NCBI GenBank assembly: GCA_027487685.1
Contig: JAIYDC010000075.1
Span: forward strand, 1 to 35,898
Direction: 5' to 3'
Source: Pseudomonadota bacterium
GTDB lineage: Bacteria > Bdellovibrionota > Bacteriovoracia > Bacteriovoracales > Bacteriovoracaceae
Length of the DNA: 35,898 nt
Below, piece by piece: positions 1-35,898 of this stretch. Position 1 is the stretch's first letter, and the number at the start of each line of letters is the position of its first letter. Both the position numbers and the translations under genes were made by a program. The notes beneath the pieces were generated by a model, which did no database searches, was not told the DNA's origin, and saw nothing but the letters and a program-made list of their open reading frames with translations.

Positions 1-282
1 CGAGTCGAATTTGATGCTTCGTCGCAGACTGGGGAATTCTCTCCTGGGGAGCTGAACATCCATCACGGACCTCTCCTGAGTGCCCACGGTGTGATTGGTG
101 AGATGACACCTAAGCTTCGGGGACTTGATTATGGATATGGGTCTTACGTTCTGAGCTTTAGATTGGTGAGGCCCCTGAGATTGGAGTTTACAAGAGAGGA
201 AGGGAAACTCCGGGTGAGACTTACGGTGCAGGCGAAGAGGTGGTTTGTGCCTCTATGGGTTTTGGGAAATATGATTTTCTGA
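1..282 (+). CDS. 3' end of an unrecognised gene (partial)
   Basis: The frame is open from the first base of the window to a TGA at 280-282, giving the last 93 residues of a protein whose start lies upstream. The visible part contains HHGPLLSAHGVIGEM, then DYGYGSYVLSF, and ends KRWFVPLWVLGNMIF. The alternation of basic and hydrophobic residues suggests a beta-rich domain with an amphipathic end. No family was recognised. It is not clearly a membrane protein. The main reason to believe it is the uninterrupted frame with sensible residue composition. It lies directly upstream of a run of broken genes, so it may mark the edge of an integrated and decayed element, or may itself be a remnant. Confidence 0.5.
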   Translation, partial: RVEFDASSQTGEFSPGELNIHHGPLLSAHGVIGEMTPKLRGLDYGYGSYVLSFRLVRPLRLEFTREEGKLRVRLTVQAKRWFVPLWVLGNMIF

Positions 283-523
283 AGTGCGTTCAGGGTTTCG
301 CTTTAGACTCTTTCCAGCGCCTTCTATACTTTTTCCAGACCGAACAAAGAACCGATGTACTGATACACGATTTTGTCTCCGGTATCGGCACCGCCTTTTT
401 CCATTTCATCTTCATTTTCGGTATGTCTTCGCCATTGGGTGGAACCTGGCGTTTGAATATCGAACTTTCTTCGTTTAATGTCGCTAACTTTTCATCACTG
501 AATTTGTTGAATGTCGTTTCCAT
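250..523 (-). pseudogene. possible decayed gene on the minus strand
   Basis: On the minus strand an open stretch starts at 523 (METTFNKFSDEKL...) and continues in protein-like composition to about residue 36. After that the neighbouring frame becomes the more protein-like one (EMEKGGADTGDKIVYQYIG, then SLFGLEKV). This second frame is broken by TAG and TAA but continues sensibly as KALERV and SETLNALQKI. The pattern fits a small helical protein that suffered one frameshift and two nonsense changes. It overlaps the tail of the plus-strand gene ending at 282. No family was recognised. The call rests only on residue composition across frames, so chance is a real alternative. Confidence 0.25.
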
Positions 524-585
524 TCTTAACTGGAAGAAGATTAGTACAAAGATAATTTTTCTCTGTTAAAAAGCAGGAGTCAATT

Positions 586-969
586 ATGACTGATGACTTT
601 ATAATGTAAGCTCCATTTGGTGTGGTCACTGACTCCCTAAAAATTGCTGAAAAATTTGAAATGAATCATCACCATGTCCTGCGTGCCATCAAGGTGTGAA
701 TTTGAACTAGGAACACAATCCAAATTTGGTTTGTGTTCAAATATAATCAAAAACAGCTACTTAAGACGAAGCGGGTAAAATACGACATTACTGAGTTTGG
801 CCTTGCCCTATTGTTGCTCTATGTAAATACTCCCAAGGCAAGATTGATCTCTGCAGAAATTATCTATCGATTCTTTATTCTCAAAACATACCTGACCGCC
901 ACGAGTAAAAATCAGATTGGCGCGATCAGAGGCCACTATCAAAAGAAGATGAAGTCGTTTGCGTTATAA
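586..969 (+). pseudogene. wrecked Rha-type phage regulatory protein
   Basis: A good ribosome site (AGGAG at 575-579, six bases before ATG 586) opens a frame that stops after seven codons at TAA 607-609. The same frame then gives VVTDSLKIAEKFEMNHHHV followed by LRAIKV before TGA 697-699. This matches the N-terminal Rha pattern of an S/D-x-x-I-A-x-x-F element followed by H-x-x-V-L-R-x-I. A shifted frame gives EFELGTQSKFG and later NSYLRRSG. A third frame gives KYDITEFGLALLLLYVNT, corresponding to the family's Y-x-I-T-x-x-G-F-x-L-L core, and runs to TAA 967-969. One nonsense codon and at least two frameshifts therefore separate pieces that align in order. Rha proteins are phage-encoded regulators that can interfere with lysogenic or lytic growth. 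Bases 970-1182 continue as a helical-looking open stretch (KFSQYEVNKELELKKLRNDL) that may be its tail. The family assignment is by eye. Confidence 0.6.
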
Positions 970-1182
970 ATTCTCGCAGTATGAGGTCAATAAAGAATTG
1001 GAATTAAAAAAGCTCCGTAATGATCTGTACCCCAAATCTATCTTAACTTACGACCTCTCCCCGTCCTCTGCAACATCTTCATCGATTGATCCTCAGGCAT
1101 ATTTTACAATCCGCGTGGATAGTTCATCGACACTCATGGAAGTGGATGTAGCTTCTTGGCCAAAACCAAAGGTGGTGCAATC

Positions 1183-1962
1183 ATGAAAAGTGGAATGTTT
1201 CTTGTCGTTAGTGCTCTTTCCCTATTGTCTTCACTTTCGGCCATGGCCCAGAGCTCTTTGAGCTCCGAGCTCATCGCTCTGGGTGAAACCGTGGCCGAAG
1301 TCGAGGTATCACTGAGCCCGACGGATCGTGGAGCGATGAGGGATCTACTTCGAAGGATGCGCAACATCGCCGAGCAGTACTCCGAGGGTGGTCCTACTAA
1401 CCGTCCTCAGAATGATCCTCAGTCACGTCAGGTGGCCGTGTGTGTTTCCAACGGAGAAGCAGGAACTTAGGAGAAGTTCAGACCCGTTTTACTTTCAAAC
1501 AACAAGCCCCTTGGCGGATTCACGTTGAAGCAAACCTGTGAAAATCTAGTTCGCACGGCCCGCAGAGAAGCCATCTGCACCTCCAACGGAGAGGCCGGCA
1601 CATGGGAGAGATTTAAGCCTGTGTCGATTCCTTCCGGGGTTGGCATAGGAGGCTTTACCACACTCAGCACTTGCACCGATAACCTGAGCCAGAGTCGCTC
1701 TTGGCTCATTTGCGCTTTTAACGGAGAAACTGGGACCTGGGAAAAGTTTTTTATCTTTGACCTACGCACTGATAAGCCCATCGAGGGGTATACTGCTCTG
1801 AGCACCTGTCGGACCATTGTAAATGGGTCATCAAATCGCCTCACGTCCGTTTCAAACGGTGAGTCAGGCACTTGGGAAAACTTCTCACTCTACAATATTC
1901 AGGCACAGCAGGTAATCGGAGGACAAACTTCACTCCAGAACTGTATGCAATCGATCCAATAG
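1183..1962 (+). pseudogene. exported four-repeat protein interrupted by a nonsense codon
   Basis: ATG 1183 begins a clear signal peptide (MKSGMFLVVSALSLLSSLSA, cleavage near MAQ). About 50 polar residues follow, then four repeats of about 45 residues. Each repeat has the core SNGExGTWExF (FNGETGTWEKF in the third) and, about 11 residues on, a GG-F/Y-T-x-L-x-x-C element. In the first repeat the invariant Trp codon TGG is TAG (1468-1470), so translation stops after 95 residues. The frame then runs clean to TAG 1960-1962. The fourth repeat also has Ser in place of the first Cys. Repeats two and three each keep a Cys pair, suggesting disulfides in the periplasm or outside the cell. A TTG codon 27 bases upstream is in frame, but the signal peptide fixes the start at 1183. 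The function is unknown. It may be a recent pseudogene or make a short product. Confidence 0.6.
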
Positions 1963-2133
1963 GTTCTTTTTCATCAGTCAACCAACCAAGTCTTGTTTCA
2001 AACTTGTGAACGAGGATTGCTTGCTTGACTGATAAAACTCTGCATGACCATGTGCCCATTGTCGTGGACCTTTATGAGGTCGGACTTAATCACTAGCCTT
2101 TATTTATCTTGAGGTTTTAGTTGAATCTATCTT

Positions 2134-2187
2134 TTCGAAAAATTCTCCACTACCTTCAGTTTTAATGTTTCGAAATTTTTCGAAATT
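2134..2187 (+). promoter_or_regulatory. three TTTCGAAA-type palindromes before the fasciclin gene
   Basis: A 10-base palindrome TTTTCGAAAA lies at 2134-2143. The 10-base unit TTTCGAAATT is repeated head to tail at 2168-2177 and 2178-2187, each unit containing the palindrome TTTCGAAA. Palindrome centres are 33 and 10 bases apart, close to whole helical turns, so sites would face the same side of DNA. The last copy ends six bases before the GGAG ribosome site of the fasciclin gene. The sites could be operators for a dimeric repressor or activator. This is inferred from symmetry and spacing, and the cognate regulator is not identified. Confidence 0.4.
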
Positions 2188-2203
2188 AAAATTGGAGTTT
2201 CTT

Positions 2204-2629
2204 ATGTCAACTCAAATTCATGACATCGTCGATACTGCAGTGGCCGCAGGAACTTTTAAAACTCTAGTCAAAGCTGTTGGAGCAGCTGAACTTGTTTCGA
2301 CACTTAAGGGCGCTGGGCCTTTTACCGTTTTTGCACCAAGTGATGCAGCGTTTGCGAAACTTCCTGCGGGGACTGTTGAAAGTCTGGTTAAGCCTGAGAA
2401 TAAGGCCAAGCTAACTTCAATTCTTAAGTTTCATGTCATGGCGGGAAAAGTGATGGCGGCGGATGTTAAAGGTAAAACATTGAAGCCGGCTTCTGTTCAA
2501 GGTCAAACTTTAAATGTTGATGGAACTCATGGAGTGACTGTTAACGGTGCTAAAGTTACAACTGCAGATATTGCGTGCACTAATGGCGTCATACATGTGA
2601 TCGACACTGTCATTATGCCTAAGTTATAA
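2204..2629 (+). CDS. fasciclin (FAS1) domain protein
   Basis: The 141-residue product is a single FAS1 domain with little else. It shows the family's H1 motif ([17 protein letters not shown], about residues 41-57), the central [10 protein letters not shown] strand and the H2 end motif ([12 protein letters not shown]) at the C-terminus. FAS1 domains usually act in adhesion or cell-surface contacts and are commonly exported, but no signal peptide is visible. The start at ATG 2204 is chosen because GGAG (2194-2197) sits six bases before it. An earlier in-frame ATG at 2165 would only add residues encoded by the TTTCGAAA repeats. Closely related single-domain FAS1 proteins are widespread in bacteria. 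Its transcription may be controlled by the palindromes directly upstream. Confidence 0.9.
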
Positions 2630-2726
2630 AGATAGTTTCTAAATAGAAAGTTAGAGGGCCTCTGGCCTAAAAAGTCAGAGACCCTATATCTGATAATCCT
2701 AAAGATGTACTAGGCAAGCCCTACCT

Positions 2727-2749
2727 AAGCTTCGCCCCCGGGGAAGCTT
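2727..2749. terminator. hairpin between convergent genes
   Basis: AAGCTTC (2727-2733) pairs with GAAGCTT (2743-2749) around a C/G-rich centre that can also pair, in the gap between the converging fasciclin gene and the large exported-protein gene. On the plus strand it is followed by only a few T, then A6, so it is a weak rho-independent terminator at best. Position supports termination for one or both genes. Confidence 0.3.
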
Positions 2750-2768
2750 TAAAAAATCTTTGAAAGAA

Positions 2769-5423
2769 TCATGGTCGCGTCGGAACCCAGGTCTTACTCA
2801 AGTGATGCATGACTTCAAGCCTAATCGACTTCGGGTCAAGAGTCCGAGCAGAGGCCGGGGCGATCGTAACCGAATATCTAAGTGGTGGATTGCCGGCGAT
2901 TCCACAACGCTGGAGTACCGACTGTTCCACTGGAAGCGCTGAGGCGATTGACCGTAGCGTAACGCCCGAGCTAACGAGTCGCACCCAAACCGCGGCATTG
3001 CGACCCGGGATACATCCCCAACCCGTCGCCAGGATAGACCCGTCAGCTGTACGAGTTGCTGAAACTGTGCCAAACGCCGCCGTCGAAATCTGTGGAATCG
3101 TCTGAGTATTTAATGATCTCCATGTTCCTGTCATCGGATGTTGAACTTGTAGCATCGAGGACGCGCCGGCCATTCGCCGAACTTTAAGTTCAGGGATCGT
3201 GATCAGAAATCTGTGTTTCATGCCCTGGCCAGTACCACAGGCTGAGCTTACCGCTGGTTCGTTAGCGATATTCGTCACCCCGTCCCAGATGGATTTGCCG
3301 TTGACAAGTAATCTGTATCGTATGACCCCGGGATGTTCTTGAAGGCAGGCCCAGCCTGGCACCACCACGGAATTATCCTCTTGTCGGCTGATCGGATCAA
3401 GTTGGCCTTGAGTCGTACGAGTAGCACTGATTGCTTGTAGCCCTTCATAGAGGATATTCGTGCTTACATTCCCCATTCGATTTTGGTGGAAAACATTTCC
3501 TGGGAAGTTGTTATAAATACTCCCTGGTCCGATAGATGGCCAAAACAATGAGAGCGGGTTCCAGATCTCGGAGTGAGTCTCCAGGATCCAGCTTCGGAGA
3601 CGCATGTAAGAAAGGCCATTTGCCAAGAGGTCTGCAGCGTACTGAACTTCTCCCTCGGTCGGATGCCGTGAAAGGACTTCTCCGTAGATCTGTTGGATGA
3701 GAGCTCTTCCCTCTAGGCTCAGCGCCATGGGTTTTTTCACGAGGGCTGCGTCTCCGCCGTTTTCGAGGTAAGAGAAGATTGTTGTATGAGCCTGAGAATC
3801 GGTGTTCTCTCGGCCTAAGACTTGGCGGTACATAATACGCGTTCGATACTCGGTGCTCGCAAAAAATCCTTCCATCATCTGGTTTAGAGGAACCCCATTT
3901 GAAAGTTGACCTGCGTGGTGGGCCAATCCCTCCGAGTCTGGCTCTCGCATCAAAATCGCCTTATACAGTACCCATGCTTGCTGCCATGAGTTCATATTGG
4001 TGAGTCTTCCCTGACTAATAGATATGTTGATAAAACTTCGCGCGAGGAAGGTGTCAAAATCCGCCTCGCTACGAAGGGCGCGCATCCAGTCTTCGATATG
4101 CCACCACTCCGGGTTGATTCCTAGAACGTCTATGTAAAGGCTCCGAATTCGCTCACGAACGAATTCGGAGCCCACACTTAAATTCAAGTGATGGTTTCTA
4201 GGAAAGGCGGTCATTCGTGCCACCACGGATGGCTGCCCAGAAGTGGTGCGAACCAGCTTCACTCGACGAGACTCACTCCCTCCGGCGCGAGGAAACATTG
4301 AGAAATATAAATATGTTTCACCATCCAGTTCTGTCACATAGGGGTACCCAATCCCACAGGTATCATCTCGCTCGGCGTACAAGACCTGAGAGGCGCTTTC
4401 GTTGTAGGTACCGAGGGGATGACCTGAACGACGAAACGCGAGACCCCACTGGCTTTTATGGCCTGCGTTTCGATCACTCGAAGGCCTAATGCAGCGGTAG
4501 TAGTTCCCTCCGTTATAGATTGCGTAGTACTGAGAACCGATTTTTTTCCAATCTTGTAGATCTCGCTGATTACAATCCCAGCCGTTCGTACTTGGGTTGC
4601 AATAAACGTTGGGGTCTGCGGGGAGGATGTTCACTCCCACGTGGCCTGCAACACCGAGGAACGAACCAAGTGCTGGTACCGGAGCTGCCCAACTACTGGT
4701 GGATTCGTTACCTTCGTCGGGAGCGGGTTCTGTCGGGTGCATCGCCCCTCGAAACCCATCGTCAACTTGGGTCCACTTAAGGTAGAGGCGCCCGTTCTCT
4801 GCCAGGGTCACTCCCGTGGATGCAGAAACATACCGAGGTTTGGTCTGGCCTTTAACAACGACGACGGGATTTGACCAAGAGCTATTTATCCAGGGGGTTC
4901 TCGACTCGGATAAGCATGTACTGTGAGAGCCGCCGTAAGAGATACATTCGGTGGTCATGATATAGCGCGCGGGGGAAACGGAGGTATCGATCGCGATGTG
5001 TGGATCGTAGATGCTCCAGTCTTTTTTTAGGCTTGCAAAAACTGCATCGCCTACCTGTTCGAAGTTTACGCCATCCCAAGACTGCATCAAAAAGACGTTC
5101 CACTTTTCAGTTAGTGTGTTGGAGGAATTCTGTCCATCGAAGTAGGGGTTTTTGTAGATACCTCGAATGAACGCGAGATACCGCACACGACTCGGTAAGG
5201 TATTAATCGGGATCTCTATAACGTTCCACTTCCCATCGTAGGTCGTGACGTTCGGATCTCCAAAACGCGCAGTCAGCTTTTGACCGCTAGAGACTTCTTG
5301 GAATCGCGCGTGCCCCGCGAAGAGATCTTCAAGGGTAAGACCGCGCGACGTATTTGCAAAAAGCGGTGAGCAAGTGCCGAGAAATGCTAATCCACAAATC
5401 GTGCTGATCAAGCCTACTTTCAT
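2769..5423 (-). CDS. large exported protein: propeller-like, DUF4214-like and duplicated C-terminal domains
   Basis: This 884-residue protein has a signal peptide (MKVGLISTICGLAFLGTCSP, cleavage near FANT). Residues about 55-410 resemble a five-bladed propeller of glycosidase type (DPHIAI near 140, GWDCNQRDLQDW near 281, QWGLAFRRSGHPLGTY near 325), but catalytic residues cannot be assigned. Residues about 425-620 are helical repeats of DUF4214 type: YKAILMREPDSEGLAHHAG near 487, YRQVLGREN near 532 and IYGEVLSRHPTEGEV near 579. DUF4214 occurs in surface or carbohydrate-associated proteins. Residues 664-778 and 786-884 are a tandem duplication, each half carrying SATRT, a G-W-x-C element, a later CG, and TGTW or SKTW near its end. 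An AAAGG ribosome site precedes ATG 5423. It probably acts outside the cell on polysaccharide or glycoprotein, but this is inference. The adjoining 264 bases up to 5687 hold no gene that I can see. Confidence 0.75.
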   Translation of the reverse strand: MKVGLISTICGLAFLGTCSPLFANTSRGLTLEDLFAGHARFQEVSSGQKLTARFGDPNVTTYDGKWNVIEIPINTLPSRVRYLAFIRGIYKNPYFDGQNSSNTLTEKWNVFLMQSWDGVNFEQVGDAVFASLKKDWSIYDPHIAIDTSVSPARYIMTTECISYGGSHSTCLSESRTPWINSSWSNPVVVVKGQTKPRYVSASTGVTLAENGRLYLKWTQVDDGFRGAMHPTEPAPDEGNESTSSWAAPVPALGSFLGVAGHVGVNILPADPNVYCNPSTNGWDCNQRDLQDWKKIGSQYYAIYNGGNYYRCIRPSSDRNAGHKSQWGLAFRRSGHPLGTYNESASQVLYAERDDTCGIGYPYVTELDGETYLYFSMFPRAGGSESRRVKLVRTTSGQPSVVARMTAFPRNHHLNLSVGSEFVRERIRSLYIDVLGINPEWWHIEDWMRALRSEADFDTFLARSFINISISQGRLTNMNSWQQAWVLYKAILMREPDSEGLAHHAGQLSNGVPLNQMMEGFFASTEYRTRIMYRQVLGRENTDSQAHTTIFSYLENGGDAALVKKPMALSLEGRALIQQIYGEVLSRHPTEGEVQYAADLLANGLSYMRLRSWILETHSEIWNPLSLFWPSIGPGSIYNNFPGNVFHQNRMGNVSTNILYEGLQAISATRTTQGQLDPISRQEDNSVVVPGWACLQEHPGVIRYRLLVNGKSIWDGVTNIANEPAVSSACGTGQGMKHRFLITIPELKVRRMAGASSMLQVQHPMTGTWRSLNTQTIPQISTAAFGTVSATRTADGSILATGWGCIPGRNAAVWVRLVSSGVTLRSIASALPVEQSVLQRCGIAGNPPLRYSVTIAPASARTLDPKSIRLEVMHHLSKTWVPTRP

Positions 5424-5687
5424 GGTTACGACCTTTACTTCTAGGTTCAGAAGCTGCGTTTCTAATAATATGACTGATCAGTCTTTTCGGGACTAAAGGG
5501 TTAAATGTTTAATCCCAGGGGATAGACCTGCTCTTACCGCCTTTATTATTAAGTATTTAGAACGATAAACCCCGTCCGGTGCGGTCGGCGATTCTCCCTA
5601 ATTCTAGGGGAAATGGAATTTGATATCAAAGCTTCAGCTAGCGAATCCTCAGCTGGAGCGATTGGAATGGCATGATCAAGGTCACGA

Positions 5688-6482
5688 TTATTGCTTTATG
5701 GGTAAAAGAATATTAGCTCCACTCCCACCGGCACCGATCACCAGAGGAGAAACGCCATTCCATTTTTCTACAATTTGGAGTTGAACGAGACCTGGGCTTT
5801 CTTGCAACGCCTTACCCCTTACACGAATCGCCTCAGCTTCACCCTTGGCCTTAATGATGGCCGTATTGGCCTCAATTTCTGCTTTCTGTTGAATGAACTT
5901 GGCCTTTGCTGCCTCTTGTTCCTGAACCATCTTGGCCTCAATCGCAGATTCCAGCTCTTTTGATAGAGATACGTTTTGAATAACGATGTCTTCAATAACG
6001 AGCAATGACCCGATTTTATTCTTTGCTGCAGCTAACGCCTTAGACTTAATTTCTTCACGTTTTTTTACGATTTGCTCTGCACTTTGAAGTGCCGTAACTT
6101 CCTTTAAAGCTTCTGCCACGCGTGGAGCAATCAAACTATCAAAGGGGTCACCTGAGAAATCCTGAAACGCTCTCACAACCATTCCTTCAGGAATACGGTA
6201 AAGAATTCGAAGCTCAATTTGAATTTGCTGAAGATCCGAGGAGTAGCAATCCGCTTCAGTTGTTTTTGTCTGTTGGCGAATAGAAACGGGTATAACACTT
6301 GTGATGAAGGGCGCCTTAACGCCAAAGCCCTCAGGTGCGAAAACTTGTGATACTTTACCCATCGTCACAAGCACTCCACGATGTCCTGGCGGGATCACAA
6401 AAGATGAGCCCATGATAATAAAGCCGGCCACCAGGATAGATGCGCCAGTTAAAATGAGTTTAAGTTGGATTTTTGGATCCAT
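5688..6482 (-). CDS. prohibitin-like SPFH/band 7 membrane protein
   Basis: The 264-residue product has one N-terminal membrane segment (about residues 9-30), then the SPFH domain beginning PPGHRGVLVTMGKV and containing the LRILYRIP strand. A long charged helix follows (about 140-228, KREEIKSKALAAAKNK and later QKAEIEANTAIIKAKGEAEA) that should form a coiled coil. Prohibitin-family proteins assemble into large rings at the membrane and modulate quality-control proteases such as FtsH. The length is typical of bacterial prohibitins. GGAG lies six bases before ATG 6482. The gene stands alone: neighbours on the same strand are separated by 116 and 264 bases and no partner protease is nearby. No symbol is assigned because bacterial members are not consistently named. 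Confidence 0.9.
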   Translation of the reverse strand: MDPKIQLKLILTGASILVAGFIIMGSSFVIPPGHRGVLVTMGKVSQVFAPEGFGVKAPFITSVIPVSIRQQTKTTEADCYSSDLQQIQIELRILYRIPEGMVVRAFQDFSGDPFDSLIAPRVAEALKEVTALQSAEQIVKKREEIKSKALAAAKNKIGSLLVIEDIVIQNVSLSKELESAIEAKMVQEQEAAKAKFIQQKAEIEANTAIIKAKGEAEAIRVRGKALQESPGLVQLQIVEKWNGVSPLVIGAGGSGANILLPIKQ

Positions 6483-6598
6483 TGGAGACTCCGATTAAAT
6501 AATTTAAATAAAATTATTCTATGGAAAGTAGAGTGCGATGGGAAGGTAAAGTTTAGTCTTTGCAAAAGGGTGCTTGAAGGGGAGATTATATCGACTTT

Positions 6599-7420
6599 CT
6601 AGTTGGCGTGGGTGCCGAGGATAAGGGAGATAATCTTTTCACCTTCTCCATCGTGATATTTCTTCATTAGTTGGCTCATCATATCTTTTAATTCGGCGTT
6701 CATCGCCACCACATCTGACTCGCGCACACAGTAGGTGTAGGTGAGGGAGAGGTGCTCTTTTGAGAAGAAATTCTTCTCCGCCTGCCTCTTATGACGCTCC
6801 AGAGTTGAATGAAACAGTTTGGGGAGCCAGTCATTCTGGTTGTTGGCGACAGTAGTAATAAACTTCTTGGTGCCTTTCCAGTGAGTTTTATTCATCAGCT
6901 TCACAAATTTTTTGAGCTGCAATTCATGCAACAAAAATCGAATCCGCTCTTCTGACCATTTAATCTTAGTCATGATCTCTTCCACCGTCACACCGGTTTC
7001 TTCATCACCAAGGGCAGCGTACAAAATCCCAAAGTCCGGATCAGAAATGCTGGTCTCAAGATTGATTCCCCCTTCCAGACTTTCAAGAAAAGCATCACGG
7101 AGATTTTTGAGAATCTTCTTCTGTTTAGTTGAGCCATCGAAGGTGGTAAGAAGTTTGAAGTAATCCTCAACTCCCGTCGGAAGCTTGAGTGCTTTTAGGA
7201 GAGGCCGAAAATTCTTTGGACTCAAAGTTTTGGTGCCATTGAAGATCCCAAGAAGAAGACTTTTGGAAACACCTGTCTCTTTAGCGAGCCAGGCGTAGGA
7301 GAAAGCGGGCCAATGTTTTTTGGTTTGAGTGTAGTAGAACATTAAAAAGTGGCTGACTGAATCCTGAGAGATCAGAGCTGTCGCTTCATCTTTGTGGGTC
7401 AGGATCCAACTATTCTTCAT
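6599..7420 (-). CDS. TIGR02147/DUF4423 family regulatory protein
   Basis: The 273-residue protein has an N-terminal helix-turn-helix at about residues 41-71 (SYAWLAKETGVSKSLLLGIF, then NGTKTLSP). A C-terminal helical domain of about 180 residues is typical of DUF4423. It includes FGILYAALGDEETGV, a second winged-helix-like stretch (VEEIMTKIKWSEERIRFLLH) and the common ending about alternating A/M-rich helices. This family is expanded in Bdellovibrio relatives and Fibrobacteres and is presumed to regulate transcription, but targets are mostly unknown. The start lies eight bases after the stop of a small exported-protein gene on the same strand. No good ribosome site is seen, so it is probably translated by coupling from that gene. 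The pair is likely one transcript. Confidence 0.8.
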   Translation of the reverse strand: MKNSWILTHKDEATALISQDSVSHFLMFYYTQTKKHWPAFSYAWLAKETGVSKSLLLGIFNGTKTLSPKNFRPLLKALKLPTGVEDYFKLLTTFDGSTKQKKILKNLRDAFLESLEGGINLETSISDPDFGILYAALGDEETGVTVEEIMTKIKWSEERIRFLLHELQLKKFVKLMNKTHWKGTKKFITTVANNQNDWLPKLFHSTLERHKRQAEKNFFSKEHLSLTYTYCVRESDVVAMNAELKDMMSQLMKKYHDGEGEKIISLILGTHAN

Positions 7421-7428
7421 GGCAAAGA

Positions 7429-7788
7429 TTAGTTCGATCCACCTACGCCGCCGCCTTGTGGCTCAACGACCTTAGAGCCTTCGCACTTTAAGTTGATGAG
7501 TGCGCCAGTCTTGGTTTGGAGAATAGAAATCTCTGGGGCAATATAAAGCCTGTGACCTTCGAATTTACAGAAATCCACAATATTTAAATTCGTCGCGTAC
7601 CCACAGAGTTTTTCCTGAGGAAGGTTCAGAACATCGATCGAACTAAGATACAGATCCGGATGAATGTTGAGTCGGCGAAGACCAGCTGTATCCTTAGCGG
7701 TTTTACCAACACACAGCCAGGCATTGTCATTACTGGCCGAAGCGAGAGAACTGGTAGCTAGGATTAGAATTAGGATCAAGGATTTCAT
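7429..7788 (-). CDS. small exported protein of unknown function
   Basis: The 119-residue product starts with a strong signal peptide (MKSLILILILATSSLASA). The mature part has four cysteines, in WLCVGKT, KLCGYA, DFCKFEG and NLKCEGS, suggesting two disulfides in the periplasm. It ends in a Gly-rich PQGGGVGGSN tail. No family was recognised. It is directly upstream of the TIGR02147-type regulator with an eight-base gap, so the two are probably co-transcribed. A possible relationship is an exported effector or sensor paired with its regulator, but nothing in the sequence proves this. Confidence 0.7.
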   Translation of the reverse strand: MKSLILILILATSSLASASNDNAWLCVGKTAKDTAGLRRLNIHPDLYLSSIDVLNLPQEKLCGYATNLNIVDFCKFEGHRLYIAPEISILQTKTGALINLKCEGSKVVEPQGGGVGGSN

Positions 7789-7822
7789 TTAGAACTCCGT
7801 CATTGAAGATAGCCCTGCTTAT

Positions 7823-7855
7823 CACAGGACCGGCCACATCGTGACCGGTGCTGTG
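7823..7855. repeat. 33-base imperfect hairpin between minus-strand genes
   Basis: CACAG at 7823-7827 pairs with CTGTG at 7851-7855. Inside them ACCGG pairs with CCGGT and CAC pairs with GTG around the loop ATC, with only two mismatches overall. It lies between the stop of the cysteine-rich gene (7870) and the start of the next minus-strand gene (7788). No T run follows on either strand, so it may be an attenuator, an RNA-stability element or a protein site rather than a classic terminator. Confidence 0.4.
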
Positions 7856-7869
7856 TAATATCTATCGGG

Positions 7870-8253
7870 TTAGTACGGTGCGTTGACGCATTTATTGGCA
7901 ACGCATCCGATTGTTGGGGGCATTATCATCATGCAGTCTGAAATCACACGGTACTTGCGGTTGTAAGCATCTTCACGATCTACGGTCGCTGCCGCGAGGG
8001 TGGCCACGCGAGTGTAGTTATTATTCTTCATCGACACTACAAGGTAACCCTTTGGACCACCGCAGGCCTTGCTTCCAAGCTCCATCGCCTGACAGTCATT
8101 TACGCCATCACAACTAAGGTCTTTAGTGTTCAAAGAGCGAGTCTGTTCTTTTAGCGCCTCGATGGCCTTGGCTTCTCTTTGAGCAGCTGTAGACTGGGCG
8201 AATACTGGTGAAATTGTTAGAGCGAAGAGGATGGCAGTAAATAGAGTTTTCAA
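7870..8253 (-). CDS. exported cysteine-rich protein with TTG start
   Basis: The start is taken as TTG at 8253 because AAGGAG lies six bases before it and the product then begins with a proper signal peptide (LKTLFTAILFALTISPVFAQ). The frame itself is open to 8394, but that extension is polar and has no ribosome site. The 127-residue product has six cysteines arranged as LSCDGVNDC, KACGGPKGYLVVS, SDCMM, GCVANKCV. The CGGP-x-x-Y element followed by a C-terminal C-x(n)-C-x-x-x-C is seen in small exported proteins of several proteobacteria whose role is not established. Three disulfides are likely. It is followed by a strong hairpin. Nothing indicates a partner gene. Confidence 0.7.
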   Translation of the reverse strand: MKTLFTAILFALTISPVFAQSTAAQREAKAIEALKEQTRSLNTKDLSCDGVNDCQAMELGSKACGGPKGYLVVSMKNNNYTRVATLAAATVDREDAYNRKYRVISDCMMIMPPTIGCVANKCVNAPY

Positions 8254-8471
8254 AGGGGTCTCCTTGGTTAAAGTTGAGACCTTTCTAACGCTCCAAGAGG
8301 CCTTAAGCAATGGCAGCAAATCATAACGGTCACAAAAGTGACCGTGTATTAAGGTATTATCTAAGCTTTCGAAAGGTGGATTTCTTATATCCATCTTGTA
8401 TCGTTGACGCCGCTTCTAGCGATGAACAGCGGGGCATCTCATAGCTAGAAGTATCCTAAGAGGAATTTCAA

Positions 8472-9812
8472 TCACCATTTCTCATTTGATGATCGAATTG
8501 AAATTTTCTTCCGACCGATCATTGTGTGGCCATACACCGGGTGATTCATCCGGAAATACAAATATGTGGAGCGTTTGTCCGAGTAGACCGTATCAAAATT
8601 TTTCTCGCGTGTGTTGCCACCAAAGTGGTCAATCACGGAAGGGTAAGAAACCCCGCCTTTCAGTGGAGCCCCGACGTCGTCCAGCTCAATGATTTTAGTC
8701 ATAGGTGACCAGACGATGAGATTTTGAGAGGTAATAAATCCCCACTGCTTCGAAGTTTGTACGATTGCTACGTAATGACGGCTAGGTCTGTGGTAGACAA
8801 TCGAGCGAACATCTCCGGGCATGGTGATCGTCGCACAAGGCGAATTCTCCTTGTTGATATAAGGGTTTTGGGACTGTTGAGAAAAATCGGGATTTGTGAC
8901 ATGACCATTCCATATTCCCCAAGATCTCGGGTCCATTGGATCCTTTGATTGGAGAAGGCAAAGACCTCGGGTTTGTCCTTGAAAATCCGGGGCTGTCGCA
9001 GGCTGCCTTTTCGCTTTTAAGTCCGGAACTCCGGCATTGGCCCTGGCAAGAAAGTAAAAATTCCCATCTGGCCTGCCATGAAGAGGATCGAATCCTCGCA
9101 CAATATTAGTTGGTGTGCCGTAACCAATCCAACCCATACTGCTGGAATCTTTGTGCGCAGGATAAACCACATGAGGATACATGGCCATCTGAGAAGCAAA
9201 GTCCTGCCCTGGCACCTCTTCCACGGCTCCGTCAGGGGCTATTTTATTCAGACGTGAAGAAATTCCCACGTAGCGGCACTCACGTCCGAAGTTGGCACCC
9301 ACCTCGAATCGGCAATTCCGCGCCATCTCCGGATCTTTCAACTTATCTCGTGGACCAAACCGACTTACGCGGCCCCAGTACTCATTGTGGCCAAAGGCCA
9401 TTAACATGCCTTCTCGATAGTACAGGCTCTGGACGAAAACCCTCTGATCAAATGCAGCTGGCACTGGATTGTTGGCGGGTTTGTCGAGCGCATTACAAAA
9501 GGCAGTGAAGCGAGGCTTTTCTGTTAGCCAGTTGTTGCGACTGCTGACGATCTGGTAAGTCTTAGCTCCGCTGTTTGAAAAGACGAGGTGCTGTCTTCTC
9601 TTTTCGTCATGAAATGCGCGAACTGGGCTATCAATGGTAAGCAGTGCTCCTTTGGAAACACAAGCGTTCTCGCTTGAATCGAGGACGATTTCAACTGCCT
9701 CGTCCGCCATCGTAACGACCGGCGCCGGTCTTTGCGCGGCTGCAGAGCAGGTAATTGAAAATATAAAAGTACCTAAAATAAAATAGACGGAGCTAAAGAA
9801 GGTTTGTCTCAA
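8472..9812 (-). CDS. exported propeller-like protein of unknown function
   Basis: The 446-residue product has a signal peptide (RQTFFSSVYFILGTFIFS, cleavage near SAAA). The only possible in-frame start near it is TTG at 9812. An upstream TAA lies seven codons away and there is no in-frame ATG before residue 35, which falls after the signal sequence. No clear ribosome site is seen. The mature part alternates aromatic-rich strands (FDPLHGRPDGNFYFLARA, SVIDHFGGNTREKNFDTVY, STYLYFRMNH) in a manner like sialidase- or glycosidase-type propellers. It has six cysteines. Its style resembles the N-terminal half of the large exported protein at 2769-5423, suggesting two secreted proteins of related fold. 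The substrate is unknown. An 8-base inverted repeat (CTTCTAGC at 8413-8420, GCTAGAAG at 8444-8451) lies just beyond its stop. Confidence 0.65.
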   Translation of the reverse strand: MRQTFFSSVYFILGTFIFSITCSAAAQRPAPVVTMADEAVEIVLDSSENACVSKGALLTIDSPVRAFHDEKRRQHLVFSNSGAKTYQIVSSRNNWLTEKPRFTAFCNALDKPANNPVPAAFDQRVFVQSLYYREGMLMAFGHNEYWGRVSRFGPRDKLKDPEMARNCRFEVGANFGRECRYVGISSRLNKIAPDGAVEEVPGQDFASQMAMYPHVVYPAHKDSSSMGWIGYGTPTNIVRGFDPLHGRPDGNFYFLARANAGVPDLKAKRQPATAPDFQGQTRGLCLLQSKDPMDPRSWGIWNGHVTNPDFSQQSQNPYINKENSPCATITMPGDVRSIVYHRPSRHYVAIVQTSKQWGFITSQNLIVWSPMTKIIELDDVGAPLKGGVSYPSVIDHFGGNTREKNFDTVYSDKRSTYLYFRMNHPVYGHTMIGRKKISIRSSNEKW

Positions 9813-9916
9813 ATTACACCAGCCATAAAGTTATCACACTGACGAAACTGTTTCGGTCAAGCTTTGAAGTTTCTTTAACGACCTATCTAAACCCTCAAAA
9901 ATAAGACCCTGACGTT

Positions 9917-10549
9917 CTAAAGGAGGCTCTGCCTAATGGCAACGGCTATGGTTTCAGCGCTGTTTGAGGTGCCCAGCTTCTTCATGATGTTGAGGCGATG
10001 GGATTCAATGGTGCGGGTGCTGAGGCCAAATTCAGCCGCAATCTGTTTGGAGCTCATGCCTTTGACCATCAGTTTTACGACGTCTTTTTCTTTAAGGGTA
10101 AGAACTTCTCCCTTTTGTAGTGGTTCCACGGCCAATGCTTGAGAGTTCAAATTGATTTCGGAAGGATAGTAGACTCCGTGTTTTTTGACTTCTTGTAGCG
10201 TCTCAAGGAGTAACTCACTCCGTATATCCTTTGAAAGATAGGCTGCCGCGCCCGCTTTTAAGGCACGTATCATATATTCTGGATTATTGTGCATCGAGAG
10301 GACAACCACGTAGATTTCAGGCCGTAGCTTTTTGACTTCCTTTAAAACTTCTATGCCTGACATGTCTGGGAGTGAAATATCGAGGATTAAAATATCAAAC
10401 GTTAGGTTTGGCAGTGTGGCCAGGAATCTATTTGAATGGCTCTCCTCTCCCACGATCTTGAAACTTGGATCAAGAGAAAGAATGGACTTCAGCCCATCCC
10501 GAACGATTTTATGATCATCTAAGAGATAGAGTTCTATTTTTTCAGTCAT
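9917..10549 (-). CDS. NarL/LuxR-family response regulator
   Basis: The 210-residue product has a receiver domain with the acidic pair D11-D12, phospho-acceptor D57 (in ILILDISLPDMSG), S85 and K107. It also has a LuxR-type DNA-binding domain at about 150-192 (LTLKEKDVVKLMVKGMSSKQ, then IESHRLNIMKKL). All residues needed for phosphorylation are present. Its ATG at 10549 overlaps the stop of the upstream histidine kinase in an ATGA, so the two are translationally coupled and very likely cognate partners. Targets are not visible. NarL-type regulators paired with HisKA_3 kinases often answer metabolic or envelope signals. Confidence 0.95.
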   Translation of the reverse strand: MTEKIELYLLDDHKIVRDGLKSILSLDPSFKIVGEESHSNRFLATLPNLTFDILILDISLPDMSGIEVLKEVKKLRPEIYVVVLSMHNNPEYMIRALKAGAAAYLSKDIRSELLLETLQEVKKHGVYYPSEINLNSQALAVEPLQKGEVLTLKEKDVVKLMVKGMSSKQIAAEFGLSTRTIESHRLNIMKKLGTSNSAETIAVAIRQSLL

Positions 10550-12000
10550 ACTATTTCGCTGAGGTTGAAAACGACTGTGATCATTAAGCCTTCTTTCGTT
10601 TGAATCCGAGTCATTCTTCCTCTGAATAACTTCGCCCGATACAAAAGAGAGTGCGGGAGAGGCGCATTTTCATCCATGCCAATTCCGTCATCTTCATAGG
10701 CCATGATAAGTGTATCAGCGGTGATTGAAAACGAAAGTTTTAAGCTTTGTGCCTGTGCATGTTTAGCGGCATTTTGAATGAATTCCTGGGCCATGCGGTA
10801 GAGATTGATCTGGAAGTTCTTCTTGAAATTTCTTTTTTCAATTTCCTCAGGGTATTCGCACTTTATAGAAAAGGGATAAACCGCGAGTTGTTGATGGAAA
10901 TAGTCCTTGATCGCAACAAAGCATCCAAAATCCTTAATGATTGAAGGCATGATGTCTTGAGAGATAATCCGGATTTCTTTAATAATAGTATCCGCGATTT
11001 CTAGTAGCTTTCCCAGCTTCTCCCTGACCGTATAATCCTTACTTTCAATTTGTAGTCGTGAAAGTTCCCATTTCATAGCGGTTAAGTACTGCCCCACGCT
11101 GTCATGGAGATTGAAAGCGATTTTCTGTCTTTCCTCTTCCTGCGCCCGAAGTACGTTGATGGTGGATTGGGAATTAAGGGATATGACCTGCTCTTCCATC
11201 CGAGAGACAAAATCGAGGGTCGAGCGGGTCAGGAAAAGTGCTATGATCACGCTTAATGTAAAGATGGCAATTCCAATCATGAGTAAATACGAAAGTAGTG
11301 CTTGGAGTGGGAGAGTGACCTCGTCCCAGTCCATCTCGCTCAAAAGAACGAAATCTAATTGATCAAATTGAATGTAGGTATAGGCGCTGACAACTTTTAT
11401 TCCGCGATAATCATTAACAACCTCGACTCCTTTCTTTTTGGCGAGGGCATTTTTTAAGGAGGGATTATTAACCTTCACATCTCTCCATTCAGTTAGAAAT
11501 CGTGATGCACTTTTAATCAAAAGATCTTTGCCCACAAGGTAAATCTCGCCAGAGGTACCGAGTCCTTCTCTTTGATGAAGGAGATTGTTTAGTCCTTCAT
11601 GGCCGAAGATCCAAAGGGAGGTTCCTCTTTTTAAGAGGAAAGAATTTTTACCGTAGGGAATGAACGTAGATTCGGGATAGGTCTGGATGGTATCCCGAGT
11701 AGGGCAGGCCTGACCTTTCCACAGGATCACGGAGTTAGTCGTTACTTCACAATAATTTTCCAGTGTATTATCGGTTGCAAGCTTATCTGCTTTATAAAGA
11801 TACTCTGCTTTTAAATTCTTAAAGTAGAGGGATAGTTTCTGTTCGGCCAGGCTGCGCACGGAGGTGAGGTGGTGATTGGCCCGTTCGATCAGGGTCTGCC
11901 GAGAATGAAGATAAACAAATACAGAAACGAGTGTGAGATTGAATATCCCAATAAACAGAAAGGCGATCAGTAGTCGATTTCGTAGTTTAAAGCTGTTTAT
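10546..12000 (-). CDS. membrane histidine kinase (HisKA_3) lacking a canonical start
   Basis: The frame begins after TAA at 12013-12015. It encodes a convincing N-terminal membrane segment (LLIAFLFIGIFNLTLVSVFV), a dCache-like outer domain (GLGTSGEIYLVGKDLLIKSA near 146), a second membrane segment near 234-258, the HisKA_3 box with phospho-His 299 (QKIAFNLHDSVGQYL), an N box (EFIQNAAKHA) and a G1 box (DDGIGMD). No ATG, GTG or TTG occurs before GTG 11859, which would discard the first membrane segment. The best position is ATA at 12000-11998. It overlaps the upstream stop TAA as ATAA, exactly where an ATGA overlap would be expected, so one G-to-A change would explain the lost start while keeping a stop upstream. 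Numbering here assumes ATA, 484 residues. Expression may rely on ATA, on CTG 11970, or be lost. It overlaps and pairs with the response regulator. Confidence 0.75.
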   Translation of the reverse strand: MNSFKLRNRLLIAFLFIGIFNLTLVSVFVYLHSRQTLIERANHHLTSVRSLAEQKLSLYFKNLKAEYLYKADKLATDNTLENYCEVTTNSVILWKGQACPTRDTIQTYPESTFIPYGKNSFLLKRGTSLWIFGHEGLNNLLHQREGLGTSGEIYLVGKDLLIKSASRFLTEWRDVKVNNPSLKNALAKKKGVEVVNDYRGIKVVSAYTYIQFDQLDFVLLSEMDWDEVTLPLQALLSYLLMIGIAIFTLSVIIALFLTRSTLDFVSRMEEQVISLNSQSTINVLRAQEEERQKIAFNLHDSVGQYLTAMKWELSRLQIESKDYTVREKLGKLLEIADTIIKEIRIISQDIMPSIIKDFGCFVAIKDYFHQQLAVYPFSIKCEYPEEIEKRNFKKNFQINLYRMAQEFIQNAAKHAQAQSLKLSFSITADTLIMAYEDDGIGMDENAPLPHSLLYRAKLFRGRMTRIQTKEGLMITVVFNLSEIV

Positions 12001-12299
12001 TCGTTTCTCAGTTTAGAGATCTTTAATTTTTGAATTTCTTCGTTTTGTTCTTTGATCACTTCAATTAAGTGAGGAATAAGAACTTGGTAATTGACGCTCT
12101 TAATCTCTTTGGTTCGAGGGCCAATGCTTTTTTTATAATCATGAGGTCCATGATTTATTACGGTCTCAGTTTCAATCGCTTTTGGGAAGTGTTTCTTCAA
12201 TGAGTCTATGGAGAAAGGATCTACCTCTAAAATATTCTGACTTGAGCCAAAAACTTGAGAACTGGTAAGGAGTAGGATCGTTAGTGTAAAACTTTTCAT
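11997..12299 (-). CDS. small exported protein with S74-chaperone-like C-terminal tail
   Basis: The 100-residue product has a signal peptide (MKSFTLTILLLTSSQVFGSS). It ends in a helix, VNYQVLIPHLIEVIKEQNEE followed by IQKLK, that resembles the tail of the intramolecular chaperone domain of S74 endosialidase and tail-fibre proteins (Y-x-x-L-I-P-x-L-I-E-x-I-K-E-x-x-x-x-I-x-x-L-K). The protease core is absent, so it may be a stand-alone coiled-coil trimer. An AAGGGG ribosome site precedes ATG 12299. It is the first gene of a set with the kinase and response regulator and overlaps the kinase frame by four bases, so it may be the sensed or accessory partner. The S74 resemblance is by eye over about 25 residues only. 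Confidence 0.65.
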   Translation of the reverse strand: MKSFTLTILLLTSSQVFGSSQNILEVDPFSIDSLKKHFPKAIETETVINHGPHDYKKSIGPRTKEIKSVNYQVLIPHLIEVIKEQNEEIQKLKISKLRNE

Positions 12300-12848
12300 G
12301 AAATCCCCTTTGCTTGGTATATTTCATTTTCTTACGACGCAGCTTTTTATCCTATCCGGTTTTATACTTAGACCCGCCATGACTGGCGTTTATCTTTTCG
12401 AAGGCTTACGGGCAAGCGCTACGTATTTTTACTGATTTTGACTTAACAGATCGTCTTCGTCCATGATCGAATACGTGGATTCTTAAAATGGTCGCCGCTT
12501 CCCCACTCTTATTTCAGGCACGACGACCAGTTCGGGGATTTTTACCTTTCCTTTGACCAATCCTATTTCCGCCGCTGCTGGGCGCGCTTGGACTGGATTG
12601 GCCTTCCCAACTTGAACTACGCCATCTGACAATGCTTGTAGTGATTAGACATCGACGGCAAGCTCGGGGCCACCCCCGCCCCCCCCCCCCGCCCCCCCCC
12701 CCCCCCCGGCCCCCGGCCCCCGGCCCCCCCCCCCCCCCCCGGCGCGGGCACTTCTACTATCGATAGCGGTTTAAACTATAATTTCATTTGTGTTGAGCAG
12801 TGAATTGTTCCGTTGCATGATCGCAGAGGCAGAATTAACCAGGTCGAT
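12300..12848. other. 549-base stretch without a clear gene
   Basis: No gene could be supported here. A small hairpin (CGCCA 12375-12379, TGGCG 12384-12388) and a palindrome CTATCGATAG (12757-12766) are visible. Around 12480-12650 the minus strand has two competing protein-like stretches, one ending GKVKIPELVVVPEIRVGK and another in a different frame containing RKGKNPRTGRR. Neither has a start or recognisable family, and both run towards the C-rich tract, so a truncated or scrambled gene end is possible. Confidence 0.4.
12673..12749. repeat. 77-base tract of only C and G, mostly long C runs
   Basis: From 12673 to 12749 there is no A or T. The tract is almost all C, with runs of about 12, 16 and 17 separated by one or two G. 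This is unlike any other part of the window. It could be a genuine low-complexity element. A strong alternative is an artefact: G-run miscalls from two-colour sequencing chemistry, read on the other strand, joining two contigs. Confidence 0.8.
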
Positions 12849-15341
12849 TTAAATCTCCGATAGCCCCTGGAACCGGAGCACCACACGCTCCCCGGGCGCA
12901 CTCCCGGGCCGTGCTTCGAGCAGGATCCGCCAGTCGTTCTTCCCCTCGGGATCGACGAGTGTCTGTTCCACCGCATAAGAGCCTCCTTCCAGCTCCTGGA
13001 TCCGAGAGTAGTTCAGCGCACGGGCGTTGGGTGTAATCAAGACAAGCTCGTGGTCGTCGAAGTACTGCTCCATCAAGGACTCTATTTCTTCCGAATTGGC
13101 CTCGAGCACAAAAGCGGCCTCGGTGTACTGCCGGGAACCTAGGAGCCGAAGGACCCGGAAGGCCTCGTTCCGGATGGCGATGACCTCTGCCTTCTTACGT
13201 TTTTTTCGTTCTTCCTCGATCGCTGCTCTGTCATCGCGGTCGGAGGTCGGTTTCGCCCACGACGGATTCCGGAGCTTCTCCCACTCTTCGACGAGGCTCG
13301 AGTCCACGTCCCGGAGCATGCCCCCGAGGTAGTCGATCATCCCTTCGAGGACGTCGTCTCTGGCCGTGTCGGGTACAGTCTGAACAAGAACCTTGTAGGT
13401 TTCGGAGAGGTAGCGCAGGAGGAGGCCTTCGACGCGCTCGAGGCCGTAGTCTTTAATGTAATCGTGGAAGGAAAGAAAGTTCTCGTACATTTCTCGGAAG
13501 ATGGATTTTGGGCGAATGTTATCCTGCCCGACCCACGGGTGCTCCGCTGCGAACGTGTTCCAGGTTTGGTAGATGAATTCGCGGTTCGGCTTTGGGTGCT
13601 CGACCTTTTCCAGCTCGGCCATACGTTCTTCGTACTCAAGGCCCTCGGCACGCATCTCTTCCATGAGAAGGCGCTTCAGTTTGTCCACCTGACGCCGAAG
13701 GATGAGGTCGGGGTCCTCGAGAATTGCTTCGACGAGGCTTAGGAGATCGAGAGCGTAGTTCTCGGATTGGCGGTCGAGGTGGGCGATCGTATCGAGGAGG
13801 TAGAGTGAAAGTGTTTGGTGTAGGGAGAAGTCCTGCTGGAGGTCGACGTTCACCTGGAGGTTCTTAAGGTTGATGATTCCGCGCTGCCAGAGTGACCGGA
13901 AAAGTTGTGAGGCGAGTTTTTCGTGATGCCTCTTCTGCTGATCGGTCTCAAAGGAGCTCCGGATGAGGTCCCGAAGAGCATCGCAGTTTTTGGTACCTTC
14001 ACGCGAGAGCACGTTTAGGATCATGGCGTGTGTCACCTGGAACCGGGAGACGAGGGCCTCCGGTTGGCCGGTGGAGAGCTTTTCCATCGTGGCCTTGTCC
14101 CAGGGAAGGTAGCCTTTCTCCGGCGGCTTCTTTTTGACCATCTTCTTGGCCTTCTTCGGATCGTTTTTCGCCTTTTCCTCAAGGCCCAAGTTCTCGATGA
14201 CGTGCTCCGGGGCTTGGATGACGACGGTGCCCGAGTCGTCAAAGCCCTTCCGCCCGGCGCGGCCACTGATCTGCTGAAAGTCGCGGACGGAGAGAATGGT
14301 GGTCTTCTGGCCATCGAACTTGCAGAGCTTCGTAAAAAGCACCGTCCGGATAGGGACGTTCACTCCGACTCCGAGGCTATCGGTTCCGCAGATGATTTTG
14401 AGAAGTCCCTTTTGGGCGAGCTTCTCCACGAGCACCCTATACCGCGGAAGAAGGCCCGCGTGGTGGAGGCCTACTCCGTGTTTCAGCAGGCGCTGCAGCT
14501 CCTTACCGTAGGGTGTTCGAAAGTCCACGCCTTCTAGTTCCTCGTTAATTTTTCGCTTCTCTTCCTTAGTGCAGAAGTCCACACTCAGGAGGTTCTGAGC
14601 TTCTTCGGCGCACTCCCTCTGAGCGAAGCTCACGAGGTAGACCGGGGCACGGCCAGAGCCTATGAGCTCTTGAATCTTAAAATAGAGGGGGCGCTCGCTG
14701 TATTGGAACTCAAGGGGGACAGGGCGGTTAGCGGACCGAACAACCACGGTCTCCGAGCTGGTGAGTTCCGTGAGTTTTCTCTGAAAAAAATCGACGTCTC
14801 CCAGAGTTGCAGACATTAGGAGAAATCGAGAGTTCTTAAGGGTGAGGAGCGGAATCTGCCAGGCAACGCCGCGGTCGCGGTCCGAGTAGTAGTGAAATTC
14901 GTCGATGATGATGTCGTCGTATCCGGCACCTGCCCCGTACCGGAGGGCGAAGTTCGAGAGAATCTCGGCCGTGCAACAGATGATCGGGGCACTGGGGTTC
15001 ACCGTTGCATCCCCCGTGATCATCCCCACCTGATCGGGACCGAAGTCTTTGCACAGGGCCAGGAATTTCTCGTTAGCGAGGGCCTTGATGGGGCAAGTAT
15101 AGATCGATCTTCTGCCCTGGGCCATCGACTGGAAATGGAGGGCTGTGGCCACGAGGGACTTTCCCGATCCGGTCGGGGTGTTTAAGATCACGTTCTTGCC
15201 GGAGTAGAGTTCAAGGATTGCTTCTTCCTGAGCTGAATAGAGCTCAAGACCTCGACTGGTGACGAAGTCGAGTAAAAGGTCGAGGGGTGGGGTGTTCGTC
15301 TCGCGGTGACGAAGGAGGAGATCAAATAAAGGCCATGTCAT
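12849..15341 (-). CDS. DUF3516-type DEAD/DEAH-box (Ski2-like) helicase
   Basis: The 830-residue product has the order of a superfamily 2 helicase: Walker [10 protein letters not shown] (residues 54-62), DEFH (147-150) as motif II, SAT (177-179), [12 protein letters not shown] (near 319) and [11 protein letters not shown] (356-366). It then has about 450 residues of helical C-terminal region in the style of DUF3516 helicases. Motif II as DEFH, not DEAH or DEVH, is a mild variation. Ski2-like proteins unwind RNA, and the role of the bacterial DUF3516 group is poorly known. A Lys-rich insert ([16 protein letters not shown], near 388) may contact nucleic acid. No ribosome site of note precedes ATG 15341. 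The gene diverges from the RbgA-like gene with 100 bases between, so both promoters are probably there. Codon use is more G/C rich than the kinase operon, like the SNF2 gene. Confidence 0.9.
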
Positions 15342-15441
15342 TCAGGGATCATCACATGAACGCCTGGGGTTGGCCACAAAGGGCAACTCTGCTATGTTAA
15401 ACGACCTCGTCATCCCATGAAAAGAAGCCTATATTCGCGTC

Positions 15442-16365
15442 ATGAAACGTTCTAACGACCCCAGCGCACCATCAGAAGCCCTTTTCAACTGGTACCCAGG
15501 CCACATGGCGAAGGCCTTGCGTGAGATCAAGAAGCGGTTGCAATTTGTGGATGTGATCCTCGAGATCCGTGATGCGCGCGTTCCGCTCGCGTCGGGGAAT
15601 ACGAACTTCGACGAAACCATCGGCAATAAGCCGAAGCTTCTCGTCTTCAACAAGGCTAACCTTGTGGACGCAGCAACGGTGAAAAAATGGGAGGCCTGGT
15701 TTTTGAAGGAGGGCCTTCCCCACATCTTCTTGAATTGCTTTGACCGGCCCTCCATCAACAAGGCGATCTCCCTCGCCCGAACGATCGTTGAAGATCACCA
15801 TAAGGCATGTAACCCGGAGCAATCTTCCCATGTGGAGAAGCTTCAGCTCATGATCATCGGGCTTCCCAACACTGGTAAGTCCACAATCATCAACGTGCTT
15901 TCACAGAAAAATTCCACGAAGGTCGCGGATAAACCTGGACAGACACTCCTTCAGCAGTGGATCCAGATCCCTGAGCATGGGATCGCTCTCTTAGATACTC
16001 CCGGAGTGATGCCCCCAAAGATCAATAAAGTGGTGCATGCGCTTTATTTAAGTGCCATTCATGCGATCCCGGACGATATCTCCGATGAGCAAGACACGGC
16101 GGTCTTTCTCGTGAAGCATCTACTTTCGCAGAAGGTTGAAAAGTTTTTTGAGCGCTATAAGCTTGATCACAATGAATCAGATGTAGATCAAGCACTTGTG
16201 AAGATTGCCACGGTGAGGGGATGTCTTCGTCAGAAAGGTGTTCCGGACCTGGATCGCGTCTATAAGCTCATCCTTGCCGATTTTCGGAAAGGGGAGTTGG
16301 GACAAACGTGCTTGGAGCTTCCTCCATTACCTAAGGGATCAGTAACGGTACCCGGGATCCGCTGA
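15442..16365 (+). CDS. rbgA: RbgA/YlqF-like circularly permuted ribosome-assembly GTPase
   Basis: The 307-residue product starts with the family's YPGHMAKA element (residues 18-25) and then has the GTPase motifs in permuted order: G4 NKAN (70-73), G1 GLPNTGKST (140-148), G3 DTPG (185-188). A C-terminal helical domain follows, as in RbgA. RbgA acts late in assembly of the large ribosomal subunit. The G4 motif is normally NKxD, and here the Asp that reads the guanine base is Asn, which could weaken GTP specificity. No strong ribosome site precedes ATG 15442. An out-of-frame ATG lies 25 bases upstream. It diverges from the helicase gene. The following inverted repeat at 16380-16401 may belong to the next gene pair rather than end this one. 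Confidence 0.85.
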   Translation: MKRSNDPSAPSEALFNWYPGHMAKALREIKKRLQFVDVILEIRDARVPLASGNTNFDETIGNKPKLLVFNKANLVDAATVKKWEAWFLKEGLPHIFLNCFDRPSINKAISLARTIVEDHHKACNPEQSSHVEKLQLMIIGLPNTGKSTIINVLSQKNSTKVADKPGQTLLQQWIQIPEHGIALLDTPGVMPPKINKVVHALYLSAIHAIPDDISDEQDTAVFLVKHLLSQKVEKFFERYKLDHNESDVDQALVKIATVRGCLRQKGVPDLDRVYKLILADFRKGELGQTCLELPPLPKGSVTVPGIR

Positions 16366-16379
16366 TGGCCTGAGTTTAG

Positions 16380-16401
16380 CTAAGTTCTTGAAAGAACTTA
16401 G
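16380..16401. promoter_or_regulatory. 22-base perfect inverted repeat upstream of the winged-helix gene
   Basis: CTAAGTTCTT (16380-16389) is followed by GA and its exact reverse complement AAGAACTTAG (16392-16401). No T run follows, so it is not a standard terminator of the RbgA-like gene despite its place after the stop. It lies about 60 bases before the winged-helix gene and could be a second operator. Confidence 0.5.
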
Positions 16402-16413
16402 TGATTGTGGGTG

Positions 16414-16446
16414 TATGGCTAATTTAAATAGCCATATGGATATTAT
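16414..16446 (+). promoter_or_regulatory. 23-base palindrome and -10-like box before the winged-helix gene
   Basis: TATGGCTA (16414-16421) and TAGCCATA (16429-16436) are inverted copies, and the centre is also nearly symmetrical (one mismatch in the whole 23-base palindrome). A TATTAT box lies at 16441-16446, 18 bases before ATG 16464. The palindrome would thus cover the region where a -35 element should be. This is the expected layout for repression by the product of the first gene. The autoregulation is inferred. Confidence 0.55.
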
Positions 16447-16463
16447 TGTTGTACAGTTGGGTA

Positions 16464-16805
16464 ATGCTTGAAACCATCTTTGGCAATGAAACAGTTGCCG
16501 CTATTTTACTCAACATTTATCATTACGAGGCCATTCATGCTCGGGCGATTGCCAGGAATTTGGGTAAGGTTCACGGTGGAATTGTTCACCAGCTTGATCG
16601 CCTTGAGGCCGGGGGATTGCTGGTCTCAAAGGAAGTAGGTCGAACGAGAGTTTATTCGTTTAACCCAAAGAGCGCTTATACAGCTCCGATTATTAAAATT
16701 ATCCAAATTACGTATGATGCTTTGCCTGTAAAAGCGAAGGAAAAGCTTTTCGCTGAAAGAACAAGGCCGCGAGCTAAAAATAAGCCGGTGATCAAAGAGA
16801 AATGA
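16464..16805 (+). CDS. winged-helix DNA-binding protein paired with a nucleotidyltransferase
   Basis: The 113-residue product carries a winged helix over residues about 1-70: IHARAIARNLGKVHGGIVHQ as the recognition helix region, then LDRLEAGGLLVSKEVGRTRV as the wing, then YSFNP. A C-terminal helix and a basic tail (RTRPRAKNKPVIKEK) follow. The Y-x-x-N-P ending of the wing is typical of wHTH proteins that sit next to, or are fused to, nucleotidyltransferases. ATG 16464 is chosen, with no strong ribosome site; a TTG 18 bases earlier is in frame but would fall in the -10 region. Its stop overlaps the next start in ATGA, so the two proteins are made together. It probably represses its own promoter at the inverted repeats upstream. 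Confidence 0.8.
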   Translation: MLETIFGNETVAAILLNIYHYEAIHARAIARNLGKVHGGIVHQLDRLEAGGLLVSKEVGRTRVYSFNPKSAYTAPIIKIIQITYDALPVKAKEKLFAERTRPRAKNKPVIKEK

Positions 16806-17341
16806 AAGCATTTAACTTCAAGACATGCACGATTGAAGAATTATGGAAACTCGTTGCAACCGAGCTAGCGAAGAATGACGTCGATGTGGTGCTCGTCGGA
16901 GGTGCCGTCGTTTCCATATACACCGAAGGAGCCTATGTTTCAGGCGACTTAGATTTTGTTCTCAATGACTATACGCGAGAGCCCTTGAACAGAGTCCTCA
17001 ATGGACTCGGTTTTTTTCAGAAGACTAGGCATTACATTCATCCGGATTGCAAGCACCTCTACCTCGAATTTTCATCGTTTCCTGTAAGCATCGGAGACGA
17101 TACTGCGATCATTCCTGATGAAGTTGAGAACGATGGGGTCAGGATAAAGATCTATAATCCTACCGACTCTGTGCGAGATCGCCTCGCTTCATTTATTCAT
17201 TTTAAAGCGAAAGATTGTCTCGATCAGGCCATCATGATTGCGAAAAAGCATCCAGTGAATTTTAAGAAGATTGAATCATGGTGCAAGAAAGAAGGTGGAG
17301 AGACAGCGTTTAGGGAATTCATACGGAAAATGAAGGGATAG
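16802..17341 (+). CDS. DUF6036/AbiEii-like nucleotidyltransferase
   Basis: The 179-residue product has the nucleotidyltransferase core VDVVLVGGAVVSIYTEGAYV with G33-G34, followed by SGDLDFVL, where D49 and D51 form the metal-binding D-x-D. The downstream block SVRDRLASFIHFKAKDCLDQ, then AIMIAKKH, is typical of the DUF6036 group of antitoxin- or toxin-like nucleotidyltransferases. Both catalytic Asp are present, so it should be active in transferring a nucleotide, possibly to a protein or a tRNA. Coupling to the winged-helix gene by a four-base overlap makes a two-gene unit like AbiE-type systems, where a HTH protein neutralises or represses and the transferase is the toxic part. The functional analogy is inference. 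The stop is TAG. Confidence 0.8.
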   Translation: MKAFNFKTCTIEELWKLVATELAKNDVDVVLVGGAVVSIYTEGAYVSGDLDFVLNDYTREPLNRVLNGLGFFQKTRHYIHPDCKHLYLEFSSFPVSIGDDTAIIPDEVENDGVRIKIYNPTDSVRDRLASFIHFKAKDCLDQAIMIAKKHPVNFKKIESWCKKEGGETAFREFIRKMKG

Positions 17342-17418
17342 TCGTACTTTCAATTTGCCGAGAGGATTTTTTTTAGGATTAACTCTCTGTGCTTGCTAAA
17401 TGATGATAAGGCAAGAAA

Positions 17419-17530
17419 ATGTACTCAGAAGAAGAGTTTAGACGATGGGCATTTCATCCAGCATCGGGCAATTAACCGACAGGCGAAGGCTGCTTATGAG
17501 GCAGATCGCCAGATCCACCTTCTCATATAA
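17419..17530 (+). pseudogene. short frameshifted remnant
   Basis: ATG 17419, preceded by AAGGCAAG, gives MYSEEEFRRWAFHPASGN and then stops at TAA 17473-17475. A neighbouring frame continues as AINRQAKAAYEADRQIHLLI to TAA 17528-17530. Joined, they would make a small helical protein of about 37 residues. Its family is unknown and chance is possible. The rest of 17342-17659 shows no gene and no obvious terminator apart from a T8 run at 17367-17374. Confidence 0.25.
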
Positions 17531-17659
17531 AATTCATCCAGTTTCTTTCCCAAAAGCTTTTCTTTATTTCCTCCAGCGTCTTGGTGAGTGCTTCGAGAAG
17601 GACTAGGATTCCAAAAGAAGAGGCTTCATTTACAAACCATAAATGCCAGAGAGGTTCTT

Positions 17660-18751
17660 ATGATCGAAAGTTATGGATACGCGGCAACGAAATCCTACAA
17701 TAAACTTCGTCCTGTCCGATTTGAGCGGGAGGGTCTAAGACCTCACGACGTTGCTATTACGATTCAGTATTGTGGCGTCTGTCACTCTGATCTTCATCAG
17801 GTGAAAAACGATTGGGGCAACACCGTTTACCCTTGCCTCCCAGGCCATGAAATTGTCGGAGTCGTCGATGACTTCGGAGTGGAAGTTCAAGGATTCAGAA
17901 AGGGCGATCTTGTCGGCGTGGGATGCATGATTGGATCTTGTGGGACATGTGCTTCCTGTAAAGAGGGGCTAGAGCAGTACTGCGAAAAAGGATTCCTTGG
18001 AACATACAATGGTCCGATTGAGCCTGACGGAAGAAACACTTTTGGCGGCTACTCGAGTAACATTGTAGTTCACGAACATTTTGTTCTGAATGTTCCCAAA
18101 GGACTTAAACCCGAATTTGTCGGTCCCATCCTCTGTGCCGGGGTCACAACTTATTCGCCACTAAAGAACTGGGGAGTGAGTGAGGGTGATATGGTGGCCG
18201 TGGTGGGGTTCGGTGGCCTGGGGCACATGGCAACTCAAATCGCCAAGGCGATGGGAGCAGTTGTGTCAGTCATCTCAACCACTGCTGACAAAGAAGACGA
18301 TGCTCTGGAACTTGGGGCCGAAGCATTTATTCTCTCGACCACAAAGAATGCGATGGATGAGCTCAAGGGGCAGTTCAATTTTATCATTAATACCATTCCG
18401 GATAAGCATGAAGTCGATCCGTACCTCGAACTTCTCGCTCGTGATGGTTCTATGGTCATGGTGGGAGTTCTTGTTCCTGAGCCGGGCTGGAATCAGCAGT
18501 CGATGATCATGAAGCGGCGGAGTATGGCCGGAAGTCTCATCGGAAGTATCGAAGAGACTCAGGAGGTCCTCGATTTCTGTGCAAAACATGGCATCCATCC
18601 GAAAATCGAGCTTGTCGACATTAAAGATATCAATTCAGTCTTTAAACGGATGGAGAAAAAAGAGATACGTTATCGTGCCGTGATCGATATGAAGACTCTC
18701 GACCATGAGAAAAGCATACAGCAGAAAGACCTTGGGTCCATCGGGCATTAA
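17660..18751 (+). CDS. zinc-dependent alcohol dehydrogenase, CAD/YahK-like
   Basis: The 363-residue product is a medium-chain dehydrogenase. Catalytic zinc ligands are C41 (in CGVCHSD), H62-E63 (PGHE) and C159. Structural zinc ligands are C94, C97, C100 and C108. The Rossmann loop is GFGGLGH (183-189). It reduces aldehydes or oxidises alcohols with NADP(H), in the style of YahK/YjgB or cinnamyl alcohol dehydrogenase; the exact substrate is not visible. ATG 17660 is preferred over an open frame starting at 17588 because AGAGAGG lies five bases before it. It converges on the hemolysin III gene with eight bases between stops. A role in aldehyde detoxification fits the glutathione transferases nearby and the formaldehyde genes further along. 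Confidence 0.9.
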   Translation: MIESYGYAATKSYNKLRPVRFEREGLRPHDVAITIQYCGVCHSDLHQVKNDWGNTVYPCLPGHEIVGVVDDFGVEVQGFRKGDLVGVGCMIGSCGTCASCKEGLEQYCEKGFLGTYNGPIEPDGRNTFGGYSSNIVVHEHFVLNVPKGLKPEFVGPILCAGVTTYSPLKNWGVSEGDMVAVVGFGGLGHMATQIAKAMGAVVSVISTTADKEDDALELGAEAFILSTTKNAMDELKGQFNFIINTIPDKHEVDPYLELLARDGSMVMVGVLVPEPGWNQQSMIMKRRSMAGSLIGSIEETQEVLDFCAKHGIHPKIELVDIKDINSVFKRMEKKEIRYRAVIDMKTLDHEKSIQQKDLGSIGH

Positions 18752-18759
18752 ATCAAAGA

Positions 18760-19383
18760 TCAAAGGATAGAATAGATGACCAAAAAGTGGATTGAAGCAC
18801 CAATACAGACGAGGATGTGGAAGATCTCGTGGTAGCTGAAATAAGTGGGGTTCAGCTTAGGATACTTGAGTCCGTAAGAAAGAGCTCCAATTGAATAGGC
18901 AATGCCGCCGCTGATAAAAATCCACACCGGTGTGCTTCCAAGCGTATCCATGAGTTCCGGGAAATAGGGTGCCATGAAGTAGCCCATGAACAGATAGAGA
19001 AGTGATGCAACGAATTTTGGGATTTTCACGAAGAAGATTGATTGAACGATTCCAATAAGGGCGATGGACCACATGGTGAGGATCAATTTTACAGCAGTGC
19101 CCATTTCAAATCCTTTCATTGCCAAAGGCATGAAAGTTCCGGCTATCAGGATATAGATGGCGCCGTGATCAAGCTTCTTCATAAGAAGACGATGATCAGG
19201 ATTCTTCCACGTGATCCGGTGATAGAGAGCACTAATTCCGAACATCAGGAGAAGAGAGAGTGAGTATATGATGGTTGAGAGATACTCGGGGCCCGTGTCT
19301 GCTTTAGCAATTAGAAAGCCACAAGCACCGAGAGTGACAAAAAAGAAAGCTTGATGAAAATGGCCGCGCAGGAGTGGTTTCAT
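18760..19383 (-). CDS. hemolysin III family (PAQR-type) membrane protein
   Basis: The 207-residue product has about seven membrane segments and the family's conserved polar residues: SALYHRITW (about 51-59), KKLDHGAIYILIAGTF (about 69-84) and YHEIFHILVCIGASIHF near the C-terminus. The S, D and H residues correspond to the metal site of PAQR/hemolysin III hydrolase-like proteins. The length is typical. Bacterial members are named for a weak haemolytic activity and their normal role is uncertain, with lipid or ceramide hydrolysis suggested for relatives. It converges on the alcohol dehydrogenase gene and diverges from the YghU-like gene with 169 bases between. Confidence 0.9.
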   Translation of the reverse strand: MKPLLRGHFHQAFFFVTLGACGFLIAKADTGPEYLSTIIYSLSLLLMFGISALYHRITWKNPDHRLLMKKLDHGAIYILIAGTFMPLAMKGFEMGTAVKLILTMWSIALIGIVQSIFFVKIPKFVASLLYLFMGYFMAPYFPELMDTLGSTPVWIFISGGIAYSIGALSYGLKYPKLNPTYFSYHEIFHILVCIGASIHFLVIYSIL

Positions 19384-19552
19384 GAGACCTATTCTATTTT
19401 TAATTATCTAAACAGCACCTGAATAAGTTCTTTATTAACTTTTCTAAGCGTTAAAGTCAGTCACTAGTGTCAATTGTTACTTTTTGGGACACCGCTCATC
19501 CAAAGCTAATCTAAAAACCATTATGATAGTATTTTCAAAATAAGGAGCTCAT

Positions 19553-20404
19553 ATGACAGAAAAATACAGTCCACCTAAAGTCTGGACATTCGCTCAGGGT
19601 AACGGCGGAAAGTTTTCAAACATTAATCGTCCTACTGCGGGGGCAACAACTCAACAATCGCTACCTGTTGGAGAGCACCAGTTTCAACTCTATTCCCTCG
19701 CCACTCCTAATGGTGTGAAAGTGACGATCATGTTCGAAGAACTGCTGGAACTTGGTATTAAAGAGGCCGAGTATGATGCCTTTCTGATTAACATTGGTGA
19801 AGGTGACCAATTTTTGTCTGGGTTTGTTGAAGTTAATCCCAATTCTAAAATACCCGCACTTGTTGATAAGAATAACGGAAATGAGATCAATGTTTTTGAA
19901 TCGGGGTCGATTCTCTTATATCTCGCCGAAAAGTTTGGAAAGTTTCTACCAAAAGATCATCCTTCTCGCGTGAAAGTGATGAACTGGCTTTTCTGGCAAA
20001 TGGGAAGTGCGCCATTCGTTGGGGGAGGGTTTGGTCACTTCTACGCTTATGCTCCTGAAAAGTTTCAGTACCCGATTGATCGATATGCAATGGAAACGAA
20101 GAGGCAGCTCGATGTTTTAAATATTGAACTTGGAAAACATCGATATATTGCTGGTGAGGAGTATTCAATTGCCGATATGGCCATCTTCCCTTGGTATGGG
20201 CTTCTTACAAAGGGGAAGCTTTACGACGCCGCAGAATTTTTATCCGTCCATGAGTATAAGAATGTCATGAGATGGGCCGATGAGATTTTGAAAAGGCCTG
20301 CCGTTGCCAGAGGACGGATGGTAAATCGGAGCTGGGGTGCTGAGGCAGAACAAGTTCCAGAGAGACATAGCTCTCAAGATTTTCTAGGAAAGAGTATCAC
20401 TTGA
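19553..20404 (+). CDS. yghU: YghU-like glutathione transferase / disulfide-bond oxidoreductase
   Basis: The 283-residue product matches YghU in length and in its N-terminal extension before the thioredoxin-like domain (YSPPKVWTFAQGNGGKFSN, about 4-22, then RPTAGAT). The N-terminal domain contains LATPNGVKVTIMFEEL, with the conserved T-P-N-G loop of the active site, and PNSKIPALVD with the cis-Pro. ESGSILLYLAEKFG binds the glutathione gamma-glutamyl group. The C-terminal helical domain contains YSIADMAIFPW. YghU reduces disulfides using glutathione. AAGGAG lies just upstream of ATG 19553. It is probably single and transcribed from the 169-base divergent region. Confidence 0.93.
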   Translation: MTEKYSPPKVWTFAQGNGGKFSNINRPTAGATTQQSLPVGEHQFQLYSLATPNGVKVTIMFEELLELGIKEAEYDAFLINIGEGDQFLSGFVEVNPNSKIPALVDKNNGNEINVFESGSILLYLAEKFGKFLPKDHPSRVKVMNWLFWQMGSAPFVGGGFGHFYAYAPEKFQYPIDRYAMETKRQLDVLNIELGKHRYIAGEEYSIADMAIFPWYGLLTKGKLYDAAEFLSVHEYKNVMRWADEILKRPAVARGRMVNRSWGAEAEQVPERHSSQDFLGKSIT

Positions 20405-20434
20405 GTTTAGATAGAATGAGATTTTGAGCTTAAG

Positions 20435-20461
20435 GCAGCGCCCATTAATTCTGGGCGCCGC
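20435..20461. terminator. hairpin between converging yghU-like and GST genes
   Basis: GCGCCC (20438-20443) and GGGCGC (20453-20458) form a perfect 6-bp stem around a nine-base AT-rich loop, with two more pairs beyond an A/C mismatch. No strong T run follows on either strand. The site between two converging stops is the main support for a bidirectional terminator. Confidence 0.4.
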
Positions 20462-20472
20462 TAGACCGAGAA

Positions 20473-21084
20473 CTACTTTCTTAGAGCTTGGTATCTTTGG
20501 AATGCTGGTCGATCACCGATGGCGTTTAACCAGTTTTTTATATGAGGATAATCGGTGAAGTCTACGCCAATCATCGGGCAAATACTCACGACACTGGCCG
20601 TATTGATATCTCCCACGGTGAACTGATTGCCAGCGAGGTATTTTCTTTCTTCTAATGAGCGATTGAGTACGCTTAAAAGCATTGGCAATTTTTTAAGATT
20701 ATTTTCAATGATCGTGTGATCCCGTTTATCTTCCGGCATAAAGACTTTTTGAATGAAAATTTCAATGGTTGGTGGTTGAAGTTCAGAAGTGGCCCAGAAG
20801 CTCCACTGAAGGGCCAGCCCTCTTTCGAGAGGAGATGTCCCGAGTAATTCCTTTTTATAATTGTCAGCGATGTAAAAGTTGATGGCCATGGACTCAAATA
20901 GGGTCACGTTCCCATCAATCATCGCTGGAACTTTGCCCATCGGGTTAATTTTTAAAAAAGCCTCCGATTTATGTTCTTTATTTTTCATATCTAGGTCTTT
21001 GATTGTGTAAGGAACTCCGGCTTCTTCCATGGTCCAGACACATCTTCCAGCACTTGACCTTGGACTTCCATAAAGACTGATCAT
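20473..21084 (-). CDS. glutathione S-transferase family protein
   Basis: The 203-residue product has an N-terminal thioredoxin-like domain (MISLYGSPRSSAGRCVWTME with Ser residues near the active site), then INPMGKVPAMIDG with the conserved cis-Pro after Val, and LFESMAINFYIAD, the gamma-glutamyl site. The C-terminal domain contains LAGNQFTVGDINTASVV, with the N-capping box F-T-x-x-D. It should conjugate glutathione to electrophiles or reduce peroxides; the class is not certain. An inverted repeat ATCATC/GATGAT (21126-21131, 21138-21143) lies in the 200-base divergent region shared with selO and could be a control site for either gene. Confidence 0.9.
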   Translation of the reverse strand: MISLYGSPRSSAGRCVWTMEEAGVPYTIKDLDMKNKEHKSEAFLKINPMGKVPAMIDGNVTLFESMAINFYIADNYKKELLGTSPLERGLALQWSFWATSELQPPTIEIFIQKVFMPEDKRDHTIIENNLKKLPMLLSVLNRSLEERKYLAGNQFTVGDINTASVVSICPMIGVDFTDYPHIKNWLNAIGDRPAFQRYQALRK

Positions 21085-21295
21085 AAAATTTCCTTCGGGT
21101 GAGCGTTTTTAATAATCAGATTTATATCATCATGTTCGATGATCTGATAACCAGAATGGTGCTTAATCCTCCAAAACTTCTCTTCTGTCCCCAAGATTTC
21201 CAATGTCTATCTCTTTTCACAAATTCATTGAGCTAGATATTGGAGGAGATTTTCATGTATATTTAGATTAAAACAGCAAAGGGAAGTTGGTCATT

Positions 21296-23011
21296 ATGGT
21301 GATTACAAATCGAACAGCACAAGAAAATTCTTCTCCGGTTATGACGCTCGACGATCTTGCGGAATTGGTGAACTACTCAATGCTGGACACTCTCAACCCT
21401 GATCCAGAGGCGACAAGTAACGGAGTTGACCACAATTCACGGCAAGTTTTTTCAGGCCACTTCGTGCCAGTCAATCCTACGCCAATAGAAAACCCTGAGT
21501 ACGTCTTTCATAGTAAAAATCTTTTCAACGACCTTGGCTTCTCCGACCAGTTGGCCCAGTCTTTGGACTTCGTCCAAATGTTCTCTGGTGATCTCTCGCA
21601 TGTTCCGCTCCCCATGCGAAAGGTTGGCTGGGCCTGTGGATATGCACTTTCCATCTACGGCAGGGAGTACTATCAGCAGTGCCCCTTTCAAACTGGTAAT
21701 GGCTACGGTGATGGTCGTGCAGTTTCCGTGCTTGAGGCCGTCATCAAGGGCCAGCGGCGGGAAATGCAGCTCAAAGGTGGCGGTCCTACTCCTTACTGCC
21801 GAGGTGCTGACGGAAGGGCCGTTCTTCGTTCGAGTGTTCGGGAATTCTTGGCGCAAGAGCACATGCATGCCCTTGGGGTGCCAACGTCTCGCTCTTTGAG
21901 CTTATTTGTTTCGAAAACGGAGAAAGTTAATAGGCCGTGGTACTCACAAGGCTCGGTCTCACAGAATCCGGATGTTTTTATACCGGAACCTGTCGCCATC
22001 ACAACTAGAGTAGCATCATCTTTTATCCGGGTGGGCCAGCTTGAACTCTTCGGTCGCCGTGCCCGTAAGAATGAACACCCCGGAGCATTGGAAGAACTCG
22101 AAAAACTTGTTTTGCACCTCATTGATCGTGAGTACGCCGAGATCATTGATAAGAAACTACCCACCTCCGAGAAAGTCGTCTGCTTGGCCCGCGAGTTCAG
22201 GGGGCGACTCACGGCCTTGGTAGCGAACTGGATTCGCGTTGGCTATTGCCAGGGTAACTTTAACAGTGACAACTGTGCCGGCGGTGGTTTCACCCTCGAC
22301 TATGGACCTTTTGGATTCTGTGAGGCCTTTGATCCGCAGTACCAACCTTGGACTGGTGGCGGTCATCACTTTGCGTTTATGAACCAGCCAGTGGCTGCAG
22401 AGCGCAACTTCTATATGTTTTGTATAGCACTCAAGCCGTTACTGAGTTCCGATGAAGCCTCTCTGCGTCAGGTCGAGGAAATCCTAGATGGCTTTTCGAC
22501 AGTCATGGAAGAGCAAATGGAGAAGATGTGGGCCGCGAAACTTGGAACGGCCACTTATCAGAGGGAACTTGTGACGGAACTCGAGATGCTTATGGCGCAA
22601 ACGCCAGTCGATTACACTATTTTCTTCCGTGAGCTCTCCATGGTTCCGGATGATATTGAACCACTCAAGAAAAGCTTTTATAGTAAGTCCCCCGAAGCAA
22701 TGGAGACACGCTGGACAAACTGGCACTCGAAATGGAAAGCAATCCTCGATACAGCTCCCTGTGTCCCCCGAGAAGAGCTCTCAACGCAGATGAAACTGGT
22801 GAATCCTAAATACAGTTTGCGGGAGTGGTTGATCGTGCCGACGTATCAAGAAGCGGGCAAGGGAAATTATAATCTCATGAGAGAGTTGAATGAAGTTATG
22901 ACACGGCCCTATGCTGAGCAATCTGAGGAAATAGAGAAAAAGTATTATAGGCCCAAGCCGTCTGAGTTCTTTGGGATTGGGGGATTCTCCCATTTAAGTT
23001 GCTCGTCGTGA
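21296..23011 (+). CDS. selO: SelO-family protein adenylyltransferase
   Basis: The 571-residue product has the SelO pseudokinase-like core: [12 protein letters not shown] (near 137), [20 protein letters not shown] (about 158-177), RSSVREFL, and a later GNFNSDN plus [16 protein letters not shown] block corresponding to the family's G-x-M-N-x-D-N and D-Y-G-P-F-x-F elements. SelO transfers AMP from ATP to protein substrates and is linked to redox stress. The C-terminus ends in CSS, the position of the redox-active Cys or Sec in many family members. ATG 21296 is chosen over TTG 21287 because GGGAAG sits just upstream. It is followed by a terminator, so it is a single gene. Confidence 0.92.
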
Positions 23012-23020
23012 TGTCTTAGC

Positions 23021-23044
23021 CTCGCGGAAGCGGGATATTTTTAT
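23021..23044 (+). terminator. rho-independent terminator of selO
   Basis: CTCGC (23021-23025), loop GGAA and GCGGG (23030-23034) make a 5-bp stem including one T-G pair, followed by A and a T-rich tail (TATTTTTATT). It starts ten bases after the selO stop. The stem is short but the loop and tail are typical. Confidence 0.5.
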
Positions 23045-23074
23045 TATCCTATAAGAAATTGAAAAGGATCAGTC

Positions 23075-23521
23075 ATGGAAACTTATTGGCGTAAGTGTGG
23101 AAGCTGTAAGAAAGATATCAATTTCAACCAGATTTATCAGACCTGTAGTGTTTGTAAGGGAAAGTTCGCATTCTGTTCAGTTGACTGTTGGGATGAGCAC
23201 GTGCCGATCATGAATCATCAAAGTGCTTGGGCGGAGGAGAATCGTGCACCCTCCAAAACACTCTCGCCGGCCGATCAGCCTCAGCCTGTAAGACGTATCG
23301 TCAATTCTCCCTCGGCCTCTAGTTCGAAGAGTAGTCCCATGGATACAGAGATACTTATCGTCGCTTCAAAGCTCAAGCAGTATGTAAAAGATAAGCATGA
23401 CTTAAGTACTTCGGCCAATGTGATGGATGCTCTTTCACGTGAGGTCAGACGGATCACTGATCGAGCTGCTGAGAAAGCGATGGCCGAGGGACGTAAAACA
23501 TTGATGGATCGAGATTTCTGA
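23075..23521 (+). CDS. zinc-finger protein with C-terminal histone fold
   Basis: The 148-residue product has two parts. Residues 8-48 are a cross-brace zinc finger: C8-x2-C11, C24-x2-C27, C34-x3-C38, H42 and H48, with FCSVDCWDEHVP resembling MYND/HIT or ZZ fingers. A flexible Ser/Pro/Gln-rich linker runs to about 88. Residues 89-148 read as a histone fold: first helix ASKLKQYVKDK, long central helix (STSANVMDALSREVRRITDR, then AAEKAMAEG), then RKTLMDRDF, matching the R-K-T-x-x-x-x-D loop of archaeal and Bdellovibrio histones. The third helix is missing because the protein ends at RDF. Histones of this short kind are DNA-binding dimers in Bdellovibrio, and zinc-finger histones have been listed in surveys of prokaryotic histones. 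It is alone, between a terminator and a convergent membrane gene. It probably binds DNA or a chromatin partner; the finger's target is unknown. Confidence 0.8.
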   Translation: METYWRKCGSCKKDINFNQIYQTCSVCKGKFAFCSVDCWDEHVPIMNHQSAWAEENRAPSKTLSPADQPQPVRRIVNSPSASSSKSSPMDTEILIVASKLKQYVKDKHDLSTSANVMDALSREVRRITDRAAEKAMAEGRKTLMDRDF

Positions 23522-23542
23522 GGAATTCTCCCCTTCTGAGCT

Positions 23543-23893
23543 TTAAATTGAAAAGATTAAGATAAAGAGCCAGCTAGTACTTGCTAAAGTAAATAAAAAC
23601 CCAGAGATCAGATAGAAGTAGATATACATTTTACTCATCATGGGACCTACAGGCCCAAACTTGCCAATGAAGACTATGCTCCGACGTTTATTTTCTCGAA
23701 ACAGAACAATCGCTCTAAAGAGAACGGATAGAGCAAAGATGAATGCAACGGACGCAATTATTTTGTGAATGGTCTGTGGCCCGATTTTTATTCCATTCTC
23801 AAGCACGGCTAGCAGTAGGGCCAAAGAAAAAACGACGAGAATCACAGAAGCGATAACAAAATTCCTGCCCTTTTCATATTTTCGTATATACAT
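23543..23893 (-). CDS. small integral membrane protein
   Basis: The 116-residue product has three membrane segments (FVIASVILVVFSLALLLAVL; IIASVAFIFALSVLFRAIVL; YIYFYLISGFLFTLASTSWL) and a basic loop RENKRRS, placing that loop inside the cell. No family was recognised. It converges on the zinc-finger histone gene with 21 bases between stops. ATG 23893 has only a weak ribosome site. The short positively charged N-terminus (MYIRKYEKGRN) fits a cytoplasmic start. Confidence 0.6.
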   Translation of the reverse strand: MYIRKYEKGRNFVIASVILVVFSLALLLAVLENGIKIGPQTIHKIIASVAFIFALSVLFRAIVLFRENKRRSIVFIGKFGPVGPMMSKMYIYFYLISGFLFTLASTSWLFILIFSI

Positions 23894-23919
23894 CCTAACA
23901 AGCTTAAATCCTTGCTGGG

Positions 23920-24171
23920 ATGTTGTCGAGGTACTCTAGATTGGCGTCAAATTCGTTCCTGATTATACTCGAAGTCTTGATTCCAGGCTTGACCTGCGCC
24001 AACGCAAGTCTTTCTACATTCCCAGATGTCGATATTAGTGATGTTCTTAAAGATCTTTACTAAGACGAGGGGATACCTGTGTGTCAAGCTCAGGCATATG
24101 TGGCACCGACTGAAAGAGTCATCTCATTCCAGGTAGATCATTTTTTGCCGATTTTTCTCCTCCTATCCTAG
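23920..24171 (+). pseudogene. small exported-protein gene with an internal stop
   Basis: ATG 23920 gives 47 residues with a plausible signal sequence (NSFLIILEVLIPGLTCANAS) and then FPDVDISDVLKDLY, ending at TAA 24061-24063. The same frame continues without another stop to TAG 24169-24171 as DEGIPVCQAQAYVAPTERV and ISFQVDHFLPIFLLLS. No ribosome site is obvious. It could be a decayed exported protein or a genuine short peptide. In the rest of the gap to 24348 I see only a 27-codon frame at 24233 (MSDLRILSGRK...) with no support. Confidence 0.3.
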
Positions 24172-24348
24172 AGGTCAACAACGAATAAAATTTAGAGATT
24201 AAAAGTAGTTAGTTTAGTTCGTTAAGAGATGTCAGATTTACGTATTTTGAGTGGCAGGAAACCGCTACATAAGATGCCTTGGGCGATGAGGCGGATAAAA
24301 AATGTTTGAGATGCTTAAGATAATCTTTAACGATGGGATGTATTGACT

Positions 24349-26022
24349 ATGTCAGATTTTAAGCTTCAGCAAAAAGCTGTCCAGCGGCACCTCATACTCA
24401 TCTCCAATCTATGTATCTATGGTGGAATTCTCTTCGTCATGTGGGGAGTCGCCATTTATTTTATAACAGGTAAATCATTGGAAGTATGGCCTGCCAGAAT
24501 TGGCATCAGCAGTCTTCTTGTTGGTATTGGTGTGGTCATAAAAAGAAAAATAGACTTAAGCCTCCAGAATGCCGAGTGGGTTGTAACCGCAATTGGGATG
24601 GTTTCGGTTTTTTATGCCTGTTATGTAACATGGATTGCAGGGTTAGATCCGACTTGGGTCACTGGAACTACACTGATTATTGTTGGTATTCTTGGTTACC
24701 TTACGGGGATGAAACAAACGATCTCATTCGCGGTTTTTTCCGTCATGGTTGGTGGCCTTTCTTTGTATTTGCAAAAAACGGGTCAACTCATGGAACCCGG
24801 TGCAGTGATGTTTAATTTTTTTACGGCAGCTTCTTTAGGTCTTTTTTCTTCTGTCCAACGAAATCGGTATTTATTAGATCTAATTCAACTGGAGACGAAG
24901 CAAAATATCATCCTATCAACGATGAGGGAAGGCGTGGTACTGCATCTCGCTTCAGGTATTATTGTCTCTGCCAACGAATCAGCTTCCCGAATATTAGGAT
25001 TAACAGAGAGCCAGATTATAGGGAAAACGAGTCTTGATCCTCAGTGGAAAACATTCATGGAAGATGGCAGCGTTTGTTCTCCTGAAATTCACCCCTCTAC
25101 TATTGCACTAGCTACGGGGAGACCCGTCGAAAATTTCCCGATGAAATTGATAAAGCCTGATGGATCGATTTCGTTTATTTCCGTTACTGCCATTCCCACC
25201 TTTGAGCCGGGGAATTCGACCCCGATGGCTGCAGTTGTTACGATCCAGGATGTGACAGATCAAAGAGAAAAAGAAGAGAAAATTCGGTCCCAGGAGGTGT
25301 CACTCATGCTTTCTTCTAGACTTGCAGGACTAGGCGAAATGGCCGCAGGGATAGCTCATGAGATCAATAATCCTCTCGCGGTTATTGCAGGTCGCGTATC
25401 TATGATTGAAGATGCTTTGTCGGCCAATGATGTAGACCTAGAAGTAATGAAAAGACATATCCATTCCGTTGGCCAAACGGCAACACGGATTGCAAAAATT
25501 GTGAACTCCATGAGGTCTCTTTCCAGGCAGACGATGGATGACAACTTTATAACAACTTCAATCAATAGTATTCTTGAGGATATTTTCGAAATCTCACGAG
25601 AAAGACTTCGCTCATGCGATGTTGATTTGCAAATCGAACATCATGAGGATATTGAGTTTGATTGCCATCCCGGGCAAATTAGCCAGGTCATATTAAATCT
25701 CATCAATAATGCAGTCGACGCAATTGAAGGCCATGATTCCAAATGGATTCGAGTCTCCATGGTAACAGATCAATCATCTTTATTTCTGAAAGTGACTGAT
25801 TCCGGACGAGGAATCCCAGCCGAACTTAAGACTAAAATTCTGCAACCCTTTTTCACCACTAAAGATATTGGGAAGGGGACTGGCCTGGGATTAAGCCTTG
25901 TTCAAACAATTATTCGTAAACATGGCGGTGAGTTTTACATCAACGATCGTTCGGTAAATACAGAGTTTGTTATTCGATTGCCTCTTAAGCAGGAAACACA
26001 AACAAACAAGAGTTCAACATGA
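24349..26022 (+). CDS. orphan membrane PAS histidine kinase
   Basis: The 557-residue product has about six membrane segments in residues 12-170 and a PAS domain (about 185-310) starting near IILSTMREGVVLHLASG and ending VVTIQDVTDQREKEEKIRSQ. A HisKA domain follows with GLGEMAAGIAHEINNPLAVI (phospho-His in AHEINNP) and then an ATPase domain with NLINNAVDAIEG, DSGRGIP and FFTTKDIGKGTGLGLSL. All catalytic boxes are intact. The start ATG 24349 follows TTG 24343 in frame; ATG is preferred, with a weak ribosome site. No response regulator is adjacent, so it is an orphan kinase or feeds a regulator elsewhere. The N-terminal membrane domain has no obvious ligand pocket. Confidence 0.92.
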   Translation: MSDFKLQQKAVQRHLILISNLCIYGGILFVMWGVAIYFITGKSLEVWPARIGISSLLVGIGVVIKRKIDLSLQNAEWVVTAIGMVSVFYACYVTWIAGLDPTWVTGTTLIIVGILGYLTGMKQTISFAVFSVMVGGLSLYLQKTGQLMEPGAVMFNFFTAASLGLFSSVQRNRYLLDLIQLETKQNIILSTMREGVVLHLASGIIVSANESASRILGLTESQIIGKTSLDPQWKTFMEDGSVCSPEIHPSTIALATGRPVENFPMKLIKPDGSISFISVTAIPTFEPGNSTPMAAVVTIQDVTDQREKEEKIRSQEVSLMLSSRLAGLGEMAAGIAHEINNPLAVIAGRVSMIEDALSANDVDLEVMKRHIHSVGQTATRIAKIVNSMRSLSRQTMDDNFITTSINSILEDIFEISRERLRSCDVDLQIEHHEDIEFDCHPGQISQVILNLINNAVDAIEGHDSKWIRVSMVTDQSSLFLKVTDSGRGIPAELKTKILQPFFTTKDIGKGTGLGLSLVQTIIRKHGGEFYINDRSVNTEFVIRLPLKQETQTNKSST

Positions 26023-26049
26023 AAGCTAATTGCAGGCCGTTCTAGGTCT

Positions 26050-26228
26050 TCACCTGCACACTGAGTCTTCTCCAGTTCTCAAATGTCTTCCGGCAGCATT
26101 GTAATCTTGGCAGTAACCTTTCACCCATTGGGTATAATTCCCACAGTTGCCATGGCCGTTACATTGGAATGCGGGGGCAATCGCTTCAACATCAAAGGCG
26201 ATTGATATGTTTGCAAAGATTTTTTCAT
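26050..26228 (-). pseudogene. small exported cysteine-rich gene with a one-base deletion in an A run
   Basis: ATG 26228 (with GAGGTG upstream) is followed by a run of six A (T6 at 26220-26225 on the plus strand) and then leaves frame. With seven A the product would be 59 residues: MKKIFANISIAFDVEAIAPA, then FQCNGHGNCGNYTQWVKGYC, then QDYNAAGRHLRTGEDSVCR, ending TGA 26052-26050. Four Cys (C23, C29, C40, C58) and an N-terminal signal-like segment suggest a disulfide-bonded exported peptide. As read, no suitable start exists in the cysteine-rich frame. The missing base could be a real frameshift, slipped-strand switching, or a homopolymer sequencing error. The remainder of 26023-26358 shows nothing else that I can support. 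Confidence 0.45.
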
Positions 26229-26358
26229 AGACACCTCATTTTTTAAAACGGTCTACTATACTTAAATTGTGGTGGATCTCTAGTGTACCTTAACATTTTA
26301 CAAGAACTGGACCTGTGCCATTTGTTTTTAATCCCTACTCCGGATGAGGTCTTTGAAT

Positions 26359-27138
26359 ATGCAGAATATTGATCAGTTTGTAGATGATCACTTGGATCTT
26401 CAAGTGAGGATTTCATATCCTCAACATCATGACTTCTTGATCCGGCATGGCCTAGGGCTCTGTTCTCATGTTCTCGATGTCGGAACCGGGAACGGCACAT
26501 TCGTTTCCAGGCTAGCTCAAGATCATCCCCATATTCAATTCGTTGGGATCGATAAGCGGAAGCAATATATAGAGATCAGTAAGAAGGTGACCCGTGAGAA
26601 CTTATCCACGGAACACATTGATATGTTTTCTCGTGCGAGCACATTTGATTTTTCTCGATTTGATGGAGTGTTGATGAGGTACTTCCTACTTCATGTTGAT
26701 AACGCTCGGAAGATCTTTGATCTTTTCAAGATCAAGTCATTGCGTCCATCCAAGTTTTGGATTATTGATCTTGATTGGTCTGTGTTCACCTGCGAGCCTC
26801 ATCACGATAGTTTTATAAAGCTTACCAAACTTGTGAAGGCGTTTTGCTCAAAGATTTCCGTCCATTCTTCAGCGGGGCAAAATGTACTGCCAATCCTTCA
26901 GGAACTGAATTATCAAAATATTTATGTCGAGCACTTGCCTTTCTCAAGCCAGAAGATTGCCTTGGAGGATTTCGCGCTTTATCTGAAACAAGAAGTGCAG
27001 TGTTACTCCATGATGATGGGAAAGGATGTAAACGATCCCGAAACGATCGAGATTATTCGATTTGTTGATGAAGATTTTCGATCTGGTGGTTATCATATTT
27101 CTTATGGAATGGTTTTGATCTCTGCCGAGTTAGAATAA
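26359..27138 (+). CDS. class I SAM-dependent methyltransferase
   Basis: The product is about 259 residues. Motif I is VLDVGTGNGTFVSRLAQ, followed by FVGIDKRKQYIEISKK (motif II region with acidic residue D), then FDGVLMRYFLLHVDN in the place of motif IV and SKFWIIDLDW in the next strand. These identify a Rossmann-fold methyltransferase using S-adenosylmethionine. The acceptor is not visible. The C-terminal half is alpha/beta and ends YHISYGMVLISAELE. ATG 26359 is preferred because GAGG lies eight bases before it, although an in-frame ATG at 26344 overlaps that site. It follows a broken small gene on the other strand and is likely monocistronic. Confidence 0.8.
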   Translation: MQNIDQFVDDHLDLQVRISYPQHHDFLIRHGLGLCSHVLDVGTGNGTFVSRLAQDHPHIQFVGIDKRKQYIEISKKVTRENLSTEHIDMFSRASTFDFSRFDGVLMRYFLLHVDNARKIFDLFKIKSLRPSKFWIIDLDWSVFTCEPHHDSFIKLTKLVKAFCSKISVHSSAGQNVLPILQELNYQNIYVEHLPFSSQKIALEDFALYLKQEVQCYSMMMGKDVNDPETIEIIRFVDEDFRSGGYHISYGMVLISAELE

Positions 27139-27319
27139 GCACTACCTAAATGTTGATAGCCTTATTTTGGCGTGTTCTTATTGAAGACTCATCTATCTGG
27201 GGTATTGGGGCGAGATGGATGAAGAGCTCCAAAGATGTAAAGATTACAGGGTCTTGCTGAGTTATGATGTGTTGCAGTGTGAATAGGCTAAGGTTTTGTA
27301 TCTAAAACAGGAGCCTCTT

Positions 27320-28241
27320 ATGAAGTACAGTCTGGTCCTCTTGCTATTTTTTCCTCATGAACGCCTTTGCACTCGCTGGCACTATCACCGTAGGTGATAC
27401 TGTTGTCTATTCGCAGAATGGACAAAAGTACCGCGCGTTGGTTGTGGCGATCTATCAGAATCGCACTGTCCGCGTGGTCTTTCCAGATGGGGAGTTCTCT
27501 GAGAGTAATGTACCAGTGTCTTCACTCAGTACTCCGCTTGGATACCTTGAAGGATTTCAAGTAGGCCAGGAAGTCGTGTTTTCGCAGAATGGCCAAAAAT
27601 ATCAGGCCACCATCGAAGTGCTCTATGAAGATCGCACTGCCAAAGTGAGATTCCCAAATGGGGAATACTCTGTAAGCGTAGTTGGACTAAATACATTAAG
27701 TATTACGCTGGAAGAGGGTAATGGGTTTTACGTTGGTCAGGGTGTTGCATACTCTCAGAATGGGACAAAATATGCAGCACGTATTGAAGCTATCTACCAA
27801 GATAACACAGTTAAGCTTTCATTCCTGAATGGAGAGTTTTCTCCGAGCATCGTACAGATCAGCACGATAGAGAGAATTCTTTATGAGTTGGATCGGTTCA
27901 GAGTCAATGAACATGTCGTTTTCACACTTAATGGTCAACGCTACGACGCTACCATCGTCGCTCTCTATTCTGATCGATCTGCGAAGATTTCTTTCCCGAA
28001 TGGAGAATTCTCTGTCAGCGTTATTCAACTCAACACTCTGAGCAAAAAGCGTTCTCGGATGAATGGCTTTAGGGTGAATCAGTCTGTGGTTTTCACTCTG
28101 AACGGCCGTGGTTACGAAGCACGAATCATCTCTCTTTATGAAGACGGCTTTGCCAAAATAGAATTCCCCAATGGTGAGTTCTCGGTCAGCCAAGTTGATC
28201 AGTCGACTTTAAGCCGTATGATTACGAGCATCGAGCGTTAG
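27320..28241 (+). pseudogene. exported protein with five SH3/Tudor-like repeats, frameshifted in its signal peptide
   Basis: GGAG precedes ATG 27320, which opens MKYSLVLLLFF and then leaves frame in a T6 run (27347-27352). With one T fewer the frame is MKYSLVLLLFFLMNAFALAG, a perfect signal peptide joined to the mature protein, which runs to TAG 28239-28241. An in-frame ATG at 27357 could still start the mature part, without export. The body is five repeats of 57 residues with consensus GF-x-V-x(3)-VVFS-x-NGQ-x-Y-x-A-x-I, then LY-x-D and FPNGEFSVS, like small beta-barrel SH3 or Tudor units that bind peptides or polysaccharide. All five repeats keep the NG-x-x-Y and NGEF/DGEF elements. The body shows no further damage, so the lesion is recent, reversible or an error. 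Bases 27139-27319 are empty. Confidence 0.6.
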
Positions 28242-28269
28242 TTCTCTATACGCTTAGATGGGAAATGAA

Positions 28270-28564
28270 ATGTCGGCCAAAGAAGATATTATGGCCATGG
28301 CCGCCAACTGAGACTCATCATAGGCAGATGGTTTGGTTGGCAGTTTTTGGTAAGTTTAATAGGTTAAGATTGGGGAAGAATTGGCAAGAACTTTTTGCTA
28401 GCCATGATCATGTTCGTAACAATCGCACGATTTAGAAGATTGTTGTGTCCAACGAGGAAGATGATTCATCAATTGGGCTTGCTCGATTCCTGCGCTTATT
28501 CTTCGAACGTCTGATAAATGATTTGGACATAAAATTTGAGAACCAGTTCGTTGGAGACGAGTGA
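28270..28564 (+). pseudogene. possible decayed gene in three pieces
   Basis: ATG 28270 gives MSAKEDIMAMAAN then TGA. The next frame gives ETHHRQMVWLAVFGKFNRLR, then LGKNWQELFASHDHVRNNRT, ending at TAG 28433-28435. The same frame goes on as KIVVSNEEDDSSIGLARFLR, then LFFERLINDLDIKFENQFVG, ending TGA 28562-28564. Together they would make about 97 residues. No family was recognised. Frame switching plus one nonsense codon fits decay. Chance is possible. This covers most of the 433-base gap before the SNF2 gene. The rest is T-rich leader. Confidence 0.3.
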
Positions 28565-28674
28565 CAGACAGAGTCAAAATTCAGGACAATTTTCTTACTT
28601 CTGCCTGACGAACCATCTTTTATGGTTTATAACAATATTTCTGGAAATTTTTTTCTAAATAACTAGTAGAGCAC

Positions 28675-31600
28675 ATGAATCAACCCAGATCCTCCCGACG
28701 CCGTCGCCGCGGGAAGAATCGGCCCCAGAATGGGACGCCACAAAATTCCACACCTTCCGGGCCACCCGTAGAAGGTCAGACCACAGGGCCACTGAGCCTA
28801 GAGCAACGCTGCGTCAGACAGTTCGAGAGGGCAACTCTGGGGCGTGGGCGTCAGTACTTCTCGAGCGGGCGAGTCTCGGATCCTACCTGGAACGGGCAGG
28901 AGTGCAACTTGATCGTTCACGGTGCGGGAGGGGATTATAAGGTCCAATTAGATTTTTCTCAGGCCGCCCCGGCGGGCATCTTGCCGGCCAAGTGTGATTG
29001 TCCGGCCTATGCCCGAGGGGCGATCTGTAAGCATCTCTGGGCCGCGATTCTCCAGACTGAAAAGGTGGGCAAGCCCGAAATGATTCCAGAAGGCGGCTTG
29101 CTTAAAATTGTCCGCGAAAACACCCCGCCTCGTCAGGATCGTAGGATGAGAAATCCGCAGCAGGGGAGAGAAAGGCCTCATCAAGCTGGACCTATCTCCC
29201 CACGTTCTTTTGGCGCCCATGCCCCAGTTAAGGTGGATGCCGCCAACTGGATGGAGCGCCTGAACCATCTGCAAGGCATGTTTTCACAGCCATCAGCACG
29301 AACTTCGGCCAGCTTTTCTTCATTTTTCGTGGTCTCGGCTTCTGAAACGGCCTTGACCGGCAAGCTGGTGATTGACCTCTGGACCCGCAACCGCTCCCAC
29401 AGTGGAGAGCTGGGGCCTCTAAGGCCTAATCGCGTCTCGGTTCAGGGAGTTTCCGATCTCTACGAGATAACGGATCAAGAGATCCTCTTAACGCTTATCA
29501 AGACCTCAAATCCCCAAACCTCTGCACCCTCTGGGCGGGGATCTACCAACACCACAACTCGCTTTACCTTGGATTCGGTTCTGGAAGGACATCTGCTGCC
29601 GCTCTTGGCGAATTCCGGTAAACTCCTCCTTTCGCGAAGTTTAAATGGGGCACCGGACTCTGCTGAGCGCCCCCTACGAATGGACCGAGGGGCCACCTGG
29701 GATCTCGAGCTTAAGCTTGGCCCCTCTGGACCGGATTTCTACCGCCTCGACGCTTCTTTGGTGCGTGCTGGAGAGTTTCGTCCAGTCAGCATGCCGCTCG
29801 CCATCCTGCGCGGTGGATTCTTGCTTTTCGAGGAGCGCATTGGACGATTCACTGAGCCTAAACATGCAAACTGGGCCCAAGGTCTTCGGGGTCCGAGCGA
29901 GTTCCTCGTACCTCGGAACCAGGGTGATCAGCTCCTGACCCGGATCCTCCTGGACCCTTCATCTCCGCGGATCACTTGGCCCGATGATTTGGGCTGGACG
30001 TTGGAGAACATTCAACCCAAGCCGAGTGGTGTCTTTAGTCCCCTTGGGAACAATCCGTCGATCGGCCGCATGACCTTGACCGTGAGCTTTGATTACGCTG
30101 GCCGCGAGGTGCCGCTTTCTGAGACTGAGGCCATCTTTGTGGATGCCCAGCAGAAGAAGGTCTATAAACGAAATCCTGAGTTTGAGGAGAAGACTCTGCT
30201 CCAGGCGCTGCAGATTCTGCGTGACCCGCAAGGCACTGGTACGGTGCCGACGAGTGATATGCATCGCGCGGCCAATGAGCTCGTACAAGCGGGATGGACG
30301 ATCTTTATTGATAAGCAGCGACTCCGGGTCCCTCAGGACTTCTCGATGAACGTCAGTTCGTCGACGGATTGGTTTGATCTCTCCATGGATCTGAATTTCG
30401 GAGATGTCTCACTCACTCGTAATGATCTTCTTTTGGCCCTTCAGGCCCAAAACGGTCTTGTGAAACTATCCGACGGCTCCGTCGGAATGCTTCCTCAAGA
30501 TTGGGCGAAACAATACGCCTCCCTTAGTCAGTTTGGTGAGATGACGGCAGAGGGGAACCTCCGATTCAGCAAGTCCCAGGGACTGATGCTGAGTTCTGTT
30601 TTGACCGATAATGATCGCGTTCAAGCGGACGAAGGCTTTCAGTCCTTCCGCGATAAGATCCGCAAGTTCGAAGGAGTCAAAACCGCCAAGGCGCCCGCGG
30701 GTTTCGTCGGTGACCTCAGGAATTACCAAAAAGAAGGCCTCACTTGGCTTCGCTTCCTCGAGGAGTTTGAAACCGGGGGCATCCTCGCCGACGACATGGG
30801 TCTCGGTAAGACAATTCAGATTCTGGCGTTTCTCCTAGGGCGCACGAAGAAGAAAAAAAATAAGAAGCCACATCTTGTTGTGACACCTAAGAGTTTGGCG
30901 TTCAACTGGATCGATGAGGCCCAGAAGTTCACTCCTGGCCTTAAGGTCGTGCGCTTCGCCGGTGCTGGCCGTGCGCAGACGGATCTGCTGGATGCCGATG
31001 TCGTGGTCACCACCTACGGTACCCTCCGCGCAGACATCGATAAGCTTCAGGGCATGGAGTTTGACGTCGCTATCATCGATGAGGCCCAGGCCATCAAGAA
31101 TCCTAAATCCCAGGCCGCTCTTGCCTGTAAAAAGCTTAAGGCAAGCCTTAAGATCGCTCTGACCGGAACGCCGATTGAGAACTCAATCACTGATCTCCTC
31201 TCGATCCTAGAGTTCACTAACCCGGGCCTTCTCACGACCAAAGAAATAACTCAGGATACTCAGGCAACCCTTGCTAAGATGCTCCGTCCCTTCATGCTCC
31301 GGCGCACGAAGGAGAAGGTCCTCACAGAGCTTCCGGATCGATCCGAGCAGGTGCTTTACTGCGAGATGGGCGACGCTGAGAAACAGTTTTACGCCGCTAT
31401 CCGCGAGCGCTACCGATCATCGCTCGCCGAGAAGATCGAAAAAAGTGGCTTAGGTCGCTCGAAGCTTCACGTGCTCGAGGCACTCCTGAGGCTGCGGCAA
31501 GCTGCTTGTCATCCTGGTCTCATTGATACCAAACAAACCTCGGAACCGAGTGCCAAGATCCAGCAGCTTCTCCGGCATATGCAGGAAGTCATTCAGGAGG

Positions 31601-32055
31601 GGCATAAAGTTCTCGTCTTCTCCCAGTTCACGAGCCTCCTTGCCATCGTTCGTGCCAGGCTCGAGGAAGAAAAGATCACTCACGAGTATCTCGATGGACA
31701 GACCGAGGATCGTAAAACTCCCGTGGAGCGTTTTCAAACGGATCCTGCTTGCCCGGTCTTCCTCATCAGCCTCAAAGCCGGGGGGACAGGACTTAACCTC
31801 ACGGCCGCAGACTACGTCTTTATTCTTGATCCGTGGTGGAACCCAGCCGTCGAGGCCCAGGCCATCGGTCGAGCCCATCGTATGGGCCAGACTAATAAGG
31901 TTATCGCTTACCGGATGATTGCCCGTGGGACTGTTGAGGAGAAGATCCTCGACCTTCAGAAGACCAAGAAGGATTTGGCGGAGTCGATCATTTCTGAGGA
32001 TCAGGACTTTATGAAGAAGCTGACGAAGGAAGATTTGGCGATGTTATTGGAGTGA
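28675..32055 (+). CDS. SWIM-domain SNF2/RapA-like DNA-translocating helicase
   Basis: The 1126-residue product opens with a basic tail (RSSRRRRRGKNR) and has a SWIM zinc finger C107-x-C109-x8-C118-x-H120 (CDCPAYARGAICKH). A long middle region of about 550 residues resembles the usual N-terminal part of bacterial SNF2 proteins. The motor follows: ILADDMGLGKTIQ (about 702), DEAQAIKNPKS (about 802), LTGTPIENS (about 828), VFSQFTSLL (about 981) and AIGRAHRMGQ (about 1062). All motor motifs are intact. It likely remodels DNA-protein complexes or RNA polymerase. No ribosome site of note precedes ATG 28675. Codon use is more G/C rich than the flanking small genes. It ends at a hairpin shared with fghA. 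No partner nuclease is adjacent. Confidence 0.9.
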   Translation: MNQPRSSRRRRRGKNRPQNGTPQNSTPSGPPVEGQTTGPLSLEQRCVRQFERATLGRGRQYFSSGRVSDPTWNGQECNLIVHGAGGDYKVQLDFSQAAPAGILPAKCDCPAYARGAICKHLWAAILQTEKVGKPEMIPEGGLLKIVRENTPPRQDRRMRNPQQGRERPHQAGPISPRSFGAHAPVKVDAANWMERLNHLQGMFSQPSARTSASFSSFFVVSASETALTGKLVIDLWTRNRSHSGELGPLRPNRVSVQGVSDLYEITDQEILLTLIKTSNPQTSAPSGRGSTNTTTRFTLDSVLEGHLLPLLANSGKLLLSRSLNGAPDSAERPLRMDRGATWDLELKLGPSGPDFYRLDASLVRAGEFRPVSMPLAILRGGFLLFEERIGRFTEPKHANWAQGLRGPSEFLVPRNQGDQLLTRILLDPSSPRITWPDDLGWTLENIQPKPSGVFSPLGNNPSIGRMTLTVSFDYAGREVPLSETEAIFVDAQQKKVYKRNPEFEEKTLLQALQILRDPQGTGTVPTSDMHRAANELVQAGWTIFIDKQRLRVPQDFSMNVSSSTDWFDLSMDLNFGDVSLTRNDLLLALQAQNGLVKLSDGSVGMLPQDWAKQYASLSQFGEMTAEGNLRFSKSQGLMLSSVLTDNDRVQADEGFQSFRDKIRKFEGVKTAKAPAGFVGDLRNYQKEGLTWLRFLEEFETGGILADDMGLGKTIQILAFLLGRTKKKKNKKPHLVVTPKSLAFNWIDEAQKFTPGLKVVRFAGAGRAQTDLLDADVVVTTYGTLRADIDKLQGMEFDVAIIDEAQAIKNPKSQAALACKKLKASLKIALTGTPIENSITDLLSILEFTNPGLLTTKEITQDTQATLAKMLRPFMLRRTKEKVLTELPDRSEQVLYCEMGDAEKQFYAAIRERYRSSLAEKIEKSGLGRSKLHVLEALLRLRQAACHPGLIDTKQTSEPSAKIQQLLRHMQEVIQEGHKVLVFSQFTSLLAIVRARLEEEKITHEYLDGQTEDRKTPVERFQTDPACPVFLISLKAGGTGLNLTAADYVFILDPWWNPAVEAQAIGRAHRMGQTNKVIAYRMIARGTVEEKILDLQKTKKDLAESIISEDQDFMKKLTKEDLAMLLE

Positions 32056-32080
32056 AGTGAGGTTGTTACGACTCACTTCA
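32053..32080. terminator. bidirectional hairpin between converging SNF2 and fghA genes
   Basis: TGAAGTGAG (32053-32061) and CTCACTTCA (32072-32080) form a perfect 9-bp stem with a ten-base loop, overlapping both stop codons. TCTTTA follows on the plus strand. It is a good candidate for termination in both directions, though the T run is short. Confidence 0.5.
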
Positions 32081-32906
32081 TCTTTAGGATCTTTTCATGA
32101 TGAGCGATATGATCCCCGATAAACGTGGCGATAAAATAATAGCTGTGATCATAACCCTCTCGCAGATTCTGTGTAAGAGGATGTCCGTTTTCCTCACAGG
32201 CCGCCTTTAGGAGTTCAGGCCTCAGCTGGAGCTCTAAAAATTCATCCGCCAGGCCTTGGTCCACGAGGAGAGGTAGCCGCTTCTTAGTCTTCGAAATCAG
32301 CGCCACTGCATCATACTCTTCCCAAGTTTTCAAATCATTCCCTAGATAGGCCGTAAACGCTTTCTCTCCCCAGGGAACTTGCGATGGAGCGACGATCGGC
32401 GAAAACGCCGATACGCTTTGAAACCGATCAGGATTGCGAAGCCCAATCACCAGGGCCCCATGCCCTCCCATGGAGTGGCCGAAGATTCCCCGCCGGTCAT
32501 TGGCCGGAAAGTTTGCCTCGATCAGCGCAGGAAGTTCATGAACGATGTAGTCATACATCTTAAAGTTCTTCGCCCATGGTTCTTGAGTCGCGTTCACATA
32601 AAAACCTGCCCCAATCCCGAGGTCGTAGGCGCTATCATTGGGAATCCCTTCACCCCGTGGACTCGTATCCGGGGCCACGATGATGACTCCATGCTCGTTG
32701 GCGTAGCGTTGGGCCCCGGCCTTCGAAATGAAATTCTGCTCTGTGCACGTGAGGCCTGAGAGCCAGTAAAGGACGGGGAGATTAGCCGTCCGTGAGGCTT
32801 TGGGAAGAAAGATGGCAAAGTTCATCGGACAACTGAGGGTGTTTGATTCGTGCTGGTAGACCTCTTGGTGGCCGCCGAAACAGGCGCGGTGTTCGATTCG
32901 CTTCAT
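32073..32906 (-). CDS. fghA: S-formylglutathione hydrolase
   Basis: The 277-residue product is an alpha/beta hydrolase with nucleophile S145 (GHSMGG), D221 (DQGLADEFL) and H254 (GYDHSYYF), plus the family's GLTCTEQNF (51-59) and PDTSPRGEGIPND (79-91). It splits S-formylglutathione into formate and glutathione, the second step of formaldehyde removal. ATG 32906 is chosen, preceded by GGGGGAAG; a GTG one codon earlier is too close to that site. It starts nine bases after the stop of frmA, whose product makes its substrate, so the two form an operon. The length is typical of the family. Confidence 0.96.
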   Translation of the reverse strand: MKRIEHRACFGGHQEVYQHESNTLSCPMNFAIFLPKASRTANLPVLYWLSGLTCTEQNFISKAGAQRYANEHGVIIVAPDTSPRGEGIPNDSAYDLGIGAGFYVNATQEPWAKNFKMYDYIVHELPALIEANFPANDRRGIFGHSMGGHGALVIGLRNPDRFQSVSAFSPIVAPSQVPWGEKAFTAYLGNDLKTWEEYDAVALISKTKKRLPLLVDQGLADEFLELQLRPELLKAACEENGHPLTQNLREGYDHSYYFIATFIGDHIAHHEKILKMK

Positions 32907-32915
32907 CACTTCCCC

Positions 32916-34025
<1,110 letters not shown>

Positions 34026-34094
34026 TTATCAATCCTTGTTTCTATGAGTGAGGTTTGGAAAGATTATAGGAGAGTCGACGAGAAGTCGCATAGC

Positions 34095-34361
34095 TCAATC
34101 TTCTGGCAGATCTTCCTCTCCTTTGCGCTTGTCATTTTCATCCTTGTTCCAGAACTGGTACTCGCCGTTCACAAAGGGGCCTGCCGCCTGTTTCTGGACC
34201 TTCTTCTTCGACAACTTCTCATTCAAGTCTTTTGAGCTACTCTCTGAGTTGGAGCTGTCTGTCAGCGGACCGGACTTGCCTTTAGGAGCAGGAGTCGTTG
34301 GCCGCGCCTTGGATGAGGCGATGAGACCCAAAAAAAATATTATGGCGATTATCGAGTGCAT
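34095..34361 (-). CDS. small exported hydrophilic protein
   Basis: The 88-residue product starts with a signal peptide (MHSIIAIIFFLGLIASSKA) and has an ideal ribosome site (AGGAGA) just before ATG 34361. The mature part is hydrophilic, Ser/Lys/Glu rich and probably disordered, ending EEDLPED. No family was recognised. Competing plus-strand frames here have no comparable ribosome site. It shares a 141-base divergent region with the next gene. Confidence 0.55.
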   Translation of the reverse strand: MHSIIAIIFFLGLIASSKARPTTPAPKGKSGPLTDSSNSESSSKDLNEKLSKKKVQKQAAGPFVNGEYQFWNKDENDKRKGEEDLPED

Positions 34362-34502
34362 GGATATCTCCTATCGGGTCCAGGATCGCATCGGGAGACA
34401 GAGGGCGCACGACGAGCGATGTAAAGACCGACGGCTTCAGAAGGATGGATCCTTTTACAGCTCGGCGCCGAAACGGTAGGATTATTTTCGACGAGGTTTC
34501 TT

Positions 34503-34937
34503 ATGAAGCGAATTCTCATTTTGTCCTTTCTCCTTAACGCCGCAGCGGCGAGCGGCACAAGGCCCATCGTCAACCAGCAGCAAATCATTCAATGGACACC
34601 AGTGATCGTTGAGGGGATACTTCTGAATTATGAGAACGTTCCGGCCCCCAACCGGCAAACGTACTTCACTCATGACCCCGTGGCACTCGCGGTCACTCTG
34701 AAGGTGACCAAATCTTGGAAAGGAAACCTAGCGGGTCAACTCAAGGTCTACACTTGGGCATTGGGGAAGGCGCCGTGCACAGGGATAGAAATTCGAAAGG
34801 GGCAACCGTATCTCCTCTTCGCCGATTGGAATGAGGCAAAGACGGTTCTTACCTTTGATTTTTGCAGGAACTTCCGGCCTCTTAAGGCCCCCTATGCCGC
34901 CGAAGACCTACGTCTGCTGAATCAGATCTTTCCGTGA
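34503..34937 (+). CDS. exported TIMP/NTR-like protein
   Basis: The 144-residue product has a signal peptide (MKRILILSFLLNAAAASG) and a beta-barrel pattern of the netrin/TIMP-like type: VTLKVTKSWKGNLAGQLKVY, then KAPCTGIEI, KGQPYLLFADW and FDFCRNFRP. The two remaining Cys probably form one disulfide, and the W-K-G and P-Y-L-L-F-A elements are the recognisable parts of this fold. Such proteins may inhibit proteases or bind other ligands, but no activity can be assigned. GAGG lies six bases before ATG 34503. Downstream 207 bases to the next gene look empty. Confidence 0.65.
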   Translation: MKRILILSFLLNAAAASGTRPIVNQQQIIQWTPVIVEGILLNYENVPAPNRQTYFTHDPVALAVTLKVTKSWKGNLAGQLKVYTWALGKAPCTGIEIRKGQPYLLFADWNEAKTVLTFDFCRNFRPLKAPYAAEDLRLLNQIFP

Positions 34938-35144
34938 ATTTTCTTTGCACACTCTGGAGGCCCTAAGTCCCATCTGAAGAATAATTGCCGTAAAGGCCAA
35001 GCTCATATGTGTATTAAGTGGTGCTAGGCAAAATCTAAATTCTTTCTAAATTCCGAATCTCCATCATACCTGAGCATTGAATTGGGGCATCGCTATCTGT
35101 GACCATCTCCTCGTTATCAAAATCGAACGAAAGCGAGGTAAATC

Positions 35145-35816
35145 ATGAAACTCATATATGCTCAAGGTGCTTGCTCCCTCTCGGTCCACATTCTTCTAGA
35201 GGAGCTCAAACTTGATTACGAAGGGATCAAAGTGGGCCTTCAAGATAAGACCGTGCTCGAGAGCTACAATCCAAAAAGTTACGTCCCGGTATTGATCCTA
35301 GATAACGGGACCGTTATGACGGAGGCGATCAGCATCCTTCAATATGTGAGTCTCGAGCACGGTCATGCGTTCATGCCTGCGCCTGGTCTAGCGCAGGCGA
35401 AGTGTATCGAGTGGTTGACTTACGTGAGCACCGAACTTCATAAAGGGGCCACGCCCCTGTTTTACCGGAAATTGTTACCCGCGGATTTTATCCGCCGCTC
35501 TGAGGAGAATATTTATCAACGGTTGAACTTCCTGGAAGAACAGCTGAGCGATCAAGCCTTCATCATCAACAACACCTACACCATCGCGGACATGTATGCT
35601 CTGGCCATCCTCCGGATTCTGGAGCACGTGGGTATCACCTATGACAGGCTACCAGAGATCGAGAACTATAAACGAAGCCTGGAAGCAAGTCCGACCATTG
35701 GACCCGTGATTCAAGCTGAGGCAGAGGCCCCGGACGCCACCGATGTCAATGATGCGACAGTGGATCTTCACTTCTACTACCGTGAGAAAGGGTTTTTCGA
35801 GGTGCGGAGACAATGA
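35145..35816 (+). CDS. glutathione S-transferase
   Basis: The 223-residue product has a thioredoxin-like N-terminus (MKLIYAQGACSLSVHILLEE) in which C10 and S12 are candidate catalytic residues as in beta-class enzymes. It is followed by SYVPVLILDNG with the cis-Pro, and MTEAISILQYVS, the gamma-glutamyl site. The C-terminal helical domain contains FIINNTYTIADMYALAIL with the F/T-x-x-D capping motif. GAGG precedes ATG 35145. Its stop overlaps the start of the J-domain gene in ATGA, so the two are translated together. The C-terminal 40 residues are more acidic than usual and extend beyond the core fold. Confidence 0.9.
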   Translation: MKLIYAQGACSLSVHILLEELKLDYEGIKVGLQDKTVLESYNPKSYVPVLILDNGTVMTEAISILQYVSLEHGHAFMPAPGLAQAKCIEWLTYVSTELHKGATPLFYRKLLPADFIRRSEENIYQRLNFLEEQLSDQAFIINNTYTIADMYALAILRILEHVGITYDRLPEIENYKRSLEASPTIGPVIQAEAEAPDATDVNDATVDLHFYYREKGFFEVRRQ

Positions 35817-35898
35817 TCGATCCCTACGCCACTCTTGGTCTTTCAAATGCGGCGAGCTTCGAGGAGATCAAGTCTGCTTATAAGAAACTCGCTCGGAA
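35813..35898 (+). CDS. J-domain protein, 5' end only
   Basis: The first 28 codons read MIDPYATLGLSNAASFEEIK then SAYKKLAR, the start of a J domain (Y-x-x-L-G-L, then I-K-x-A-Y-K-K-L-A-R). The HPD motif lies beyond the window. J domains stimulate Hsp70 ATPase activity. It overlaps the glutathione transferase stop by four bases. Whether it is full DnaJ or a short J protein cannot be seen. Confidence 0.8.
   Translation, partial: MIDPYATLGLSNAASFEEIKSAYKKLAR

What the first reader, a model, noticed from the sequence alone, without database searches (positions are those of the whole stretch)
23075..23521. Zinc finger joined to a short histone fold
The C-terminal 60 residues carry the helix-loop-helix and R-K-T loop of histones and lack a third helix, while the first 48 residues form a two-zinc finger of MYND/HIT or ZZ style. 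Bacterial histones are known in Bdellovibrio, and zinc-finger histones have been noted in genome surveys, but no function is established for this architecture. The finger may recruit the histone dimer to a partner protein. It sits alone behind a terminator, so it should act on its own.
Basis: partly seen in the sequence, partly recalled or inferred. Interest (0 to 1): 0.75.

Follow-up and report, generated by a model that had tools for sequence, protein, structure and literature searches.

The report
Zinc-finger bacterial histone (ZZ-histone family)
This gene encodes a small bacterial histone with a two-zinc finger on its front end, a protein type already catalogued as "ZZ histones" but never tested; comparing about 370 related genomes shows that the finger is a separable module that related bacteria keep as a free protein or join to their histone.

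Summary
Window 23075-23521 encodes a 148-aa protein: a two-zinc finger (residues 1-59), a fast-evolving 31-aa linker with a conserved RRIV motif, and an alpha3-truncated histone fold (91-148). The histone part matches the crystallised Bdellovibrio histone HBb (E 7e-10 alone, 1e-16 as a family profile) and keeps its DNA-contact residues. All eight zinc ligands are invariant in 101 fingers across the phylum.

The architecture is not new. Schwab et al. 2024 named it "ZZ histone", and the B. bacteriovorus copy is almost certainly Bd3044. The finger, however, does not match the Pfam ZZ profile; its nearest, sub-threshold profiles are treble-clef fingers (VATC, FLZ, MYND).

New evidence comes from relatives. 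Some genomes carry the finger as a free protein beside a free histone. In two genera the finger-coding segment is present or absent between one histone gene's leader and its start codon. There the fused genes keep the histone's own ribosome site and ATG, so one gene could make both finger-histone and free histone. The window's own gene lacks that internal signal.

Most likely mechanism, inferred: an HBb-like dimer binds and bends DNA, and the finger holds a protein partner there.

The parts
23075..23521 (+). Finger-histone gene, 148 aa, ATG start, TGA stop
   Evidence: orthologues in 49 relatives and throughout the phylum
23062..23069 (+). AAAAGGAT ribosome-binding site of the gene
   Evidence: sequence; duplex energy -5.4 kcal/mol with the anti-SD (L003)
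23075..23251 (+). Two-zinc treble-clef finger, residues 1-59; ligands C8 C11 C34 C38 (C4 site) and C24 C27 H42 H48 (C2H2 site; pairing inferred from the cross-brace pattern)
   Evidence: all eight ligands invariant; Pfam scan
23252..23344 (+). Flexible linker, residues 60-90
   Evidence: fast-evolving, pN 0.304
23291..23302 (+). Conserved linker motif RRIV (residues 73-76), 'PRRIIV' in relatives
   Evidence: R/K-hydrophobic motif in 66 of 84 linkers vs 8.5 expected from shuffles
23345..23518 (+). Alpha3-truncated histone fold, residues 91-148
   Evidence: phmmer 6.8e-10 to HBb 8cmp; profile 1.1e-16
23492..23500 (+). RKT loop (residues 140-142); with R146/D147 it matches the HBb DNA-contact and RD-clamp residues
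   Evidence: mapping alignment onto HBb residues in PMC11317129
23021..23034 (+). Weak terminator-like hairpin between the SelO gene and the finger-histone gene
21287..23011 (+). Upstream neighbour, SelO-family protein adenylyltransferase; not conserved as a neighbour
   Evidence: Pfam SelO 2.8e-68; neighbourhood comparison

Best explanation
It is a bacterial zinc-finger histone, a member of the described ZZ-histone category and orthologue of Bdellovibrio Bd3044. Proposed working: (1) two chains pair through the histone fold (inferred from HBb); (2) the dimer grips the DNA backbone with K101, T112, S113, K141, T142 and R146 and bends it, as HBb does (residues shown conserved, activity inferred); (3) each chain carries on a flexible linker a two-zinc treble-clef finger that does not touch DNA but holds a protein partner, so the dimer tethers that partner to the nucleoid, with the RRIV linker motif as a possible second docking point (inferred); (4) in this genome it works beside a separate double histone, as a specialised form rather than as the only packaging protein (inferred).
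For: Histone part: HBb homology. HBb contacts K12, T23, S24, K52, T53, R57 and clamp R51/D58 (PMC11317129) map with offset +89 to K101, T112, S113, K141, T142, R146, R140, D147, and these columns are nearly invariant. FtF tetramer residues (R48, N52 in PMC11390915) correspond here to K134 and E138, so a dimer rather than a tetramer is expected. Finger: ligands invariant, net charge 7+/7-, which argues against a simple DNA clamp. Finger and histone are separable parts that recur together: a free finger plus a free histone in 14 of 14 such genomes tested outside genus g125, and fused or unfused forms within one genus. 168 of 174 finger-bearing genomes also have a histone, against 166 of 195 without finger. 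B. bacteriovorus expresses its ZZ histone weakly (PMC11390915), which suits a specialised role there.
Against: No partner was found: gene neighbours are not conserved. Six genomes of genus g125 carry a finger gene (72-83 aa where read as a short frame) with no detectable histone, so the finger can serve without one. In several genera (for example g4; G004, 99% complete, one histone match) the finger-histone is the only histone, so it is not always accessory. The co-occurrence figure is confounded by shared ancestry. No dimer or zinc-bound model could be made.
Confidence: 0.5

Rival explanations
1. The finger is a second nucleic-acid-binding module, so that the protein bridges two DNA segments or DNA and RNA instead of recruiting a protein.
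For: Treble-clef fingers can bind nucleic acids (general knowledge); free fingers carry basic tails ending in VILRR/K, and fingers outside the Bacteriovoracaceae have a basic N-x-x-R-T-G loop.
Against: The window finger is charge-neutral with an acidic WAEE stretch; that loop is shortened or absent in the window's own family.
Confidence: 0.2
2. It is simply the architectural histone of the cell with a decorative or regulatory (zinc- or redox-sensing) extension.
For: In several genera it is the sole histone. In genus g140 the finger is present or absent upstream of the same main histone gene.
Against: The window genome has another histone. Weak expression is reported in B. bacteriovorus (PMC11390915). 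The finger is about as conserved as the histone, more than a decoration would need.
Confidence: 0.2
3. The protein no longer acts on DNA: a histone-fold dimer used as a scaffold, as in TAF-type proteins.
For: Authors of the survey warn that some histone-fold proteins may have left genome organisation (PMC11390915).
Against: All HBb DNA-contact residues are retained and nearly invariant.
Confidence: 0.08

Closest known systems
ZZ histones (Schwab et al. 2024, PMC11390915), including the B. bacteriovorus ZZ histone, taken here to be Bd3044
   Same: N-terminal two-zinc finger (C4 plus C2H2), linker, C-terminal alpha3-truncated bacterial-dimer-like histone; found in the same phylum
   Different: The third ligand pair is CX3C in all 101 fingers here, whereas the paper lists C51/C53 (CXC) for Haliangium D0LYE7; no Pfam ZZ match here; in the window and L001 the second pair is CX2C instead of CX4C
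HBb / Bd0055, bacterial dimer histone (PMC11317129, PMC10627809; PDB 8cmp, 9ezz, 9f0e)
   Same: Histone fold, RKT loop, RD clamp and DNA-contact residues
   Different: HBb has no finger and is abundant and probably essential; in the histone tree HBb-type singlets form a supported branch apart from the window's clade
HLp and other face-to-face histones (PMC12701072; PDB 9qt0)
   Same: Alpha3-truncated histone fold
   Different: Tetramer residues not conserved; E 3.6e-4 only
MYND / FLZ / VATC / HIT treble-clef fingers (Pfam)
   Same: Treble clef with CX2C first pair and an FCSxxC-type knuckle
   Different: All matches below the Pfam cut-offs; homology not shown

Membership tests
ZZ histone category (PMC11390915) | N-terminal finger with a C4 and a C2H2 zinc site | tested here: met
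   eight ligands in matching order, invariant in 101 fingers; zinc binding itself not tested
ZZ histone category (PMC11390915) | C-terminal bacterial-dimer-like alpha3 histone | tested here: met
   HBb match 6.8e-10 / 1.1e-16
ZZ histone category (PMC11390915) | Finger structurally like eukaryotic ZZ domains (HERC2) | tested here: inconclusive
   full-length model pLDDT 46.7, too poor to compare
Pfam ZZ domain PF00569 | Profile score over the curated cut-off | tested here: not met
   0 of 24 fingers at E<=10; own-genome search does not hit the gene
Pfam zf-MYND / zf-HIT / zf-FLZ | Profile score over the curated cut-off | tested here: not met
   FLZ E 7.5e-4, 19.3 vs 23.4 bits; MYND best 0.0064, HIT 7.3
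Bacterial dimer histone (HBb type) | RKTxxxD motif and HBb DNA-contact residues | tested here: met
   RKTLMDRD at 140-147; contacts conserved
Bacterial dimer histone (HBb type) | Forms dimers that bend DNA | not testable with these tools
   no multimer prediction or bench assay
Face-to-face histone | R48 and N52 tetramer residues | tested here: not met
   K134 and E138 at the aligned positions (mapping inferred)

The most novel reading that the evidence does not exclude
The finger is a mobile targeting module for bacterial histones. Lineages keep it as a free protein or graft it in frame onto their main histone gene. Grafted genes that retain the histone's own ribosome site and start codon produce two histone forms from one gene, plain and finger-tagged, i.e. 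a bacterial histone-variant system.
Probability: 0.3. Interest if true: 0.75.

Novelty: new member of a known kind. Interest (0 to 1): 0.45.

Why it matters
Zinc-finger histones are among the least understood of the bacterial histone categories. The genomes give natural experiments (same genus with and without finger, finger free or fused) that make the finger's role testable, and they suggest that bacteria, like eukaryotes, may equip a basic histone with reader-type modules. The window's own protein is one ordinary orthologue of that family.

Tried and rejected
Conserved gene neighbourhood as a clue to function: none phylum-wide. SelO next to the gene: also near it in L047, L048, L050, L100, L120 but absent near the gene in the closest relative L001. 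Viral, plasmid or phage carriage: no match. AlphaFold on three-sequence alignments: poor for the whole protein, 73.8 pLDDT for the histone part but with helices 2 and 3 merged; Foldseek found nothing, which is no evidence against the fold. Deeper alignments were not sent to the structure tool because its rule admits only window sequences and loci from named tools. PDB profile search with the finger gave only chance hits. Internal start in the window gene itself: M89 exists but its upstream has no ribosome site (-2.4 kcal/mol), so rejected here.

Full report
What is there. The window lies on a 35,898-base contig of a 3.79 Mb genome of a Bacteriovoracaceae-type Bdellovibrionota (relatives). Window 23075-23521 is a clean 148-codon gene with an AAAAGGAT ribosome site. 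Residues 91-147 match the Bdellovibrio histone HBb (E 6.8e-10) and more weakly other bacterial histones; with a 30-sequence profile HBb rises to 1.1e-16. The classical Pfam histone model stays below its cut-off (E 0.01), as expected for an alpha3-truncated histone. The N-terminal part holds CX2C-X12-CX2C-X6-CX3C-X3-H-X5-H.

Conservation. In 49 relatives of the same order the eight ligands never vary, and W5, K30, FCSVxCW and P59 are nearly fixed. In 101 non-identical fingers across the phylum the ligands are at 100%. The linker evolves about five to eight times faster in protein-changing sites than the flanking domains, yet contains a short basic-hydrophobic motif, RRIV here and PRRIIV or KVRIV elsewhere, in 66 of 84 linkers against 8.5 expected from shuffles.

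DNA contacts. HBb contacts DNA through K12, T23, S24, A25, K52, T53 and R57 and stabilises its loop with R51-D58 (PMC11317129). The alignment places these at K101, T112, S113, A114, K141, T142, R146, R140 and D147, all retained. The two residues said to define face-to-face tetramers, R48 and N52 (PMC11390915), align with K134 and E138. So an HBb-like dimer is the expected state; this is inference, not measurement.

Is it known? Yes as a category. Schwab et al. 2024 describe "ZZ histones": N-terminal ZZ-type finger plus bacterial-dimer-like histone, weakly expressed in B. bacteriovorus (PMC11390915). Hocher et al. 2023 list Bd3044 as the longer, second histone (PMC10627809). Locus L084 comes from a 3,782,950-base single-contig genome, which I take to be HD100 from its length (own knowledge), with HBb at 49 kb; its 168-aa finger-histone is therefore almost certainly Bd3044. 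Window and L084 proteins share the same layout.

Is the finger a ZZ domain? By sequence, no. None of 24 diverse fingers matches Pfam ZZ at E<=10; VATC (13), FLZ (11), C1_2 (10), MYND (6), FCS (6) and HIT (1) do, all below cut-off. The FCSxxC knuckle and CX3C-X3-H-X5-H end resemble MYND/HIT/FLZ treble clefs. Structural similarity to ZZ, as claimed in the paper for a Haliangium member, could not be tested. The name should be read as a label.

The finger is a separable module. A finger-only profile finds a finger gene in 174 of 369 phylum genomes, nearly always one copy. Most of those read in full are finger-histones, but in family f26 and in f25 and f20 the finger ends in a basic tail with a V-I-L-R-R/K-like end and no histone (L097, L099-L101, L104, L105, L120, L121, L141-L143), and in others it is a bare 70-75 aa finger (L085, L087, L095, L096). 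The 14 such genomes tested outside genus g125 have a single separate histone gene. In f26 that singlet is of the ZZ-histone sort, not the HBb sort: the tree groups f26 singlets with fused domains of f22 and f26 while HBb-type singlets form their own supported branch (58 columns, so deep forks are unresolved). Six g125 genomes have a finger and no detectable histone.

Same locus with and without finger. In genus g168, G353 has a free histone (L127) and an unlinked free finger (L141), while G352 has only a fusion (L103). The fusion lies at the free-histone locus: leader, histone and downstream flank of L103 align with L127, whereas only the finger aligns with L141. In genus g140, G307, G311, G312 and G315 have a free histone (67-73 aa open frame) and no finger hit, while eight other genomes have fusions. 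The leader of the free gene in G311 aligns over 240 nt with the leader in front of the finger in G313 (score 203, shuffled maximum 29), and the histone keeps the same start and ribosome site in both (AAAGGAGCTAAAT-ATG versus AAAAGGAGCTAGAT-ATG). So the finger segment sits precisely between leader and histone start. The direction, gain or loss, is not proven; the retained ribosome site and the free finger elsewhere make gain more likely.

Possible two-product genes. In fused genes of f22, f26, f27 and f13 an in-frame ATG just before the histone is preceded by a ribosome-like site (about -4.9 to -9.1 kcal/mol), whereas internal ATGs in the window's family mostly show none. About 10% of all codon positions reach -5.0, and these genes are related, so this is suggestive only. 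The window gene has M89 before its histone but no ribosome site (-2.4).

Context. Neighbours are not conserved beyond close relatives. Upstream is a SelO-family gene, separated by a weak terminator-like hairpin; downstream is a convergent small ORF that looks like a membrane protein. No relatives appear in viral contigs, phages or plasmids.

Mechanism and confidence. Most likely the dimer binds and bends DNA as HBb does and the neutral, strongly conserved finger holds a protein partner; the second histone of this genome would do bulk work. DNA binding I hold at about 0.75, finger as protein adaptor at about 0.5. Which protein it holds is unknown. The finding is real and correctly read in outline, but its architecture was already catalogued; the module behaviour in relatives is, to my knowledge, not described in the papers I could search.

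Noticed in passing
L035 (own genome G000:C121:23329-23748): A 135-145 aa tandem double histone whose two halves are HBb-like and both keep RKT and the RD clamp; the known bacterial double histones (Thermus, Aquifex) are said to lack DNA-binding residues. All 26 genomes of the window's genus show at least two histone matches, and many other Bacteriovoracaceae genera show the same tandem pair.
   Followed up: partly
L098, L103, L106, L123, L145, L148, L166 and relatives: Fused finger-histone genes keep an internal ATG with a ribosome-like site just before the histone domain, suggesting that one gene makes both finger-histone and free histone.
   Followed up: partly
L073 (G084:C104): Finger and linker joined in frame to an RlmG-like methyltransferase (MTS domain), the histone missing; in L012, L013, L014 and L024 that methyltransferase gene lies downstream of the finger-histone, so a deletion or an assembly error may have joined them.
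   Followed up: partly
L095, L096 and other genus g125 genomes (G282-G287): A short stand-alone finger gene in genomes with no detectable histone at all.
   Followed up: no
L097, L099, L100, L101, L104, L105, L120, L121, L141-L143: Histone-free finger proteins share a C-terminal motif like V-I-L-R-R/K (strict form in 6 of 16 tails, 0.03 expected), possibly the counterpart of the RRIIV linker motif.
   Followed up: partly
g4 genomes such as G004 (L010): The finger-histone is the only histone detected in near-complete genomes, so it may be the sole histone of those cells.
   Followed up: no
G034:C7:4409-4846: This finger-histone copy contains an in-frame TAA, perhaps a decayed gene or a sequencing error.
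   Followed up: no
window 21287-23011: SelO-family protein adenylyltransferase gene directly upstream; SelO genes also lie within a few genes of the finger gene in L047, L048, L050, L100 and L120.
   Followed up: partly
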